From contig NZ_CP022985.1 of assembly GCF_003425985.1 (NCBI RefSeq), positions 1,401,501 to 1,465,500 of the forward strand: a stretch of DNA of 64,000 bases, given 5' to 3'. The DNA is from Mariniflexile sp. TRM1-10. GTDB taxonomy: Bacteria; Bacteroidota; Bacteroidia; Flavobacteriales; Flavobacteriaceae. This document shows, piece by piece, positions 1 through 64,000 of the stretch; the stretch's first letter is position 1, and the number at the start of each line of letters is the position of its first letter. The notes under the pieces were generated by a model. That model made no database searches. It was not told the DNA's origin and saw only the letters and a list, made by a program, of their open reading frames with translations. A program made the translations under genes and the position numbers.

Positions 1-2
1 AC

Positions 3-1946
3 TACAAACCCACCGAAAAAACAGATATCGGTTTTGAAATAGCTGCAAGTAAAAACGATTTAAACTTATTTTCAACTATAGACGATGCTAATAATGACGG
101 GGTGGCCAGTAAATTTAAAATCTCACAAAACATCACTAAAAAGGATAGTTTATGGAGTCTGAAAGTTTTTGCAGATGCCGATTATATCCAGAAAAATTTT
201 AAAACCATTGAACGTTTGTACAATGCCGAATTTAATAGGGATTGGAATTTAAATGATACTTCCACTAGTACTCCAAACATCAATTTTGGCAATCAAACCT
301 TGCTTACTTCTGGTTTAAGTTTGAATCATCCCGAAAAAGGAAACGTTACCTATCAATTTGAGCATTTAGGTTTTTCTGAAAATTTTAATGGAAACCGCCA
401 TGTTTTCAATACGTTTTTAGCGCTTAATAAATTTAGGATTGCATCATATTCTAGTTTTTTAAATGCCAATTCGACCACCAATACCTCAACATTTTTAAGA
501 TCATCCAACACCATTGCGTATAGTATGAACAAAAGTTGGCTAGGCACTAAATTAGCCATTGAAGACAATGAACAAAAAACTGTTTCAACACAAGAATTAA
601 CACCTTTAAGTCAAAAATTCAAATCGTACGAAGTGTTTTTTGGTGTTGGAGATAGCTCAAAAATTTTTACCGAAATTGGTTATAAAAACAGGGTAAATGA
701 TAGCATTAGAAACAATCAATTGCAAAAAGTAAATACATCGAATACTTTTTATTTAGACACACAGCTTATTCAAAACACCAATACCAACTTAGCCTTATAC
801 GCAAATTACAGAACCTTAAAAAGTGAAGATGAAACCACCGATGACGAGCAGTCTATAAATTCCCGCTTGCAATTCAACCAAAAACTTTTTAAACAATTGG
901 TACAATGGAACACCTTATTTGAAACCAATTCTGGCACTTTACCACAACAAGATTTCACGTATGTTGAAGTAGAACCCGGACAAGGCACTTATACCTGGAT
1001 TGATTACAACGAAAACGGCATTCAGGAGTTAGAGGAATTTGAAATTGCCCAATTTCAAGACCAAGGCAAATACATTCGTGTGCTGTTACCCAATCGGGTT
1101 TATATAAAAACGCATCAAAATAGGCTGAGTCAGACGCTTACCGTTAATCCAGCGCAGTGGTCGGTCTCCGAAAATAAAACACAAAAATTCTGGTCGCATT
1201 TTTACAACCAAACTAGTTATTTGATAGATAGAAAATTAAAACGCGATGGCAGTAGTTTTAACTTAAATCCTTTTGAAAATAGTGAAGAAAACCAATTAGG
1301 ACTTCAATTAAATTTTAGGAATGTCTTGTTTTTTAATCGTGGAAAGCAACATTTTACAACATCTTACACCTACCTTTCAAACAAAACCCGCAACATTTTA
1401 TCTATTGGATTTGTTGAAAATGGATTGAAAAGCCATCAATTTAATTTCAATCATAAATTTGCCGAAAGTTGGTTGATAACACTTCAATCTGATTTTGAAA
1501 AAAATGAAAGCTTAAGTCAAAATTTCGCAAGTAAAAATTACTATTTTGATGAAACCCGATTAAACCCAAAATTATCCTATTTATTTAATGACAATTCGCG
1601 TTTCGATCTCTTCTACCAATATGCCAGTAAAGAAAATACCATTGGTGGTTTAGAAACTTTAAAACAACAAAAATACGGGACTTCATTTACGTTTTCTGGT
1701 AATCAAAAAAATTCTATTATTGGCGAGTTTAACTTTTTCTCCAATAAATTTGATGGCAATACTAACACACCCGTTTCATATCAAATGTTGGAAGGTTTGC
1801 AACCTGGCAAAAACTTTACTTGGAGTGTATTGGCACAAAAAAAACTAACTGATTTCTTAGACCTAAACCTAAGTTATTTTGGTAGAAAAACCGAAACCAG
1901 CAAAACCATTCATACAGGAATGGTACAATTGAAAGCTTATTTTTAA
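3..1946 (+). CDS. Large outer-membrane beta-barrel protein, 5'-truncated by the window
   Basis: The reading frame is open from the first full codon at base 3, so the GTG at 102 is not a real start and the gene begins outside the window. At least 647 residues are visible. Composition suggests an outer-membrane barrel: alternating polar and aromatic strands (RFDLFYQYASKE, SFTFSGNQKN) and a C-terminal phenylalanine after LKAY. Around bases 990-1050 a calcium-loop-like stretch (DYNENGIQELEEFE) is followed by an FQDQGKYIRV-like segment. I associate this pairing with very large flavobacterial surface proteins of unknown function. It converges on the M28 peptidase gene. The outer-membrane location is inferred and the function is unknown. 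Confidence 0.7.
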   Translation, partial: YKPTEKTDIGFEIAASKNDLNLFSTIDDANNDGVASKFKISQNITKKDSLWSLKVFADADYIQKNFKTIERLYNAEFNRDWNLNDTSTSTPNINFGNQTLLTSGLSLNHPEKGNVTYQFEHLGFSENFNGNRHVFNTFLALNKFRIASYSSFLNANSTTNTSTFLRSSNTIAYSMNKSWLGTKLAIEDNEQKTVSTQELTPLSQKFKSYEVFFGVGDSSKIFTEIGYKNRVNDSIRNNQLQKVNTSNTFYLDTQLIQNTNTNLALYANYRTLKSEDETTDDEQSINSRLQFNQKLFKQLVQWNTLFETNSGTLPQQDFTYVEVEPGQGTYTWIDYNENGIQELEEFEIAQFQDQGKYIRVLLPNRVYIKTHQNRLSQTLTVNPAQWSVSENKTQKFWSHFYNQTSYLIDRKLKRDGSSFNLNPFENSEENQLGLQLNFRNVLFFNRGKQHFTTSYTYLSNKTRNILSIGFVENGLKSHQFNFNHKFAESWLITLQSDFEKNESLSQNFASKNYYFDETRLNPKLSYLFNDNSRFDLFYQYASKENTIGGLETLKQQKYGTSFTFSGNQKNSIIGEFNFFSNKFDGNTNTPVSYQMLEGLQPGKNFTWSVLAQKKLTDFLDLNLSYFGRKTETSKTIHTGMVQLKAYF

Positions 1947-1947
1947 T

Positions 1948-2009
1948 CCTGCAAGGTTTTAAAAACCTTGAAAAACCTTGCAGGAAAAGCTAAAACCTTG
2001 CAGGAAAAG
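1948..2009. repeat. Three copies of a 13-bp CCTGCAAGGTTTT word, one inverted, between convergent genes
   Basis: CCTGCAAGGTTTT lies at 1948-1960. Its reverse complement AAAACCTTGCAGG occurs at 1972-1984 and again at 1992-2004, and both of these are followed by AAAAG. The first two can form a hairpin and may act as a bidirectional terminator. The third lies inside the 3' end of the minus-strand peptidase gene and encodes its last residues and stop codon. Confidence 0.75.
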
Positions 2010-2925
2010 TTAATACATCTATTTTTTCAAAAACCGACATGATAACTTTTACAGCTTCTATATAAAATTCTGGTTGAATATTTTCGTAATCATCGGTTGG
2101 TTCGTGGTAATCTTCATGGTCATCAACACCAAAATATAAAAATGGAATCTTTTTTTTGTGAAAAGAGGCGTGATCGGACGCATGGGTCCAATTGTCTTTC
2201 CAGTTACCTTCATCATGTCCTGTTAAAAAATTTATTTTATTTGAATATTTATGATTTGAAATCACCTTTTTCAAAGTTTCATTATAAACAGTACCGACAA
2301 CAAATAGTTCATTTTTATCACTTCTGCTAATCATATCCATATTAAGGTTTACGATGATTTGTTTTAAGGGAATAATAGAATGATTTACAAAATACTTAGA
2401 CCCTTGAAGTCCTAATTCTTCGGCATCAAAAGCAGCTAAAACAACCGAATGTTTGGGTGGGTTGTTTTTAAAATATTCAGCAAAACTAAACAAGGCACTT
2501 ACTCCCGAAGCGTCATCATCTGCACCATTATATATTTGCCCATTCTTAATACCTTCATGGTCGTAATGTGCACTAATAACTATGTATTTATCTGGATATA
2601 AGGATCCTTTTATTAATCCTAAAACATTAACGCCATTATGATGCTTTCCTTCATGGAAAAATGAAAAGGGTTGTCCATAACGTTTCCCTAACGGTAAAAC
2701 ATGACCAGCAGAAAACTGATTGACAATGTATTTTTTTGCTTTTTCCCCGCCTTTTGTTCCTGTTTTTCGTCCTTCAAATGCATCAGATGATAGGGCTTTA
2801 ATATGTTGAAGGAGCATAGATTCGTCAAACAAAGATGTTTTGGAATTATTAGGATGCATCATTTGTGCATGACACGCCGTACCCAAAAAATATCCCAACA
2901 CAAAAAAGCAAACAAGTTTCTTCAT
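1990..2925 (-). CDS. Secreted M28-family zinc aminopeptidase
   Basis: This 311-residue protein has an N-terminal signal peptide (MKKLVCFFVLGYFLGTACHAQ). Signal peptidase I cleavage after HAQ seems likelier than lipidation, because the residue at -3 of the cysteine does not fit a lipobox. M28 zinc-ligand motifs appear in order: HYDH at about 120-123, GADDDASGV at about 134-142, DAEELG with the catalytic glutamates at about 167-172, NMDM at about 195-198 and a late histidine in SDHASFH near 250. M28 enzymes are di-zinc exopeptidases, so a periplasmic or extracellular peptide-trimming role is inferred. The last residues, FPARF, come from an intergenic repeat that has become coding, so the C-terminus is probably strain-specific. 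Confidence 0.88.
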   Translation of the reverse strand: MKKLVCFFVLGYFLGTACHAQMMHPNNSKTSLFDESMLLQHIKALSSDAFEGRKTGTKGGEKAKKYIVNQFSAGHVLPLGKRYGQPFSFFHEGKHHNGVNVLGLIKGSLYPDKYIVISAHYDHEGIKNGQIYNGADDDASGVSALFSFAEYFKNNPPKHSVVLAAFDAEELGLQGSKYFVNHSIIPLKQIIVNLNMDMISRSDKNELFVVGTVYNETLKKVISNHKYSNKINFLTGHDEGNWKDNWTHASDHASFHKKKIPFLYFGVDDHEDYHEPTDDYENIQPEFYIEAVKVIMSVFEKIDVLTFPARF

Positions 2926-2958
2926 TTTATAAATTTAATAACCAAATCTAAATAAAAA

Positions 2959-2978
2959 ACCCAAGCTTTTGCTTGGGT
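2959..2978 (-). terminator. Rho-independent terminator after sdhB
   Basis: ACCCAAGC (2959-2966), loop TTTT, GCTTGGGT (2971-2978) form a perfect 8-bp stem. On the minus strand it is followed by a T tract (complement of 2954-2958). It lies about 30 bases past the sdhB stop and ends the sdhCAB transcript. Confidence 0.85.
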
Positions 2979-3006
2979 CTTATAAATTATCGATGAAAGG
3001 GAATTA

Positions 3007-3750
3007 TTATGATAAGCTCGCTTTCATTAATTCTCTATTCATACGAGCTATGTTCTCTAATGAAATGTCTTTTGGACATTCAATTTCGCAGGCACCTGTA
3101 TTGGTACAGTTTCCAAAACCTTCCAAATCCATTTGCGCCACCATATTGCGAACACGGTCTGCAGCTTCTATTTGTCCTTGAGGCAACAACGCATATTGTG
3201 ATACTTTAGCACCCACAAATAACATAGCAGATGAGTTTTTACACGAAGCAACACACGCACCACAACCTATACAAGTTGCTGCATCCATAGCTTCATCGGC
3301 AGCGTGTTTAGAAATTGGAATCGAATTCGCATCTTGTGTATTTCCTGAAGTATTAACAGAGATATAGCCACCTGCCTGTTGAATACGTTCAAAAGATGTT
3401 CTATCGACCACTAAATCTTTAATCACAGGGAATGCAGTTGCTCTAAATGGTTCGATAGTAATCGTATCGCCATCTTTAAACATACGCATATGTAATTGAC
3501 AAGTCGTTACGCCTCTATCCGGACCATGGGCTTCACCATTTATGTACATAGAACACATACCGCAAATACCTTCGCGACAATCGTGATCGAAAGCCACAGG
3601 CTCTTCTCCAGTATTTACCAATTGTTCATTCAAAACATCCATCATTTCTAAAAAAGACATATGCTCTGAAATATCAGTTACTTTATAATCGACCATTTGA
3701 CCCTTTGCTTTCGAGTCTTTTTGTCTCCAAATTTTAAGTGTTAGATTCAT
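3007..3750 (-). CDS. sdhB: Succinate dehydrogenase/fumarate reductase iron-sulfur subunit
   Basis: This 247-residue electron-transfer subunit links the flavoprotein to the membrane cytochrome. Cluster ligands are visible: the [2Fe-2S] set C58, C63, C66 and C84 (CREGICGMC), then ferredoxin-like [11 protein letters not shown] at 160-170 and [12 protein letters not shown] at about 215-226 for the [4Fe-4S] and [3Fe-4S] clusters. The length and the single membrane partner match the diheme type-B enzyme of Bacteroidota, which uses menaquinone. It is the last gene of sdhC-sdhA-sdhB, separated from sdhA by a 109-bp spacer of short repeated words and followed by a terminator. Confidence 0.96.
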
Positions 3751-3751
3751 A

Positions 3752-3862
3752 TTTTTTAGTTGTTGGTTGTTGGCTGTTGGTTGTTAGCTGTTATATGTGG
3801 ATGTTAAATTTTTCATCTAAAAACTTTTAACCCATTAACTATCAACCACAAACCATCAACTA
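3752..3862 (-). repeat. Short-word inverted array in the sdhA-sdhB spacer
   Basis: The spacer has two opposed arms. Bases 3758-3793 repeat GTTGGTTGTTGGCTGTTGG-like words. Bases 3832-3862 hold the complementary type (ATCAACCACAAACCATCAAC). About 38 bases of A/T-rich sequence separate them, themselves showing GTTAAA/TTTAAC complementarity. The arms are similar but not exact complements, as if words had been added and lost. The sdhA stop codon lies in the outer end of the right arm. Confidence 0.7.
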
Positions 3863-5872
3863 TTTATAACTACGTTGTTTTAGTTCTATATCTTTAAACT
3901 CTAATATTTCTTTATGCAAAATCGCATCAGCTGGTTCTCCTTTGTATTCCCAAGCAGCTACATAAGCGTAATCTTTATCGTTACGTTTTGCCTCACCTTT
4001 TTGTTCGCCGTCTAATTCAACGGACTCTTCTCTAAAATGACCTCCACAAGATTCGTTTCTATTAAGTGCATCTTTAGCAAATAGCTCGCCTAACTCAAGA
4101 AAATCTGCTACACGACCTGCTTTTTCTAACTCAGGATTCATTTCGTTAGCAGAACCTGGTACTTTAACATTTTTCCAGAAATCTTCGCGTAATGCTTTTA
4201 TTTCTACCATGGCTTCTTTTAAACCTTGCTCGTTACGAGACATTCCACATTTATCCCACATGATTTTACCTAATTTTTTGTGGTAATAATCTACTGAATG
4301 CGTTCCTTTATTATTGATGAAGAAATTGATTCTATCTGTTACTTCTTTTTCAGCTTCGTCAAACTCTGGCGTATTGGTTGGAATTTTACCTGTTCTAATT
4401 TCTTTAGAAAGATAATCGCCAATGGTATAAGGCAATACAAAATAACCATCTGCCAACCCTTGCATCAGCGCCGAAGCTCCAAGTCTATTTGCTCCATGGT
4501 CTGAGAAGTTAGCTTCACCGATACAGTATAAGCCATCAACCGAAGTCATTAAGTTATAATCAACCCAAATTCCTCCCATGGTGTAGTGTGTTGCAGGGTA
4601 AATCATCATAGGTGTTTTGTATGGATCTTCATCTACAATTTTCTCATACATTTGGAATAAGTTTCCGTATTTCTCTTCTACAATCGCTTGACCTAATTCG
4701 TATATTTTAGCATCCGATGGATTTTCTATATTCTGAATTTTAGCTTGCGTTTTCCCATAGCGTGTAATTGCTGAAGCAAAATCTAAAAACACCGCTTCAC
4801 CGGTAGCATTCACTCCAAAACCAGCATCACAACGTTCTTTAGCAGCACGAGAAGCCACATCACGAGGCACTAAATTACCAAACGCTGGGTAACGGCGCTC
4901 TAGGAAATAATCTCTGTTTTCTTCAGCGATATCGGTTGGTTTTATTTTGCGCTGTTGCAGTGCTTTAGCATCTTCAATATTCTTTGGTACCCAAATACGC
5001 CCGTCGTTACGCAACGATTCGGACATTAAGGTTAATTTAGATTGATAGTCACCAGAACGCGGAATACATGTTGGGTGAATTTGAGTGAAGCAAGGATTTG
5101 CGAAATACGCGCCTTTTTTATGAATTTTCCAAGCAGCAGTTGCGTTACTTCCCATAGCATTGGTTGACAAGAAATATACATTTCCGTAACCACCGGAAGC
5201 AATAACCACAGCATGTGCGGAATGACGCTCTATTTCACCTGTAATTAAATTACGGGCAATAATACCTCGTGCTTTCCCATCAACCTTAACAACATCAAGC
5301 ATTTCGTGGCGGTTGAACATTTCAATTTTACCACGTGCAATTTGACGGTTCATTGCTGAATAAGCTCCTAATAATAATTGCTGACCTGTTTGTCCTTTAG
5401 CATAAAAAGTTCTAGAAACCAAAACGCCTCCAAACGAACGGTTGTCTAACAATCCACCATAATCACGGGCAAAAGGAACTCCTTGTGCCACACATTGGTC
5501 AATAATATTTGCTGATACCTCAGCTAAACGGTACACGTTAGCTTCACGGGAACGGTAATCACCTCCCTTTACAGTATCGTAAAATAATCTATATGTTGAA
5601 TCGCCATCACCTTGGTAGTTCTTGGCAGCATTAATTCCACCTTGTGCCGCAATAGAGTGTGCTCTACGAGGTGAATCTTGATAAGCAAATGCTTTTACAT
5701 TATAACCTAACTCTGCTAAAGTAGCTGCTGCTGAACCTCCTGCTAACCCTGTTCCAACAACGATAACATCAATATGACGCTTATTAGCCGGATTTACTAA
5801 ATTGATATGATTTTTATAATCTGTCCATTTATCTTGAATTGGACCATGTGGTATTTTTGAATCTAATGCCAT
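3860..5872 (-). CDS. sdhA: Succinate dehydrogenase/fumarate reductase flavoprotein subunit
   Basis: This 670-residue catalytic subunit oxidises succinate to fumarate with covalently bound FAD. The FAD dinucleotide fold is at about 38-47 ([10 protein letters not shown]), the flavin-linking histidine at about 72 (AHSIAAQGG), and an active-site region HPTCIPR near 256. The C-terminus is long, as in other Bacteroidota. An in-frame ATG lies 39 bases further upstream, but that start would overlap sdhC by 29 bases and add a hydrophobic stretch absent from the family. The ATG at 5872, 10 bases after the sdhC stop, gives the expected MALDSKIP start. It is co-transcribed with sdhC. Confidence 0.96.
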
Positions 5873-5882
5873 TTTTCTAAGA

Positions 5883-6560
5883 TTAATGGTTAAAATAATG
5901 ATACAAAGCAATAAATATAAATCCTAATGGAATTAAAATAGCATATGCTTTACCAAAACTTTGTAATCTCTTTTTTCTTATTGTAGAAACTCCCATAGAT
6001 TGGAATGCTGACGCAAAGCCATGTAACAAATGCAATGCTAAAAACACAAACGCTATTACATAAGCACCAACTCTAATTGGGCTTACAAACTTTTCTTGTA
6101 GCTCATGGAAATATCGGTAACCATCAACAAGGTCATGTCCCCCAGACCAATCACCTTTAATATATTTGGCATTAATTTCTGGAAACCAAAAATCGATAAA
6201 GTGCAAGACGATAAATGCCAAAATAGCAACACCAGTGTAAATCATGTTTCGACTCATCCACGTGGAGTTAGCTGCACCATTGTTTTTCACATAAGCAATA
6301 TGTCTTGCTTTATTGTTTCTTATTTCCAAGATAAAACCCATAACAAAATGGAATATAACGCCAAAAATTAATATGGGTTGCATCACAAATTGAATTAACC
6401 AATTAGTTCCCATATAGTGAGAGACCTCATTAAAGAGATTGCCACTAAAAACAGATAAAAGATTAATTGCAAGATGTTGAAGTAAGAAAAACATGAGGAA
6501 GAAAGCTGAAAGCGCCATGGCTACTTTTCTTCCGATTGAAGATTTAAAAAATCCGCTCAT
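5883..6560 (-). CDS. sdhC: Succinate dehydrogenase cytochrome b558 membrane subunit
   Basis: This 225-residue integral membrane protein has five predicted hydrophobic segments, at about 12-38, 54-78, 106-124, 162-182 and 206-222. Histidines suitable for two b hemes lie in the helices (H29, H71, H120, H177/H180). It anchors SdhA and SdhB and passes electrons to menaquinone. It is the first gene of the operon, with a well-formed promoter ending about 20 bases upstream. The single-polypeptide anchor is the usual type-B arrangement in this phylum. Confidence 0.93.
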
Positions 6561-6585
6561 TATTTAATTTGTTAAGTATAGTTCG

Positions 6586-6616
6586 CAAAGGTAATTTACA
6601 ATAAATTCATAGGCAA
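6586..6616 (-). promoter_or_regulatory. Promoter of sdhCAB
   Basis: On the minus strand TTG (complement of 6614-6616), 20 bases, then TACCTTTG (complement of 6586-6593) match the Bacteroidota primary-sigma consensus TTG/TAnnTTTG. The predicted transcription start leaves a leader of about 20 nt before the sdhC ATG. Confidence 0.75.
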
Positions 6617-6831
6617 AAAGTTGAGCTGTAAAATTCTAATTTAGAACAATTATAAGTAATAATACTTAGTTTTTAAAAACAATTCGGAATTGTTATTTTT
6701 AAACACCAAAAAAAAGCAATAAAATAAAAATACTTTTATGTTTTTGAAAATTTCATAACAAAAGTAGTGCTTCAAAAATTAAAAATTGAACTTTCATGCC
6801 CATTAAAAACTATTTTCTAACAAAAATAAAC
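6617..6831 (-). other. A/T-rich gap with one inverted repeat, possible terminator
   Basis: No gene is seen. AACAATTC, G, GAATTGTT at 6678-6694 is a perfect inverted repeat flanked by A and T runs. It may terminate transcription of the metalloprotease gene that ends at 6832, although it lies 140 bases downstream. The rest is featureless A/T-rich sequence. Confidence 0.35.
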
Positions 6832-8646
6832 TTACTCTATAAGTATTTTTTTAGTAATTTCTGCTCTTTCGGAAAGAATCTTAACAAAATACAAGCCTTT
6901 TGAAACACCAAGTAAGTTAATGGTTTGTGTTTTTGATGCATTAGTCATATCGTGCTGAGATATTAGCCTACCCCTAACATCATATACAACTATCTTATCT
7001 AAATTAATGAGTGATGTATTTTTTATATAAAATTGCCCACTTGTTGGGTTGGGATACATATTAATCGCCGCATTTAACTCTTCTTCTTCAATACCCAAAG
7101 AACAAGGGTGGTTAGTCATTAAAGGCTGTGTACATACCATGGAACCCGTACTTCTTACCTGAATGGCATTTGCAACTGTAATATTTCTAGTACCCAAAAC
7201 TCTTTGCTCTTCAGAATTTGAAAGTGCATAGTTCATAACATCATTTGTATCATTAACATGAGCTAATTGATGTCCATGACCTAACTCGTGAAGCGCCACA
7301 CTTTCAAAGTCATATTGAGAAATTCCTGTTGAATTGGTAGCAGAACTAAAATTCCAGTTAATTGCGTCATCAAAAACAAGATCTAATTCTGATACAAACC
7401 AATTAAATGTTGAGCCAGATGAACAACCACCATAGTGAGATGTACACTGACCTAAAACATCTGCTTCTAACTCATCACCATTATCAAACCTAATAACATT
7501 TACATCATCTTGTGAAGCAACATCTACTGTAGTCGTAGCTCCTACTACCCAATTAATACCTGTTTCACATCGCCATGTTTCAAAAGCCCTTAAAAAGGCG
7601 GCTTTGGCATTGACATTGGCATCGAAATCTGTAAACATACGCCATGTGTAACCTCCAGCAGCGTCATCATTAATATGCTGGGTCCTGTAAGCATATAAAG
7701 GAAGTGCCCCGTTGTCACCACCTGTACTTGTCTCATCATCAGCATCGTAATATACATTTGATTCAGAATACGTAATTGTTAAACTATTAGTTGAAGTTGC
7801 CGAAGCATTGGTATTATCTGTAATTCTAATTTGCCCTGTTCCTGCTTCAGAAGGAATTTCAACTGTAATTTGTGTGTCAGACCAAGTGAGCACTTGTGTA
7901 CCTATAGCTTCAATAAAAGTAGCACCTCCATCATCGGCATTACTAAATAACACTTTGCCTTTGGTTGTACCAAAACCAGTCCCATTAATGGTAAGCACCG
8001 TTTTGGTTCCTGCAGTGGCCGTTGTTGGATTAAAAGTTATGGAGCCTGGAGCCGCTAATGCACTTTTGTTTAAACTAGTTTGTTTTTTAGAACTGTCAAA
8101 ATCAGCAACTTCAATATAAGCTGTATTGGTATGACTCATAATTTCATTATAAAAAGAAGTTGCTATGCCTTTCTTTTTATTGAAAGGATTAATAGCTTCG
8201 TCGCTATATAAGTTATATTTATAAAAACCTTGTAATGAGCCATAAGGTTTAAATTGCTTTATTGAAGATTTATTTAAAACATTTGATTTAATATTATTAT
8301 CATATAGCATAAATATTCCAATATCATCAGTATGCAATTTCAAACTTGGGGTAACAACTTCAGCAGATAAACCAACTGTTCCTCCTTTGGTTATAACCTC
8401 AATGGTTTCATACATACCTCCTTTAAAAACTTTATATACTTGTATTTTATTTGCTGTGTAAATATTCTTTTTTTCGGCATCCCAAAATGATTTTTTTGAA
8501 ATAACCTTTCCTTCTACCACCAAACTTGAATTTTCAATTTGCTTTTTTAATGAAGCCTCTTTAAGTAAGATTTGTGCAGGTATGCTACATGGAACAAACA
8601 CCATCAATAACAAAACCACTTTTATATGTATTATAATTTTTTTCAT
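6832..8646 (-). CDS. Secreted zinc metalloprotease with IPT/TIG domain and T9SS sorting domain
   Basis: From the ATG at 8646 (604 residues) a signal peptide is evident (MKKIIIHIKVVLLLMVFVPC, SIPAQ). In order there are an N-terminal region with no recognised domain, an IPT/TIG-like immunoglobulin fold at about 200-303 (GSITFNPTTATAGT..TINGTGFG), a matrixin-type catalytic domain with zinc motif HELGHGHQLAH at 453-463 followed by a methionine (NDVMNY), and a type A type IX secretion sorting domain from about 528 (MYPNPTSGQFYI..KGLYFVKIL). The longer open frame to 8823 adds 59 residues before the signal peptide and is rejected. Secretion to the cell surface or medium is expected. The substrate is unknown. 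Confidence 0.88.
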   Translation of the reverse strand: MKKIIIHIKVVLLLMVFVPCSIPAQILLKEASLKKQIENSSLVVEGKVISKKSFWDAEKKNIYTANKIQVYKVFKGGMYETIEVITKGGTVGLSAEVVTPSLKLHTDDIGIFMLYDNNIKSNVLNKSSIKQFKPYGSLQGFYKYNLYSDEAINPFNKKKGIATSFYNEIMSHTNTAYIEVADFDSSKKQTSLNKSALAAPGSITFNPTTATAGTKTVLTINGTGFGTTKGKVLFSNADDGGATFIEAIGTQVLTWSDTQITVEIPSEAGTGQIRITDNTNASATSTNSLTITYSESNVYYDADDETSTGGDNGALPLYAYRTQHINDDAAGGYTWRMFTDFDANVNAKAAFLRAFETWRCETGINWVVGATTTVDVASQDDVNVIRFDNGDELEADVLGQCTSHYGGCSSGSTFNWFVSELDLVFDDAINWNFSSATNSTGISQYDFESVALHELGHGHQLAHVNDTNDVMNYALSNSEEQRVLGTRNITVANAIQVRSTGSMVCTQPLMTNHPCSLGIEEEELNAAINMYPNPTSGQFYIKNTSLINLDKIVVYDVRGRLISQHDMTNASKTQTINLLGVSKGLYFVKILSERAEITKKILIE

Positions 8647-8685
8647 AATGTTAACCGTTTTAGTGATTTCGAGATGGGGCAGTAT

Positions 8686-8693
8686 CAAATATA
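8686..8693 (-). promoter_or_regulatory. Possible -7 element for the metalloprotease gene
   Basis: The complement reads TATATTTG, a match to TAnnTTTG, giving a leader of about 35 nt. No good TTG lies at the expected upstream distance, so this is a half-promoter call. Confidence 0.4.
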
Positions 8694-8823
8694 GCAAATT
8701 ATTACATATGATTTGTTTAGTTTTGTTACTTTTAGTATCCTTAATATTTACATAACATCCATTTAAAGACACTAAAAGCTGCGTCTTACATAATTGATTT
8801 ACAACGAATTTAAAAACAAACAC

Positions 8824-10116
8824 ATGAAATATTTACCAATAGATTCTTCACTTTTTATTAATAACAGAAAAAACTTTACTGCCAAAATGAAACCTAGCAG
8901 TTTAGCTGTTTTTAACTCAAACGACATCTACCCTATAAGTGCCGATAGTACGATGCCTTTTCAACAACATCGTGATATTTTTTATTTAAGTGGTGTAGAC
9001 CAGGAAGAAAGCATTTTGGTATTGTTTCCCGATTGCCCTAAAGAAAAACATCGCGAAATTTTATTTTTAAAAGAAACCAATGCCCATATTGCTATCTGGG
9101 AAGGTGAAAAACTTACCAAAGAAAAAGCTTTTGAAACCAGCGGTATTAAAACAGTGTATTGGCTTCAAGACATGGAAAAGATCATGTTTGAACTCATGAC
9201 ACAATGTGACACGGTTTACATAAACACCAACGAACATTATAGAGCCAATGTTGAAACCGAAACCCGTGAAGACCGCTATACCAAATGGTTAAAAGAGAAA
9301 TATCCAGCGCACAGTGTCGCTAAAAGCGCCCCCATTTTACAACGTCTTCGTTCAGTTAAAAGTCAAATTGAAATCAATTTAATCCAACAAGCGTGTAACA
9401 TTACCGAAAAAGGATTCCGTAGAATTTTAAACTTTGTAAAACCAGACGTTTGGGAATATGAAATTGAAGCTGAACTAATGCACGAGTTTTTGCTTAACCG
9501 TTCTAAAGGATTTGCCTACACACCCATTATCGCTTCTGGAAATAATGCCAACGTATTGCATTATATCGAAAACAACAAACAATGTAAAGCAGGTGATTTA
9601 ATTTTATTCGATACTGCTGCAGAGTATGCTAATTATTCAAGTGATTTAAGTAGAACCATTCCTGTTTCCGGGAAATATTCCGTGAGACAAAAAGCGGTTT
9701 ACAATGCTGTTTTAAGAGTAAAAAATGAAGCCACAAAATTATTAACTCCCGGAACTATTTGGGCAGATTACCATCTGGAAGTTGGTAAAATAATGACTTC
9801 TGAATTGCTAGGTTTAGGTTTATTGGACAAAGCCGATATACAAAATGAAAACCCGGATTGGCCTGCTTACAAAAAATATTTTATGCATGGAACCAGCCAT
9901 CACATGGGTTTAGATACGCACGATTATGGGATTTTAACCGAACCTATGCAAGCCAACATGGTGTTTACCGTAGAACCTGGAATTTACATTCCAGAAGAAG
10001 GTTTTGGAATACGATTGGAAGATGATGTGGTTATCCAAAAATCCGGAGAACCATTTAATTTAATGCGGAACATTCCTATTGAAGCTGAGGAAATCGAAGC
10101 CCTAATGAATTTATAA
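8824..10116 (+). CDS. pepP: Xaa-Pro aminopeptidase (M24B)
   Basis: This 430-residue metalloaminopeptidase removes an N-terminal residue preceding proline. The creatinase-like N-domain spans about 1-165. The pita-bread catalytic domain carries the five dimetal ligands D263 (LFDTAAEY), D274 (SSDLSRT), H359 (GTSHHMG), E384 (TVEPGIY) and E399 (GIRLEDDV). The longer frame from 8794 adds ten residues unlike the family; the ATG at 8824, after AAACAC, is preferred. No signal peptide is seen, so it is probably cytoplasmic. It is divergent from the metalloprotease and convergent with aspartate kinase. Confidence 0.93.
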   Translation: MKYLPIDSSLFINNRKNFTAKMKPSSLAVFNSNDIYPISADSTMPFQQHRDIFYLSGVDQEESILVLFPDCPKEKHREILFLKETNAHIAIWEGEKLTKEKAFETSGIKTVYWLQDMEKIMFELMTQCDTVYINTNEHYRANVETETREDRYTKWLKEKYPAHSVAKSAPILQRLRSVKSQIEINLIQQACNITEKGFRRILNFVKPDVWEYEIEAELMHEFLLNRSKGFAYTPIIASGNNANVLHYIENNKQCKAGDLILFDTAAEYANYSSDLSRTIPVSGKYSVRQKAVYNAVLRVKNEATKLLTPGTIWADYHLEVGKIMTSELLGLGLLDKADIQNENPDWPAYKKYFMHGTSHHMGLDTHDYGILTEPMQANMVFTVEPGIYIPEEGFGIRLEDDVVIQKSGEPFNLMRNIPIEAEEIEALMNL

Positions 10117-10123
10117 AAAGAAG

Positions 10124-10149
10124 AAAGGGTCGTTTTTCAACGACCCTTT
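10124..10149. terminator. Bidirectional terminator between pepP and aspartate kinase
   Basis: AAAGGGTCGTT (10124-10134), loop TTTC, AACGACCCTTT (10139-10149) make a perfect 11-bp stem. On the minus strand a T-rich tail follows (complement of 10113-10123), so it serves the kinase gene best and could also end pepP. Confidence 0.82.
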
Positions 10150-10177
10150 GCTGCTAACAACACTAAAATTTCATAAT

Positions 10178-11500
10178 TTACAGAGTGACTAATTCAAATA
10201 AATAATCGTTTAGTTTTTGCAGCGTATTAATTTTGTTCTTGGCATCTACCAAAAGTGAAATATTATTGCTACTTCCTCCATAGGAAATCATTCTAATTTT
10301 CACATCTTGCAGTATTTGAAACAGCTTATAAGTTTCTTGATGGTTTACAACCGAATGGCCAACCAAACAAATAATGCTTTGATTTTTATCCACTTCAATG
10401 GTAGCGAACTTTTCCAATTCAGCTAAAATTTTATCTAAATTTTTATCGTCATCAATAGTTAAAGACACCGCAACTTCCGATGTGGTAATCATGTCGATCG
10501 ACGTTTCGTAAATTTCAAAAATTTCAAATACCTTTCTTAAAAACCCGTGTGCCTGTAGCATTCTACCAGATTTTATCTTAATAGCAGTAATACCATCTTT
10601 AGCAGCCATAGCTTTCACTCCACATTCAGAATGGTCGTTGTTTATCAAAGTACCATAGGCCTCAGGGTTCATGGTATTTTTTAAACGCACTGGAATATTA
10701 AGCGATCTAACAGGTGTTACTGTTTGAGGGTGCAATATTTTTGCCCCAAAATATGCTAATTCTGCCGCTTCATCAAAAGACAAATTTGAAATGGGTCTTG
10801 TATTTTCAACATATCTTGGGTCGTTGTTATGCATCCCATCAATATCTGTCCATATTTGCACTTCATCAGCGTTAATAGCAGCACCAATAATAGTTGCTGT
10901 ATAATCACTTCCACCACGTTGAAGGTTAGAAATCGCTCCTTTATCATCCAAACAGATAAACCCTTGGGTGATGTATATTTGAGCGTCTTCAGCCTTATTA
11001 TAAGTGGTTTTAAAATGTTCTTTTATATAATTTAAATCAGGATCTTTAGCCGCATCAATACGCATAAAGCTTAATGCAGGTAGCAATGCTGAGCTTACAC
11101 CTTCTTGATTTAAATAACTGTTTACCATATAAGTCGAAAGCAATTCGCCTTGAGCTACTATTTGGTTTTCCAACTCCATGGAATAAGGCTTGTTGGTACA
11201 TGCAACCAATAAATTAAAAATACCAGAAACGTATGCTTTAACATCTTTATTTAATAAAGCATTGGCAAGTAGGCTATCTATTACTTTTAAATAAGTGTCA
11301 TGAAGTTTATTGATTTTATCAAGAGCTTCATTCGCCTCATTATCGGCAATATGTTTTGAAATAGCAACTAAATGATTGGTTGTACCAGACATAGCTGACA
11401 ATACAACAACCTTTTTTTCGCCATCGTTAATTATATTTTTAACGTTATGTATATTTTCAACCGATCCTACCGAAGTGCCACCGAATTTTAATACTTTCAT
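10178..11500 (-). CDS. Aspartate kinase, monofunctional
   Basis: This 440-residue enzyme phosphorylates L-aspartate, the first step to lysine, threonine and methionine. The amino-acid kinase domain starts with KFGGTSVGS at 4-12, and an FRR-like substrate region LQRGGSDYTA lies near 219. The C-terminal part (about 300-440) holds ACT-type regulatory modules (GFLRKVFEIFEIYETSIDMITTSEVAVSLTI, then ICLVGHSVV), so feedback inhibition by end-product amino acids is expected. No homoserine dehydrogenase domain is fused. It is divergent from the ACT-domain gene at 11860 across a 359-bp gap. Confidence 0.93.
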   Translation of the reverse strand: MKVLKFGGTSVGSVENIHNVKNIINDGEKKVVVLSAMSGTTNHLVAISKHIADNEANEALDKINKLHDTYLKVIDSLLANALLNKDVKAYVSGIFNLLVACTNKPYSMELENQIVAQGELLSTYMVNSYLNQEGVSSALLPALSFMRIDAAKDPDLNYIKEHFKTTYNKAEDAQIYITQGFICLDDKGAISNLQRGGSDYTATIIGAAINADEVQIWTDIDGMHNNDPRYVENTRPISNLSFDEAAELAYFGAKILHPQTVTPVRSLNIPVRLKNTMNPEAYGTLINNDHSECGVKAMAAKDGITAIKIKSGRMLQAHGFLRKVFEIFEIYETSIDMITTSEVAVSLTIDDDKNLDKILAELEKFATIEVDKNQSIICLVGHSVVNHQETYKLFQILQDVKIRMISYGGSSNNISLLVDAKNKINTLQKLNDYLFELVTL

Positions 11501-11859
11501 ACTTTATATAAGCTTATTCCCTTTATCAAATTGATTCATTTATATCAATTCAGGGCGCTAAATTATAACTCCTTGGCTTAAAAAAGATATTTATTAAAAA
11601 ATATGTTTATTTTTGCACATATTGTTAAATAATTAACAACAAACGTTGGTCTCTAAACTTTGTTTTTTAAGAAAAAGATACTGAACGTTACATACTTATG
11701 CTGAGCATCGACGTATAATCTTAAAAAGAATAAAATATAACACATGAAACACCCATGAAAATGGCATTCACACACATAAGGATGATTATTTAGGGTGTTC
11801 CATAGCCTTTGCTGAGCTCAGTCGAAGCATGACCAAATTAAAACAATAAATATAAACAG
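11501..11859. other. 359-bp divergent intergenic region with REP-like hairpin and shared leader
   Basis: No gene is seen. It holds a possible plus-strand -7 box TATTTTTG at 11608-11615 without a clear TTG partner, a degenerate GCTGAGCATCGA word near 11700, and the REP-like GCTGAGCTCAGTCGAAGC at 11811-11828. The last 23 bases before the downstream ATG are identical to those before the gene at 22489. Confidence 0.5.
11811..11828. repeat. REP-like GCTGAGCTCAGTCGAAGC element
   Basis: This GAGCT-CAGTCGA word belongs to the same family as the elements at 22957-23027 and the cores of the 25905 and 36470 elements. I recognise it as a common dispersed palindromic unit of Flavobacteriaceae. It sits about 30 bases before the 11860 gene. 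Confidence 0.5.
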
Positions 11860-11865
11860 ATGAAA
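11837..11865 (+). promoter_or_regulatory. 29-bp leader plus start codon shared with the gene at 22489
   Basis: ATTAAAACAATAAATATAAA followed by CAGATGAAA is identical at 11837-11865 and 22466-22494, ending in the ATGAAA start of two unrelated genes. The A-rich content suits Bacteroidota translation initiation, which rarely uses a Shine-Dalgarno sequence. Confidence 0.6.
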
Positions 11866-12516
11866 ACTGTATCAAACTGCGTAGAAGACATTCTAATTAC
11901 ACAACCCTATCTAGAAGAAGCACTTTCTAGAAACATCATTAATTTTAGTGCTTTAGCCATAGAGCTTACCGAACCTATAAGCAAAATGCTAAAAAAAGAT
12001 GTAAAACCTGGAGCCATTATGATGGCTTTAAGACGTTACAATCCGCCGCCTGCCTTATCTAATTCTGTTAAAATGAAAAAAATGATGCAAAATTTAGGCG
12101 ATATTACCGTACGCTCAAACCTCACCGATTTCACAATTAAAAATTCTGAAACCATTATTGATAATCACGCTAAAATTTTAGACCGTATCAATCAAGAATC
12201 TAAACTTTTCTATACATTCACGCGTGGTATTCACGAAAGCAACATCATTATCTCCAGCAGTTTAAAAGAATATATTGAAGACAATCTAAAAAGCGAAACT
12301 TTCATTGCAAAACAAGATGGCTTGTCGGCTATTAGCGTCAACCTTCCGCAAGACAACTCAAAAATTGCGGGTTTATATTATCAATTTTTTAAACGTTTAG
12401 CTTGGGAAGGCATTGTACTGTACGAAGTCATTTCGACTACCAACGAATTTACCATTTTAGTTGAAGACGAGTTTGTTGATAAAGCTTTTACCGCAATAAA
12501 AAAGGTAAAAGCTTAG
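11860..12516 (+). CDS. ACT-domain protein with N-terminal helix-turn-helix-like region
   Basis: In this 218-residue protein, residues about 1-60 look helical (NCVEDILITQPYLEEAL..INFSALAIELTEPISKML..PGAIMMALRRY), resembling a small winged-helix unit. Residues about 150-216 look like an ACT fold (LSAISVNLPQDNSKIAGLYYQFFKRLAWEGIVLYEVIS..FTILVEDEFVDKAFTAIKKV). A divergent aspartate kinase next door suggests amino-acid sensing and regulation, but this is inference. The start ATG at 11860 is set by the shared A-rich leader. I do not know a characterised homologue. Confidence 0.7.
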   Translation: MKTVSNCVEDILITQPYLEEALSRNIINFSALAIELTEPISKMLKKDVKPGAIMMALRRYNPPPALSNSVKMKKMMQNLGDITVRSNLTDFTIKNSETIIDNHAKILDRINQESKLFYTFTRGIHESNIIISSSLKEYIEDNLKSETFIAKQDGLSAISVNLPQDNSKIAGLYYQFFKRLAWEGIVLYEVISTTNEFTILVEDEFVDKAFTAIKKVKA

Positions 12517-12549
12517 TTGATATATGTAATGTCCTAAATATTATTGAAT

Positions 12550-13329
12550 ATGACACTACCATACAAAGGCATCAACATTTTTTACACAGATGAAGGGGAA
12601 GGAAATCCCGTAGTTTTACTCCATGGTTTTTTAGAAAATGTTTCTATGTGGGACGCCTTCATCCCAAAACTAACAAAAAGAAACAGGGTTATTTGTATTG
12701 ATTTGCTAGGTCATGGCAAAACAGCATGTTTAGGCTACATACATACTATGGAACTTATGGCAGAAACTGTTGAAGCGGTACTTAACCATTTAAATATAAC
12801 AAGTTCAACTATTATTGGACATTCCATGGGTGGTTATGTAGCACTCGCTTTTGCGGAAAAAAAACCAAATGCTTTAAAGGGATTGTGCTTGATGAACTCT
12901 ACAGCACTACCCGATACCGAGGAAAAAAAACAAAACAGGGATCGAGCTATTGTAGCTGTTAAACAGAATTACAAAACTTTTATTAGAATTGCTGTCAACA
13001 ATTTATTCAGACCAAAAAACAGAATTGCTTTTTCTAATAAAATAAAGGATGTTGTTAATGAAGCTTTACAAACGCCTTTACAGGGCATTGTTGCAGCGTT
13101 GGAAGGTATGAAAATTAGAAAAAATAGAGAACACATTCTTCAATTATCCCATTTCAAAAAAATGATGATCATTAGTAAAAAAGATCCTGTTTTAGATTAC
13201 GACACACTCATTAGTCAAACTAAAAACAATAGCGTTCACGTGGTTGAATTTCCAGACGGACACATGAGCCATATCGAAAATGAAAGTGAATTCTTAATAC
13301 AAATTATGCATTTCATCGAAAATATTTAA
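12550..13329 (+). CDS. Alpha/beta hydrolase
   Basis: This 259-residue alpha/beta-hydrolase-fold protein has an oxyanion-hole HGF at about 26-28 (LLHGFLENVSMW), the nucleophile elbow GHSMGG at about 96-101, a late acid (KKDPVLDY) and the catalytic histidine in PDGHMSHIE. The family includes esterases, lipases and C-C hydrolases, and the substrate cannot be told from sequence. The ATG at 12550 is preferred over an in-frame TTG two codons earlier. It lies 33 bases after the ACT-domain gene and is probably co-transcribed. Confidence 0.85.
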   Translation: MTLPYKGINIFYTDEGEGNPVVLLHGFLENVSMWDAFIPKLTKRNRVICIDLLGHGKTACLGYIHTMELMAETVEAVLNHLNITSSTIIGHSMGGYVALAFAEKKPNALKGLCLMNSTALPDTEEKKQNRDRAIVAVKQNYKTFIRIAVNNLFRPKNRIAFSNKIKDVVNEALQTPLQGIVAALEGMKIRKNREHILQLSHFKKMMIISKKDPVLDYDTLISQTKNNSVHVVEFPDGHMSHIENESEFLIQIMHFIENI

Positions 13330-13387
13330 CATTTTGGCGGTTTATTTGATTTTTTTATTTATGTTTAACAACCAAACAACCAAAAAT

Positions 13388-13654
13388 ATGAAAAAATCTA
13401 CCACCAAAACAGCACTCATACCAAAGATGTACTGCAATTTCTTTGGTCATGATTATCAAGTAACTAAAAAAGTAACGTATCATGTAAAAGAGTACACTTG
13501 TTCACATTGCAAAAAGCAATTAACAACAAACAGCAACGGAAATTTAATTGAATTAACTCCAAAATTTGAAGAAATTAATGCCATTTTAGAGCGTATTTAC
13601 AACACAAGAATGGAACGTTCAAGGGAAAAAAGACTCGTTTCGTCGATTTACTAA
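13388..13654 (+). CDS. Small zinc-ribbon-like protein, copy 1 of a tandem pair
   Basis: This 88-residue protein shares a core with the next gene: C..FGHD(Y/F)xV, then VTYHVKEY(T/A)C, CKKQLTT, SNG, LIELTPKF, EIN and LER. One CxxC pair (CSHC here, CKTC in copy 2) plus the early cysteine and histidines could bind zinc, but there is no second clean CxxC. The ATG at 13388 is preferred over an in-frame upstream GTG because it keeps the shared core near the N-terminus. Function is unknown. Confidence 0.7.
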   Translation: MKKSTTKTALIPKMYCNFFGHDYQVTKKVTYHVKEYTCSHCKKQLTTNSNGNLIELTPKFEEINAILERIYNTRMERSREKRLVSSIY

Positions 13655-13726
13655 TCCGTTGTCAGTGTTTTTTGGTTCATTTTTTATAGTTTAATAAACT
13701 CTAAAGCAACTAATTAAAACATTTAA

Positions 13727-13975
13727 ATGAAAAATATTCATTGTCTGGTATTCGGACATGATTTTAAAGTCACTAGAAATGTTACTTATCATGTCAAAGA
13801 ATACGCATGCAAAACTTGTAAAAAACAACTAACAACAAGCAGTAACGGAAGTTTAATTGAATTGACCCCTAAGTTTAAAGAAATTAACGATGTGTTGGAA
13901 CGCGTCCACCATAAACGTATTTCTAAAACCAATCGTCAAAAAATTAATAATGGATTGTTAATCTTTAGTCATTAA
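13727..13975 (+). CDS. Small zinc-ribbon-like protein, copy 2 of a tandem pair
   Basis: This 82-residue paralogue of the preceding gene starts MKNIHCLVFGHDFKVTRNVTYHVKEYACKTCKKQL. Copy 1 has an extra N-terminal stretch of about 12 residues, and the two tails after LER differ. The 3' end overlaps the convergent thiL stop by 11 bases, so no terminator separates them. Tandem duplication with conserved cores and divergent tails suggests two retained, slightly different roles. Function is unknown. Confidence 0.72.
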   Translation: MKNIHCLVFGHDFKVTRNVTYHVKEYACKTCKKQLTTSSNGSLIELTPKFKEINDVLERVHHKRISKTNRQKINNGLLIFSH

Positions 13976-15005
13976 AGTTTTTCCACCCTTGTGCCTTTAT
14001 GGGTATTTTTGATTCTCCCCTGGTTATCAAATGCATCCCTTCATTTGCTTCTTTCATATATCCAATAACACTAAAATTAGGATTTGCTTGTATTTTAGGA
14101 AAATCGGCTTGAGATACCGTAAACAACAATTCATAATCTTCACCGCCATTTAAAGCAACGGTTGTGCTATCAATATTAAATTCTTCACAAGTTGAAATAA
14201 CTTGAGGGTCTAACGGAATTTTTTCTTCATATAAATCGCATCCCACATCACTTTGTTTGCATAAATGAATAATTTCAGACGATAAACCATCACTAATATC
14301 AATCATAGCCGTTGGTTTTACATCCAAATCTTTCAACAACTTAATAATGTCTTTACGTGCTTCTGGTTTTAATTGGCGTTCAATAATATAGGTATAAGGC
14401 TCTAAATCGGGTTGGTTATTTGGGTTTACTTTATAGACTTCTTTTTCACGTTCAAGCACTTGCAAACCCATAAAAGCACCACCCAAATCGCCAGTGACAA
14501 CCAATAAATCGTTCGGTTTAGCGCCATTTCTATAAACTTCATCTTCCACTACGCCAATAGCTGTAATGGAAATCAGAAGCCCCGTGTTAGATGATGTTGT
14601 ATCACCACCTATCACATCTACATCATAAATTTTGGCTGCTGTTTCTATACCTGCATAAATATCTTCAAGTGCTTCCAAAGGAAATCTATTAGACACCGCA
14701 ATAGATACTGTAATTTGTGTTGCTTTTGCATTCATAGCATACACATCGGATAGGTTTACAACAACCGCTTTATAACCTAAATGTTTTAGTGGCATGTAAC
14801 TTAAATCGAAATGCACCCCTTCAACCAAAAGATCTGTAGTAACTACAATTTTTTTGTTTTCAAAATTTAAAACGGCTGCATCATCGCCTATCCCCTTGAT
14901 GGTAGAACTGTGATTTATTTCAAAGTTTTTTGTTAAATGGTCTATCAGTCCAAATTCACCTAATTCACTTAATGGCGTACGTTGTTGATTTTTATCTTCT
15001 ATCAT
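13965..15005 (-). CDS. thiL: Thiamine-monophosphate kinase
   Basis: This 346-residue enzyme phosphorylates thiamine monophosphate to the pyrophosphate cofactor using ATP. ThiL signatures are present: LGEFGLIDHL at about 15-24, GIGDDAAVL at about 38-46, the metal-binding TTDLLVEGVHFDL near 57, VIGGDTTSS near 135, AMIDISDGLSSEI near 235 and LNGGEDYELLFTV near 284. The fold belongs to the PurM/HypE family. It is a monocistronic minus-strand gene convergent with, and overlapping, the small zinc-ribbon gene. Confidence 0.95.
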   Translation of the reverse strand: MIEDKNQQRTPLSELGEFGLIDHLTKNFEINHSSTIKGIGDDAAVLNFENKKIVVTTDLLVEGVHFDLSYMPLKHLGYKAVVVNLSDVYAMNAKATQITVSIAVSNRFPLEALEDIYAGIETAAKIYDVDVIGGDTTSSNTGLLISITAIGVVEDEVYRNGAKPNDLLVVTGDLGGAFMGLQVLEREKEVYKVNPNNQPDLEPYTYIIERQLKPEARKDIIKLLKDLDVKPTAMIDISDGLSSEIIHLCKQSDVGCDLYEEKIPLDPQVISTCEEFNIDSTTVALNGGEDYELLFTVSQADFPKIQANPNFSVIGYMKEANEGMHLITRGESKIPIKAQGWKNFND

Positions 15006-15187
15006 ACTGCAAAAATAAGAAGCTTATTTTTATAAATGAATATGCTTCATATAATAAAAATTCAATTTTGTTAACTTAAAATCAAAAATCTATAACAAAG
15101 GTGTCTTTTTTTTAATCAATAAGAAAAACCTATAAAACTATATGCTAATATAATGTTAGGTTATATGGTAATCCGTGACTTATATTG

Positions 15188-15195
15188 TATATTTG
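15188..15195 (+). promoter_or_regulatory. Probable -7 element of the suf operon
   Basis: TATATTTG matches TAnnTTTG and would give a leader of about 60 nt before sufA. The -33 box is weak (ATG rather than TTG at the 20-base spacing). The rest of the 257-bp gap from 15006 is A/T-rich, with no other feature seen. Confidence 0.5.
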
Positions 15196-15262
15196 TACTC
15201 TATTTAGAAATTGTCTTAATAAACTATTTGTATAAGACGAATCTAAATCTAATTAAAAAAAT

Positions 15263-15592
15263 ATGATAAAAGTTTCTGAAACAGCTAAGAAAAAAGTTAT
15301 CGAACTTATGCAAGAAGATGGCTATAATCCTGCTACCGACTATGTACGTGTTGGCGTTAAAAGCGGTGGTTGTTCTGGGCTATCTTACGATTTAAAGTTT
15401 GATAAAGAAAATCAAGAAGACGATAAAGTATTTGTAGATAATGACGTTAAAATTATTGTTGACAAAAAGAGTTTCCTTTACTTGATAGGGACTACTTTAG
15501 AATATTCTGGAGGATTAAACGGAACCGGATTCGTGTTTAACAACCCAAATGCAAATCGCACTTGTGGATGTGGCGAATCGTTTTCTCTTTAA
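15263..15592 (+). CDS. sufA: HesB/IscA-type Fe-S carrier, first gene of the suf operon
   Basis: This 109-residue A-type carrier holds the three conserved cysteines, C37 (SGGCSGLSY) and C101/C103 (CGCGESF), that bind a transient iron-sulfur cluster for delivery to apoproteins. Length and motifs fit the SufA/ErpA/IscA family. Naming it sufA rests on its place immediately upstream of sufBCDS. A word-array spacer follows directly. Confidence 0.88.
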   Translation: MIKVSETAKKKVIELMQEDGYNPATDYVRVGVKSGGCSGLSYDLKFDKENQEDDKVFVDNDVKIIVDKKSFLYLIGTTLEYSGGLNGTGFVFNNPNANRTCGCGESFSL

Positions 15593-15627
15593 GTTATAAA
15601 GTTTGAAAGTTAATAAGTTTTAAAGTA
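15593..15627. repeat. Left word-array arm before the four-helix-bundle gene
   Basis: GTTATAAAGTTTGAAAGTTA followed by ATAAGTTTTAAAGTA repeats a degenerate AAAGTT(T) word. Its first 11 bases (15593-15603) are the exact reverse complement of 15990-16000 in the right arm. Confidence 0.7.
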
Positions 15628-15628
15628 A

Positions 15629-15999
15629 ATGGCGAAATTTAATTCTTTTGAAGAAATAATATCATGGCAAAAGGCAAGAGAGTTAAACAAAGACATTTAT
15701 AATTTAATTATAGAGAATAAATATTTTAATAATGATTTTGGTTTAAGAGACCAAATAAGAAGGTCAAGCATTTCAATATCTTCAAACATAGCTGAAGGTT
15801 TTGAAGGGAGACCACTAAAGAGTTCATTCGCTTTTTATATATTGCTAAAGCTTCCTCAGGAGAGTTTCGCTCGCAACTATATTTAGCGTATGATATAAAT
15901 TATTTAAGTTCAGAAGAATTTGAAAAATTAAAGTTAAAAGTAAACGAAGTTTCAAAGTTAATTAGTGGTTTAATAAAGTACTTAAGCTCAACTTTATAA
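15629..15999 (+). pseudogene. Four-helix-bundle (S23/Avd-like) protein gene with a frameshift
   Basis: The open part starts MAKFNSFEEIISWQKARELN and reads on to SNIAEGFE, typical of the four-helix-bundle family linked to 23S rRNA intervening sequences and to the accessory protein of diversity-generating retroelements. After GFE (about base 15801) the frame is lost and stops at 15886. The +1 frame continues the family consensus: [20 protein letters not shown], then [16 protein letters not shown] and on to a stop at 15999. Loss of one A in a GAAAGGG run explains it; restoring it gives about 123 residues, the normal family length. The gene interrupts the suf operon between sufA and sufB and is bracketed by complementary word arrays. 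A sequencing error is the alternative. Confidence 0.85.
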
Positions 16000-16027
16000 C
16001 TTTTTACTTTACAACATTAATACTAAT
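15990..16027. repeat. Right word-array arm after the four-helix-bundle gene
   Basis: AACTTTATAACTTTTTACTT followed by TACAACATTAATACTAA repeats an AACTTT word, the complement of the left arm's AAAGTT. The last codons and stop of the four-helix-bundle frame lie inside it, and sufB starts one base after it. Confidence 0.7.
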
Positions 16028-16028
16028 T

Positions 16029-17477
16029 ATGAATAAATATACAGAAGACGATTTAAGAGAAGAGCTTAAAACCAAAGAATATGAATACGGATTTTATACT
16101 GATATAGCCTCCGACACATTTCCTATTGGTTTAAATGAAGATATTGTTCGTGCTATTTCCCTTAAAAAAGAAGAACCGGAATGGATGACCGAATGGCGTT
16201 TGGAAGCCTTTCGTGCTTGGGAAAAAATGATAGAGCCAGAATGGGCAAACGTACGTTATACAAAACCCGACTTTCAAGCCATCTCCTACTATTCTGCACC
16301 AAATAGCAAACCGAAATATGATAGTTTAGATGAAGTTGACCCCGAGTTATTGGCAACATTTGCTAAACTTGGCATTTCTTTAGATGAACAAAAAAAACTA
16401 TCAGGCGTCGCCATGGATGTGGTGGTTGATTCGGTTTCGGTGGCAACTACATTTAAGAAAACATTAGGCGAAAAAGGCATTATATTTTGTTCTATTTCTG
16501 AAGCATTGCGTGAGCATCCAGATTTAGTTAAAAAATACATTGGTACCGTTGTGCCTCAAAAAGACAATTTCTATGCTGCTTTAAACTCTGCCGTTTTTAG
16601 TGATGGCAGTTTCTGTTATATTCCAAAAGGGGTACGTTGCCCTATGGAACTTTCAACCTATTTTAGAATCAACCAAGCAGGAACTGGGCAGTTTGAACGC
16701 ACTTTAGTGGTTGCCGATGAAGGTAGTTATGTTAGTTACCTTGAAGGCTGTACAGCGCCGAGTCGTGATGAAAATCAATTACACGCAGCCGTAGTAGAGT
16801 TAATTGCTTTAGACGATGCAGAAATAAAATATTCAACAGTACAAAACTGGTATCCAGGAAATGCAGAAGGCAAAGGTGGTGTTTACAATTTTGTGACCAA
16901 ACGTGGTTTATGCGAAAAAAACGCCAAAATCTCATGGACCCAAGTAGAAACTGGTAGTGCCATTACCTGGAAATATCCTTCATGCGTTTTAAAAGGTGAT
17001 AATTCGGTTGGTGAATTTTACTCTATTGCTGTAACAAACAACCATCAACAAGCCGATACCGGAACGAAAATGATTCATTTAGGAAAAAACACCAAATCGA
17101 CCATCATTTCAAAAGGTATTTCAGCAGGAAAATCACAAAATAGTTACCGCGGATTGGTTAAAATAAGTCCGAATGCAGATAACGCCCGTAATTTTTCACA
17201 ATGCGATAGTTTGCTAATGGGCAACGAGTGTGGCGCACACACCTTCCCTTATATAGAAGCGAAAAATAAAACGGCAAAAATAGAACACGAAGCGACAACC
17301 AGTAAAATTGGTGAAGACCAGATTTTCTATTGCAACCAACGTGGTATTGATACCGAAAAAGCCATCGCCCTTATTGTAAACGGGTTTAGTAAAGAAGTAT
17401 TGAATAAACTTCCTATGGAGTTTGCTGTGGAAGCTCAAAAACTATTAGAAATAAGTTTAGAAGGCTCAGTAGGATAA
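16029..17477 (+). CDS. sufB: Fe-S cluster scaffold subunit SufB
   Basis: This 482-residue core scaffold subunit of the SufBC2D complex assembles Fe-S clusters with sulfur from SufS/SufE. The right-handed beta-helix region is evident, with family hallmarks [14 protein letters not shown] ([20 protein letters not shown] at about 197-216), YLEGCTAP near 238 and the C-terminal [17 protein letters not shown], where a conserved cysteine and glutamate serve assembly. The start ATG directly follows a word-array spacer. Cytoplasmic, co-transcribed with sufC. Confidence 0.96.
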
Positions 17478-17511
17478 AATAAAAATAGAAAAGCGAAGAT
17501 AGATTTATACC

Positions 17512-17545
17512 ATTGAATCTTGAACTTTAAACTTTGAATAAAAAG
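17512..17545. repeat. Short-word array in the sufB-sufC spacer
   Basis: TTGAATCTTGAACTTTAAAC followed by TTTGAATAAAAAGT repeats TTGAA and CTTTAAAC words, with local self-complementarity (TTGAA..TTTAAA). It occupies the second half of the 69-bp sufB-sufC spacer. Confidence 0.5.
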
Positions 17546-17546
17546 T

Positions 17547-18299
17547 ATGTTAAAAATTGAAAATTTACACGCAAGTGTTGAGGATAAAGCCATTTTAAGA
17601 GGCATAAATTTAGAAGTAAAAGCAGGAGAAGTACATGCTATTATGGGACCAAACGGTTCTGGAAAAAGCACGTTGGCCTCAGTAATTGCCGGAAAAGAAG
17701 AATACGAAGTAACTGATGGAAATATCTTTTTTAATGGAGAGGACATCGACGAATTAGCAGCCGAAGAGCGTGCGCACAAAGGCGTGTTTTTATCATTCCA
17801 ATACCCTGTTGAAATCCCAGGAGTATCGGTTACCAACTTCATGAAAACGGCCATTAATGAAACCCGTAAGGCGCAAGGTCTAGAAGAAATGCCTGCTAAA
17901 GATATGCTGAAGTTAATTCGTGAAAAATCGGAGTTGTTGGAAATTGATAGAAAATTTTTATCACGTTCTTTAAACGAAGGCTTTTCTGGTGGTGAAAAGA
18001 AACGTAACGAGATCTTTCAAATGGCCATGCTAGAACCTAAATTAGCCATTCTGGACGAAACAGATTCTGGTTTGGATATTGATGCACTTCGTATTGTAGC
18101 CAACGGCGTTAACAAACTTAAAAGTAAGGACAACGCTGTTATCGTCATTACACATTACCAACGGTTGTTAGATTACATCGTTCCAGATTTTGTCCATGTT
18201 TTGTACGATGGCCGTATTGTAAAATCTGGCGGTAAAGAATTGGCACATGAGCTTGAAGAAAAAGGTTACGACTGGATTAAAGAAGAAGTGAACGCGTAA
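17547..18299 (+). CDS. sufC: SufC ATPase of the SUF scaffold
   Basis: This 250-residue ABC-type ATPase drives conformational changes of SufBC2D. Walker A GPNGSGKST is at 34-42, a Q-loop lies in FLSFQYPVEIPG, the signature is SRSLNEGFSGGEKKR near 142-156, Walker B LAILDETDSGLD is near 170, and the switch histidine is in ITHYQRLL. No membrane domain partner is present, as expected for SufC. Confidence 0.96.
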   Translation: MLKIENLHASVEDKAILRGINLEVKAGEVHAIMGPNGSGKSTLASVIAGKEEYEVTDGNIFFNGEDIDELAAEERAHKGVFLSFQYPVEIPGVSVTNFMKTAINETRKAQGLEEMPAKDMLKLIREKSELLEIDRKFLSRSLNEGFSGGEKKRNEIFQMAMLEPKLAILDETDSGLDIDALRIVANGVNKLKSKDNAVIVITHYQRLLDYIVPDFVHVLYDGRIVKSGGKELAHELEEKGYDWIKEEVNA

Positions 18300-18307
18300 A
18301 AACAATC

Positions 18308-18390
18308 AGTTAAAAAGTAAAAAGTTCGTAAAAGTTTAAAAGTTGGATTTCCCCAACTTTTTACTTTCAAACTTTTAAACATTTCAACTC
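18308..18390. repeat. Long imperfect inverted word array in the sufC-sufD spacer
   Basis: The left arm 18308-18346 repeats AAAAGTT-like words and the right arm 18353-18390 repeats AACTTTT-like words. The core AAAAGTTGG (18338-18346) and CCAACTTTT (18353-18361) pair perfectly around a 6-base loop; outer words pair in several registers. It fills nearly the whole 97-bp spacer. Confidence 0.75.
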
Positions 18391-18396
18391 AATAAA

Positions 18397-19710
18397 ATGG
18401 ATTTAAAAGAAAAACTAATATCATCTTTTTTAGCATTCGAAAACCAAGTAGATACAGATACCTATGTTCACGATGTTAGAAACGATGCTATCAAAATATT
18501 TGAAGAAAAAGGCTTTCCTTCGAAAAAAGAAGAAGCTTGGAAATACACGTCTTTAAACAGTGTTTTAAAGGAAGATTATAGTGTATTCCCCAAACAAGAA
18601 AATGCTATAGAATACAACGACGTAAAAAAATATTTCATCCACGATATAGATACTTTTAATGTGGTGTTTATAGATGGAAAATATTCGTCGCACCTATCGC
18701 AAACCACACACGACGGCCTAGATGTTTGCTTAATGTCTGCCGCATTATCAAAACCGAAATACCGTTTAGTCATTGAAAATTATTTTAATAAAGCGGCTAC
18801 TAAAGATAGTTTACCTTCGTTAAATACCGCATTTTCAAGCGAAGGTGCCTACATTCATATTCCAAAGAACAAATTGGTTCAAAAGCCTATTCAAATTATT
18901 TATTTTTCAACAGGTAATGAATCTGCAACCATGTTACAACCACGTAATTTAGTTGTGTTAGACGAGAATTCGCATGTACAAATTATAGAACGCCATCAAA
19001 GTTTAACCGATAATCCTGTTTTAACCAACAGCGTTACCGAGATTTTCACAAACAAACGCGCTATTGTCGATTATTACAAAATTCAAAACGATAATTTAAA
19101 TGCCACCCTTATAGACAATACCTTTATAAAACAAAAGCAAGAAAGTGTCGCATCAGTGCATACTTTTGCCTTTGGCGGTAAATTAGTACGTAATAATTTG
19201 AATTTCTATCAAACGGGCGAACGTATTGAATCCACTCTAAAAGGTGTTACCATTATTGGCGAGAAACAACATGTGGACCACAACACATTGGTACACCATA
19301 TTGAACCAAATTGCGAAAGCCATCAAGATTATAAAGGTATTTTTGGCGAAAACTCAACGGGGGTATTTAACGGTAAAATCATCGTTAATAAAGAAGCCCA
19401 AAAAACCAACGCATTTCAAGCCAACAACAACATTTTACTAAGCGATAAGGCAAGTATAAACACCAAGCCACAATTAGAAATTTTTGCTGACGATGTGAAG
19501 TGTTCCCACGGCTGTACCATTGGTCAGTTAGACGAAAGCGCCATGTTTTATATGCGTTCGCGCGGTATCCCAGAAAAAGAAGCCAAAGCCCTTTTAATGT
19601 ACGCCTTTAGTAATAACGTGTTAAGTTCGGTTAAAATCCCGGAAATTAAACAACGCATTACTAAAATTATCGCCAATAAATTGGGTGTTAAAATTGGGTT
19701 CGACTTATAG
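18397..19710 (+). CDS. sufD: Fe-S cluster scaffold subunit SufD
   Basis: This 437-residue partner of SufB forms the second face of the scaffold. The N-terminal helical region includes FPSKKEEAWKYTSL at about 35-48, common in SufD. The beta-helix core follows (VVLDENSHVQIIERH..LTNSVTEIF), and the C-terminal CSHGCTIGQLDESAMFYMRSRGI contains the histidine conserved in SufD cluster formation. It is followed by a 140-bp repeat-bearing gap before sufS. Confidence 0.95.
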   Translation: MDLKEKLISSFLAFENQVDTDTYVHDVRNDAIKIFEEKGFPSKKEEAWKYTSLNSVLKEDYSVFPKQENAIEYNDVKKYFIHDIDTFNVVFIDGKYSSHLSQTTHDGLDVCLMSAALSKPKYRLVIENYFNKAATKDSLPSLNTAFSSEGAYIHIPKNKLVQKPIQIIYFSTGNESATMLQPRNLVVLDENSHVQIIERHQSLTDNPVLTNSVTEIFTNKRAIVDYYKIQNDNLNATLIDNTFIKQKQESVASVHTFAFGGKLVRNNLNFYQTGERIESTLKGVTIIGEKQHVDHNTLVHHIEPNCESHQDYKGIFGENSTGVFNGKIIVNKEAQKTNAFQANNNILLSDKASINTKPQLEIFADDVKCSHGCTIGQLDESAMFYMRSRGIPEKEAKALLMYAFSNNVLSSVKIPEIKQRITKIIANKLGVKIGFDL

Positions 19711-19721
19711 GCTATTTTGTC

Positions 19722-19741
19722 ATTCCCTCGGAGGAGGGAAT
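19722..19741. repeat. ATTCCCTC hairpin between sufD and sufS
   Basis: ATTCCCTC (19722-19729), loop GGAG, GAGGGAAT (19734-19741) forms a perfect 8-bp stem, preceded by GTC and followed by CTC. It resembles the dispersed GTCATTCCC..GGGAATCTC units common in this family. Confidence 0.6.
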
Positions 19742-19776
19742 CTCATTATACTAACTAAATTACTGATTTTTTGAAG

Positions 19777-19840
19777 CTAATCCCGCTTTCGGCAGTCGCT
19801 CTCTGCGAGGAGCTCCAACAAATGCCTCAATCGGGGCTAA
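19777..19840. repeat. Degenerate 64-bp dispersed repeat with CCCGC/CGGGG ends
   Basis: The ends CTAATCCCGCTTTC and CAATCGGGGCTAA are imperfect inverted repeats. The inside is more GC-rich than its surroundings (GGCAGTCGCTCTCTGCGAGG) with a small GCTC/GAGC stem. The end motifs resemble a repeat I have seen often in Flavobacteriaceae, but a genome search is needed. Confidence 0.45.
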
Positions 19841-19850
19841 ACATATAATC

Positions 19851-21065
19851 ATGTTCAACGTAGAAAACATACGAAAAGATTTCCCCATACTTTCCAGAAA
19901 AGTAAATGGAAAACCCTTAGTGTATTTTGACAATGCTGCTACATCACAAACTCCACAACAGGTTATTGATGTGATTGTAGACTATTATTCAAACTACAAT
20001 GCCAACATACATAGAGGTGTACATGCTTTAAGTCAAGAAGCTACCGACAAATATGAACAAGCACGAAAAAAAATACAAACCCATTTCAATGCCAAATTTG
20101 TACACGAGATTATATTTACCTCTGGCACAACACATGGTATTAATTTAGTCGCCAATGGATTTTCATCTCTGTTAAAGAAAGGTGACGAAATAATTGTTTC
20201 AGCTTTAGAGCATCATAGTAATATTGTGCCTTGGCAAATGCTTTGCGAACATACTGGTGCTATTTTAAAAGTTATCCCCATGAACCAAGAAGGCGAATTG
20301 GTGATGACAGAATTTGATAAACTACTATCAGAAAACACCAAGCTTGTTTTTGTAAATCATATTTCAAATGCATTAGGAACCGTCAACCCTATTGAATATA
20401 TTATTGAAAAAGCGCATCAAGTTGGTGCTGCTGTTTTAATTGATGGCGCACAGTCTTGCCCACATATTAAACCAGACGTTCAGGCATTGGATGTCGATTT
20501 TTATGTAGCATCGGCTCATAAAATGTGTGGACCAACAGGACAAGGCATGCTGTATGGCAAAGAAAATTGGTTAAAAAAATTACCTCCTTACCAAGGTGGT
20601 GGCGAAATGATTGCCGAAGTAACCTTTGAGAAAACAACCTACGCAGATTTGCCTCATAAATTTGAAGCAGGAACCCCAAACATTTGTGGTGGCATTGCTT
20701 TTGGAGCAGCCATCGATTACATGAATGCCATTGGCTTTGATGTTATTGCAAAATATGAACACGAGCTTTTAGAATACGCCACCAATCAATTATTGCAAAT
20801 TGAAGGTCTAAAAATCTACGGCACTTCAAAACATAAAACCTCAGTAATCTCTTTTAACTTAGAAGGGATCCATCCGTATGATGTCGGTACTATTCTAGAT
20901 AAATTAGGCATTGCGGTTCGTACAGGTCACCACTGCGCACAACCTATTATGGATTATTTTAAAATTCCAGGAACCGTTCGTGCTTCTTTTACTTTTTACA
21001 ATACTAAAACTGAAATCGATGCTTTGGTTGCTGGTGTTAAAAAAGCAAAAATGATGCTTTCGTAG
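19851..21065 (+). CDS. sufS: Cysteine desulfurase SufS
   Basis: This 404-residue PLP enzyme removes sulfur from cysteine and loads it on SufE. The PLP-binding lysine is K224 (SAHKMCGPTG) and the persulfide-carrying cysteine is C362 (RTGHHCAQP) in the short active-site loop typical of group II SufS/CsdA. The SGTTHGIN and DGAQSCPH cofactor motifs are also present. It lies in the suf operon, separated from sufD by two repeats. Confidence 0.96.
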   Translation: MFNVENIRKDFPILSRKVNGKPLVYFDNAATSQTPQQVIDVIVDYYSNYNANIHRGVHALSQEATDKYEQARKKIQTHFNAKFVHEIIFTSGTTHGINLVANGFSSLLKKGDEIIVSALEHHSNIVPWQMLCEHTGAILKVIPMNQEGELVMTEFDKLLSENTKLVFVNHISNALGTVNPIEYIIEKAHQVGAAVLIDGAQSCPHIKPDVQALDVDFYVASAHKMCGPTGQGMLYGKENWLKKLPPYQGGGEMIAEVTFEKTTYADLPHKFEAGTPNICGGIAFGAAIDYMNAIGFDVIAKYEHELLEYATNQLLQIEGLKIYGTSKHKTSVISFNLEGIHPYDVGTILDKLGIAVRTGHHCAQPIMDYFKIPGTVRASFTFYNTKTEIDALVAGVKKAKMMLS

Positions 21066-21219
21066 CTCTATTCTCCCCAATTAATATTTCTTCTTTTTGT
21101 TACATATTTAACAAAAAGATGTTTTTTGTCGAATAATTAACATATTTTTTGAAAAAAAATCTGATATTTCCTAAAAATAATATATCTTCATCACTGACTA
21201 ATTCAAATTTATATTAAAA

Positions 21220-22290
21220 ATGAAAAAACTATTTTTAAGTATGGCTGTTATAGCACTCCTATTTACAGCATGCGACAATGACAAAAATGAGGTTGTTCAA
21301 GAACAACAAATTGACATGAGTGACTTTTATGTTTTTACCGATGTTAATGAAGATTTAAGTTCCAAATCCGTTAATTCAAAGAAAACGCTTAAAACTTGTT
21401 ACACCATGAATGTTCTAAACAAGCAACTTATTCAAAATCCGGGTTTAGAAAAGAAAATGTATGATATCGAGCTTCATACACGCCAATTCTTAACTGCCAA
21501 AGGCAAACCTGGAGGCGGTGGTGGAAAACCAGGTGGTGGAAGCGGAGACACAGATGTTGATGTACTACCTATTGATGACGGTTTAGGCACCATAAATATT
21601 CCTGTGTATATTCACATTGTATTACCTAATGCTAACGATGTGACAAACTCACAAATACAATCGCAAATGAATGTTTTAAATAGTGACTTTAATAGCACTA
21701 ACGCTAACTTACTACCTTCAGGCGCTACAAATTTTGTGAATGATGCTACAACTACCGATGTTAACTTTACGTTAGCTGGTACATTTAGACATAACAACAA
21801 CACAGCATCTTGGGGAACAAATAATGCCATAAAATCGGCATATCCACCTATTACACCAGAAACCCATTTAAATATTTGGGTATGCAATATTGGTGGCGGT
21901 ATCTTGGGATATGCACAATTCCCTGGAGGAAATTCAGCTACCGATGGTGTTGTATTATTGCACTCAAGTTTACCAGGTGGTTCTGCAGCACCTTATAATT
22001 TAGGAAGAACTGCAACCCATGAAGTTGGTCATTACTTAAATTTACGTCATATCTGGGGCGATGGAAGATGTAAACAAGATGATTTTGTTACAGACACTCC
22101 TAGTTCAGACGGTGCAAATTATGGATGTCCATCTTACCCAACAATTAACTGTAGCACAGCAGACATGACCATGAACTATATGGACTATACGGATGATGCT
22201 TGCATGTACATGTTTACAGACGGACAAAGAAACAGAATGCGTGCTATTTTCACTTCAGGTGGCTCAAGAGCTGCTATGGCTGGAAATTAA
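21220..22290 (+). CDS. M43-family zinc metalloprotease, lipoprotein
   Basis: In this 356-residue protein a lipobox ends at C18 (ALLFTAC), so the mature protein should be membrane-anchored outside the cytoplasm. A glycine/proline/lysine linker (GKPGGGGGKPGGGSGD) at about 95-110 precedes a catalytic domain with HEVGHYLNLRH at 267-277 (H267, H271, H277 zinc ligands, E268 base) and a Met-turn in MTMNYMDY. This fits the pappalysin/cytophagalysin family. It stands between sufS and sufE but has its own 154-bp upstream gap and a terminator, so it is more an insertion into the locus than a Fe-S gene. Confidence 0.9.
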   Translation: MKKLFLSMAVIALLFTACDNDKNEVVQEQQIDMSDFYVFTDVNEDLSSKSVNSKKTLKTCYTMNVLNKQLIQNPGLEKKMYDIELHTRQFLTAKGKPGGGGGKPGGGSGDTDVDVLPIDDGLGTINIPVYIHIVLPNANDVTNSQIQSQMNVLNSDFNSTNANLLPSGATNFVNDATTTDVNFTLAGTFRHNNNTASWGTNNAIKSAYPPITPETHLNIWVCNIGGGILGYAQFPGGNSATDGVVLLHSSLPGGSAAPYNLGRTATHEVGHYLNLRHIWGDGRCKQDDFVTDTPSSDGANYGCPSYPTINCSTADMTMNYMDYTDDACMYMFTDGQRNRMRAIFTSGGSRAAMAGN

Positions 22291-22312
22291 AAGCTTTATT
22301 AATAAATTATTG

Positions 22313-22341
22313 AAAAAGGCGCCAAGTTTGGCGTCTTTTTT
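22313..22341 (+). terminator. Terminator after the M43 protease
   Basis: AAAAAGGCGCCA (22313-22324), loop AGTT, TGGCGTCTTTTTT (22329-22341) form a 12-bp stem with one G-T wobble, ending in a T run. Confidence 0.85.
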
Positions 22342-22404
22342 GTAATATTAGATATAGTAATAAAACTTACACCTCACTCAGAATTACCTTTTCGGGCAGT
22401 TCTG

Positions 22405-22455
22405 ACCTCTCCAAAGGAGAGGTAAATTGGATACCCCGAGGCTGAGCCTTCGGGG
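22405..22455. repeat. Two adjacent hairpins upstream of the 22489 gene
   Basis: ACCTCTCC-AAA-GGAGAGGT (22405-22423) is a perfect palindrome. CCCCGAGG at 22434-22441 pairs with CCTTCGGGG at 22447-22455. The GGAGAGGT word recurs in the hairpin before radA (52240-52272). Both are GC-rich against their surroundings and look like dispersed units. Confidence 0.6.
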
Positions 22456-22465
22456 AATTATTTAG

Positions 22466-22494
22466 ATTAAAACAATAAATATAAACAGATGAAA
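22466..22494 (+). promoter_or_regulatory. 29-bp leader plus start codon shared with the gene at 11860
   Basis: This stretch is identical to 11837-11865, including the ATGAAA start. See that entry. Confidence 0.6.
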
Positions 22495-22917
22495 TTCTTA
22501 ATAATTTTTATGTCATTCCTTTTTATAGAACATGGTTGTGCACAAGAAAAGATTAATCAAGATGCTCTTTCTTTAGAGTATTCCGCACATTCAAGAGGAA
22601 CTTTCAAACATATTTTAATCAACAAAAAAAGCATTTCAGTAGTAAACGAAAGAAGTGGGACTCCAATTGTTAAATCATTTACGGAAACTGATTGGGAAAC
22701 CATATTAAAAGCCTTAAAGCACGTTGACATTGAAAACATTCCAAATCTAAAAGCACCTTCAGAAAATCGTTTCTTCGATGGTGCCGCTATAGCCAGCTTA
22801 AAAATTATTTATGATGGTAAAACCTATGAAAGCCAAAGTTTCGACCATGGCAATCCACCTAAAGAAATAGTGCAACTTGTTAAAGAAATCTTATCTATTT
22901 CAGAAAACATTGAATAG
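22489..22917 (+). CDS. Small exported or lipid-anchored protein of unknown function
   Basis: This 142-residue protein has a hydrophobic N-terminus MKFLIIFMSFLFIEHGCAQ that could be cut by signal peptidase II at the cysteine (HGC is a poor lipobox) or by signal peptidase I after CAQ. The mature part has an alpha/beta pattern with ETDWETILKALKHVDIENIPNLKAPSENRFFDGAAI and a conserved-looking YDGKTYESQSFDHGNPP. I do not recognise the family with confidence. It lies before sufE but is separated from it by REP-like repeats. Confidence 0.65.
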   Translation: MKFLIIFMSFLFIEHGCAQEKINQDALSLEYSAHSRGTFKHILINKKSISVVNERSGTPIVKSFTETDWETILKALKHVDIENIPNLKAPSENRFFDGAAIASLKIIYDGKTYESQSFDHGNPPKEIVQLVKEILSISENIE

Positions 22918-22956
22918 CAATATTAGTTATTGTATTTTTGTGGTATAAATTACTGT

Positions 22957-23027
22957 CAGGTCGAGCTTAGTCGAGACTTGAAATTAAGATTTACCTATAA
23001 AAACCTCTCGACTGCGCTCGAGGTGAC
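22957..23027. repeat. Inverted pair of GTCGAG-type REP elements before sufE
   Basis: AGGTCGAGCTTAGTCGAGAC (22959-22978) and CCTCTCGACTGCGCTCGAGG (23004-23023) are each hairpins and together form an inverted pair around about 25 bases. The outer GTCA (22955-22958) and TGAC (23024-23027) also pair. This is the classic paired-REP layout. It overlaps the spurious upstream extension of sufE. Confidence 0.72.
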
Positions 23028-23046
23028 AAAAAATAAATTTACAACC

Positions 23047-23469
23047 GTGACAATTGAAGACATACAAAATGACATAATAGACGAATTCTCAATGTTTGAA
23101 GATTGGGAAGAGCGCTACCAGTATATGATTGATTTAGGGAAAGATTTACCCTTAATTGACGACCAATACAAAACCGACAGCAACATTATTAAAGGTTGCC
23201 AAAGTAAAGTTTGGGTTCATGCCGAAATGAAAGACGACAAAATTGAATTTACTGCCGATAGTGATGCCATTATCACCAAAGGTATTATTGCTATTTTAAT
23301 ACGCGTATTTTCAAATCAGCACCCAAAAGATATTATTGATGCAGATACTGATTTTATTGATAAAATTGGTTTAAAAGAACACTTATCACCTACCCGAGCC
23401 AATGGTTTGGTTAGTATGGTAAAACAATTAAAAATGTATGCCATTGCATACCAAACACAGTTAAAATAA
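23047..23469 (+). CDS. sufE: SufE sulfur acceptor
   Basis: This 140-residue protein takes persulfide sulfur from SufS. The family motif IIKGCQSKVWVHAE, with the acceptor cysteine, is at about 52-65, and DDWEERYQYMIDLGKDLP-like sequence lies near the N-terminus (EDWEERYQYMIDLG). The GTG at 23047 is chosen because it yields the family start (VTIEDIQNDIIDEF). The open frame to 22930 merely reads through the REP pair. It is part of the suf cluster, upstream of sufT. Confidence 0.94.
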   Translation: MTIEDIQNDIIDEFSMFEDWEERYQYMIDLGKDLPLIDDQYKTDSNIIKGCQSKVWVHAEMKDDKIEFTADSDAIITKGIIAILIRVFSNQHPKDIIDADTDFIDKIGLKEHLSPTRANGLVSMVKQLKMYAIAYQTQLK

Positions 23470-23473
23470 GATT

Positions 23474-23555
23474 AGAGGTTAAAGTTTATGAGTTTATTCA
23501 GCTAAATCACGTTTAAACCATAAACTTATAAACCCATAAACCCATAAACTTATAA
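23474..23555. repeat. Word array in the sufE-sufT spacer
   Basis: The left part 23474-23501 (AGAGGTTAAAGTTTATGAG, TTTATTCAG) and the right part 23511-23555 (repeats of CCATAAAC and TTATAAAC) are complementary word arrays: GTTTAT against ATAAAC. The right part contains four ATAAAC words in 32 bases. Confidence 0.72.
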
Positions 23556-23558
23556 AAA

Positions 23559-23882
23559 ATGAGCGAAGCAATTGATACCACTTTATTAGGTGAAAAAATA
23601 GTAAACGTATTAAAAACCATTTACGATCCGGAAATACCCGTAGACATCTACGAATTAGGCCTAATTTATGATGTTTTTGTAAATGAAGATTACGATGTAA
23701 AAATCTTAATGACATTAACAACGCCCAACTGTCCCGTAGCAGAAACATTACCTTTGGAAGTTGAAGAAAAAATAAAATCATTAAACGATGTAAAAAGTGC
23801 TGAAGTCGAAATTACTTTCGACCCGCCTTGGACGCAAGATTTAATGAGCGAAGAAGCGAAATTGGAATTAGGGATGCTTTAA
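23559..23882 (+). CDS. MIP18/DUF59-family Fe-S assembly protein, SufT-like
   Basis: This 107-residue protein has the DUF59 signature TIYDPEIPVDIYELGLIYDV at about 20-39 and the conserved cysteine in TTPNCPVAETLP near 52, ending with ITFDPPWTQDLMSEEAK. Members assist Fe-S maturation of particular targets. In Bacteroidota it is habitually next to SufE, as here. Word-array spacers lie on both sides. Confidence 0.92.
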   Translation: MSEAIDTTLLGEKIVNVLKTIYDPEIPVDIYELGLIYDVFVNEDYDVKILMTLTTPNCPVAETLPLEVEEKIKSLNDVKSAEVEITFDPPWTQDLMSEEAKLELGML

Positions 23883-23895
23883 TTTTTAAGTCGCG

Positions 23896-23943
23896 GTATT
23901 CATACGCAGTAATCAGAAATCAGTATTCAGTAAGCAGTATTCA
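23896..23943. repeat. CAGTA/TCAG word array in the sufT-DUF2480 spacer
   Basis: The spacer repeats TCAG/AGTA words: CAGTAATCAGAAATCAGTAT then TCAGTAAGCAGTATTCA. Unlike its neighbours it has no clear complementary arm, so the array is direct only. Confidence 0.65.
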
Positions 23944-23959
23944 ACTTAACACACTCATT

Positions 23960-24466
23960 TTGAAGGACGACATTATAAATCGCGTTGCAAATAGCGCATT
24001 AGTGACTATCAACCTTGAGGATTACTATCCTAAAGGTGACCGTATATTGTTTGATATTAAAGATTGGCTTTTTGAGGGGTTTGTGTTACGCGAAAAAGAC
24101 TTTAGAAACCAAGTTGCCGAATATGACTGGTCACGATACCAAGATTGCTATGTAGCATTAACTTGTAGTAGCGATGCCATTATACCAGGTTGGGCTTATA
24201 TGCTTATTAGTATCCAACTTGAACCGTTTGCAAAAAAAACCGTCATTGGCAATCTTGAACTTTTAGAAACCTCTATCTATCAAGATGTTTTAACTAATTT
24301 AGATGTTTCAGAGTTTACAAATAAACCTCTGATTATTAAAGGCTGCTCTAAAAAACCCGTACCCCAAAATGCCTATATCATGCTTGCTTCAAAATTAAAA
24401 CCCATCGCAAAATCTATCATGTATGGTGAAGCCTGCTCATCTGTTCCTCTTTTCAAAAGCAAATAA
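23960..24466 (+). CDS. DUF2480 family protein, end of the suf cluster
   Basis: From the TTG at 23960 this 168-residue protein reads (M)KDDIINRVANSALVTINLED, the family start. LREKDFRNQVAEYDWSRYQD, DAIIPGWAYMLISIQLEPFAKK and KGCSKKPVPQNAYIMLASKL follow. The open frame extends back to 23828 inside sufT, but that part translates the word array and is rejected. DUF2480 proteins travel with SUF genes in Bacteroidota; their role is unknown. Two cysteines (CSKKPVP, EACSSVP) could be functional. Confidence 0.88.
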   Translation: MKDDIINRVANSALVTINLEDYYPKGDRILFDIKDWLFEGFVLREKDFRNQVAEYDWSRYQDCYVALTCSSDAIIPGWAYMLISIQLEPFAKKTVIGNLELLETSIYQDVLTNLDVSEFTNKPLIIKGCSKKPVPQNAYIMLASKLKPIAKSIMYGEACSSVPLFKSK

Positions 24467-24501
24467 TCTTAATTGTGACTTCACAATAAAAACCTGTCTT
24501 A

Positions 24502-24710
24502 GAGACTGTTTAAATTTTGTTTTTGGAATATTTTATAGGGCATTTTTTTGTCAGACAGGGCCGAGCGTATAAAAAAGGTCTGGGAGACCTTTTTAGCGAA
24601 GGAGCCAGGCTGCCGCGAGGGAGAAGTACATAGCTATGGACCGAAAAATAGCTGAAGTATGGCGGAAAAAGGCACATAAAAGAGCCAAAGGATAAAACTT
24701 AAACAGTCTC
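24502..24710. mobile_element. 209-bp MITE-like element with GAGACTGTTTAA ends and TTA target duplication
   Basis: Terminal inverted repeats GAGACTGTTTAAATTTT at the left and AAAACTTAAACAGTCTC at the right match over 17 positions with one mismatch, then weakly for about 8 more. TTA flanks both sides (24499-24501, 24711-24713), a 3-bp duplication. The interior is richer in GC than its surroundings and holds a perfect hairpin AAAAAGGTCT-GGG-AGACCTTTTT (24572-24594). No coding potential is seen. Ends and duplication recall IS5-like transposons, so a non-autonomous derivative is inferred. It lies just past the DUF2480 stop and its hairpin could terminate suf transcripts. Confidence 0.72.
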
Positions 24711-24738
24711 TTAATCTGTAATTCTTTTAAGACATAAA

Positions 24739-24769
24739 TTGTAGCTTGTTTAATTTAAAATTATATTTG
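24739..24769 (+). promoter_or_regulatory. Promoter of the DUF3078 gene, upstream of an inserted MITE
   Basis: TTG (24739-24741), 20 bases, TATATTTG (24762-24769) is a full consensus match. The predicted start site, about 7 bases on, coincides with the ATT at 24774-24776 that flanks the next element, so transcripts should carry that element in their leader. Confidence 0.72.
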
Positions 24770-24776
24770 CATCATT

Positions 24777-24936
24777 GAACTCATTTTGACTTTTTCTATT
24801 TCCTAAAAAATGGCTAAAATTTATACATCTTTCGTTACTTTTTTTATGCGTAGCGGTGCTATGCCTTGCAAAAAGTGCCTCATCTGCACAAATTTTATCT
24901 CATTTTCGGTTAAAAACAAAAAGTAAAGATGAGTTC
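24777..24936. mobile_element. 160-bp MITE-like element, family 2 copy 1
   Basis: The ends GAACTCATTTTGACTTTTT and AAAAAGTAAAGATGAGTTC are inverted repeats, and ATT flanks both sides (24774-24776 and 24937-24939). The interior (GGCTAAAATT, TAGCGGTGCTA hairpin, AAAAAGTGCCTCATCT, ATTTTATCTCATTTTCGGTT) matches the copy at 37097-37276 throughout. No open frame is seen. It ends 21 bases before the DUF3078 start codon. Confidence 0.78.
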
Positions 24937-24957
24937 ATTCCATAAACACTAAAAAAA

Positions 24958-25884
24958 ATGAAAAAAACTTTTTTACTATTTGCACTATTTATTGGTATAG
25001 TGACCGTAAACGCACAAACAAAAGAAGAACTTCAGGCCCTAAAAGCCGAAAAACAAGCTGCTGCAGATGCTTTGCAAGCTGAGGCAAAGGCTTTACAAGC
25101 ACAAATTGATGCCCTACCAGGTTGGAGAGTAGGCGCTTTTGGTACTATTGGGGGTAGTTTATCCAACTTCAGTAAATGGTATGCACAAGGAGCTCCCAAT
25201 AACTCGTCTGGTAATATAGGCTTTACTTTTAACGGTCATGCCAACTTAATTCAAGAAAAATTCTTTTGGAGAAATGCTTTAACTACCAATTTAAATTGGG
25301 TAAAATTAGACAACAAAGATATTGATACCGATGACGATAGTTTTAAACCAACAACCGATGTCTTTAATATCTCTTCTTTATACGGAAGAAACATTACTAA
25401 AACATTGGCTGCTTCCGGTTTAATGGAATACAGAACAACTGTTTTAGACAACTTTAACGATCCTGGTTATTTAGATTTGGGTATTGGTGCTACATGGACG
25501 CCTATTAATAATTTGATAGTGGTGATTCACCCTTTAAACTACAACTTTGTATTTAGTGAAGGTGAAACCGTTTTCGAATCGTCTCTTGGAGCTAAAATTG
25601 TTGCCGATTATACCAGACAAATTGGTGCCATTAACTTTAAAACAAACCTATCGATGTTTCAAAGTTACAAAAGCAGCAACTACTCTAACTGGACTTGGAA
25701 CAACTCGTTTAGCTACACGCTTTGGAAAATGATTGGTGTTGGTTTTGATTTTGGTTTAAGAAATAACAAACAAGAGGCTTTAAACTATGCCTTAGCACAA
25801 ACACCTCCCACAGCAACAGGTTTTGATGATGTTGATAACGATTTACAAACTTATTACACTATTGGATTGAGTTATAAATTCTAA
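24958..25884 (+). CDS. DUF3078 outer-membrane protein with N-terminal coiled coil
   Basis: This 308-residue protein has a signal peptide (MKKTFLLFALFIGIVTVNAQ), then a heptad-rich alanine/leucine/glutamine segment at about 22-52 (KEELQALKAEKQAAADALQA..LQAQIDAL), then a beta-barrel-like region starting GWRVGAFGTIGGSLSNFSKWYAQGA and ending in a C-terminal phenylalanine. DUF3078 proteins are outer-membrane proteins of unknown role in Bacteroidota. The coiled coil may trimerise or touch peptidoglycan, which is speculation. Its promoter lies before a MITE-like insertion, giving a 5' leader of about 180 nt. Confidence 0.85.
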   Translation: MKKTFLLFALFIGIVTVNAQTKEELQALKAEKQAAADALQAEAKALQAQIDALPGWRVGAFGTIGGSLSNFSKWYAQGAPNNSSGNIGFTFNGHANLIQEKFFWRNALTTNLNWVKLDNKDIDTDDDSFKPTTDVFNISSLYGRNITKTLAASGLMEYRTTVLDNFNDPGYLDLGIGATWTPINNLIVVIHPLNYNFVFSEGETVFESSLGAKIVADYTRQIGAINFKTNLSMFQSYKSSNYSNWTWNNSFSYTLWKMIGVGFDFGLRNNKQEALNYALAQTPPTATGFDDVDNDLQTYYTIGLSYKF

Positions 25885-25904
25885 CCCATTTCATTTATAA
25901 AAAT

Positions 25905-26046
25905 CAAAAGAGGCTATCTTTTAAAAGTCCTTTAAATTTAATTTGTCTGGTTGAGCTTGTCGAAACCGATATTGATTACCAGTAAGTTAAAACATTTCGA
26001 CAAGTTCAATATGAACTAGACTTTTTAGAATACAGTCTCTTTTTTT
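25905..26046. repeat. About 140-bp palindromic element between convergent genes, copy A
   Basis: The core is an inverted pair, GTTGAGCTTGTCGAAA (25950-25965) and TTTCGACAAGTTCAAT (25995-26010), around CCGATATTGATTACCAGTAAG. Outer flanks CAAAAGAGGCT and AGTCTCTTTTTTT are roughly complementary. The reverse complement of 36470-36607 matches over most of the length. It starts 20 bases past one stop and ends 17 bases before the other, so it occupies the whole convergent gap and probably acts as a bidirectional terminator. Confidence 0.78.
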
Positions 26047-26063
26047 ACATAAACTGTAACCTT

Positions 26064-28313
26064 CTATTTCTTTTCAAATCTTCGCGCTTTCTTTTTACTG
26101 CCAAAAATTCTTTTAAGAAATCCATCTCTTTTTTCAGAATCACAGTTTAAATCATCTATTACTTCTTGTGAAGGCGTTTCAAAATTACTATTAGTAATGG
26201 CGTTAAACTGAGCGTCTGCATTCAATTTCTGGTAAAATTTAGCAAAAATTGGTAATGCCGAATTGGCACCTTGCCCAATACCTGTCGTTTTAAACCCAAT
26301 ACTATGGTTATCGTTGCCTACCCAAGTTACAGTAACCAATTTGGGCGTTATACCAACAAACCACCCATCTTTATTATCTTGTGTGGTCCCTGTTTTTCCT
26401 GCAATGTCATTTTTAAGGTTATAGGTTGTTCGCAATCTGCTTGCAGTTCCTGTATTTATAGTAGATTGCATCATTTGCAGCAGTACCTGTCTTGTGTAAT
26501 CGTTATAAGCTTGTTCTTTGCTTATTTCAGGCTTAAAAGAAGCAATAAGGTTGCCATTTTTATCTTCAATCTTAGTAATAGCGTAGGGTTTTACACTTCT
26601 GCTTGCATTCACATAACTTGCATAAGCTCCTGTAAGTTCTTTTAAATTTATTTCGGCAACACCTAATGCTAACGATGGTTGTTCGGGCAATTCTTTACTA
26701 ATGCCCATTTTATTTGCTTGTTCTATAACCTTGACTATCCCTACTTCATTTAAAACTTTTACAGCAATGGTATTAACCGAGTTACTTAAAGCCATTTCAA
26801 GATTATAATTGAGATGCGGGTCTTCAGTCACACCACCAGAATTAGTGGGCGTCCAGTTATCAAAATCGGTATAGGTAACTTCTGCTAACGAAAAATACGT
26901 ACATGGTTTCATGCCATTTTCGATAGCCGCCGTATATACAAAGGGTTTAAATGTAGAACCTACTTGTCGTTCGCTTTGTGATACATGATCGTATTTAAAA
27001 AAGCGGTAGTCAATGCCTCCTATATAGGTTCTTATGGCTCCTGTACTCGGTTCTATAGCCAACATACCCGTATTTAAAAATTTTAAATAATGCTTTAAGC
27101 TATCAATCATAGAAACATTTTGTATCGTATCCCCTGTCCAGTTAAATAATTCCGTTTTACGTTTTACCGAAAGCGAATCCATTATTTGCTTTTCCGACAA
27201 TCCTGAAGCTTTATATGATTTATAAATGGGAAGCTTTTTTATGGAAGCAAGAACAATAGCTTTATTATTCCAAGGTGCTGTTTTTCCAAAAGAAACTTCA
27301 TGGGTACGCTGCAAATCGGTGAGGTGTTCTTTCATGGATGCTTCGGCAAGTCCCTGCATGGTAGCATCTAAAGTAGTATGGACTACTAAACCATCTCTAT
27401 ACAAATCGTAAGCTTCACCGTTTGGTTTTTTAAGTGTATCCAATATGGCTGCTAATTCCTTTTTCACTTCAGCCCTAAAATAAGGTGCCAATCCCACATC
27501 ATGATTAAATGATTTATACTGCAGCTCTATATTTTGGTTAGAAAGCAAATCAACGGAATCTTGAGACATATACCCATATTTATGCATTTGTCGAAATACC
27601 ACATTTCGTCGTGATTGACAGCGCTCTAAATGAAGTCTTGGATTGTAATAGCTGGTTGCCTTTAATGTTCCAACAAGTGTTGATGCTTCAGAATGTGTTA
27701 ATGCCGACGCTGGCTTATTAAAAAATTTGAGCGATGCACTTTCAATACCATATGTATTGTCTGGAAACGGTACGGTGTTAAGATATAGCGTTAAAATATC
27801 TTTTTTTGAATAAATGTCTTCAATCCGTTTAGCAATAATTGATTCTCTAAACTTATTGATTAGCATGCTAAACATGGCATAATCTTTCCTTCCAAAAAGA
27901 TTTTTAGCAAGTTGGAGTGTGATCGTACTGCCGCCTCCTGCCGATTTATTCTGCAAAATAATACTTTTAAAAAATACACGTATTAAACTTACATTATCAA
28001 CCCCATCATGCTCGTAAAATCGGGTATCTTCCGTAGCTATTAAGGCATCAATAAGGTGTTTGGGTAAGTCTTCAAATTTTAACGGTTGCCTGTCATAAAT
28101 ATAATATTTCCCTATAAGCTGCCCTTCATTATCCAATACTTGTGTTGCCTCAGCTTGTTTTATAGAGCTTAAATCTTCTTTGGTAGGCAATTTCCCAAAA
28201 AAACCCAATAGTATGCTTATGTATACAATGACGAAAAAAGCAACAATGGAAGCACCGCCAAAAAACAACCACTTAAACCATCTTTTTTTAAATAATGATA
28301 AAATCCAATTCAT
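26064..28313 (-). CDS. Class A penicillin-binding protein 1A
   Basis: This 749-residue bifunctional peptidoglycan synthase has a single transmembrane anchor at about 16-38, then a GT51 glycosyltransferase domain (about 60-235) with EDTRFYEHDGVD and GGSTITLQLAKN motifs, and a transpeptidase domain with SxxK (QVGSTFKPFVY), SxN (SNSVNTIA) and KTGTT motifs. The C-terminus is a basic tail. It polymerises glycan strands and cross-links peptides at the inner membrane's outer face. The start ATG matches the short basic N-terminus expected before the anchor. Confidence 0.95.
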   Translation of the reverse strand: MNWILSLFKKRWFKWLFFGGASIVAFFVIVYISILLGFFGKLPTKEDLSSIKQAEATQVLDNEGQLIGKYYIYDRQPLKFEDLPKHLIDALIATEDTRFYEHDGVDNVSLIRVFFKSIILQNKSAGGGSTITLQLAKNLFGRKDYAMFSMLINKFRESIIAKRIEDIYSKKDILTLYLNTVPFPDNTYGIESASLKFFNKPASALTHSEASTLVGTLKATSYYNPRLHLERCQSRRNVVFRQMHKYGYMSQDSVDLLSNQNIELQYKSFNHDVGLAPYFRAEVKKELAAILDTLKKPNGEAYDLYRDGLVVHTTLDATMQGLAEASMKEHLTDLQRTHEVSFGKTAPWNNKAIVLASIKKLPIYKSYKASGLSEKQIMDSLSVKRKTELFNWTGDTIQNVSMIDSLKHYLKFLNTGMLAIEPSTGAIRTYIGGIDYRFFKYDHVSQSERQVGSTFKPFVYTAAIENGMKPCTYFSLAEVTYTDFDNWTPTNSGGVTEDPHLNYNLEMALSNSVNTIAVKVLNEVGIVKVIEQANKMGISKELPEQPSLALGVAEINLKELTGAYASYVNASRSVKPYAITKIEDKNGNLIASFKPEISKEQAYNDYTRQVLLQMMQSTINTGTASRLRTTYNLKNDIAGKTGTTQDNKDGWFVGITPKLVTVTWVGNDNHSIGFKTTGIGQGANSALPIFAKFYQKLNADAQFNAITNSNFETPSQEVIDDLNCDSEKRDGFLKRIFGSKKKARRFEKK

Positions 28314-28398
28314 TTAGTGATTTACTTTTTATTGGTCACAGAAATAGTTAAAACTATGCACTAAAGTGCATTTCCCTTTTAGGTTCTAAAAATTTTTA

Positions 28399-28499
28399 CC
28401 GCAAATTCGCAGATTACCTAAAATGTTAAAAATTTGCGAATCTGCGGTGAAATTTCACCGATTAATTTCGCAAACTAACCTTGCAGATTCAGTCTGCAA
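28399..28499. repeat. Stacked palindromes upstream of PBP1A
   Basis: Three inverted repeats follow one another: CCGCAAATTCGCAGATT (28399-28415) against 28431-28447 with two mismatches, the perfect palindrome CGGTGAAATTTCACCG (28445-28460), and TTGCAGA/TCTGCAA (28481-28499). With the terminator at 28502-28530 they fill most of the 225-bp gap 28314-28538. Confidence 0.7.
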
Positions 28500-28501
28500 C
28501 C

Positions 28502-28530
28502 AAAACTATGGACTTCAAGTCCATAGTTTT
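28502..28530 (-). terminator. Terminator after hflX
   Basis: AAAACTATGGACTT (28502-28515), C, AAGTCCATAGTTTT (28517-28530) is a perfect 14-bp inverted repeat with T-rich ends, 8 bases past the hflX stop. Confidence 0.75.
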
Positions 28531-28538
28531 ATTTCATA

Positions 28539-29750
28539 CTACAAAGTGTCGTCGTAGTCGGGGTACAAAAATTTATTATAAGGAAAACGTGTAATATGAA
28601 TTTCGCGAACCTCATCATAAACACGTTTTTTAAAATCTTCAATATTTTCTTTATTTATTGCCGAAATAAACAAGGCATTGTTGCCTACTTTACTCATCCA
28701 CGTACTTTTCCATTCGTTTAGTGAATAATGCTTTTTGGTACGCTCGGTTTCTAAATCATCCGAATCTAAAGGCTCTGCTTTATAGGCATCAATTTTATTG
28801 AACACCATGATGGTTGGCTTATCGGAACTTTTTATTTCACCTAAAATTTTATTTACAGATTCAATATGCTCTTCAAAATTAGGATGCGAAATGTCTACCA
28901 CATGCAGCAGCAAATCGGCTTCCCTAACCTCATCAAGTGTTCCTTTAAAACTTTCTACCAACTGTGTGGGCAGTTTTCTAATAAACCCAACCGTATCGCT
29001 TAGCAAAAACGGTAAATTTTGAATGACCACTTTTCTAACGGTAGTATCTAACGTTGCAAATAGTTTGTTTTCGGCAAACACATCACTTTTGCTTATTACA
29101 TTCATTAACGTCGATTTTCCAACATTCGTATAACCTACCAATGCGACGCGAACCATGGCACCACGGTTACCGCGTTGTACCGACATTTGCCTATCGATAG
29201 TTTTTAATTTTTCTTTAAGTAAGGCTATTTTATCACGTACAATACGTCTATCCGTTTCAATTTCGGTTTCACCAGGACCACGCATTCCAATACCCCCTTT
29301 TTGACGTTCAAGATGCGTCCACATACCTCGTAATCGAGGTAGCAAATATTCACACTGCGCTAGTTCTACTTGCGTTCTGGCATAACTGGTTTGGGCACGT
29401 TGCGCAAAAATATCGAGGATTAAATTGGTTCTGTCTAATACTTTACAATTGAGGATTTTGCTTATGTTGCGTTCTTGTGCTGACGATAACTCATCATCAA
29501 ATATAGCAGTACCCACTTCATGTTCTTCAATATATTTACGAACATCTTCTATTTTACCTGTTCCAATAAAAGTTCTTGGATCTGGTCTTTCCATTTTTTG
29601 GGTAAAGCGTTTCACTACCTCACCGCCAGCGGTAAAGGTTAAAAACTCCAACTCATCTAAATATTCTCGAGATTTAACTTCGTCTTGTTCTTTAGTTATA
29701 ACACCTATTAAAACGGCTTTTTCTAAAGTAATATCTTTCTTTTCTAACAT
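28539..29750 (-). CDS. hflX: GTPase HflX
   Basis: This 403-residue ribosome-associated GTPase splits or rescues stalled ribosomes. The N-terminal HflX domain covers about 1-185, with GTGKIEDV and GETEIETDRR, the latter at the join to the G domain. The G domain shows G1 GYTNVGKST near 207, the G2/G3 region (TLDTTVRK, DTVGFIRKLP) and G4 NKID. The ATG at 29750 gives MLEKKDITLEKAVLIGV; the 12-codon extension is hydrophobic and unlike the family. It is divergent from the first EEP nuclease across about 75 bases. Confidence 0.94.
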   Translation of the reverse strand: MLEKKDITLEKAVLIGVITKEQDEVKSREYLDELEFLTFTAGGEVVKRFTQKMERPDPRTFIGTGKIEDVRKYIEEHEVGTAIFDDELSSAQERNISKILNCKVLDRTNLILDIFAQRAQTSYARTQVELAQCEYLLPRLRGMWTHLERQKGGIGMRGPGETEIETDRRIVRDKIALLKEKLKTIDRQMSVQRGNRGAMVRVALVGYTNVGKSTLMNVISKSDVFAENKLFATLDTTVRKVVIQNLPFLLSDTVGFIRKLPTQLVESFKGTLDEVREADLLLHVVDISHPNFEEHIESVNKILGEIKSSDKPTIMVFNKIDAYKAEPLDSDDLETERTKKHYSLNEWKSTWMSKVGNNALFISAINKENIEDFKKRVYDEVREIHITRFPYNKFLYPDYDDTL

Positions 29751-29825
29751 AAAATAAACGTAATGTACAAAGTTACGTAATTGCATCCACTTTAATTTTT
29801 ATATTTTTAGCAATTATTTAAACTT

Positions 29826-30794
29826 ATGATTGACGATTCTGAATACATTTTAGTACGTCACGATTTACAAACTGTGGCATTTTACAACGTTGAAAACTTA
29901 TTCGATTTTTATGACGATTCTCGAACTGGTGACAACGATTTTTTACCAATTTCCGTAAAAAGATGGACCTATAAACGTTATGAAAACAAGCTTCGAAAAT
30001 TAAGTTTTGCCATTTCAAACATTGGAAAAAAAGAGACTGGAAAACACCCTGCTATTGTTGGATTGGCAGAGGTTGAAAACGCCAAAGCCATTCAAGATTT
30101 GATAAACTATAAACATTTAGAAGACTGTCATTACAATTATGTGCATTACGATTCTTTAGATGAACGTGGCATTGATGTGGCTTTGATATATGATACGACT
30201 GCTTTTAAAGTCACCCATTCTGAAGTTTTTAGAATCCATCTCATTGATCAACTCGGAATACCAGACTATACCAGGGATATTTTATTAGTCTCCGGATTTT
30301 TGGATGGTGAATTTATGCATGTTATAGTAAACCATTGGTCGTCTAGACGCGAGGGAGAAAAAGAAACCGAACCTAAACGCATGGCTTCATCACATAAAGT
30401 ATCCGAAATAATTGCCAATTTACGTTTGGAAAATCCCGATGCTAAAATTATTGTTATGGGTGATTTTAATGACGACCCCTCTAGCAATAGTATGAAGCAA
30501 TTGATTAAAACTTCTAATTTGTACAACCCTATGGAAACTCTACGTTCTTTTAGTAGGGGTACCACATACCACTGTCGGCAATGGAACTTATTTGATCAGA
30601 TTATATTTTCTACTAATTTTTTTGAAAATACCCCCGACACGTTTGAATTTGAAATGGCCAATATTTTTGATGACGATTTTCTAAAACTTTTCAGTGGCAG
30701 TTTTAAGGGCACCCCTTTTAGAACCTATGTTGGTAAAAAATACATGGGTGGTTATAGCGACCATTTTCCTGTATATGTTATTTTTAAGAAGTGA
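29826..30794 (+). CDS. Endonuclease/exonuclease/phosphatase-family protein, no signal peptide
   Basis: This 322-residue protein shows EEP-fold residues in order: N21..N24 (FYNVENLF), the metal-binding E82 (LAEVEN), RGIDVALIY at 114-122, H170 (VNHWSSRR), D213 and N215 (GDFNDDP), and D312-H313 (SDHFPV). The family hydrolyses phosphodiesters or phosphates; DNA/RNA cleavage is plausible. It lacks an export signal, unlike its paralogue at 35397, with which it shares layout and most motifs. Its stop abuts that of the convergent membrane protein gene. Confidence 0.88.
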   Translation: MIDDSEYILVRHDLQTVAFYNVENLFDFYDDSRTGDNDFLPISVKRWTYKRYENKLRKLSFAISNIGKKETGKHPAIVGLAEVENAKAIQDLINYKHLEDCHYNYVHYDSLDERGIDVALIYDTTAFKVTHSEVFRIHLIDQLGIPDYTRDILLVSGFLDGEFMHVIVNHWSSRREGEKETEPKRMASSHKVSEIIANLRLENPDAKIIVMGDFNDDPSSNSMKQLIKTSNLYNPMETLRSFSRGTTYHCRQWNLFDQIIFSTNFFENTPDTFEFEMANIFDDDFLKLFSGSFKGTPFRTYVGKKYMGGYSDHFPVYVIFKK

Positions 30795-31172
30795 TTAAGT
30801 TGCTTGAAAAAGAATAAGAACTAGTACTAAAACACCAACTGGTAACAATAAAAGCAACCAAATATTATGTTGTGGTTTTATTTTTTTGTTCATTTTTGCA
30901 TGTATCATCATGCGCCTTTTACCTGTGTACTGCATCCAGTTTTTAAAAAACACAAATCCTGAAACCAAAACAAACAGCGTCCATGCTTTCTCTTTGCTCA
31001 TGGTAGCCACATTCATTTGATTAAAAAATTTCGCAAAGAAAACACCCAAAAGCAATAATAATGCACATTGCAATATCGAGACATAAGCAATAGCAATACT
31101 ATTGGATTTTTGTTTGTATTTGGGTTTGAAAAAGGTAAATATGCTGTAGAATAGGGTATCGAAAGTGTTCAT
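30795..31172 (-). CDS. Small three-helix membrane protein, unknown
   Basis: This 125-residue protein has hydrophobic segments at about 27-48, 64-79 and 103-122, with basic loops (YTGKRRMMIHAKMNKKIKPQ) that should face the cytoplasm. No family is recognised. Its stop codon is directly adjacent to that of the convergent EEP nuclease. It is not clearly linked to the DUF5689/TonB genes further upstream, which have their own terminator. Confidence 0.6.
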   Translation of the reverse strand: MNTFDTLFYSIFTFFKPKYKQKSNSIAIAYVSILQCALLLLLGVFFAKFFNQMNVATMSKEKAWTLFVLVSGFVFFKNWMQYTGKRRMMIHAKMNKKIKPQHNIWLLLLLPVGVLVLVLILFQAT

Positions 31173-31325
31173 TTTTGGTTAGGTTTTTTGTTGGGTTGCG
31201 TTTTATTCTTGTTTTTCGATCAACCGCTTTTCAATTCGAAAGGCTAGATTACAAGATGAGTTCAATGACAAGTCGATAAATGTACTCATTATCTCTATAT
31301 CTTTCGAAAACAAAAAACAGTTAAC

Positions 31326-31357
31326 AAAAAAAAGACCGCCAAAAACAGTCTTTTTTT
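31326..31357 (-). terminator. Terminator after the DUF5689 lipoprotein gene
   Basis: AAAAAAAAGAC (31326-31336) and GTCTTTTTTT (31348-31357) pair around an 11-base loop, 50 bases past the stop. The stem is mostly A-T with three G-C-containing positions at the loop side. Confidence 0.55.
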
Positions 31358-31406
31358 ATAATGAGGTGTTATTATCAAGGTTTCCAGTTGAGAAAGAATC
31401 TTCAAA

Positions 31407-32291
31407 TTATGGGTCGCAACGGTTACCATCCATAACCACATCATCTGTAGAATTTAAGTTTATTACTAAATTGTAACCATTATACGTTTTATTAATAATT
31501 CCAGATATAGTGCCTTTTCCATTGGTTGGCAAAATACTATTCTTAAAAGAAGCAAATGAACTAGATTCTAAAATAAACGATGCGGAATCTCCACAACTTT
31601 CAATGGGTCGTTGAGAATCGAAATCATCGGTGGGGTCTACATATGGCTGACCTGCTAAACCTATTGGGAATTGTACATCTAATAATTTTACAAACATACC
31701 AATATGGGCTTCTGTAATTTGTGATACATTTAATTCCTTAGGAACAAGTGTTTCTGTTGTTGCAGATCTAAATAAGTGATCTGGTATTTGGTTCGTAGTC
31801 ATTGCTAAAATATCGTTATCGGACGTATCAAACTTACCTCCAATAGTTATTACATCATCACCTGTATTAGTTTCGCCTATATACAAATCTTTTAAATAGA
31901 TATAAACCTCTCTACCTATATTGAATTGATTGTAAGTGTCTCCCTGATTCAAAATAATCTTAAGCGCAGAAGTAGGATTTGTTGGGTTGTCTTGAATAAA
32001 GAATTCTTTATAAAAATTCCCTGTTTCATCACTTGAAGATACATAACCTTTTACTGCAATTTCAGAAATTATTTGAGTTGCTTCATACGGAACAAAATTA
32101 CTTTTTACTTCTGCAATGGTTTGCAATTGAACTTGACCATTTTCTATTTTATCCAATAACTTTGTTAGCCCTTCATTTTCATCATTTCCTAAGCTTTTAG
32201 GCACTGTAAAACTATCATCCTGTACACATGAGGTGATAGCAAAACCAGCCACTACAGCCAGTATTAACATTATATTTTTATTTGTTCTCAT
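31407..32291 (-). CDS. DUF5689 lipoprotein with OB-fold-like domain
   Basis: This 294-residue protein has a lipobox ending ITSC (C22), so it is expected at the periplasmic or surface face of a membrane. Residues about 60-200 read as an OB-fold-like beta domain: ISEIAVKGYVSSSDETGNFY, KEFFIQDNPTNPTSALKIIL, then GREVYIYLKDLYIG and MFVKLLDVQFP. This resembles OB-fold modules of secreted nucleases such as YhcR, hence possible nucleic-acid binding. DUF5689 has no settled function. It follows the TonB receptor gene in the same direction (131-bp spacer), so the two are likely co-expressed. Confidence 0.8.
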   Translation of the reverse strand: MRTNKNIMLILAVVAGFAITSCVQDDSFTVPKSLGNDENEGLTKLLDKIENGQVQLQTIAEVKSNFVPYEATQIISEIAVKGYVSSSDETGNFYKEFFIQDNPTNPTSALKIILNQGDTYNQFNIGREVYIYLKDLYIGETNTGDDVITIGGKFDTSDNDILAMTTNQIPDHLFRSATTETLVPKELNVSQITEAHIGMFVKLLDVQFPIGLAGQPYVDPTDDFDSQRPIESCGDSASFILESSSFASFKNSILPTNGKGTISGIINKTYNGYNLVINLNSTDDVVMDGNRCDP

Positions 32292-32320
32292 AGTCTTTAA
32301 TATTATTCGTTTATTTGTTT

Positions 32321-32351
32321 ATTCTGAATTCTGAATTCATAATTCAGAATT
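32321..32351. repeat. TTCTGAA/TTCAGAA word palindrome in the receptor-DUF5689 spacer
   Basis: ATTCTGAATTCTGAATTCAT followed by AATTCAGAATT gives a direct pair of TTCTGAA words and an inverted one; ATTCTGAATT and AATTCAGAAT are perfect complements. It belongs to the same class as the other word-array spacers. Confidence 0.65.
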
Positions 32352-32422
32352 TGGTATCGCTTTATTTTCATGGGTATTTGTAAACAAACTTCTTTTTTGT
32401 AGCTATTTCATAGTGTGTGTTT

Positions 32423-35191
32423 TTAAAATCTTAGGTAAAAGTTAACGAAGTAATTGGCACCACGGGCGTACCAATATTTGTTTCCGAATATGCGGGCAGG
32501 ATTTGCATTATCATCTCTTAATTCACGGTAATTAGCATTTCTTCCTTGTTCAAAACCTCCTGTTTTATACTCTTTATCTAAAAGGTTTCCTATGCTTGCA
32601 AAAAAGCCTACATACTTGCCGCCAATTTTCCAAGATTTACCTCCAACAAGGTTTATCACCATATAATCATCAAATTTTTCTTGTTTCAGAAGTGCTCTCG
32701 CTACATCTTCATCATAATCGTTAAATGGCAAACCATCAGCATCTAAATAAAAATTCTCAGTTCTTGTTAAGGTATTAATATCTGCATATGTATTTGTGAA
32801 AAAATTTGCTGTTGCACCAAACCACCAGTATTCTGGATCTCTGTATTCAAACCCAACGGAATAGGCACGTTGTGGTCCTCCAGCAACTTTATAATCTTTT
32901 AAATTAGCTTTCCCATAAGATATGGAGCCACTTGGTGAAGTAAAATTAGCAGACGTTAAATACAGCTCTGGATTATTATCATATGTAAATTGACCCACAG
33001 AAGCTGCTCCTTTTAGTTTAATAGTTGGTGTTATCTGTGCTTCAATACCTAGTTCTGCACCTATATTCTTTTTATCAATTCCTTGCAACACTTCTTGAAC
33101 AAAAGCTGAAGTATCGTTATCTTCTATAGCTTCTCCACTTAAACCATCAGCGAAATAAAAACCAACTTCGTTAGCATCTTCAATTCTAGAATAGTATGCC
33201 GTTAATTTTGCTTTTACTATGGGTGAACGGAAAATATAACTGGCATCCATAGCCGTTACTTTTTCCTCTTCCAAGTCTCTAACTATATTATGGTTTTCTC
33301 TTGAGTTTGAATAGGTATTACGTAATGATGGCGCTTTGGTAATGTACCCACTATTCACATCTACTAGATGTTTCCCCGTTATTTTATAGGTAAATCCTGC
33401 TTTAGTACCAAAACCATTAAAAGTCAACGCTTCGCCTTTACCATGAGACAACTCTCCCGGAAACCTACTATGCTCCCATAAACCTTCTCTTTGATAGCTT
33501 GTGTTTGTTGCACTACCTGAAAGATAAAAATCAATTTTATTATATTTAAATTGTGCTTGTGCATAACCTGAAATAACATCGGCAAATAAATTGTAGTTGT
33601 ATCTATAGGTATCACCTTCACCTACAACTCTATCTGGATTTTGGGAATCGTATTGATAGTTATCAAAAGAATCTACATTTAAAACACCGGTGTTTGAACC
33701 TAGTAAGTCCAAAATTTCCCCAAAATTTTCAGATGTCAATTTTTTATAGTTCACAGAAGCGTTTACTATAATATTTTGATTGATTTCTGAATTCAAAATT
33801 GAATTTAATGTAAGTAGTTTATCGTCACTCCTATCCTCATACAATACATAAGCAGCTGTTGTGCCTGCAACATTGTTGGTAAGGTTGGCGTCGTAAATTC
33901 TGTTCCAATCTATTTGTCCGTTATTTAAAAATTCCTGTTCTGCTTCATAGGCTCCTGCTGTATCAGGCCCATCGGGATCTGATAAAAAATAACTTGGTAA
34001 TTTTTGATAATACGTTGGACTTGGATTAGTGCCTCCTGCATAATCCAACCTACTATTACCAACCCGCCCAAATTGATAACCAACGTTGGTATTTAACGTC
34101 AATTTTTTAGAAAGGTTCCAATAATGGTTTAGCATTAAAATAGGCTCTTCTACTTTTTTTATACGCGAATTGCGCTTTTCTCCATTTTGCCAACCCCAAT
34201 AATCATTATATTTTATACCTTTTAAATCGTACACTTCCTGAGTATTTGGTGACGATTTTCCACGTCTGTTTGGTGCATAAATAGATGTGATATTTAAACT
34301 ATGCTTATCTCCAAATTGCTTCTCTATAGAGACAAAAAATGAATTGGCATCATAAAATGTGGCATCTTGATAGCCTTCGTTACCCCAACGTCTCGATGCC
34401 ATCATGGCCATAGACCAACCATTTTTCATCAAACCAGTTGCATAACTTGCCATCGCTCTATTGGTATAACTTCTATTGGAAGATGAATAGGTTATTTGGC
34501 CACCTTCTCGATAATTGGAGGCTCTAGTATTCATATTGGTGGTTCCTAAAATACCTCCAAAATTATACGCCGATGGAGTTAAACCTGAAGTCAACTCTTG
34601 GTTTCTTAGCATATCGTTTAATCCGCCCCAGTTACTCCATTGTGGTCTACCATCATACACCTTGTTCATTTCAATGCCATTAATCAGTACGGAACCGTTT
34701 TCAGAATCCAACCCTCGCATTCTAAAAAACGACGCGCTAAACTCGAAAGCTGCAGTACGCTGAAACACATCTAAGGATGATGATAATAACCCAGAAATAT
34801 TATCTGAGCCACTGGTATCATCATTCAATTCATCATCGGAAAGAGTAATGGTAAATAAGTCTTGAGAACTTGCAATATCAAATTCTAAAGTCATATCGGT
34901 AATGTTTACAATTCTGGCTTCATTTACAACTATAGGATACCGCTTGGTAATATAACCTGCTTTAGAAATTCTTAAAACCTGCTCACCCAAAGGCACATTT
35001 GCAGAAAACGCAAAGACCCCTTTAGCATCTGTTTGTGTTGTTTGATTTGTTTCTTCAATAGTGACAGAAACATTTGGGATTGGTTCAAAAGACACCGCAT
35101 CTTTTACACTGCCTTTTACAATGGTTTGTTGTGCAAAACCCGTGAAAATTGAAAACATTCCGAATAAAGAAATAAATAACCTTTTTTTCAT
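32423..35191 (-). CDS. TonB-dependent outer-membrane receptor with carboxypeptidase-like N-domain
   Basis: This 922-residue protein has a signal peptide (MKKRLFISLFGMFSIFTGFAQ), a CarboxypepD_reg-like domain at about 22-108 (TIVKGSVKDAVSFEPIPNVS), a plug domain at about 125-230 (FRMRGLDSENGSVLINGIEM..GILGTTNMNTRAS) and a 22-strand-type barrel ending in FYLRF. It imports a large or scarce ligand using TonB energy. No SusD gene follows; instead the partner is a DUF5689 lipoprotein. A secreted EEP nuclease is divergent from it, suggesting a nucleic-acid-related ligand (inference). Confidence 0.9.
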   Translation of the reverse strand: MKKRLFISLFGMFSIFTGFAQQTIVKGSVKDAVSFEPIPNVSVTIEETNQTTQTDAKGVFAFSANVPLGEQVLRISKAGYITKRYPIVVNEARIVNITDMTLEFDIASSQDLFTITLSDDELNDDTSGSDNISGLLSSSLDVFQRTAAFEFSASFFRMRGLDSENGSVLINGIEMNKVYDGRPQWSNWGGLNDMLRNQELTSGLTPSAYNFGGILGTTNMNTRASNYREGGQITYSSSNRSYTNRAMASYATGLMKNGWSMAMMASRRWGNEGYQDATFYDANSFFVSIEKQFGDKHSLNITSIYAPNRRGKSSPNTQEVYDLKGIKYNDYWGWQNGEKRNSRIKKVEEPILMLNHYWNLSKKLTLNTNVGYQFGRVGNSRLDYAGGTNPSPTYYQKLPSYFLSDPDGPDTAGAYEAEQEFLNNGQIDWNRIYDANLTNNVAGTTAAYVLYEDRSDDKLLTLNSILNSEINQNIIVNASVNYKKLTSENFGEILDLLGSNTGVLNVDSFDNYQYDSQNPDRVVGEGDTYRYNYNLFADVISGYAQAQFKYNKIDFYLSGSATNTSYQREGLWEHSRFPGELSHGKGEALTFNGFGTKAGFTYKITGKHLVDVNSGYITKAPSLRNTYSNSRENHNIVRDLEEEKVTAMDASYIFRSPIVKAKLTAYYSRIEDANEVGFYFADGLSGEAIEDNDTSAFVQEVLQGIDKKNIGAELGIEAQITPTIKLKGAASVGQFTYDNNPELYLTSANFTSPSGSISYGKANLKDYKVAGGPQRAYSVGFEYRDPEYWWFGATANFFTNTYADINTLTRTENFYLDADGLPFNDYDEDVARALLKQEKFDDYMVINLVGGKSWKIGGKYVGFFASIGNLLDKEYKTGGFEQGRNANYRELRDDNANPARIFGNKYWYARGANYFVNFYLRF

Positions 35192-35396
35192 ACGTAAACA
35201 TCTATTGTTTTAGATTATGTGAGATTGCTCTATTTTAAAACTATTTGCAAGCAAACTTTTTATTTTAAGCAATTTCATACTGAAATTAAAAATTGTAAGT
35301 TAAATAATATTATTATATTAATCTAATTTATATAATTAATGTTTACTTTTAGTTTATACTTTGTAATTAAAATAATACTAACATAATATTTTACTC

Positions 35397-36452
35397 ATGA
35401 GAAAAATCAAACTCTATTTTTTAACCTTCATTTTATTCTTCATAGTACAAGCTAACGCACAAGGAAAAAAGATTTATAAAATACATACAATTGCCTTCTA
35501 TAATTTAGAAAACCTATTCGATCCTGTAGATGATCCTACCAAGTTTGATGAAGCGAGTCCAATCATGGAACTAAACACGAACAGAGAAGAGGTCTATAAA
35601 AAGAAAGTAAAAAATATGGCTCGTGTTTTAGCCGATATTGGTAAAGAAGACACCAACAACTCGCCCGCCGTTATTGGGGTTTGTGAGGTTGAAAACAGAC
35701 AGGTTTTAGAAGATGTTGTTAATGACACTTTATTAAGAAGTAAAGATTATGGCATTGTACACTACCACTCGCCCGATGTTAGAGGTATAGATGTGGCACT
35801 GTTATACCAAAAAAAACTTTTCACCCCTATTTCTACAAGCAGCCATGAATTAAAGATATTTGATGGCCAAACCAGAAAACGTAAATATACTAGAGACCAA
35901 TTGCTGGTTAGTGGCGAACTGGAAGGCGATTTAATTCATCTCATAGTAAACCACTGGCCCTCAAGAAGCGGTGGTGAAGCAAAAAGCAGACCCAAACGTA
36001 TAGCGGCTGCCAAACTAACCAAACATTTAGTCGATTCGCTGCAAGTAATAGACCCTTACGCTAAGATTTTTGTTATGGGCGATTTGAATGACGACCCTAT
36101 AAACAAAAGTGTTAAAGATGTTTTAAAAACCCAGAAGAACAAAGAAAAAGTAGTTTTTAAAGGCATTTATAACCCTTATGAAAATTACTTTAAAAATGGT
36201 TTAGGCACTACCGCTTTTAGAGATGCTTGGAGTTTATTTGACCAAATAATGGTTACCAAACCTTTACTTGAAAAAAATTATTCGTCATTCCAGTTTTACA
36301 AAGCTGGTATTTACAATAAAAACTATTTAATTGACAAATCGGGCACTTACAAAGGCTATCCAAAACGCAGCTTTTCTAATGGTGGTTTTACCGATGGGTT
36401 TAGCGACCACTTTCCCGTGTATGTTTATATTATAAAGGAAGTAGGCAATTAG
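35397..36452 (+). CDS. Secreted endonuclease/exonuclease/phosphatase-family protein
   Basis: This 351-residue protein has a signal peptide ending QANAQ. EEP residues are FYNLENLFDP near 34-43, the metal glutamate E97 (CEVEN), RGIDVALLY near 119, H186 (VNHWPSR), D229/N231 (GDLNDDP) and D337-H338 (FSDHFPV). It is clearly paralogous to the cytoplasmic protein at 29826. Export of this copy and its divergent pairing with a TonB receptor suggest breakdown of an extracellular phosphodiester substrate such as DNA or RNA. The 205-bp shared upstream region is very A/T-rich without a clean promoter. Confidence 0.88.
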   Translation: MRKIKLYFLTFILFFIVQANAQGKKIYKIHTIAFYNLENLFDPVDDPTKFDEASPIMELNTNREEVYKKKVKNMARVLADIGKEDTNNSPAVIGVCEVENRQVLEDVVNDTLLRSKDYGIVHYHSPDVRGIDVALLYQKKLFTPISTSSHELKIFDGQTRKRKYTRDQLLVSGELEGDLIHLIVNHWPSRSGGEAKSRPKRIAAAKLTKHLVDSLQVIDPYAKIFVMGDLNDDPINKSVKDVLKTQKNKEKVVFKGIYNPYENYFKNGLGTTAFRDAWSLFDQIMVTKPLLEKNYSSFQFYKAGIYNKNYLIDKSGTYKGYPKRSFSNGGFTDGFSDHFPVYVYIIKEVGN

Positions 36453-36469
36453 TTTTACTAATATATAAA

Positions 36470-36607
36470 ACAAAAAGAGGCTAAAAAGTCTAATTCTATG
36501 TCATATCGGAGCTTATCAAAATATTTTAACTTACTGTTAATCAATATCGGTTTCGACAAGCTCAACCTGACAAATTAAATTTAAAGGACTTTTTAGCCTC
36601 TTTTTGT
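36470..36607. repeat. 138-bp element with perfect 21-bp terminal inverted repeats, copy B
   Basis: Bases 36470-36490 and 36587-36607 are exact reverse complements (core AAAGAGGCTAAAAAGTC). The interior, read on the minus strand, matches copy A (25905-26046) nearly base for base from GTCCTTTAAATTTAATTTGT through CGAAACCGATATTGATTA. It lies 17 bases past the nuclease stop and ends 2 bases before the convergent gene's stop, so it is the whole spacer and a likely bidirectional terminator. Confidence 0.82.
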
Positions 36608-36609
36608 TT

Positions 36610-37047
36610 CTAAGCTAACCAAACACTCCAAGGAATTCTTGATAAAAATAATATTAAAGCAATACTATAAAAAATAGCTATTGGTTTTAATTTTGCTTTT
36701 GAAGTTAACTTCTTTTTATGTTTTGAATAGCCTATTGTAATTAAAGCAACAGCTATAATATTCACTAACGGATGTTCTACCAAATACAATCTTGCAAGTG
36801 GATTCTTCATAACCTCAGCACCTAATTGACTCCATAATTCGAATTTAGGAGACACAAAATATAATATCAACCCGATTAGCAATTGAATATGCGATACTAT
36901 TAAAGTGAATAACGATATTCTAAAATCTTTAGCTTCGTATTCTTTGTCCCCTAATACTTTTATTAATGCATTTACAACCGCAATAATTAAAATTAAAAGC
37001 ACTAGATAAGCCCAATAAGAATGGAGTTTTAATACAACATCAGACAT
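36610..37047 (-). CDS. Four-helix membrane protein, possibly cytochrome b-like
   Basis: This 145-residue protein has hydrophobic segments at about 10-30, 44-64, 86-104 and 121-138. Histidines sit near membrane edges (LKLHSYWAY, SHIQLLIG, EHPLVNII), which could ligate heme. Short flavobacterial proteins of this type are often labelled cytochrome b-like without proof. A MITE-like element is inserted 50 bases upstream. A possible -7 box TACATTTG (complement of 37076-37083) lies between the gene and that element. Confidence 0.6.
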   Translation of the reverse strand: MSDVVLKLHSYWAYLVLLILIIAVVNALIKVLGDKEYEAKDFRISLFTLIVSHIQLLIGLILYFVSPKFELWSQLGAEVMKNPLARLYLVEHPLVNIIAVALITIGYSKHKKKLTSKAKLKPIAIFYSIALILFLSRIPWSVWLA

Positions 37048-37096
37048 GAATTAAATGATTTAAAATTTATAATAACAAATGTAGCAATTTAAAATA

Positions 37097-37276
37097 GAAC
37101 TCATCTTGACTTTTTCTATTTCCTAAAACCTGCCTGCCGGCAGGCAGGAATGGCTAAAATTCGTCTATATTTCGTTTATTTATTTATACTTAGCTCTGCT
37201 ATGCCTTTCAAAAAGCGCCTCATCTATACAAATTTTATCTCATTTTCGGTTAAAAACAAAAAGTCAAGATGGGTTC
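37097..37276. mobile_element. 180-bp MITE-like element, family 2 copy 2
   Basis: The ends GAACTCATCTTGACTTTTT and AAAAAGTCAAGATGGGTTC are inverted repeats with one mismatch. ATA flanks both sides (37094-37096, 37277-37279). The interior matches copy 1 at 24777-24936, but a 20-bp palindrome at 37129-37148 is additional, explaining the 20-bp greater length. Confidence 0.8.
37129..37148. repeat. Perfect 20-bp GC-rich palindrome nested in the MITE
   Basis: CCTGCCTGCCGGCAGGCAGG is fully self-complementary and nearly all G+C inside a genome of low GC. It interrupts the element after CCTAAAA, where copy 1 reads on directly. I recognise this word as a frequent dispersed palindrome in Flavobacteriaceae. 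Confidence 0.75.
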
Positions 37277-37284
37277 ATATAAAA

Positions 37285-37308
37285 AAACCGCTTCAGTTGA
37301 AGCGGTTT
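37285..37308 (-). terminator. Terminator after atpC
   Basis: AAACCGCTTC (37285-37294), AGTT, GAAGCGGTTT (37299-37308) is a perfect 10-bp stem with a T run on the minus strand (complement of 37281-37284 and beyond). Confidence 0.87.
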
Positions 37309-37335
37309 CATATTATATGAGTAATAAGATAATGT

Positions 37336-37626
37336 TTAGTCTACTAAAACAATTACTTTATTATCTTTCATTTCAATAGTACCGGAATTGATTTTTAGCG
37401 TTAAAACTTTAGGGTCGTCTTTACGAGGAACAACTTCAGAGTGTAACGCATCCAAAACCAAATTTTGTGTATGAGTATTGATTTTAATAGTACCTTCTTT
37501 TAAAAGAGACACAATAGATGCGTGATCTTTTAATATTTGGAATTCACCATTAAGACCAGGAAGCGTTACAGAATCAACTTCTGAACTGAACAAAGTAGCT
37601 TCTGGTGATACAATTTCTAAATACAT
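37336..37626 (-). CDS. atpC: F1 ATP synthase epsilon subunit
   Basis: This 96-residue protein contains the beta-sandwich N-domain only (MYLEIVSPEATLFSSEVDSVTLPGLNGEFQILKDHASIVSLLKEG); the C-terminal helical hairpin that inhibits ATP hydrolysis is missing, a common state in Bacteroidota. It connects the F1 rotor to the c ring. It follows atpD by 103 bases and precedes a strong terminator. Confidence 0.92.
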   Translation of the reverse strand: MYLEIVSPEATLFSSEVDSVTLPGLNGEFQILKDHASIVSLLKEGTIKINTHTQNLVLDALHSEVVPRKDDPKVLTLKINSGTIEMKDNKVIVLVD

Positions 37627-37729
37627 ATTTAAACTTGTTTAAATACCCTGAATTTATTTCAGGGTCTTTTAATGTTTATTCGAGTTTCAATTTAAGGGAT
37701 ACTGAAACAAGTTCAGCATTAGCTTCGGC

Positions 37730-39241
<1,512 letters not shown>

Positions 39242-39298
39242 TTATATGTTTAATATTATGCGTTTTAATTGAATGAAAACACTTTTAGTTTCCGCGTG

Positions 39299-39306
39299 CA
39301 AAGATA
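39299..39306 (-). promoter_or_regulatory. -7 element of atpDC
   Basis: The complement reads TATCTTTG, matching TAnnTTTG, with a leader of about 55 nt. No TTG is found 17-23 bases further up. Confidence 0.5.
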
Positions 39307-39360
39307 ATTTTTTTAATTTAAATTGAAAGTTGTTTTTTAAGCTTTTTTACAATAAAAAAA

Positions 39361-39379
39361 CGCCTTGAAATTCAAGGCG
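39361..39379 (-). terminator. Terminator after the SGNH lipoprotein gene
   Basis: CGCCTTGAA, A, TTCAAGGCG is a perfect 9-bp stem, followed on the minus strand by seven T residues (complement of 39353-39359). Confidence 0.87.
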
Positions 39380-39399
39380 TTTTATGGTGTTCTTTAAAA

Positions 39400-41049
39400 T
39401 TAATTTAAGGTTGGAGAATAATTTGTTGGATAGTCTCCTGCTTTCGCAACATTCCCTGATGCGATAAAGTTCGAACCAAAAGCTTCATCTATTTTTTCTA
39501 GAAATTTATTAGCTAAATAAGCGTAGCCTCTTGCTGTTAAATGTATACCATCTAAACCTATTGCTCCGCCTGTAACTAGTTTTGTTCTCATAGTATAATT
39601 ATCAAAAACAACTCCGTTGGCTGTTGCTTCTTGAAGAATGTTATTTAAATCTACTAAAGCAACATTAGGGTTTGAGTTTGCAACCGATGCAATTGTGGCA
39701 TTATAGGCATCAGTCGCATCTTTAATTTCTTGCTGCTCTTCTGGGGTCAAAACCCATTTGTCAGCTAAAGGAAGTGTTATGCCTTCTGCAGAAAATTGAC
39801 CTGCTAAAGTTTGTGGTAAACCTTGGGACATTAAAAAAGCAACCGAGTCCATATTAACAGTTCCAATTACCGAACTACTTGGAAGTACTAGTAAATCTGT
39901 CTCTTTAGCTTGTCTTGCTTGTCCGTAAGTTAGTCCAAATAAAGCAGCAACATTTGGAGCTGCTTGAGCAGGTAAACCAAATGATTGTACAAATGCTGGA
40001 AATGTTGGACTTGCATTTAATACAGCCGTAATCTGAGCAGATAAATTTGTTAAATTTTCGTCCTTTATAACAACGGGACTAGCAGCTGTTGTAGAAAAAA
40101 TAATGGAACGTTCTGGAACTCCAAGAAAAGCAAACACCTGATTTAATTGACCAAAAATACCATTCAGAGTAGCTATTTGTGGACCAAAAGCTGGGTTCGT
40201 TGGACTTAAAGGCTTATAAGGAACGGTTGTAAAATGAGGTAGGTCTTTTACATAAGGAACATTGGTTACTACGCCTTTTGCGCCACCTGACGTTAAGGTG
40301 GTAACTAAATAACCAAAAGTAGCATCAAAGCCTACACCAACATTTCCTGCACTTGGTGTTATTGTATTTGAACCATCACCACCAGAAATTGCATACCCTA
40401 AAACATCATTTCCTCCAATTTCTGATAATGTAAAAAATGTGGGGCTTTGTGCCATAGCATCTCCTAAAACAGTAGCTGTTGCGCTTGATGCCATTCTTAC
40501 AAAGTAAGGATTAGCGGTTTTAGTTGCTAAATTTGCAATATTACCATAACCGTCAAACAGTAAATGATAACTTTTAGCACCAGGAACGCCCATATTGTTA
40601 AAAGGACCTGTTGGTTTATTTATAGCAATATCTGTGCTCACGGTTACAGGACCTATTACAGATTCCAAAGGAACTGGTCCAGCACCTCCAAAAACCAATC
40701 TTGGGTCAAAACCAGGTAATCTCGAACCTGCTGCTGCTAAACCACCATAATTATCACTTGTTAAGGGTTGTGTAAAAGTGCCACCTCCAACTTTTTCAAA
40801 TTGTTGGGATAATATATTTGGAAATGAATTTTCTTGGGCAGCTTTAAATAAAGCATTATCGGTAAAACCAGAAGTAAACGATGCTCCTATGGCGACATAG
40901 TTTGAAAAATCGGCAGAACCAGCAGTTAACTCAGGTAATTCAACTTCTTCTTCAAGCCTGCTAACATCTTCAATATCGTTACATGCTGTAAACCCTAATA
41001 GGATTATTAACAGCCATATATATTTTGTATTCATTATTTTAGTTTTCAT
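39400..41049 (-). CDS. SGNH/GDSL-type hydrolase lipoprotein
   Basis: This 549-residue protein (numbering from the ATG at 41049) has a lipobox ending GFTAC at C23. SGNH blocks are present: block I YVAIGASFTSGF with the nucleophile S57, block III-like SEIGGNDVLGYA, and block V DGIHLTARGYAYLA with the catalytic Asp-His near the C-terminus. An acyl- or acetyl-esterase role outside the cytoplasm is likely. The start lies one base after the TonB receptor stop (TAA-A-ATG), so translational coupling is probable; an ATG five codons later is the alternative. The gene is larger than usual for the family, with a long insert between blocks. Confidence 0.87.
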   Translation of the reverse strand: MKTKIMNTKYIWLLIILLGFTACNDIEDVSRLEEEVELPELTAGSADFSNYVAIGASFTSGFTDNALFKAAQENSFPNILSQQFEKVGGGTFTQPLTSDNYGGLAAAGSRLPGFDPRLVFGGAGPVPLESVIGPVTVSTDIAINKPTGPFNNMGVPGAKSYHLLFDGYGNIANLATKTANPYFVRMASSATATVLGDAMAQSPTFFTLSEIGGNDVLGYAISGGDGSNTITPSAGNVGVGFDATFGYLVTTLTSGGAKGVVTNVPYVKDLPHFTTVPYKPLSPTNPAFGPQIATLNGIFGQLNQVFAFLGVPERSIIFSTTAASPVVIKDENLTNLSAQITAVLNASPTFPAFVQSFGLPAQAAPNVAALFGLTYGQARQAKETDLLVLPSSSVIGTVNMDSVAFLMSQGLPQTLAGQFSAEGITLPLADKWVLTPEEQQEIKDATDAYNATIASVANSNPNVALVDLNNILQEATANGVVFDNYTMRTKLVTGGAIGLDGIHLTARGYAYLANKFLEKIDEAFGSNFIASGNVAKAGDYPTNYSPTLN

Positions 41050-41050
41050 T

Positions 41051-43846
41051 TTATAAGTTGTTAATTGTCCAAGAAACATAATACATAGAACCTATATAGC
41101 CTGTTCCATATGCGGTATAGTATTCTTTTCCTGTTAGGTTTGTAGCACCTGCTTTGAATATGGATTTCATACTAGGCACTAATAAGTTAATTTGGGCATC
41201 AACTACATGGAATTCTGGCACAACACCATTGCCAAATGTTGCTTCCCAAAAATAATCGTCACTAAATCTATAAGATACATTAAAGCCGAAGTTTTTAAAC
41301 AATTCCGTATTGCCAAAAGAGGCCTTAAATTTATGCTCGGGCGTATTAAAGTTTGTTGTAAAATCCGGGTATTTCGCTTGATCAAAATCTAATTTAGCAT
41401 AGGTATAACTGCCGCTTAAATCAAAATCCCCAAATACTTTAGTTGACAATCCAATGGAAGCGCCGTATGAGTTTACATCTGCAGGTGAGTTAGTATATGT
41501 GCTATATACTTGGTAGTCCCCATTTGCTATTGCAGCAACCGATAAGGTGTTATCTCCAACGCTACCATAATAAGGTGCTACCACAACTTCTTGAGAAATA
41601 AAATCTTTATATTTATTATAATAAGCACTAAAATCTATAATTACTTTGTTTAACTTTCCTCTGTAACCCACTTCTGCCGAGGACACTTGTTCTGGTTTTA
41701 CCAAACTTGGGTTTGCAATGGCATCGGGGTCTGCTAAAACAGCGGGATTTCCAGTTGCTTGAAGTGTTTCCAAAGCATTTCTTGTATATGAGTTTTCATA
41801 AGCCACCCGACCGGTTTGTGTAATGGTAGCTGGTTGTCCTAAAAGTTGGCCGCCACCACTAACATTAAAAGTCCTAACATAGCGATCTAAATTACTAGGC
41901 GCTGCTCCAACTAATATGGCTCTACCCGCATCTAACCCAATAAATAAATCTTGAGTGGTTGGATTTCTAAAGCCTGTTTGCACAGAAGCCCTTATATTAT
42001 GATTTTTATTAACCGTCAAACCTGCAGAAATTCTTGGAGAAAAGAAGCCATCAAAAAATTCCGATTTATCGTATCGTATGGAACCTGTTAGCTTTAATTC
42101 TAAAGCTTCGGTTAGCTCTAAATCTTTTTGGATTTGAGTGTATACACCAAACTCGGAATAATCAATAGGACCATCTTTATCGGTATAAATAGTTCCAGAA
42201 GAATTCAAGCTATATTGTCTGTAAGAACCACCCACTTGAATATCGGCAACATCTATCAAATGGCTAAAATTATAATTTCCGTCGGCATGATAATATTTAG
42301 AGGCGTCTTGAAACTTTGATCCCGTAGATAAGTCTGGATCACTAATGCTTTTATTGAAAGCAGCTATAAAATCATCAGAACCAGGCAAAAAACGCCCTGT
42401 TTCGGCAACGGCTCTAGCCGCGGCATGTGCTTGGGCATCGGTTGCACCGCCAAGGGTAGCTTGCACATAAGTTCCTGCATATTGCCCAAACCACGTTGGA
42501 TCGTCTTTCCATGCCCTATTAATATTGATACCTGTGAACACCATGTCGTAGGAATCACCAGCTTTGTCACTAACCACGTAACCTCTTAAAAAGAAATTGT
42601 CATTCTTAAGTTCTAGTTTATGTTGTTGTTGAAAAAACCCATTAATACTGTATCTATTGGTTCCTTGATATATCGTTGACCCTGTACCGACTTTGCCTAC
42701 ATAAGATATTTCAAAATCATTTTCCCAAGGTCTATAATACAATCCCCAGTCGGCTTTAACGCTTTCTGCATTATAGTCTGTTAAGTCGCGTTCATTATAA
42801 CCTGTTCTACTAACATTAACCGAAGGCACAAGCGCACTCGCACCGGTGGGTAAAATCCCTAGACCTTCTAAAGTTATGGCAACACCATTTATATTTGTTG
42901 AAACTTCATCGCCATATACATTTACACCATTGTAATTTATATTTGTTTCTCTAGAGCCACCAACCATGTCGTTATCTACTTCGCTAGTTGCAGTCCAATC
43001 GGTTCCCTTTAGGTATCCAAAATTAATTTTACCTGCAAATTTGTTGCTAAACTTATGTGCAGCACGGAAACTTACATCGGTATATGGATTGTCTCCCGCT
43101 GCTTTTTGCGAAGTGATACCTCTTTTTAAGGATGTACTAATACCTTGATAATCAAAAGGATTCTTGCTTCGCATAAACAAAATACCATTAAAGGCATTGG
43201 CACCATACAGCGCAGACGACGCACCTGGCAGCAATTCAACACTTAAAATATCCGTTTCAGTCATTCCAACTAAGTTTCCTAAAGGAAAATTTAACGCTGG
43301 TGAGGAGTTATCCATACCGTCAACCAATTGCATAAAACGGTTATTAGCAAATGTTGCGAAACCACGCGTATTAATAGACTTGAAAGTTAAACTGTTTGTG
43401 TTTATATCGACCCCTTTCAGGTTTTCCAAGCTATCATAAAAATCGGCGGAAGCCGTGTTTTTAATTTCTTGAAGTCCTAAACGCTCTACTGTAACTGGCG
43501 ATTCAAAAATACGCTCTGGCGTTCTTGAAGCAGAAATAACTACTTCATCCAATGAAGTTCCTTCTTTAAGAACGAAGTTTAACTTTTGATTATTAGAAGT
43601 CACTTGTATGGTCATTGTTTCAAAACCAACGCTACTGGCTCGAACGCTAAAAGGCGGGGCTTGACTAAAAGTTAATGTAAAATTTCCATCAAAATCCGTA
43701 ACGGTACCTGTTGAGGTTCCTACTACAATAACATTTGCACCAGGAATGGGTTGATTGTTATCATCTACAACAGACCCCGTAATTACCGTTTGGGAATTAA
43801 CAAAGCCACAAAAAAACAAAAGAAAAAAAGGGAGGATTGTCTTCAT
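41051..43846 (-). CDS. TonB-dependent outer-membrane receptor
   Basis: This 931-residue protein has a signal peptide (MKTILPFFLLFFCGFVNSQ), a CarboxypepD_reg-like domain at about 20-100 (TVITGSVVDDNNQPIPGANV), a plug at about 105-235 (TSLDEVVISASRTPERIFES..INTRGFATFANNRFMQLVDGM) and a barrel that ends WTINNL. Coupling to the downstream SGNH-hydrolase lipoprotein suggests uptake and processing of an esterified substrate, for instance a lipid or an acetylated glycan (inference). There is no SusD partner. Confidence 0.92.
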   Translation of the reverse strand: MKTILPFFLLFFCGFVNSQTVITGSVVDDNNQPIPGANVIVVGTSTGTVTDFDGNFTLTFSQAPPFSVRASSVGFETMTIQVTSNNQKLNFVLKEGTSLDEVVISASRTPERIFESPVTVERLGLQEIKNTASADFYDSLENLKGVDINTNSLTFKSINTRGFATFANNRFMQLVDGMDNSSPALNFPLGNLVGMTETDILSVELLPGASSALYGANAFNGILFMRSKNPFDYQGISTSLKRGITSQKAAGDNPYTDVSFRAAHKFSNKFAGKINFGYLKGTDWTATSEVDNDMVGGSRETNINYNGVNVYGDEVSTNINGVAITLEGLGILPTGASALVPSVNVSRTGYNERDLTDYNAESVKADWGLYYRPWENDFEISYVGKVGTGSTIYQGTNRYSINGFFQQQHKLELKNDNFFLRGYVVSDKAGDSYDMVFTGININRAWKDDPTWFGQYAGTYVQATLGGATDAQAHAAARAVAETGRFLPGSDDFIAAFNKSISDPDLSTGSKFQDASKYYHADGNYNFSHLIDVADIQVGGSYRQYSLNSSGTIYTDKDGPIDYSEFGVYTQIQKDLELTEALELKLTGSIRYDKSEFFDGFFSPRISAGLTVNKNHNIRASVQTGFRNPTTQDLFIGLDAGRAILVGAAPSNLDRYVRTFNVSGGGQLLGQPATITQTGRVAYENSYTRNALETLQATGNPAVLADPDAIANPSLVKPEQVSSAEVGYRGKLNKVIIDFSAYYNKYKDFISQEVVVAPYYGSVGDNTLSVAAIANGDYQVYSTYTNSPADVNSYGASIGLSTKVFGDFDLSGSYTYAKLDFDQAKYPDFTTNFNTPEHKFKASFGNTELFKNFGFNVSYRFSDDYFWEATFGNGVVPEFHVVDAQINLLVPSMKSIFKAGATNLTGKEYYTAYGTGYIGSMYYVSWTINNL

Positions 43847-44000
43847 TTAGTATTAAATTAGTTTTAGTTTTATCTCAACAATATAAAAAAATATATAGTA
43901 CTTAAGAATAAAAATACAAAAAAATTATGCGTGCATAGTAAAATTTAACAAAAAATAGGAACATTCGCTGCTTTATACCTAATAAAAACCCTAATAAACG

Positions 44001-44038
44001 AGAAAACGTCATGATTAATATTAATCATGACGTTTTCT
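44001..44038. terminator. Perfect 38-bp palindrome after glmS
   Basis: AGAAAACGTCATGATTAAT and its exact reverse complement lie back to back with no spacer, 40 bases past the glmS stop. The end T run (CGTTTTCT) would suit a terminator. The length and perfection are unusual, and a protein-binding or cruciform role is possible. Confidence 0.6.
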
Positions 44039-44077
44039 ATTACAAACCGTAAAGTGATTCAGAGAGTCTCTGTAAAA

Positions 44078-45925
44078 CTACTCTACAGTAACAGATTTAG
44101 CTAAGTTACGTGGTTGATCTACATTTTTACCTAATAATACCGCTATATGGTATGATAATAGTTGAAGCGGAATAGTAGTTAATAACGGAGATAAAGATTC
44201 TAAAGTGTCAGGAACTTCAATAACGTGGTCTGCAAGATCTCTAACCTGAGTATCACCTTCGGTAACAATACCTATGATTTTTCCTTTTCTTGATTTTATT
44301 TCCTGAATGTTACTTACTACTTTTTCATAATGTCCTTTCCTGGTTGCGATAACAACAATAGGCATGTTTTCGTCAATTAGAGCAATAGGACCATGTTTCA
44401 TTTCGGCAGCAGGGTAACCTTCAGCGTGTATATAAGAAATCTCTTTTAATTTTAAAGCACCTTCTAATGCTACTGGAAAATTAAAGCCTCTTCCCAAGTA
44501 TAAACAATTACGAGAGTCTTTGTAAATATCAGCAATCATTCTAATATGTGCATCCGATTCTAATGCTTGTTCTACTTTTTTAGGAATTAATTCTAATTCC
44601 AATAAATGTTGTCTGAAGTCTGAACTACTAATAGTGCCTTTCGCTCTTGCTAAACGCAACGCCATTAAAGTTAAAACCGTTATTTGCGTTGTAAAAGCTT
44701 TTGTTGAAGCCACACCAATTTCCGGCCCCGCATGTGTATAAGCTCCAGCATCGGTTTCTCTGGCAATAGATGAACCTACAACATTACAAACTCCAAAAAC
44801 AAAGGCGCCTTTGGATTTTGCTAATTTTATAGCTGCTAAGGTATCGGCGGTTTCTCCAGATTGTGAAATGGCGATTACAACATCATTTTCAGTAATTACA
44901 GGGTTTCTATATCTAAACTCTGAAGCGTATTCAACTTCAACAGGGATTCTTGCTAAATCTTCAAAAATGTATTCTGCTACTAAACCGGCATGCCATGAGG
45001 TACCACAAGCTACAATTATGATACGGTTGGCATTGAGGAATTTTTTCATGTTATCTTCAACACCTGCCATTTTTATAATGGCTTCGTTTCTTAAAAGACG
45101 TCCTCTGTAAGTATCTGTAATGGCTTTTGGTTGTTCGTGGATCTCCTTCAGCATAAAATGCTCGTATCCACCTTTTTCAATTTGCTCAAGATTCATTTGA
45201 AGTTCTTGAACATAGGCTGGCACGATAGAATCATCTTTAATTTTTCTAACTTTTATGCCTTTATGAAATCTAATAATAGCCATTTCTTCATCTTCTAAAT
45301 AGATGGCATTTTTGGTATATTCTAAAAAAGGAGAGGCATCACTTGCAATAAAAAATTCGTCTTCACCAACGCCTACTGCTAATGGACTTCCTAAACGGGC
45401 AATAACAATTTCTTCTGGTTTGGTTTTATCAAAAACGGCAATGGCATACGCACCAACAACTTGATTTAGTGCAATTTGTACTGCTTTACCAAGCTTTACG
45501 TTTTCTTGATTTTTTACGTCTTCAATTAAATTTATTAAAACTTCGGTATCTGTATCCGATTTAAATGTAAACCCTCTAGAAATCAATTCTTGCTTTAAAG
45601 ATTCGTAATTTTCAATAATACCATTATGAATAATAACTAAATCGCCAGAATTTGAAAGGTGTGGGTGCGAGTTAACATCGTTGGGAACACCATGGGTTGC
45701 CCATCTTGTATGCCCAATACCTAAATTGCCATGTTTTGTTATTTCTTTATCTGAACGCGCTTCTAAATCTGAAACCTTACCTTTTGTTTTACAAACTTTA
45801 AGGTCGGTGCCATCAAAAAGTGCGATCCCTGCACTGTCATAACCTCTATATTCTAATCGCTTGAGGCCTTCAATTATAATTGGGTAAGCCTCTCTAGTTC
45901 CTATATATCCTACAATTCCACACAT
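44078..45925 (-). CDS. glmS: Glutamine--fructose-6-phosphate aminotransferase (isomerizing)
   Basis: This 615-residue protein makes glucosamine-6-phosphate, the entry to amino-sugar and peptidoglycan synthesis. The N-terminal glutaminase uses the cysteine after the initiator methionine (MCGIVGYIGTREA), with RLEYRGYDSAG and GHTRWATHG. Two SIS sugar-binding domains follow (ACGTSWHAG, AISQSGETADT), and the C-terminus is LAKSVTVE, the family end. No glmS ribozyme-like leader is evident in the 149 bases upstream. Confidence 0.97.
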   Translation of the reverse strand: MCGIVGYIGTREAYPIIIEGLKRLEYRGYDSAGIALFDGTDLKVCKTKGKVSDLEARSDKEITKHGNLGIGHTRWATHGVPNDVNSHPHLSNSGDLVIIHNGIIENYESLKQELISRGFTFKSDTDTEVLINLIEDVKNQENVKLGKAVQIALNQVVGAYAIAVFDKTKPEEIVIARLGSPLAVGVGEDEFFIASDASPFLEYTKNAIYLEDEEMAIIRFHKGIKVRKIKDDSIVPAYVQELQMNLEQIEKGGYEHFMLKEIHEQPKAITDTYRGRLLRNEAIIKMAGVEDNMKKFLNANRIIIVACGTSWHAGLVAEYIFEDLARIPVEVEYASEFRYRNPVITENDVVIAISQSGETADTLAAIKLAKSKGAFVFGVCNVVGSSIARETDAGAYTHAGPEIGVASTKAFTTQITVLTLMALRLARAKGTISSSDFRQHLLELELIPKKVEQALESDAHIRMIADIYKDSRNCLYLGRGFNFPVALEGALKLKEISYIHAEGYPAAEMKHGPIALIDENMPIVVIATRKGHYEKVVSNIQEIKSRKGKIIGIVTEGDTQVRDLADHVIEVPDTLESLSPLLTTIPLQLLSYHIAVLLGKNVDQPRNLAKSVTVE

Positions 45926-46074
45926 AATTTATTTTTTTGATTTCTTGGGTTCTAATTAAAAAGCAAATATGTAAAATAAATACTAATGAAAGATAATTAT
46001 TATATGAAGTCCTTATTTTATACGATAAAGTTCAATTTTATTTAACAAGAAGTAACTTTACTATGTAGATGAAT

Positions 46075-47766
46075 TTATTTAGGCTCCGTAAAAAATATCT
46101 TTAATTTCATTTTTCTGTTATCAGGAACTGCTGAATTGGTTCCATGTAAAATAGTACCTCTTGGGGTGATTATAGATGTAGCTGGTACATTGGTAACATC
46201 ACCCGCACTATTTAAAATTTTAGCGTTATTAACTACATTTACATTACTAGATAATACCAATCCTATTTTGGTGTTGGTTGAATCTCTAAGTAAAATATTA
46301 TTTAAATGCTCGGTTAAATGAATTTTGTATTTTACCGCATCTGTGTCATCGGTTTTACGTTGCCCTAAATGAAAAAATGTAGAATTGTAAGGCGAAGCAG
46401 TATTTCCTTTACTGGGATCGTAATTATAATCAATAAGCGGGATATTATTTTCTAGGTCGTATGCGTAAATTCTATCATACTTATGATAAGCGTTCCCTTT
46501 TTCATCTACGCCATAGGTGGGCATTAAGTCGTCTTCATAAACAAGTAATTGGGCATCGTTTATTAAACGTTTTAAAATGTAGTTGCCATTACTGTCTTTT
46601 TTGTATTCTCCGTTACCAAGAGGCACTCTGTAACTGTTTAAAAAATCTTCTAAAGCATTGTCACCGCTAAACAAATCCACAACAGCCATAGAGCCTTCGG
46701 CACCCTTTAAATAAAGTGTTTCGTCACCTAAAGTTTCGTCGCCATCTTGTAATGGCACAGAACTATAGTCATTAATAAAGGTGTTTAAAATATTTCCAGT
46801 AAAGTTTAATACATAGGTCGCTTGTGTTCTTTCACCTTCAACAGTAGAATCTTTGGAGTAATAAATGGTAATATTGGCATTGGTAGATGCTAAATTTAAT
46901 AAAACCATACTACCATCAGCACCAATAGCTTCAGCTTTAAAATACAGCCCTCTAAAATAGTTATTAAATTCGCTAGCACTACTTAATACGACATCATCTT
47001 CTCTATCTAATATGGCAGTTTCCCAAAACGAAGCATCTAATTTTTCTCTTAAAGCGGGTGCAGATCGGGTTGTAACTGCTTCATCAGTTCCTTTATCTGT
47101 AGTGGTTTTAACAGGATTACTATTAGGTGTAAACGATAGCTTTGAGTAAACAGTAGCCCCTTTATGCTCATCAAAATTTATAACAGACGTACCATTTAAT
47201 GCAAAATTATCGGTAGCGTTGATGCTTCTGTCTGCTTTTGAATAGTATTTTTGTCTTTGATCCAAGCTTGCGCTTGGGTCAAAATCCCTTAAGAAATAAT
47301 TATTTTGATAAATGGTCAATTTAAAAGGTTTAATACTTTTATTTGATTTTTTACCATATAAAGAATCTAAAATAGTATAAGTAGTATTACCATCGGTATC
47401 TGTTCCTGTTATTCTACTAAAATATGGAATGGTTAAAACAACAGAGTCAATTACGGTGTTCTCACCAAAATCTGGACTAAAGGTAGTTGGTGTTATTTGC
47501 GTTATAATACTTGCTATGGTTTGCCCATAAGCGAGGTCGTTATAAACACCTAACAGATTTGAAGATAAGCCATTAATTTGAATAGCTTCAAGTTTTTTAT
47601 TATAGGCAGCAATTTGAAGGCTATCTACATCTGTTCCAAAATTTAAATTTTTATCTCCAAGCACATCGCTTTCTACCACCGAAAAATCTTTATCGCAAGC
47701 AATAAAAGATGAAAAAGTAAATAAAAAAACAACAGGGAATTTAAGGGCTTTAATGGTCTTCTTCAT
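46075..47766 (-). CDS. DUF4270 lipoprotein
   Basis: This 563-residue protein has a signal sequence and lipobox ending FIAC (C24). The mature part begins [20 protein letters not shown] and continues with beta-rich sequence containing [25 protein letters not shown] strands and a C-terminal [11 protein letters not shown]4270 proteins are surface-exposed or periplasmic proteins of Bacteroidota with no known function. It is downstream of, and 25 bases from, the glycogen-synthase-like gene and upstream of glmS, so it may be linked to envelope sugar metabolism. Confidence 0.83.
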
Positions 47767-47791
47767 ATATATTGAAATGAATGTAAATAGA

Positions 47792-48601
47792 TTAGCTTAA
47801 AACGCTGGTATTAAAAAATGTTTTGTAAGCTTCACCAAATTCATCTTTACTTTTATATTCTAAAACGGGTTTATTTGACGCTTTTAAATAGGTTTCTAAC
47901 TCTTTTGGAATATCTTCCGATCCTACTATTAAAGCATCCGAATAATCAATAGCAACTTTCATTAAGTTAACATAGGATGGTTCTTCAAGAACTTTAATAG
48001 AATCTTCATTAAGATTGTCAAATTTAACTTTATTAAACATATCTTTATTTAACGTATTGTTAAAACTTTGATTGTATACTGAAGTTACTATTTTACTTTC
48101 GGTAAATAAAGGTTCGTCTTTGTAGTATTCTTTAAGGTAAATAGGCAATAAAGAGGCTAACCACCCATGGACATGAATAACATCGGGCGACCAATTTAAT
48201 TTCTTAACCGTTTCAATAACACCTTTTGCAAAAAAGATAGCACGCTCGTCGTTATCGGCAAATAAATTGCCATCTTCATCTGTTAGGGTTGCTTTTCTTT
48301 TAAAGTATTCATCATTATCAATAAAATAAACTTGAATGCGCTCTTTGGGAATAGACGCTACTTTAATAATAAGCGGCATATCTAAATCGTTTATCACTAA
48401 ATTTATTCCAGAAAGTCTAATAACTTCGTGTAATTGATGTCTTCGTTCGTTTATATTGCCGTATCGAGGCATGAAAATCCTAATTTGACCACCTTGTTGA
48501 TTCACCAATCTTGGCGCTTCAAAAGACATTGAAGAAATTTCGGTTTCTGGTAAATAAGGCACTACTTCAGATGATACATATAATATCCTCTTATCTTTCA
48601 T
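47792..48601 (-). CDS. Glycogen/starch synthase-like protein, N-terminal GT5 domain only
   Basis: This 269-residue protein covers only the N-terminal Rossmann half of a GT-B glycogen synthase ([46 protein letters not shown]). Full enzymes are about 470-530 residues and need the C-terminal half for ADP-glucose binding. The usual KxGG loop is replaced by [14 protein letters not shown]. It is therefore probably not an ordinary glycogen synthase and may be a regulatory or sugar-binding remnant. There is no frameshift or leftover C-terminal domain, so the short form is intact. Confidence 0.8.
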
Positions 48602-48630
48602 GTGTTAGTATTTATTGCTTTTTATAGATT

Positions 48631-48690
48631 TTATACAACCCGCTATTAATCATTTCTTGTGTAAGAAATTTGAAAATACCTGTTGTATAA
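48631..48690. other. Nested inverted repeats between panC and the GT5-like gene
   Basis: TTATACAAC (48631-48639) and GTTGTATAA (48682-48690) enclose a second hairpin, ATTTCTT-GTGT-AAGAAAT (48652-48669). It falls in the leader of the minus-strand gene. It could be a structured leader or chance A/T-rich pairing. Confidence 0.4.
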
Positions 48691-48726
48691 ATGTGTTTCT
48701 TTCGAAAAATCGAAATAAAAAACACG

Positions 48727-48734
48727 CAAAAGTA
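48727..48734 (-). promoter_or_regulatory. -7 element for the GT5-like/DUF4270 operon
   Basis: The complement reads TACTTTTG, matching TAnnTTTG, giving a leader of about 120 nt that contains the nested hairpin. The -33 partner is not clear. Confidence 0.42.
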
Positions 48735-48765
48735 CAAAAATTTATGCAGATTGATTGTAAAATCT

Positions 48766-48773
48766 TAAGTTTG
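48766..48773 (+). promoter_or_regulatory. -7 element for the panC operon
   Basis: TAAGTTTG matches TAnnTTTG and leaves a leader of about 18 nt before the GTG start. No TTG lies at the ideal spacing. Confidence 0.48.
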
Positions 48774-48797
48774 CACCCGTTAATTTTATATTAAAAA

Positions 48798-49649
48798 GTG
48801 AAGGTTTACACAGAAAAACAACAAATTATAGCTGCAATTGATGCTTTTAAAGAAAAAAATCAAACTTTAGGATTGGTTCCAACCATGGGTGCATTGCATA
48901 AAGGGCACTTAGCTTTGGTAAAAAAAGCATTAAAAAACAATGACAAGGTTGTAGTTAGTATTTTTGTTAATCCAACACAATTTGACAATAAAGAAGATTT
49001 AATAAAATATCCCAGAACATTAGAGCGGGATATAGAATTACTTAGTTCTATAAATAAAGATGCTATTTTAGTTTACGCACCTTCTATTGATGACATATAC
49101 GAAGGAAACACAATCTCTGAAACCTTTGAGTTTGATGGCTTGGAGTTTGAAATGGAAGGCAAATTTAGAACCGGGCATTTTGATGGTGTGGGAACCATCG
49201 TAAAACGCCTGTTCAGCATTATAAAACCCGACAATGCTTATTTTGGTGAAAAAGATTTTCAGCAATTAGCTATTATAAAAAAGTTAGTTGAAAAATATCA
49301 TATTCCAGTCAACATTGTACCATGTCCTATATCTAGAGAAGCGTCTGGTTTAGCAATGAGTTCCCGCAACACCCGACTAAAACCAAATTATAAAGAAGCA
49401 GCACCTTTTATTTATAAAACATTAACAACTGCCAAAGCTTATTTTGGCACAAAAAGTGCTAATAAAGTCTCGCAATGGGTTGAAAAACAGTTTGAAAGCC
49501 ATGATTTATTAAAGTTAGAATACTTTATTATTGCAGATGCTTCAACCTTAAAAACGATAAACCGTAAGACGAAAAACAAAAAATATAGAGCGTTTATTGC
49601 CGTGTATGCCGATGATATTAGGTTAATAGACAACATAGCTCTAAATTAA
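48798..49649 (+). CDS. panC: Pantothenate synthetase
   Basis: This 283-residue ATP-dependent ligase joins pantoate and beta-alanine. Signatures are [15 protein letters not shown] at about 28-42 (HIGH-like), [11 protein letters not shown] near 60, the [13 protein letters not shown] region near 133, [13 protein letters not shown] near 149 and the KMSKS-like SSRNTRL near 190. The GTG start at 48798 gives the standard MKVYTEKQ. It is the first gene of panC-panD and supplies coenzyme A precursor. Confidence 0.95.
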
Positions 49650-49662
49650 TTATCTTTGCCAC

Positions 49663-50013
49663 ATGCAAATACAAGTAGTAAAATCTAAAATTCACAGAGT
49701 AAAATGCACCGGTGCAGAACTTAACTACATAGGAAGTATTACTATTGATGAAGATTTAATGGAAGCAGCCAATATCATTCAAGGAGAAAAAGTTCAAATT
49801 GTAAATAACGACAATGGTGAACGTTTAGAAACCTATTGCATTCCAGGACCACGAAACAGTGGTGAAATCACACTAAATGGTGCTGCCGCCAGAAAAGTTG
49901 CGGTCGGCGACACTTTAATATTGATCACTTATGCTTTTATGGATATTGAAGAAGCTAAAGTTTTTAAACCATCTTTAGTCTTCCCGGACGAAGCCACAAA
50001 CTTGTTAAAATAA
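49663..50013 (+). CDS. panD: Aspartate 1-decarboxylase
   Basis: This 116-residue pyruvoyl enzyme makes beta-alanine from aspartate for PanC. The self-cleavage site Gly-Ser is in [10 protein letters not shown] (S25), with K9 and Y22 nearby and the conserved GERLETYCI and NGAAARKV segments. It lies 13 bases after panC, a clear operon. Confidence 0.95.
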
Positions 50014-50018
50014 TCCTT

Positions 50019-50990
50019 TTGAGCCATTCTGTAAAAAAAGCGCTAAAAATTTTGATTCCTCTTTTACTAGCTGTTGTTTTTGGATGGTTCATGTTTTCAA
50101 AAATACCAATAGCTACTATTATCCCTTATTTTAAAAGTGCCAATTATTCATACATACTGCTTGGTGTTTTTTTAGGGGTTTTAAGTCATTTGTCACGTGC
50201 TTACAGATGGAAGTTTTTATTAGAACCTATGGGTTATAAGGTAAAGTTGCCCAATAGTATTATGGCGGTATTTATAACTTATTTAGCAAACTATGGAATT
50301 CCTAGATCTGGTGAGGTGCTTAGGGCGGCGGTTCTTACCAATTATGAAAACGTGCCTTTTGAAAAAGGTTTTGGCACCATAGTGGCTGAGCGTATTGCAG
50401 ACCTTATTGTCATGCTTGGTATCATCATTTTAACACTTATCTTTCAGTTTGAATTTATTTACGAACTTCTTGAAAATGCATTTCAACCAATAAAATTAAT
50501 CGTCGGAGGTATTTTGGCAATGGCTTCTATTGCTGCCATGTTTATTTATATAAAAAAAAGTCATTCTAAAATTGCTTTAAAAATAAAAACATTTTTAAGT
50601 GGATTGACAGAAGGTCTTTTAAGTATTTTTAAAATGAAATATAAATGGTCATTCATTTTCCATACGCTGTTTATTTGGGCTATGTACATCCTGATGTTTT
50701 ATGTTACCTCTTTTGCTTTGAATGAATTGCATAATGCTTCCCTAGGCGCTGTAATAGTGGCTTTTATTGCTGCAAGTTTTACAATTGCAGCTACCAACGG
50801 GGGTGTGTTTTTTTATCCAGCAGCAGTTTTAGGGGCTTTTCTTTTGTTCGGATTGCCAAAAGACGCTAGTTATGCTTTTGGTTGGATTATATGGTCTTCC
50901 CAAACACTTATGGTTTTTATTTTTGGAGTGCTTTCCTTTATTTTTCTTCCTATTTATAACAGAAATAAAACTTCAGAAAACCCCACATAG
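50019..50990 (+). CDS. Flippase-like membrane protein (lysylphosphatidylglycerol synthase TM family)
   Basis: This 323-residue integral membrane protein has about eight hydrophobic segments starting at KILIPLLLAVVFGWFMF. Family motifs are HLSRAYRWKFLLEPMG, YLANYGIPRSGEVLRAAVL and ERIADLIVMLGIIIL, as in the flippase-like UPF0104/LPG-synthase transmembrane group. The TTG at 50019, 5 bases after the panD stop, is the only sensible start. It may move lipids or lipid-linked precursors, which is inference. Confidence 0.85.
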   Translation: MSHSVKKALKILIPLLLAVVFGWFMFSKIPIATIIPYFKSANYSYILLGVFLGVLSHLSRAYRWKFLLEPMGYKVKLPNSIMAVFITYLANYGIPRSGEVLRAAVLTNYENVPFEKGFGTIVAERIADLIVMLGIIILTLIFQFEFIYELLENAFQPIKLIVGGILAMASIAAMFIYIKKSHSKIALKIKTFLSGLTEGLLSIFKMKYKWSFIFHTLFIWAMYILMFYVTSFALNELHNASLGAVIVAFIAASFTIAATNGGVFFYPAAVLGAFLLFGLPKDASYAFGWIIWSSQTLMVFIFGVLSFIFLPIYNRNKTSENPT

Positions 50991-51061
50991 AGCTTTAACT
51001 TTGTTTTTAAACATTGGGTTAATTTATTACCTTGCATAAAATCTCAAATCATTTTTATAGA

Positions 51062-52210
51062 ATGAAACATCTCCTTTCCATTTTATTGGTTGTTTACTCA
51101 ATAAATAGTTTGAATGCCCAAGTAAAGTATGAAACCATAGAGTCTGCAAAACTTGGTGAAACACGTGAATTAAAAATTCAATTCCCTAGAGGATATGATG
51201 CTAATAGGGATAAAAGATATCCTTTATTTATTGTTTTGGATGGTGATTATTTGTTTGAAGCTGTAGCTGGAAATGTAGATTACTACGCGTATTGGGAAGA
51301 TATGCCCGCAGCAATTGTAGTAGGCATCAATCAATATGATAAACGTTATGATGATTGTATGTATTCCGAACAAAATTCGTTACCCATAGAAACTGGTGCT
51401 AACTTTTTCGAATTTATTGGCATAGAACTTATTCCTTATTTAGAGAAAAAATATAAAACCGCTAATTTTAGAATCGCTGTTGGTCATGGTGAAACGGCAA
51501 ACTACATTAATTATTTTTTATTAAAACCAAACCCTATATTTAGCGGATACATAACTATTAGTCCAGAATTGGCACCTAAAATGCTAGATTATCTTCCAGA
51601 AGTGCTAGGTAAGATGCCTTCTAAAACTTTTTACTATTTGGCAAATACAAATAATGATTCACCGTCAATTAAAAAAATGACAAATGCTTTAAACACCGAT
51701 ATTTCAGTATTAGACAACAAAAACCTATTCTATAAGTTCAATAATTTTGAAAAACCATCGCATTATTCGGTGCCAACGCATGCCATTCCAAATGCTATTG
51801 AAGCTATCTTTAAAGTTTTTCAACCTATAAGTAAAGATGAATACACTGAAACTATTCTAAAACTAGAAGGCTCGCCAGTGGCATATCTTGAAGAAAAGTA
51901 CAAAACCATTTATGAGCTTTTTGGTATAAAAAAACAAATTCTTGTTAACGACTTTAAAGCCATATCGGCAGCTATTGAAAAGACACAAAAATTTGAATAT
52001 TATGAAGTTTTAGGTAAGATTGCACGCGATGAATATCCTAAAACCCTACTAGGAAATTATTATTTAGCTCGATTTTACGAAGAAGCTGGCGAATCTAAAA
52101 AAGCCATGCGAACCTATCAGACAGGTTATACTTTTGATGAAATCGCTGGTATTACTAAAGATTTAATGCTTAAAAAAGCAGATGCCATTAAAGCAGATTT
52201 CGGCTACTAA
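51062..52210 (+). CDS. Secreted esterase-fold protein lacking the nucleophile serine
   Basis: This 382-residue protein has a signal peptide (MKHLLSILLVVYSINSLNAQ). The alpha/beta-hydrolase esterase-D-like fold is shown by FPRGYDANRDKRYPLFIVLDG near 32-52 and ISPELAPKM. At the nucleophile elbow, where related esterases have GHSxGG, this protein has VGHGETANY: the serine is glycine. A late SHYSVP stands where the catalytic histidine is expected. The C-terminal 100 residues look helical and TPR-like (ARFYEEAGESKKAMRTYQTGY). A binding or scaffold role is inferred. Confidence 0.8.
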   Translation: MKHLLSILLVVYSINSLNAQVKYETIESAKLGETRELKIQFPRGYDANRDKRYPLFIVLDGDYLFEAVAGNVDYYAYWEDMPAAIVVGINQYDKRYDDCMYSEQNSLPIETGANFFEFIGIELIPYLEKKYKTANFRIAVGHGETANYINYFLLKPNPIFSGYITISPELAPKMLDYLPEVLGKMPSKTFYYLANTNNDSPSIKKMTNALNTDISVLDNKNLFYKFNNFEKPSHYSVPTHAIPNAIEAIFKVFQPISKDEYTETILKLEGSPVAYLEEKYKTIYELFGIKKQILVNDFKAISAAIEKTQKFEYYEVLGKIARDEYPKTLLGNYYLARFYEEAGESKKAMRTYQTGYTFDEIAGITKDLMLKKADAIKADFGY

Positions 52211-52239
52211 TTACTAATATAAATTTAAAAACAGAATGA

Positions 52240-52272
52240 ATTCCTCTTCTTTGGAGAGGTTAGAAGAGGAAT
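52240..52272 (+). promoter_or_regulatory. Hairpin covering the radA ribosome-binding region
   Basis: ATTCCTCTTCT (52240-52250) and AGAAGAGGAAT (52262-52272) are perfect complements with an 11-base loop. The right arm, purine-rich AGAAGAGGAA, touches the ATG at 52273. Folding would hide it. The loop side also holds GGAGAGGT, as in the repeat at 22405. Confidence 0.65.
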
Positions 52273-53634
52273 ATGGCAAAAGTAAAAACCACCTTTTTTT
52301 GTCAGAACTGCGGTTCGCAACATGCCAAATGGCAAGGGCAATGTAACGCTTGTAAAGCGTGGAACACCATAGTTGAAGAAGTCATTCAAACACCTGAAAA
52401 AAGTGATTGGAAATCGCCAACGTCTGCGATAAAAAAAGCCGCTATCCCCTTACGAATTCAGGATATTGACACATCAAAAGAAGCACGACTAGATACGTTT
52501 GACGCTGAGTTTAATCGCGTACTTGGTGGTGGTATTGTATCTGGGTCTTTAACTTTATTAGGTGGTGAACCCGGCATTGGAAAAAGCACTTTACTCCTTC
52601 AAATTTCATTGAAATTGCCCTATAAAACCTTATATGTTTCGGGCGAAGAAAGCCAGAAACAAATAAAAATGCGTGCGGAACGCATTAATCCAAAGCATAA
52701 TAACTGTTATATACTTACAGAAACAAAAACCCAAAATATCTTCAAACAAATTGAAGCTTTAGAGCCGGATATTGTTATTATCGATTCTATCCAAACACTT
52801 CATAGTGATTATATCGAATCGTCTTCAGGAAGTATCTCTCAAATAAAAGAATGCACTACCGAACTTATCAAATTTGCCAAAGAAACCGCAACTCCTGTAT
52901 TGCTCATTGGTCACATAACAAAAGACGGCAATATAGCGGGTCCTAAAATTTTAGAGCACATGGTCGATACGGTTTTGCAGTTTGAAGGCGACCGCAACCA
53001 TGTTTTTAGAATTTTACGAGCGCATAAAAACCGCTTTGGTTCAACCAACGAGTTGGGTATTTACGAAATGCAAGGGTCTGGTTTACGTGAGATTTCCAAT
53101 CCGTCTGAAATTTTAATTTCCAAAAAGGATGAAGAACTTTCAGGTAACGCCATTGCTGCAACCCTAGAAGGTATGCGCCCATTAATGATTGAAGTGCAAG
53201 CGTTGGTAAGTACTGCGGTTTACGGCACACCGCAACGTAGTGCAACAGGTTTTAATGCCAAACGTTTGAACATGCTTTTAGCTGTTTTAGAAAAACGTGC
53301 CGGCTTCCGTTTGGGTGCTAAAGATGTGTTTTTAAATATTACAGGCGGTATAACGGTTGATGATCCAGCTATAGACTTAGCGGTTGTAGCCTCCATTTTG
53401 TCATCTAACGAAGATGTATCGTTGCCAAAAGATTTTTGTTTTGCAGCTGAAGTTGGTCTTTTGGGAGAAATACGCCCTGTTCAACGCATAGAACAACGCA
53501 TTTTGGAAGCTGAAAAATTAGGATTTTCTACCATTTTTGTGTCTAAATACAATAAAATAGCGCTTAAAAATACAGTCATTAAAATTCAATTAATTTCTAA
53601 GATTGAAGATCTGGTTACTGTTTTTTTAGGATAA
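52273..53634 (+). CDS. radA: DNA repair protein RadA/Sms
   Basis: This 453-residue protein has an N-terminal zinc finger (CQNCGSQHAKWQGQCNAC), Walker A GGEPGIGKSTLLLQ near 92, the RadA-specific KNRFGSTNELG near 250, and a Lon-like C-terminal domain (about 280-450) without the protease serine-lysine dyad. RadA helps branch migration during recombination. Its start codon follows a tight hairpin, so translation may be controlled. Confidence 0.96.
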   Translation: MAKVKTTFFCQNCGSQHAKWQGQCNACKAWNTIVEEVIQTPEKSDWKSPTSAIKKAAIPLRIQDIDTSKEARLDTFDAEFNRVLGGGIVSGSLTLLGGEPGIGKSTLLLQISLKLPYKTLYVSGEESQKQIKMRAERINPKHNNCYILTETKTQNIFKQIEALEPDIVIIDSIQTLHSDYIESSSGSISQIKECTTELIKFAKETATPVLLIGHITKDGNIAGPKILEHMVDTVLQFEGDRNHVFRILRAHKNRFGSTNELGIYEMQGSGLREISNPSEILISKKDEELSGNAIAATLEGMRPLMIEVQALVSTAVYGTPQRSATGFNAKRLNMLLAVLEKRAGFRLGAKDVFLNITGGITVDDPAIDLAVVASILSSNEDVSLPKDFCFAAEVGLLGEIRPVQRIEQRILEAEKLGFSTIFVSKYNKIALKNTVIKIQLISKIEDLVTVFLG

Positions 53635-54213
53635 AGTACTGCATGAAAGCATCTTAATGTTTTTAATGATGGTTTCATATGTTTCTCAAAAATAAAATCT
53701 TACAAAAGATTACTTTTAAACGGATATTTTAATCGCTTAACAAAAAAGCCTTTTTTTATTTGGCGTAGTCAATATTAAATGATAATTTTTGTGTAAATCC
53801 GTCACTAAAACGCCAAAATTTAGACAGTTATTTAGTACTCTGGAGATTACTTTGCCCCAAAGTGTCTTCTAAATAAAGTAAAAATGCCCCTCAAACAAGA
53901 GATACTATAAAATCTTAGCCTACGAAGAGCTAATTATCAAAATAAATGATTGGTTAATTAAAGTTTTTTGATGTGTCGTGTTAATGGTTATTTTTGCTTT
54001 TAAACGAAGATAACTAACACTTAATCGATAAAAAATGCTTTTTTTCTTAGATTAGTAAATAATTTATTGCTAATATTGTGCTATTAATTCATTGTAAGCC
54101 ATGAATTTGGTTTGTTTAAATTAGTGATACTCCCCTCAAGTATTCATTTGTAGTATTAGAATTCACATAAAATAAGTGAATAACTAACGGCCTTAATCTA
54201 AATTATTAACGTT
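53635..54213. other. 579-bp gene-free region before the LamG protein
   Basis: No gene or RNA is recognised. A candidate promoter, TTG (53968-53970), 18 bases, TATTTTTG (53989-53996), would give a leader of about 210 nt to the gene at 54214. Small inverted repeats occur: ACTTTG/CAAAGT around CCC near 53850 and ATTCAC/GTGAAT at 54161-54181. No terminator for radA is evident. Confidence 0.5.
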
Positions 54214-57200
54214 ATGAAACCTACATTGAATTTAGTTTTGAACCTAATTGGATTGTTATTGGTTTTTGATCTAGAAGCGCAAAACTGCAGTGGCAATACC
54301 TTTGTGCCACCAACTGCACCTGCAACCTGTACATATTCGTATACTACTACAGGTTGGGTTAATGCTTTGGGACTGCCAACATTAGCTCCAACCTCTTCAT
54401 CTTCAGGTGAATCTATCTGTATTTTAGCTAATTACACAGGTAATTTTTTGTTTAATATTAGAGGAACGTTTTATGTGGCATCTGGTATACAATATACGGG
54501 GACTGTGACTGGCTTTACCAGTACTTCAAAAATTTTAGCTGCTGGAGAAATTAATTTTACAACTACAACACCATCGTTAGCTGGTTTGTCCATAACCATA
54601 GGTACCAATGGTATTCTCTCCGTACCAGGTGATTTTGCTCCTGGTGGGGCGGCAACCGTACATAATGCGGGACAACTAAATGTCGGAGGCCATTTAAGTT
54701 TAGGGGGGCAGGCATCTATGACTAGCTATGAAAATTCTAAAGTTATTGTACAAGGAGATGCTACAATAAATGCGCCTTTTAATAATTGTGGTTTATTTGA
54801 AGTGGTTGGTTCTTTAAGTTCTGGAGGTTCTAGTGGTTTGAAAAATTTGTGTTCAACATATATTCACACAGATATGACATTAAATGCAGATTATACTAAC
54901 TACGGGTTAATTATTATAGATGGTAGTTTAAATTTTGGCTCTAGTGTGTTCAATAATGACGACATTTTAGTTGTAAATAATATCGATATAAACAATGTGA
55001 GTTTAATAGGTAACGATAAAACATCGTTTCTTGTGGTGCGTAATAATGCAATCTTAAGTAATAATGGGATTATTACTGGACATTTATATTACGATGTAGA
55101 TGATGGTGGTGGTTTTGATAGTGTTTGTGGCGGTTGTACGGAAGGCATTGATATTCTATTAGATGTTACATTACCAAGCTCTAACGAAGAGATTTTGGCA
55201 AATTGTGGTGGTGATATTGTTATAAACCCCTTTATTGAAGAATCTAAACTGGACTTTGATGGGATAGATGATCATGCAACCACCCCAAATTTTATTAATG
55301 GCGAAAGTAATGTAACTATTATGGCTTGGGTGCTGTCCGATTCTGGAAATAGCACCAATATGACCATAGCTGGTGAAGATGTAGGCTGTAGGTTATGGTT
55401 GGAAAATGGTAACAAACCTTCCTTTACATTGAAAACCTCAGCAACAACCTTAAAAACAATTTCAGCATCAACTAATATTAACTACGACGAATGGCATCAT
55501 ATTACCGGAACTTTTTCAAGTACCACGGGAATTATGACGCTGTATGTCGATGGAGCCTTCATAACAAGTGTAAATGTTGGCGCAACGGGATCTACCATAG
55601 CTAATTCTGCTTCTTCTAATGGTAATTTTGAAATAGGACGCAGATCGACCAGTTCAGGTAGCGAATACTTTAAAGGTGATATAGACGAAGTAAGAGTATT
55701 TAATACAGTGCTTACAGATAGTCAAATACAACGTATGGTTTATCAGGAAATTGAAAACAATAATGGCATTGTAAAAGGTAAAGTGATTAATAAAAACATT
55801 ACGGATATTTCTACTAATGCTACTATATCTTGGACAAGTTTATTGTCCTATTATCCTTTAAGTCTTCTTGTTTCTAATTCACGTACTTCCGATTTTTCAT
55901 CTTTTGATAGAATTACCAAGTTACATAACATTACTACATTTCAAGATGAAACTGCTCCTATACCTTATATATCGAAGGACGATGGTGATTGGACATCTAC
56001 AAACACGTGGCTATACGGCAGTGTTTGGGATATTGTAGATGCTGCCAATAATAAAGATTGGAGTATTATTCAAATTAAAAATAACGTAACTACCAGTAAT
56101 TCTGTTAAGTCAATTGGCTTATTCATTGATACAGACAAAACCTTAACGGTACATGGCAGCAATCAAGTTCTAAACAGTTGGTATTTAGAGTTGAACGGTA
56201 CCTTAGATTTAAAAGATGATTCGCAATTGTTGCAGACCTCCACTAGCGATTTAGTAACTTCTGCAACTGGCAAAATTTTACGCCGTCAAGAAGGCACTTC
56301 CAATGCGTTTAGGTACAACTATTGGTCGTCGCCAGTTGGTACCGTAGGCGCAACAAGCCTCACCGATAACAACACAGCAACTAACAATACCAACAACACG
56401 CCATTTAAGATAAATATGCTTAAGGATGAAACGGGGTTTAATATGCAATTTACCTCGGCATATAATGAAGTGGGCAAAATCAGTACCTATTGGCTCTATA
56501 CCTTTAAAAACGGAATAACCTATTGGGATTGGGCGTCTTTTAATCCAAACACAACATTACTCTCTGGGGTGGGATATACTCAAAAAGGCACAGGAAATGC
56601 GGGTTTACAGCAACAATATATATTTGAAGGCAAACCCAATAACGGCACTATTTTAGTAAATGTTACCGATGTAGGAGGTCCTGGATCCATAACCTCGGTA
56701 TCAAAAACGGAATACCTGTTTGGGAACCCCTACCCATCAGCTTTGGATGTCAATAAATTTATTGACGACAATGCAGGTGTTATTGATGGTACACTGCAAT
56801 TATGGCAACAATGGGCTGGAGACTCCCATTATTTAAATGAATACAAAGGCGGGTATGCCCAAGTAAATAAATTAGGTTCTTGTAGAGCATATCAATTTGT
56901 GGGAATAGAAGGAGCCAATAACGGTTCTCAAGACGGTACCATAACACCTTCAAAATATCTTCCAGTTGGACAAGGTTTTATTACTGAGATTATAGCAAAC
57001 GGAACGGTGGTATTTAACAATAGCCAGCGTGTATTTATAAAAGAAGCCGATGCCGATGGCACTTATGACAATGGTGCTACTTTTTTTAAGTCAGTAAAAA
57101 CAAAAAGCAAAAGTACAACCAAACCACCTAAAGACCAACAAAGTACCGGGATGAAGAAAATCCGTTTAGAGTTCAATTCAATCGTAGGTCCAAAAATACG

Positions 57201-57840
57201 AAGAGAGGTGCTTTTAGGTTTTAGTGAAACAACCGCAGATGGTTACGATTATGGCTATGACGCCGAGTGCGATGAAGGCAGCAATAACGATTTCAACCTG
57301 AATTTAGATGGAAAAAACATGAATATACAGGCATACGGCCCTATTACAGCCGATAAGGTGGTTTCCCTGAACTTTAAATCATCGGGCAATAACACCTTTG
57401 AGATTAAAGCTACTGAATTTGAAAATATAGATAAAAAACAAGACGTTTATTTAAGGGATAATGAAACGGGCGAATATTTCGATTTAACCCAAAATACAGC
57501 ATATAGATTTACCTCAACACAAGGAAAGTTCAATAAAAGATTTGAGATTGTATTCCAATCAGAACAAAAAAGCTTAAGTACCGAAGAAGCTACGGTTTCA
57601 GAAAACTTTATCTTTTATCAAAATGCGACCAATACCATATATGGTAAAAAGCTAAATACATCTATCGATAAATTATCCATAGTGAACATGCGTGGTCAAA
57701 CGGTATTGGAGTTTAAAAATGTATCCCAAGAAACCCTGAACAATGGGCTAAAGATATCAAATGTGGCAACTGGTGCCTATTTGGCGTGGTTTAAAACCAA
57801 AACAGGTCAGGTAATTACTAAAAAAATAATAGTTAATTAA
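54214..57840 (+). CDS. Large secreted protein with LamG-like domain and T9SS sorting domain
   Basis: This 1208-residue protein has a signal peptide ending DLEAQ. Residues about 25-340 are repetitive beta-helix-like strands (LTIGTNGILSVPGDF-type). Residues about 345-520 form a LamG/concanavalin-like domain (LDFDGIDDHATTPNFINGES..YDEWHHITGTF..GDIDEVRVFN). Residues about 1130-1208 look like a type A sorting signal (SIVNMRGQTVLEF..VATGAYLAWFKTKTGQVITKKIIVN). The middle resembles surface proteins of gliding bacteria. It is expected to be secreted by type IX and attached or released; an adhesin or glycan-binding role is inferred. Confidence 0.85.
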   Translation: MKPTLNLVLNLIGLLLVFDLEAQNCSGNTFVPPTAPATCTYSYTTTGWVNALGLPTLAPTSSSSGESICILANYTGNFLFNIRGTFYVASGIQYTGTVTGFTSTSKILAAGEINFTTTTPSLAGLSITIGTNGILSVPGDFAPGGAATVHNAGQLNVGGHLSLGGQASMTSYENSKVIVQGDATINAPFNNCGLFEVVGSLSSGGSSGLKNLCSTYIHTDMTLNADYTNYGLIIIDGSLNFGSSVFNNDDILVVNNIDINNVSLIGNDKTSFLVVRNNAILSNNGIITGHLYYDVDDGGGFDSVCGGCTEGIDILLDVTLPSSNEEILANCGGDIVINPFIEESKLDFDGIDDHATTPNFINGESNVTIMAWVLSDSGNSTNMTIAGEDVGCRLWLENGNKPSFTLKTSATTLKTISASTNINYDEWHHITGTFSSTTGIMTLYVDGAFITSVNVGATGSTIANSASSNGNFEIGRRSTSSGSEYFKGDIDEVRVFNTVLTDSQIQRMVYQEIENNNGIVKGKVINKNITDISTNATISWTSLLSYYPLSLLVSNSRTSDFSSFDRITKLHNITTFQDETAPIPYISKDDGDWTSTNTWLYGSVWDIVDAANNKDWSIIQIKNNVTTSNSVKSIGLFIDTDKTLTVHGSNQVLNSWYLELNGTLDLKDDSQLLQTSTSDLVTSATGKILRRQEGTSNAFRYNYWSSPVGTVGATSLTDNNTATNNTNNTPFKINMLKDETGFNMQFTSAYNEVGKISTYWLYTFKNGITYWDWASFNPNTTLLSGVGYTQKGTGNAGLQQQYIFEGKPNNGTILVNVTDVGGPGSITSVSKTEYLFGNPYPSALDVNKFIDDNAGVIDGTLQLWQQWAGDSHYLNEYKGGYAQVNKLGSCRAYQFVGIEGANNGSQDGTITPSKYLPVGQGFITEIIANGTVVFNNSQRVFIKEADADGTYDNGATFFKSVKTKSKSTTKPPKDQQSTGMKKIRLEFNSIVGPKIRREVLLGFSETTADGYDYGYDAECDEGSNNDFNLNLDGKNMNIQAYGPITADKVVSLNFKSSGNNTFEIKATEFENIDKKQDVYLRDNETGEYFDLTQNTAYRFTSTQGKFNKRFEIVFQSEQKSLSTEEATVSENFIFYQNATNTIYGKKLNTSIDKLSIVNMRGQTVLEFKNVSQETLNNGLKISNVATGAYLAWFKTKTGQVITKKIIVN

Positions 57841-57855
57841 CTTAGCTTCACTCAT

Positions 57856-57888
57856 AAAAAAGTCTAAATATTTGTTTAGGCTTTTTTT
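57856..57888 (+). terminator. Terminator after the LamG protein gene
   Basis: AAAAAAGTCTAAA (57856-57868) and TTTAGGCTTTTTTT (57875-57888) pair with one G-T wobble around a 6-base loop and end in a T run. Confidence 0.8.
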
Positions 57889-57925
57889 ATACCCTAAATT
57901 CACATGAATTGAAAAATTCAAACAA

Positions 57926-58387
57926 ATGAAAAATTATTTAGGTCTTATACTATTACTAACCGTTTTTTCTTGTGGTACTAAAACAAATTTAAGTACGGAT
58001 GCAGCTATTGCTGAAACAGAAAAGAAGGTTTCTAAAATTGATGCCAATAAAGATTTAAAAGAAACCAAAACAGAAGGTGCTTTGACAGATAAAGAAGGTT
58101 TTAAAGACGTAGGTACCTTTAAATATTATGTACTTTTTGATGAAAATAGTGAAGAATTATCGAAAATAAAAAACATCGAAATCACTAATAAAACAATCAC
58201 CGAAACCTATTATTTTTCAGATAATAAATTGTTTTTTATCACCTCTGAATTGGCAAACACACCTGTTAAAAAAATCTACATTAATAACAAAAGAGTCATT
58301 GCAAAAGAACATGTTAATTCAGAAGAAGAGAAGCTACTTTTAGATAAAGCCAATCGTTTTCAAAAAGCATTTAAAAAGGCGCATTAG
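57926..58387 (+). CDS. Lipoprotein of unknown function
   Basis: This 153-residue protein has a lipobox at LLTVFSC (C16). A lysine- and glutamate-rich linker (AETEKKVSKIDANKDLKETK) at about 28-50 precedes a small beta-rich domain (GTFKYYVLFDENSEELSKIK..ITETYYFSDNKLFFITSEL) and a basic helical tail. I do not recognise the family. It has about 90 bases to ileS and may share no regulation with it. Confidence 0.65.
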   Translation: MKNYLGLILLLTVFSCGTKTNLSTDAAIAETEKKVSKIDANKDLKETKTEGALTDKEGFKDVGTFKYYVLFDENSEELSKIKNIEITNKTITETYYFSDNKLFFITSELANTPVKKIYINNKRVIAKEHVNSEEEKLLLDKANRFQKAFKKAH

Positions 58388-58492
58388 TTTAATTGTGCAA
58401 TATTTGAGATCCATCAAAGGTTTTTTAGTTATTTAACCACGCTATTTTATCAAAATTCCTTAATTTCGCACCTCGAAATGAAATTTGATACA

Positions 58493-61400
58493 ATGAGTAC
58501 TAAATTCCCTGAATATAAAGGTCTTGACTTACCAAAAGTAGCCGAAGAAATTCTTAACTATTGGCAAGAAAACAACATATTTGAAAAAAGTGTTTCAACT
58601 AGAGAAAACAACGAATCGTTTGTGTTTTTTGAAGGGCCACCTTCAGCAAACGGACTTCCGGGGATTCACCACGTTATGGCACGTGCCATAAAAGATATTT
58701 TTTGCCGCTACAAAACCCAAAAAGGGTATCAAGTGAAGCGTAAAGCAGGTTGGGATACGCACGGACTTCCCATTGAGTTAGGCGTTGAAAAAGAATTGGG
58801 AATTACCAAAGAAGATATTGGAAAAACCATTTCGGTGGAAGATTATAACAAAGCTTGTAGAAAAGCAGTGATGCGCTATACCGATATTTGGAATGACCTA
58901 ACCGAAAAAATGGGTTATTGGGTAGATATGGATGACCCATACATTACCTACGAACCAAAATACATGGAAAGCGTTTGGTGGTTGCTAAAACAGATTTATG
59001 ACAAAAAGTTGTTGTACAAAGGTTATACCATCCAACCCTATTCCCCAAAAGCAGGAACCGGATTAAGTTCGCACGAGTTAAACCAACCTGGGACTTATCA
59101 AGATGTAACGGATACGACGGTTGTGGCGCAGTTTAAAGCAAAGCCAGAATCGCTTCCAGACTTTTTACAAAATGAAGGCGATGTTCACTTTTTAGCTTGG
59201 ACGACTACGCCTTGGACCTTACCAAGCAACACCGCTTTAACCGTTGGTCCAAAAATTGAGTATGTATTGGTAGAAACCTATAACCAATACACGTTTGAAC
59301 CAATCCGTGTGGTTTTAGCAAAAAAACTGGTTAATTATCAATTTTCAGGAAAATTCAATCAAGTTGAAACAAAAGTAGAGTTATTAGATTACAAAGCTGA
59401 CGATAAAAAAATTCCATATAGAATTATTGGAGACTGTTTAGGCAAAGATTTAGTTGGAATAAAATACGAGCAATTATTACCATACGCGCTTCCAAATGAT
59501 AATCCGGAAAACGCTTTTAGAGTCATTTCAGGAGATTTCGTAACCACTGAAGACGGTACAGGAATTGTTCACACAGCGCCAACATTTGGTGCAGATGATG
59601 CTAAAGTTGCCAAAGAAGCCGTGCCAGAAGTACCACCTATGTTGGTAAAAGATGACTATGGTAATTTAGTACCATTGGTGGATTTACAAGGCAAATTCAG
59701 ACCAGAAATGGGCGAATATGCCGGTAAATACGTAAAAAATGAATATTACAACGATGGTGAAGCCCCAGAGCGCTCAGTAGATGTGGAGATCGCCATTAAA
59801 TTAAAAGAAGAAAACAAAGCCTTTAAGGTTGAAAAATACAAACACAGTTATCCCAATTGTTGGAGAACCGATAAACCCATTCTTTATTACCCCTTAGATT
59901 CTTGGTTTATTAAAGTAACCGATGTTAAGGAACGTATGTTCCAGCTTAACGAAACCATTAACTGGAAACCAAAAGCCACAGGAACGGGTCGTTTTGGTAA
60001 TTGGTTGGCAAACGCTAACGATTGGAACTTATCTCGCTCACGCTATTGGGGCATTCCATTGCCTATCTGGAGAACCGAAGACGGCAAGGAAGCACTATGT
60101 ATCGGTTCGGTTGAAGAGTTAAAAAACGAAATGCAAAAAGCGGTTTCAGCAGGTGTGCTTTCAAAAGATATTTTTGAAGATTTTGAAGTCGGCAACAATT
60201 CCGAAGAAAACTATGCCAAAATCGATTTGCATAAAAACATTGTAGATACCATTGTATTAGTTTCGCCTTCAGGAAAACCAATGAAACGCGAAAGCGATTT
60301 AATAGATGTTTGGTTCGATTCAGGCTCCATGCCGTATGCACAATGGCATTACCCATTTGAAAACAAAACGTTAATTGACAAAGGAACGTCGTATCCAGCC
60401 GATTTTATTGCCGAAGGTGTCGATCAAACACGGGGTTGGTTTTATACATTGCATGCCATTGCCACCATGGTTTTCGATTCGGTTGCTTATAAAAACGTTG
60501 TGTCCAATGGATTGGTTTTAGATAAAAACGGACAAAAAATGTCCAAGCGTTTAGGTAATGCTGCCGATCCTTTTGAGACATTGTCAACTTACGGGGCAGA
60601 TGCGACACGTTGGTACATGATTGCCAATGCCAACCCTTGGGACAATTTAAAATTCGATTTAGAAGGTATTGAAGAAGTCAAACGTAAATTTTTCGGAACG
60701 CTTTACAATACCTATTCGTTCTTTCAACTATATGCAAATCTGGATAATTTCACGTATACTGAAGCTGATATTCCTGTAAATGAACGCCCAGAAATAGACC
60801 GTTGGATCCTTTCAGAATTACATACTTTGATTAAGAAAGTGGATGCATATTATGCAGACTATGAGCCAACAAAGGCAGCTAGGGTCATTTCGGATTTTAC
60901 ACAAGATTATTTAAGTAACTGGTATGTACGTTTAAGCAGAAGACGTTTTTGGAAAGGGGATTACCAACAAGATAAAATTTCGGCTTACCAAACACTTTAT
61001 ACGTGTATGGAAACCATTGCGAAGTTGGGTGCGCCAATTGCGCCATTCTTTATGGATAGGTTGTATTTGGACTTGAATTCAGCAACCAATAAAGAGTCTT
61101 TTGAAAGTGTTCATTTGGCAAATTTCCCTGTGTTTAATTCGGCTTTTATTGATAAAAGTTTAGAACGCAAAATGGAAGCGGCACAAACAATATCATCACT
61201 AGTATTGTCGTTAAGAGCTAAGGAAAAGATAAAAGTGCGTCAACCGCTTCAAAAAATCATGATTCCTGTTACTAACAAACAGCAAAAAGAAGAGATTTTA
61301 GCTGTTTCGGATTTAATAAAACATGAAGTTAACGTCAAGGAAATTGAACTGTTAGAAGAGGCTTCAGAGATATTGGTAAAACAAATAAAACCCAACTTTA

Positions 61401-61897
61401 AAACCTTGGGACCCCGTTTTGGAAAGGAAATGAAAGCCATTGCATCTGAAGTTACTAACTTTTCGGCAGAAGATATTAACAAAATAGAACAAAATGGTGT
61501 TTTAGATATTGAAGTTAACGGAAAAAATATAACTTTAACCCTAGACGATGTAGAAATTACATCACAAGATATTGAAGGTTGGTTGGTTGCAAACGAAGGC
61601 AATTTAACCGTTGCTTTAGATATAACAATTTCTGAAGATTTACGAATGGAAGGTGTTGCCAGAGAACTTGTTAATCGTATCCAGAATTTACGTAAGGATT
61701 CAGGATTTGAAGTAACCGATAGAATAGATGTTAAATTGCAAAATGATGCTTATATTGTAACGGCTATAAATACAAATATGTCGTATATTAAAGCTGAAAC
61801 ACTAACCGAAGACCTCGAAATTATTGACAAATTAGATAATGGTATAGAGATTGCTTTTGATGATGTAAATACCAAATTATACATACAAAAACATTAA
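58493..61897 (+). CDS. ileS: Isoleucyl-tRNA synthetase
   Basis: This 1134-residue class I synthetase has the HIGH-equivalent GLPGIHH at about 54-60, an editing domain with HFLAWTTTPWTLPSNTAL, a KMSKR motif near 682-686 (GQKMSKRLGN) and a long C-terminal anticodon-binding region. It is of the long type common in Bacteroidota. An in-frame ATG at 58478 exists, but a -7-like TAATTTCG at 58461-58468 would place the transcript start a few bases before it; the ATG at 58493 (MSTKFPEYKG) fits the family and is preferred. Confidence 0.95.
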   Translation: MSTKFPEYKGLDLPKVAEEILNYWQENNIFEKSVSTRENNESFVFFEGPPSANGLPGIHHVMARAIKDIFCRYKTQKGYQVKRKAGWDTHGLPIELGVEKELGITKEDIGKTISVEDYNKACRKAVMRYTDIWNDLTEKMGYWVDMDDPYITYEPKYMESVWWLLKQIYDKKLLYKGYTIQPYSPKAGTGLSSHELNQPGTYQDVTDTTVVAQFKAKPESLPDFLQNEGDVHFLAWTTTPWTLPSNTALTVGPKIEYVLVETYNQYTFEPIRVVLAKKLVNYQFSGKFNQVETKVELLDYKADDKKIPYRIIGDCLGKDLVGIKYEQLLPYALPNDNPENAFRVISGDFVTTEDGTGIVHTAPTFGADDAKVAKEAVPEVPPMLVKDDYGNLVPLVDLQGKFRPEMGEYAGKYVKNEYYNDGEAPERSVDVEIAIKLKEENKAFKVEKYKHSYPNCWRTDKPILYYPLDSWFIKVTDVKERMFQLNETINWKPKATGTGRFGNWLANANDWNLSRSRYWGIPLPIWRTEDGKEALCIGSVEELKNEMQKAVSAGVLSKDIFEDFEVGNNSEENYAKIDLHKNIVDTIVLVSPSGKPMKRESDLIDVWFDSGSMPYAQWHYPFENKTLIDKGTSYPADFIAEGVDQTRGWFYTLHAIATMVFDSVAYKNVVSNGLVLDKNGQKMSKRLGNAADPFETLSTYGADATRWYMIANANPWDNLKFDLEGIEEVKRKFFGTLYNTYSFFQLYANLDNFTYTEADIPVNERPEIDRWILSELHTLIKKVDAYYADYEPTKAARVISDFTQDYLSNWYVRLSRRRFWKGDYQQDKISAYQTLYTCMETIAKLGAPIAPFFMDRLYLDLNSATNKESFESVHLANFPVFNSAFIDKSLERKMEAAQTISSLVLSLRAKEKIKVRQPLQKIMIPVTNKQQKEEILAVSDLIKHEVNVKEIELLEEASEILVKQIKPNFKTLGPRFGKEMKAIASEVTNFSAEDINKIEQNGVLDIEVNGKNITLTLDDVEITSQDIEGWLVANEGNLTVALDITISEDLRMEGVARELVNRIQNLRKDSGFEVTDRIDVKLQNDAYIVTAINTNMSYIKAETLTEDLEIIDKLDNGIEIAFDDVNTKLYIQKH

Positions 61898-61901
61898 AAT
61901 T

Positions 61902-62282
61902 ATGAGTTTAGATTTAAATGTAAGATATTCTGATGCTGATTTAGCCGAATTTAAAACGCTAATACAAGAAAAAATAGTAAAAGCACAGCATGATTTAGAG
62001 CTTATTAAAAGTGCATATATGAATGACCATAGTAATGGTACAGAAGATACGTCGCCTACTTTTAAAGCTTTTGATGAAGGAAGTGAAGTAATGAGTAAAG
62101 AGTCTAACTCGCAATTAGCCATTAGACAAGAAAAGTTTATTCGCGATTTAAAAAATGCACTTATTAGAATAGAAAACAAAACGTACGGTGTATGTAGAGT
62201 TACTGGTAAATTAATTGCTAAAGAGCGTTTAAAATTAGTACCTCATGCCACTTTAAGTATTGAAGCAAAAAACATGCAATAA
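61902..62282 (+). CDS. DksA/TraR-like protein without the four-cysteine zinc finger
   Basis: This 126-residue protein has the coiled-coil N-terminal region (AEFKTLIQEKIVKAQHDLELIK) and a C-terminal segment YGVCRVTGKLIAKERLKLVPHATLS that aligns with the DksA zinc-finger region but keeps only one of the four cysteines. It probably binds RNA polymerase's secondary channel without zinc. The order ileS - dksA-like - lspA is, to my knowledge, conserved in flavobacteria. It lies 4 bases after ileS, so it is co-translated. Confidence 0.86.
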   Translation: MSLDLNVRYSDADLAEFKTLIQEKIVKAQHDLELIKSAYMNDHSNGTEDTSPTFKAFDEGSEVMSKESNSQLAIRQEKFIRDLKNALIRIENKTYGVCRVTGKLIAKERLKLVPHATLSIEAKNMQ

Positions 62283-62306
62283 TAATATGATTTAAGCATA
62301 TATTCA

Positions 62307-62348
62307 AACGTCTCTCCCGATACGTACTGGGCTTGAGACGTTTTTTTG
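62307..62348 (+). terminator. Terminator after the DksA-like gene
   Basis: AAACGTCTC (62307-62315) pairs with GAGACGTTT (62336-62344); CCC/GGG pair inside the loop. Seven T residues follow at 62342-62348. It may be leaky, since lspA lies 130 bases further on. Confidence 0.82.
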
Positions 62349-62352
62349 TTTG

Positions 62353-62469
62353 GGGTTAAAGGGTTAGAAAGTTATAAGGTTAAAAGGTTAGAAAGTGTTT
62401 CAAGCGATAACCAACAACCAAAAGAGGTTATGTGGTAAATCGTCAATCGTAATTCGTAATTCGTAAATT
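62353..62469. repeat. Mixed word arrays in the dksA-lspA spacer
   Basis: Three blocks follow one another: GGTTAAAGGGTTAGAAAGTT-type words (62354-62398), AACCAACAACC (62410-62420), and a CGTAATT array (TCGTAATTCGTAATTCGTAA at 62449-62468). The GGTT and AACC blocks are complementary in kind. The spacer is fully made of such words after the terminator. Confidence 0.7.
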
Positions 62470-62474
62470 TATTT

Positions 62475-63095
62475 ATGTCGTTAAAAAAGTCAACCATTCT
62501 AATTATCATTATTTTACTAATCGACCAAATAAGTAAAATATATATAAAAACCCATTTTAAACTTCAGGAAAACATTGAGGTATTTAGCTGGTTTCAAATC
62601 TATTTTATTGAAAACGATGGCATGGCTTGGGGAACAAAAATTAGCGATTTTGCATCTTTTATTTCTGATCGTTCTGCCAAAATATTCTTAACGGTGTTTA
62701 GAATTGTTGCCATTTTTGGTATTGGCTATTGGTTATACGATGCCACAAGAAAAAAAGGGCCCAGGATATTGATACTATCTATCGCCCTCATATTTGCAGG
62801 CGCTTTGGGGAACATTATAGATTCTGTCTTTTATGGCGTTTTGTTTGATGACAGTTTTAGCCAAGTAGCTACATTTTTGCCCGAAGCAGGAGGCTACGAT
62901 TCGCTGTTGCATGGCAAGGTGGTAGATATGCTTTACTTTCCGTTGATTGAATTAGATATCCCCGAATGGTTCCCTATTGGCGGCGGCAAACGTTTCAATT
63001 TTTTTGAGCCTGTTTTTAATATTGCCGATGTGGCCATAAGCACGGGCTTTATCATGCTTATTGTTTTTAATAAGAAGGCGTTTCCAAAAAAATAA
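62475..63095 (+). CDS. lspA: Lipoprotein signal peptidase
   Basis: This 206-residue inner-membrane aspartyl protease removes signal peptides from lipoproteins, of which this window encodes several. The catalytic aspartates are in GNIIDSVFYG and FNIADVAIS; LIDQISKIYIK and ENDGMAWG are family motifs. Four transmembrane helices are expected. It is longer than the usual 160 residues owing to an inserted loop around 120-165, typical for Bacteroidota. Confidence 0.94.
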   Translation: MSLKKSTILIIIILLIDQISKIYIKTHFKLQENIEVFSWFQIYFIENDGMAWGTKISDFASFISDRSAKIFLTVFRIVAIFGIGYWLYDATRKKGPRILILSIALIFAGALGNIIDSVFYGVLFDDSFSQVATFLPEAGGYDSLLHGKVVDMLYFPLIELDIPEWFPIGGGKRFNFFEPVFNIADVAISTGFIMLIVFNKKAFPKK

Positions 63096-63192
63096 TATTA
63101 ATCTTGTTTTTCTTTTATTGGTAGGATAATCATATTCATTCTTTTTAAACGAGTTCATTATATAAAGAGTTGGGTGTAATTTGAGCAATCGA

Positions 63193-63229
63193 ACAAATTT
63201 GTGTATTTTACCAATTTTTGGTAAATTTG
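63193..63229 (+). promoter_or_regulatory. Promoter and likely operator of the parDE module
   Basis: TTG (63199-63201), 20 bases, TAAATTTG (63222-63229) is a full promoter match. Two palindromes overlap it: ACAAATTTGT (63193-63202) across the -33 box, and TACCAA-TTT-TTGGTA (63209-63223) running into the -7 box. They are well placed for autorepression by a ribbon-helix-helix antitoxin dimer. Confidence 0.68.
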
Positions 63230-63245
63230 ATAAAACGATTGGAAA

Positions 63246-63497
63246 ATGAGTAAAAACACATCTATATCACTTGGAAATTATTTTGACGAATTTATCCAAA
63301 CCCAAATTTCTACTGGAAGATATAAAAATGTTAGCGAAATAATTAGAGCTGGACTTCGACTACTGGAAGACGAGGAAAATAAGGTTATTGCCCTAAGAAG
63401 TGCAATTCAAGAAGGATTAAATAGCCCAAGAGTGGAAAACTTTGATTTTGATGAGCACCTCGCAAAACTCAAATCTGAAAAAAGAAAGAATGGCTAA
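63246..63497 (+). CDS. ParD-like ribbon-helix-helix antitoxin
   Basis: This 83-residue protein has the N-terminal ribbon-helix-helix MSKNTSISLGNYFDEFIQTQ..GRYKNVSEIIRAGLRLLEDEE, which binds DNA and dimerises, and a C-terminal tail that would wrap the toxin. It matches the ParD/CopG family. Its last 8 bases overlap the start of the toxin gene, giving coupled translation and antitoxin excess. Confidence 0.92.
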   Translation: MSKNTSISLGNYFDEFIQTQISTGRYKNVSEIIRAGLRLLEDEENKVIALRSAIQEGLNSPRVENFDFDEHLAKLKSEKRKNG

Positions 63498-63789
63498 ACT
63501 CATATTGAGGCAGAAAGCCATTGATGACCTTTCTGATATTTGGGATTATACTTCACAAACTTGGTCGGAAAATCAAGCCGACAAATATTATGCTATGATA
63601 AAGTCTGCTTGTCGAGAAATTTCTAAAAGTTCTACAATCGGAAGAAAGTATGATAAGGTTGAGAATGATTTATTAGGCCATAGAATTGGAAAACACATTA
63701 TTTTTTATCAAATCGTTTCTAATAATGAAATTGAAGTCATAAGAATATTGCACGAAAGAATGGACTTAAAGAACAAATTAACTGAATAA
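63490..63789 (+). CDS. ParE-like toxin (RelE/ParE superfamily)
   Basis: From the ATG at 63490 this 99-residue protein has the fold signature KAIDDLSDIWDYTSQTWSENQADKYY and the C-terminal HRIGKHIIFYQIVSNNEIEVIRILHERMD, typical of ParE, which targets DNA gyrase in studied cases. The longer frame to 63442 lies inside the antitoxin gene and is rejected. It forms a type II toxin-antitoxin pair with the preceding gene. Confidence 0.92.
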   Translation: MAKLILRQKAIDDLSDIWDYTSQTWSENQADKYYAMIKSACREISKSSTIGRKYDKVENDLLGHRIGKHIIFYQIVSNNEIEVIRILHERMDLKNKLTE

Positions 63790-63852
63790 AAAAGCATTTC
63801 CTAAGAAGTAAGTTTTTTTTCATAAATTGAAGCGTTAATTTAATGTTTCAAA

Positions 63853-64000
63853 ATGCACAAAAAAAATCCGTTGAATAAGTACAGCCTTCCCTTAGTAATC
63901 TCTCTTCTAATCTTCAATTTTACGATACTTAAAGCTCAAAATACTTTTGGTATTGTTTTTCCAGGAAACGATAGAGATCAAAAATGCCAACAATGTTTTC
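63853..64000 (+). CDS. Exported protein, 3'-truncated by the window
   Basis: The ATG at 63853 opens MHKKNPLNKYSLPLVISLLI followed by FNFTILKAQ, a signal peptide with signal-peptidase-I cleavage after AQ. Only about 20 mature residues are visible (NTFGIVFPGNDRDQKCQQCF), with a CQQC pair. The product cannot be assigned. Confidence 0.55.
   Translation, partial: MHKKNPLNKYSLPLVISLLIFNFTILKAQNTFGIVFPGNDRDQKCQQCF

What the first reader, a model, noticed from the sequence alone, without database searches (positions are those of the whole stretch)
15593..16028. Broken four-helix-bundle (S23/Avd-like) gene between complementary word arrays inside the suf operon
Seen: a gene with the SNIAEGFE hallmark sits between sufA and sufB, flanked by AAAGTT-word and AACTTT-word arrays whose inner 11 bases (15593-15603, 15990-16000) are exact complements. 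One lost A near 15801 breaks the frame; the rest reads correctly to 15999. Known: this family includes 23S rRNA intervening-sequence proteins and the Avd accessory protein of diversity-generating retroelements. Inference: the gene and its arms may form one mobile or sequence-generating unit, and the gene-free word arrays elsewhere could be products or remnants of it.
Basis: partly seen in the sequence, partly recalled or inferred. Interest (0 to 1): 0.78.

Follow-up and report, generated by a model that had tools for sequence, protein, structure and literature searches.

The report
Genes framed by private word arrays
A small gene of unknown function, broken here and lodged in an iron-sulphur operon, belongs to a bacterial family whose members tend to sit between mirrored runs of a short DNA word of their own, which points to an undescribed kind of genetic element and a possible source for repeats that have long lacked an explanation.

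Summary
A frame-broken S23/Avd-like gene (PF05635) lies between sufA and sufB, flanked by AAAGTT / AACTTT arrays; a congener has the same insertion intact. At this one locus the arm pairing is weak (rank 4 of 39), but across the family it is strong. The genome has 20 such genes; in 16 a gene's own two flanks rank first or second among all pairings. In 168 Flavobacteriaceae copies the own-flank match averages 21.6 against 13.3 for mismatched flanks (highest of 5000 permuted means 14.3). Size-matched control genes show nothing. Outside Bacteroidota, 38 of 45 loci exceed the 95th percentile. Words are mostly 7-mers and differ between genes. Related proteins at different loci keep related words, the gene is under purifying selection, and one site shows stepwise gene loss that leaves the arrays. 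So gene plus arms behaves as one unit, and at least some gene-free arrays are remnants; 'sequence-generating' is unsupported. Best reading: an element whose protein recognises its own word at both ends. DNA or RNA as target, and how it moves, are inferred. My searches of the held papers found no published link between this gene family and such arrays.

The parts
15591..15628 (+). 5' arm: AAAGTT-type word array between the sufA stop and the start codon of the S23-like gene
   Evidence: 13 nt (15591-15603) exactly complementary to the 3' arm
15629..15823 (+). first piece of the S23/Avd-like four-helix-bundle gene (PF05635 profile 1-57), in frame with the start codon
   Evidence: open frame 15629-15886
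15802..15999 (+). second piece (profile 51-106), in another frame, ending in TAA at 15997-15999; the gene is frame-broken
15990..16015 (+). 3' arm: AACTTT / TACTTT words, inverted relative to the 5' arm
15263..15592 (+). sufA-type gene, upstream host gene
16029..17477 (+). sufB, downstream host gene
18308..18346 (+). gene-free hairpin between sufC and sufD, 5' arm (AAAAGT / AAAGTT words)
18353..18389 (+). gene-free hairpin between sufC and sufD, 3' arm (AACTTT words)
3751..3859 (.). gene-free word hairpin (GTTGTTGG / CCAC..CAAC words), between two minus-strand genes
23470..23558. gene-free word hairpin (GTTTATGAG / CATAAAC words); seen, did not pass the stricter filter

Best explanation
A compact element made of one gene for an S23/Avd-like four-helix-bundle protein, bounded by two convergent arrays of a short word (mostly 7 nt) private to that element lineage. 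Shown: the anatomy, the words being private, the words going with the protein lineage, purifying selection on the gene, decay to gene-free arrays. Inferred: the protein, an oligomer (five chains in both solved relatives), binds the repeated word in duplex form at both ends and bridges them. The element lodges at operon junctions and is read from the host operon's transcript. It is copied with its arms to new junctions only rarely, and when the gene is lost the arrays stay behind for a while as hairpins. The sufA-sufB copy is a recently broken member, probably related to copies that sit at the sufC-sufD junction of the same operon in other genomes.
For: Own-flank match 21.57 against 13.28 (sd 3.23) over 168 copies, maximum of 5000 permuted means 14.27, 89 of 168 above the 95th percentile of mismatched pairs; 66 further Bacteroidota 20.71 against 13.84 and 29 more 19.17 against 12.59; 45 non-Bacteroidota loci 26.42 against 12.06, 38 above the 95th percentile. 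Controls: 98 size-matched ORFs 13.91 against 14.02; 37 ORFs of 150 aa or more 15.62 against 15.22. Words follow protein lineage at different loci; the CAGT-word lineage (73-80% identical pairs) lies between SRP54 and a THF dehydrogenase/cyclohydrolase, 3HCDH and DUF1015, RuvC and a radical-SAM protein, DHFR and an acyl transferase. Median dN/dS 0.12 in 21 of 28 independent pairs with usable dS. Words read inward are richer in G than C in 194 of 226 arm pairs, which a plain stem does not need. Strong periodicity in 207 of 616 arms, 159 of them at 7 nt. Arms persist where the neighbours are not co-directional: 12 of 17 above the 95th percentile. Decay series at the L009 site. Tree: the sufA-sufB gene groups with a sufC-sufD copy of another genus, support 91/84.
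Against: No binding, movement or target-site duplication was seen. At orthologous loci a gene's own flanks match no better than a flank from the other genome (53 independent pairs, +1.00, p 0.13; at 80-90% protein identity own beat cross in only 3 of 23), so concerted evolution of the arms is not shown. 79 of 168 copies do not pass the 95th percentile, 4 of 20 own copies rank below second, and 409 of 616 arms do not pass the strict periodicity test. In the first 12-locus non-Bacteroidota set the mean did not exceed the permuted maximum, because two loci share words. The word-protein link almost vanishes at 50-65% identity (13.33 against 13.01). dS is near saturation in many pairs.
Confidence: 0.55

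Rival explanations
1. RNA-level intervening sequence: the two arms pair in the operon transcript, the stem is cut by RNase III, and the gene is released from the polycistronic mRNA as the S23-coding insert is from 23S rRNA; the protein binds its own stem.
For: In Flavobacteriaceae the gene is in sense with both neighbours in 159 of 168 copies and antisense to both in 0 (two of the five '-+' cases, the suf copies, are artefacts of my neighbour rule); ordinary gene triples give 32 '--' of 308. Even broken copies are 29 of 30 '++'. Predicted RNA duplex of own arms -46.6 against -32.5 kcal/mol for mismatched arms.
Against: No excess of G-U pairs over A-C mismatches in the arms: 178 against 254, although an A-rich sense strand confounds this. 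A stem needs neither tandem 7-mers nor G-rich-inward polarity. Outside Bacteroidota sense bias is weaker (27 '++', 6 '--', 11 mixed, 1 unclear of 45) and arms persist there.
Confidence: 0.28
2. Neutral repeats: slippage and hairpin-templated repair create word hairpins at operon junctions, and the gene merely tolerates or favours such places.
For: Gene-free word hairpins exist without the gene (7 of 239 intergenic regions passed the filter in 464 kb, one of which looks like another repeat type); lengths of the two arrays correlate only weakly (rho 0.28, n 320 with 9 loci counted twice).
Against: Words follow the protein lineage to other loci; other small genes lack such arms; the anatomy recurs in several phyla.
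Confidence: 0.12
3. A diversity-generating-retroelement-like or other reverse-transcriptase-driven system in which the Avd-like protein helps write the arrays.
For: PF05635 resembles Avd (PMC10053308, passages); arrays look like repeated short additions.
Against: Only one RVT_1 match in the own genome, 1.3 Mb from the gene, and none in G004 with 11 PF05635 matches. No template/variable repeat was recognised, though I ran no dedicated search.
Confidence: 0.05

Closest known systems
S23 / 23S rRNA intervening-sequence proteins (PF05635, TIGR02436; solved relatives 2gsc, 2rld)
   Same: Same protein family by profile; solved relatives by sequence; complementary ends around the gene.
   Different: Here between protein genes of an operon, not in 23S rRNA: no Rfam match in the window and no rRNA in 20 of the non-Bacteroidota loci. 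The ends are tandem arrays of a word that differs per element.
Avd of diversity-generating retroelements
   Same: Related fold and sequence family, as stated in PMC10053308 (passages).
   Different: No reverse transcriptase nearby; no template or variable repeat recognised.
Convergent GGGAATC heptamer arrays of Xanthomonas and GGGGA(C/T)T arrays of Nostoc (PMC4692102; abstract and passages seen)
   Same: 7-nt units, paired convergent arrays (70 cases in X. campestris), preference for places between aligned ORFs, function unknown. A PF05635 protein with a solved structure is listed as XCC0516. Our cyanobacterial loci have GGGAATA, GGGAACA and other arrays.
   Different: The passages seen give no link to this gene family (0 hits for S23 and four helix). 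The suf arrays have no G-runs, so quadruplexes cannot be the common theme.
TAACTGA direct repeats of Beggiatoaceae, Cyanobacteria and Bacteroidetes (PMC4679880; passages seen)
   Same: Intergenic 7-mers close to start codons.
   Different: Direct rather than inverted; no hit for four helix or S23 in that text.
REP-RAYT systems (recalled)
   Same: Works like: a single gene with its own repeats and many gene-free copies.
   Different: No RAYT-type enzyme domain; only PF05635 matched.

Membership tests
PF05635 / TIGR02436 four-helix-bundle protein | profile score above the curated cut-off | tested here: met
   58.2 bits against 33.8 and 54.2 against 24 for the first piece; the intact congener copy 127.5 bits
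PF05635 / TIGR02436 four-helix-bundle protein | oligomeric (pentameric) four-helix bundle | not testable with these tools
   both solved relatives list five chains in the entry; nothing was measured for this protein
23S rRNA intervening sequence | located inside a 23S rRNA gene | tested here: not met
   between sufA and sufB; no Rfam match in the window
23S rRNA intervening sequence | complementary ends bounding the insert | tested here: met
   13-nt exact complement at this locus; family-level test
23S rRNA intervening sequence | RNase III removal of the insert | not testable with these tools
   needs RNA data
Diversity-generating retroelement | reverse transcriptase in the locus | tested here: not met
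   one RVT_1 match in the genome, 1.3 Mb away; none in G004
Diversity-generating retroelement | template and variable repeats with adenine mutagenesis | not tested
   no dedicated search made
TIR transposon / insertion sequence | encodes a transposase | tested here: not met
   the only Pfam match between the arms is PF05635
TIR transposon / insertion sequence | constant terminal inverted repeats within the family | tested here: not met
   words differ between copies; mismatched flanks score like background
TIR transposon / insertion sequence | target-site duplication | tested here: inconclusive
   empty sites seen, but spacers too diverged or too short to show one
G4-forming heptamer arrays (PMC4692102) | paired convergent 7-nt arrays between aligned ORFs | tested here: met
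   anatomy and polarity; at the suf locus itself the repeat is degenerate
G4-forming heptamer arrays (PMC4692102) | runs of three or more G | tested here: not met
   no GGG in the suf arms

The most novel reading that the evidence does not exclude
S23/Avd-like proteins are a large family of short-word duplex-recognition modules whose target has been rewired many times, each carried by an element that keeps arrays of its own word at both ends. Heptamer repeats left unexplained in Cyanobacteria, Xanthomonas and Bacteroidota are the sites and footprints of these elements.
Probability: 0.3. Interest if true: 0.95.

Novelty: categorically new. Interest (0 to 1): 0.84.

Why it matters
The protein family is common (45 of 60 sampled genomes of the family; 116 of 148 of the phylum sample) and has no settled function outside 23S rRNA; heptamer arrays have been listed as a puzzle (PMC4692102). 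Tying the two together turns both into a testable question: does each protein bind its own word? If it does, there is a natural set of small proteins with many different short targets, each written beside its gene. The parts are known; it is the combination, a gene between private convergent arrays, that matches no system I could name.

Tried and rejected
Rejected or not borne out: (1) This locus as proof by itself: its arms rank 4 of 39. (2) Concerted evolution of the two arms after species split: not significant. (3) G-U tolerance as a sign of an RNA stem: A-C exceeds G-U. (4) Reverse-transcriptase dependence. (5) Recent expansion: 1 of 293 aligned same-genome pairs reaches 70% identity, 9 reach 60%. 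(6) Target-site duplication at suf: spacers of the congeners are too diverged. (7) An insert in 23S rRNA among 20 of the non-Bacteroidota loci: none, two tRNAs only. (8) Gene-free CAGT arrays served in trans by a CAGT-type gene: G005 has such an array at sufC-sufD but one PF05635 match, whose flanks carry other words. (9) Eight literature searches found no paper that links this gene family to word arrays; subscription papers and preprints are not held. A first-notebook count of 10 loci at rank 1 (era notes) was wrong; one search shows 9 at rank 1 and 7 at rank 2.

Rows dropped before counts: 8 duplicates and 7 copies near an end; 11 entries near an end; 5 of 50 loci (two with N, three near an end). 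Two rows kept, L364 and L373, are weak matches that are probably not members. Family and phylum match lists were capped in the answers, and I fetched the listed loci plus 80 more places, best-scoring first. The control counts 2 of at most 308 segments, since short loci gave none. Nine loci occur twice in the n = 320.

Full report
OBSERVATION. The window holds sufA (15263-15592), a small gene, sufB (16029-17477) and sufC (17547-18299). The small gene matches PF05635 / TIGR02436 and is split over two frames. Its flanks hold AAAGTT-type words before and AACTTT-type words after; 13 nt (15591-15603 and 15990-16002) are exact complements. A congener, G002, has the same insertion with an open frame and similar arms. 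Four other congeners (G001, G003, G004, G005) have no gene at sufA-sufB.

MORE THAN CHANCE? Not from this locus alone: its arms score 20, rank 4 of 39. The whole genome has 22 matches, which I count as 20 genes. Printed flanks show a different short word at most genes, repeated before the gene and inverted after it. In the 20 by 20 matrix of upstream flank against reversed downstream flank, own pairs average 25.25 and mismatched pairs 13.65 (sd 3.59); the own pair ranks first in 9 and second in 7 of 20. The four others are L019 (this gene, rank 4), L007 (6), L011 (16) and L020 (21).

Extended to 168 non-redundant copies (20 own, 40 from five congeners, 108 from other genera of the family; 30 of 168 are broken), own pairs average 21.57 and mismatched 13.28 (sd 3.23). 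The highest of 5000 permuted means is 14.27; 89 of 168 exceed the 95th and 30 the 99th percentile of mismatched pairs. Controls: 37 window ORFs of at least 150 aa, 15.62 against 15.22, 2 above the 95th percentile; 98 ORFs of 80-174 aa, 13.91 against 14.02, 4 above the 95th.

BEYOND THE FAMILY. A scan of named genomes gave 80 loci; a phylum sample had matches in 116 of 148 genomes. Own against mismatched: 66 Bacteroidota loci 20.71 against 13.84; 29 phylum loci 19.17 against 12.59; 12 non-Bacteroidota loci 24.58 against 14.15, which does not beat the permuted maximum of 28.75 because two cyanobacterial loci share words. Searching the 11 genomes behind such loci and fetching more places gave 45 usable loci: 26.42 against 12.06, permuted maximum 16.11, 38 above the 95th percentile (one locus, L393, has a long inverted duplication and scores 98). 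Counting from that output with the threshold of 18 shown: Cyanobacteria 13 of 13, Peregrinibacteria 13 of 16, Desulfobacteraceae 5 of 6, Chlorobiota-labelled 3 of 3, an unclassified genome 3 of 3, Anaerolineae 1 of 2, Desulfuromonadales 0 of 2. One Peregrinibacteria genome of 1.1 Mb has 21 matches.

ANATOMY. Of 616 arms, 207 show at least 75% self-match over 28 nt; the lag is 7 in 159, 8 in 35, 9 in 7, 6 in 3, 4 in 2 and 10 in 1. Read inward, G exceeds C in 194 of 226 arm pairs and C exceeds G in 25. Upstream arms are 21.4% G and 7.5% C.

WORDS FOLLOW THE PROTEIN. I compared the upstream flank of one gene with the downstream flank of another, so that shared neighbours cannot inflate the score. 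For pairs at least 65% identical with no similar flanking sequence (144 pairs of 275 elements) the mean is 17.99 against a permuted 13.00 (sd 0.27, maximum 14.10 in 2000); without the cyanobacteria 17.60. At 50-65% identity it is 13.33 against 13.01, the permuted maximum being 13.37. The CAGT lineage shows it: pairs 73-80% identical lie between different neighbours, confirmed by Pfam for four loci, always with CAGT words. At orthologous junctions words also persist across genera.

SELECTION AND ORIENTATION. Median dN/dS is 0.12 (21 of 28 independent orthologous pairs with finite dS below 3), so the protein matters to something. In the 168 copies both neighbours are in sense in 159, one in sense in 8, none antisense to both, 1 unclear; ordinary triples give 161, 115 and 32 of 308. 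In the other 107 loci: 96 '++', 7 mixed, 3 '--', 1 unclear. In the 45 non-Bacteroidota loci: 27 '++', 11 mixed, 6 '--', 1 unclear.

REMNANTS AND EMPTY SITES. At the L009 site G000 has gene and arms. G003 keeps the start and the end of the gene with words on both sides. G002 keeps an end fragment and the 3' array. G005 has at most a trace; G001 and G004 have none (read by eye). At the L016 site G001 and G005 are empty with the stop and start codons touching or nearly so, and G004 keeps one word of the 3' array. At sufC-sufD, own genome and G002 have a gene-free AAAGTT hairpin, G003 a broken gene with TTCAAAG-type words, G001, G004 and G005 CAGT / ACTG words; by eye 8 of the 25 family genomes with a readable spacer also have CAGT-type words. 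Genes of this family sit at sufC-sufD in G003, G032, G033, G043 and G063 and at sufA-sufB in G000, G002 and G012 (coordinates). The sufA-sufB gene groups with the sufC-sufD gene of G033, 64% identical, whose 5' flank also has AAAGTT words (support 91/84, short of the program's star). I infer that copies have changed junction within the operon.

MECHANISM. Shown: one unit with private words that goes with the protein lineage, is under selection, and decays to arrays. Inferred: recognition of the word by the protein. Because the arms are inverted, a reader of single-stranded RNA would see two different sequences, so the target should be a duplex: DNA, or a stem of transcript. Polarity, tandem units and persistence of arms outside operons favour DNA; sense orientation favours RNA; the G-U test does not help RNA. 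I put DNA first, at modest odds. How the element moves is open; it encodes no recognisable enzyme.

AGAINST. Orthologous arms do not show concerted change; about half the copies fail the single-locus threshold; recent copies are rare; nothing was measured at the bench.

KNOWN. PMC4692102 (abstract and passages) describes convergent GGGAATC arrays in Xanthomonas and heptamers in Nostoc without a function. PMC4679880 (passages) describes TAACTGA repeats. PMC10053308 (passages) likens PF05635 to Avd. PMC10910872 (passages) names 23S rRNA IVP in a figure legend on CRISPR adaptation modules. PMC8700078 and PMC5787105 (passages) only list such genes. In the held library one paper carries the term PF05635. 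That heptanucleotide repeats were described in heterocystous cyanobacteria long ago is recalled, not from a call.

Noticed in passing
window 25885-26063 and 36453-36609: Two inverted copies of a palindromic repeat of about 150 bp (AAAAGAGGCT...GTCGAAACCGATATTGAT...), MITE-like, unrelated to the word arrays; seen by eye.
   Followed up: no
window 24467-24957 and 37048-37335: Two copies of another intergenic repeat (GAACTCAT.TTGACTTTTTCTATTTCC...GGTTAAAAACAAAAAGT), seen by eye.
   Followed up: no
sufB-sufC spacer of relatives, L181-L209: In 27 of 29 other family genomes this spacer is over 350 nt and where printed often begins a short lipoprotein-like frame; in own genome and the five congeners it is 42-95 nt.
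   Followed up: no
G003 (congener): Ten nearly equal reverse-transcriptase (PF00078) matches in one genome, against one or two in the other congeners that have any.
   Followed up: no
G218 (Peregrinibacteria, 1.1 Mb) and G215 (Desulfobacteraceae, 4.4 Mb): 21 and 25 PF05635 matches, fragments included; a very high density for the small genome.
   Followed up: partly
L388 and L390 (G215): The only same-genome pair above 70% identity (82%); they share the word TCAAGG and some sequence outside the 5' array, so possibly a recent copy.
   Followed up: no
L009 (G000): The 3' array with its neighbourhood is duplicated in tandem after the gene.
   Followed up: no
window 62353-62474: One-sided arrays of GGTTAAAA-type and TCGTAATTCG-type words with no partner recognised.
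   Followed up: no
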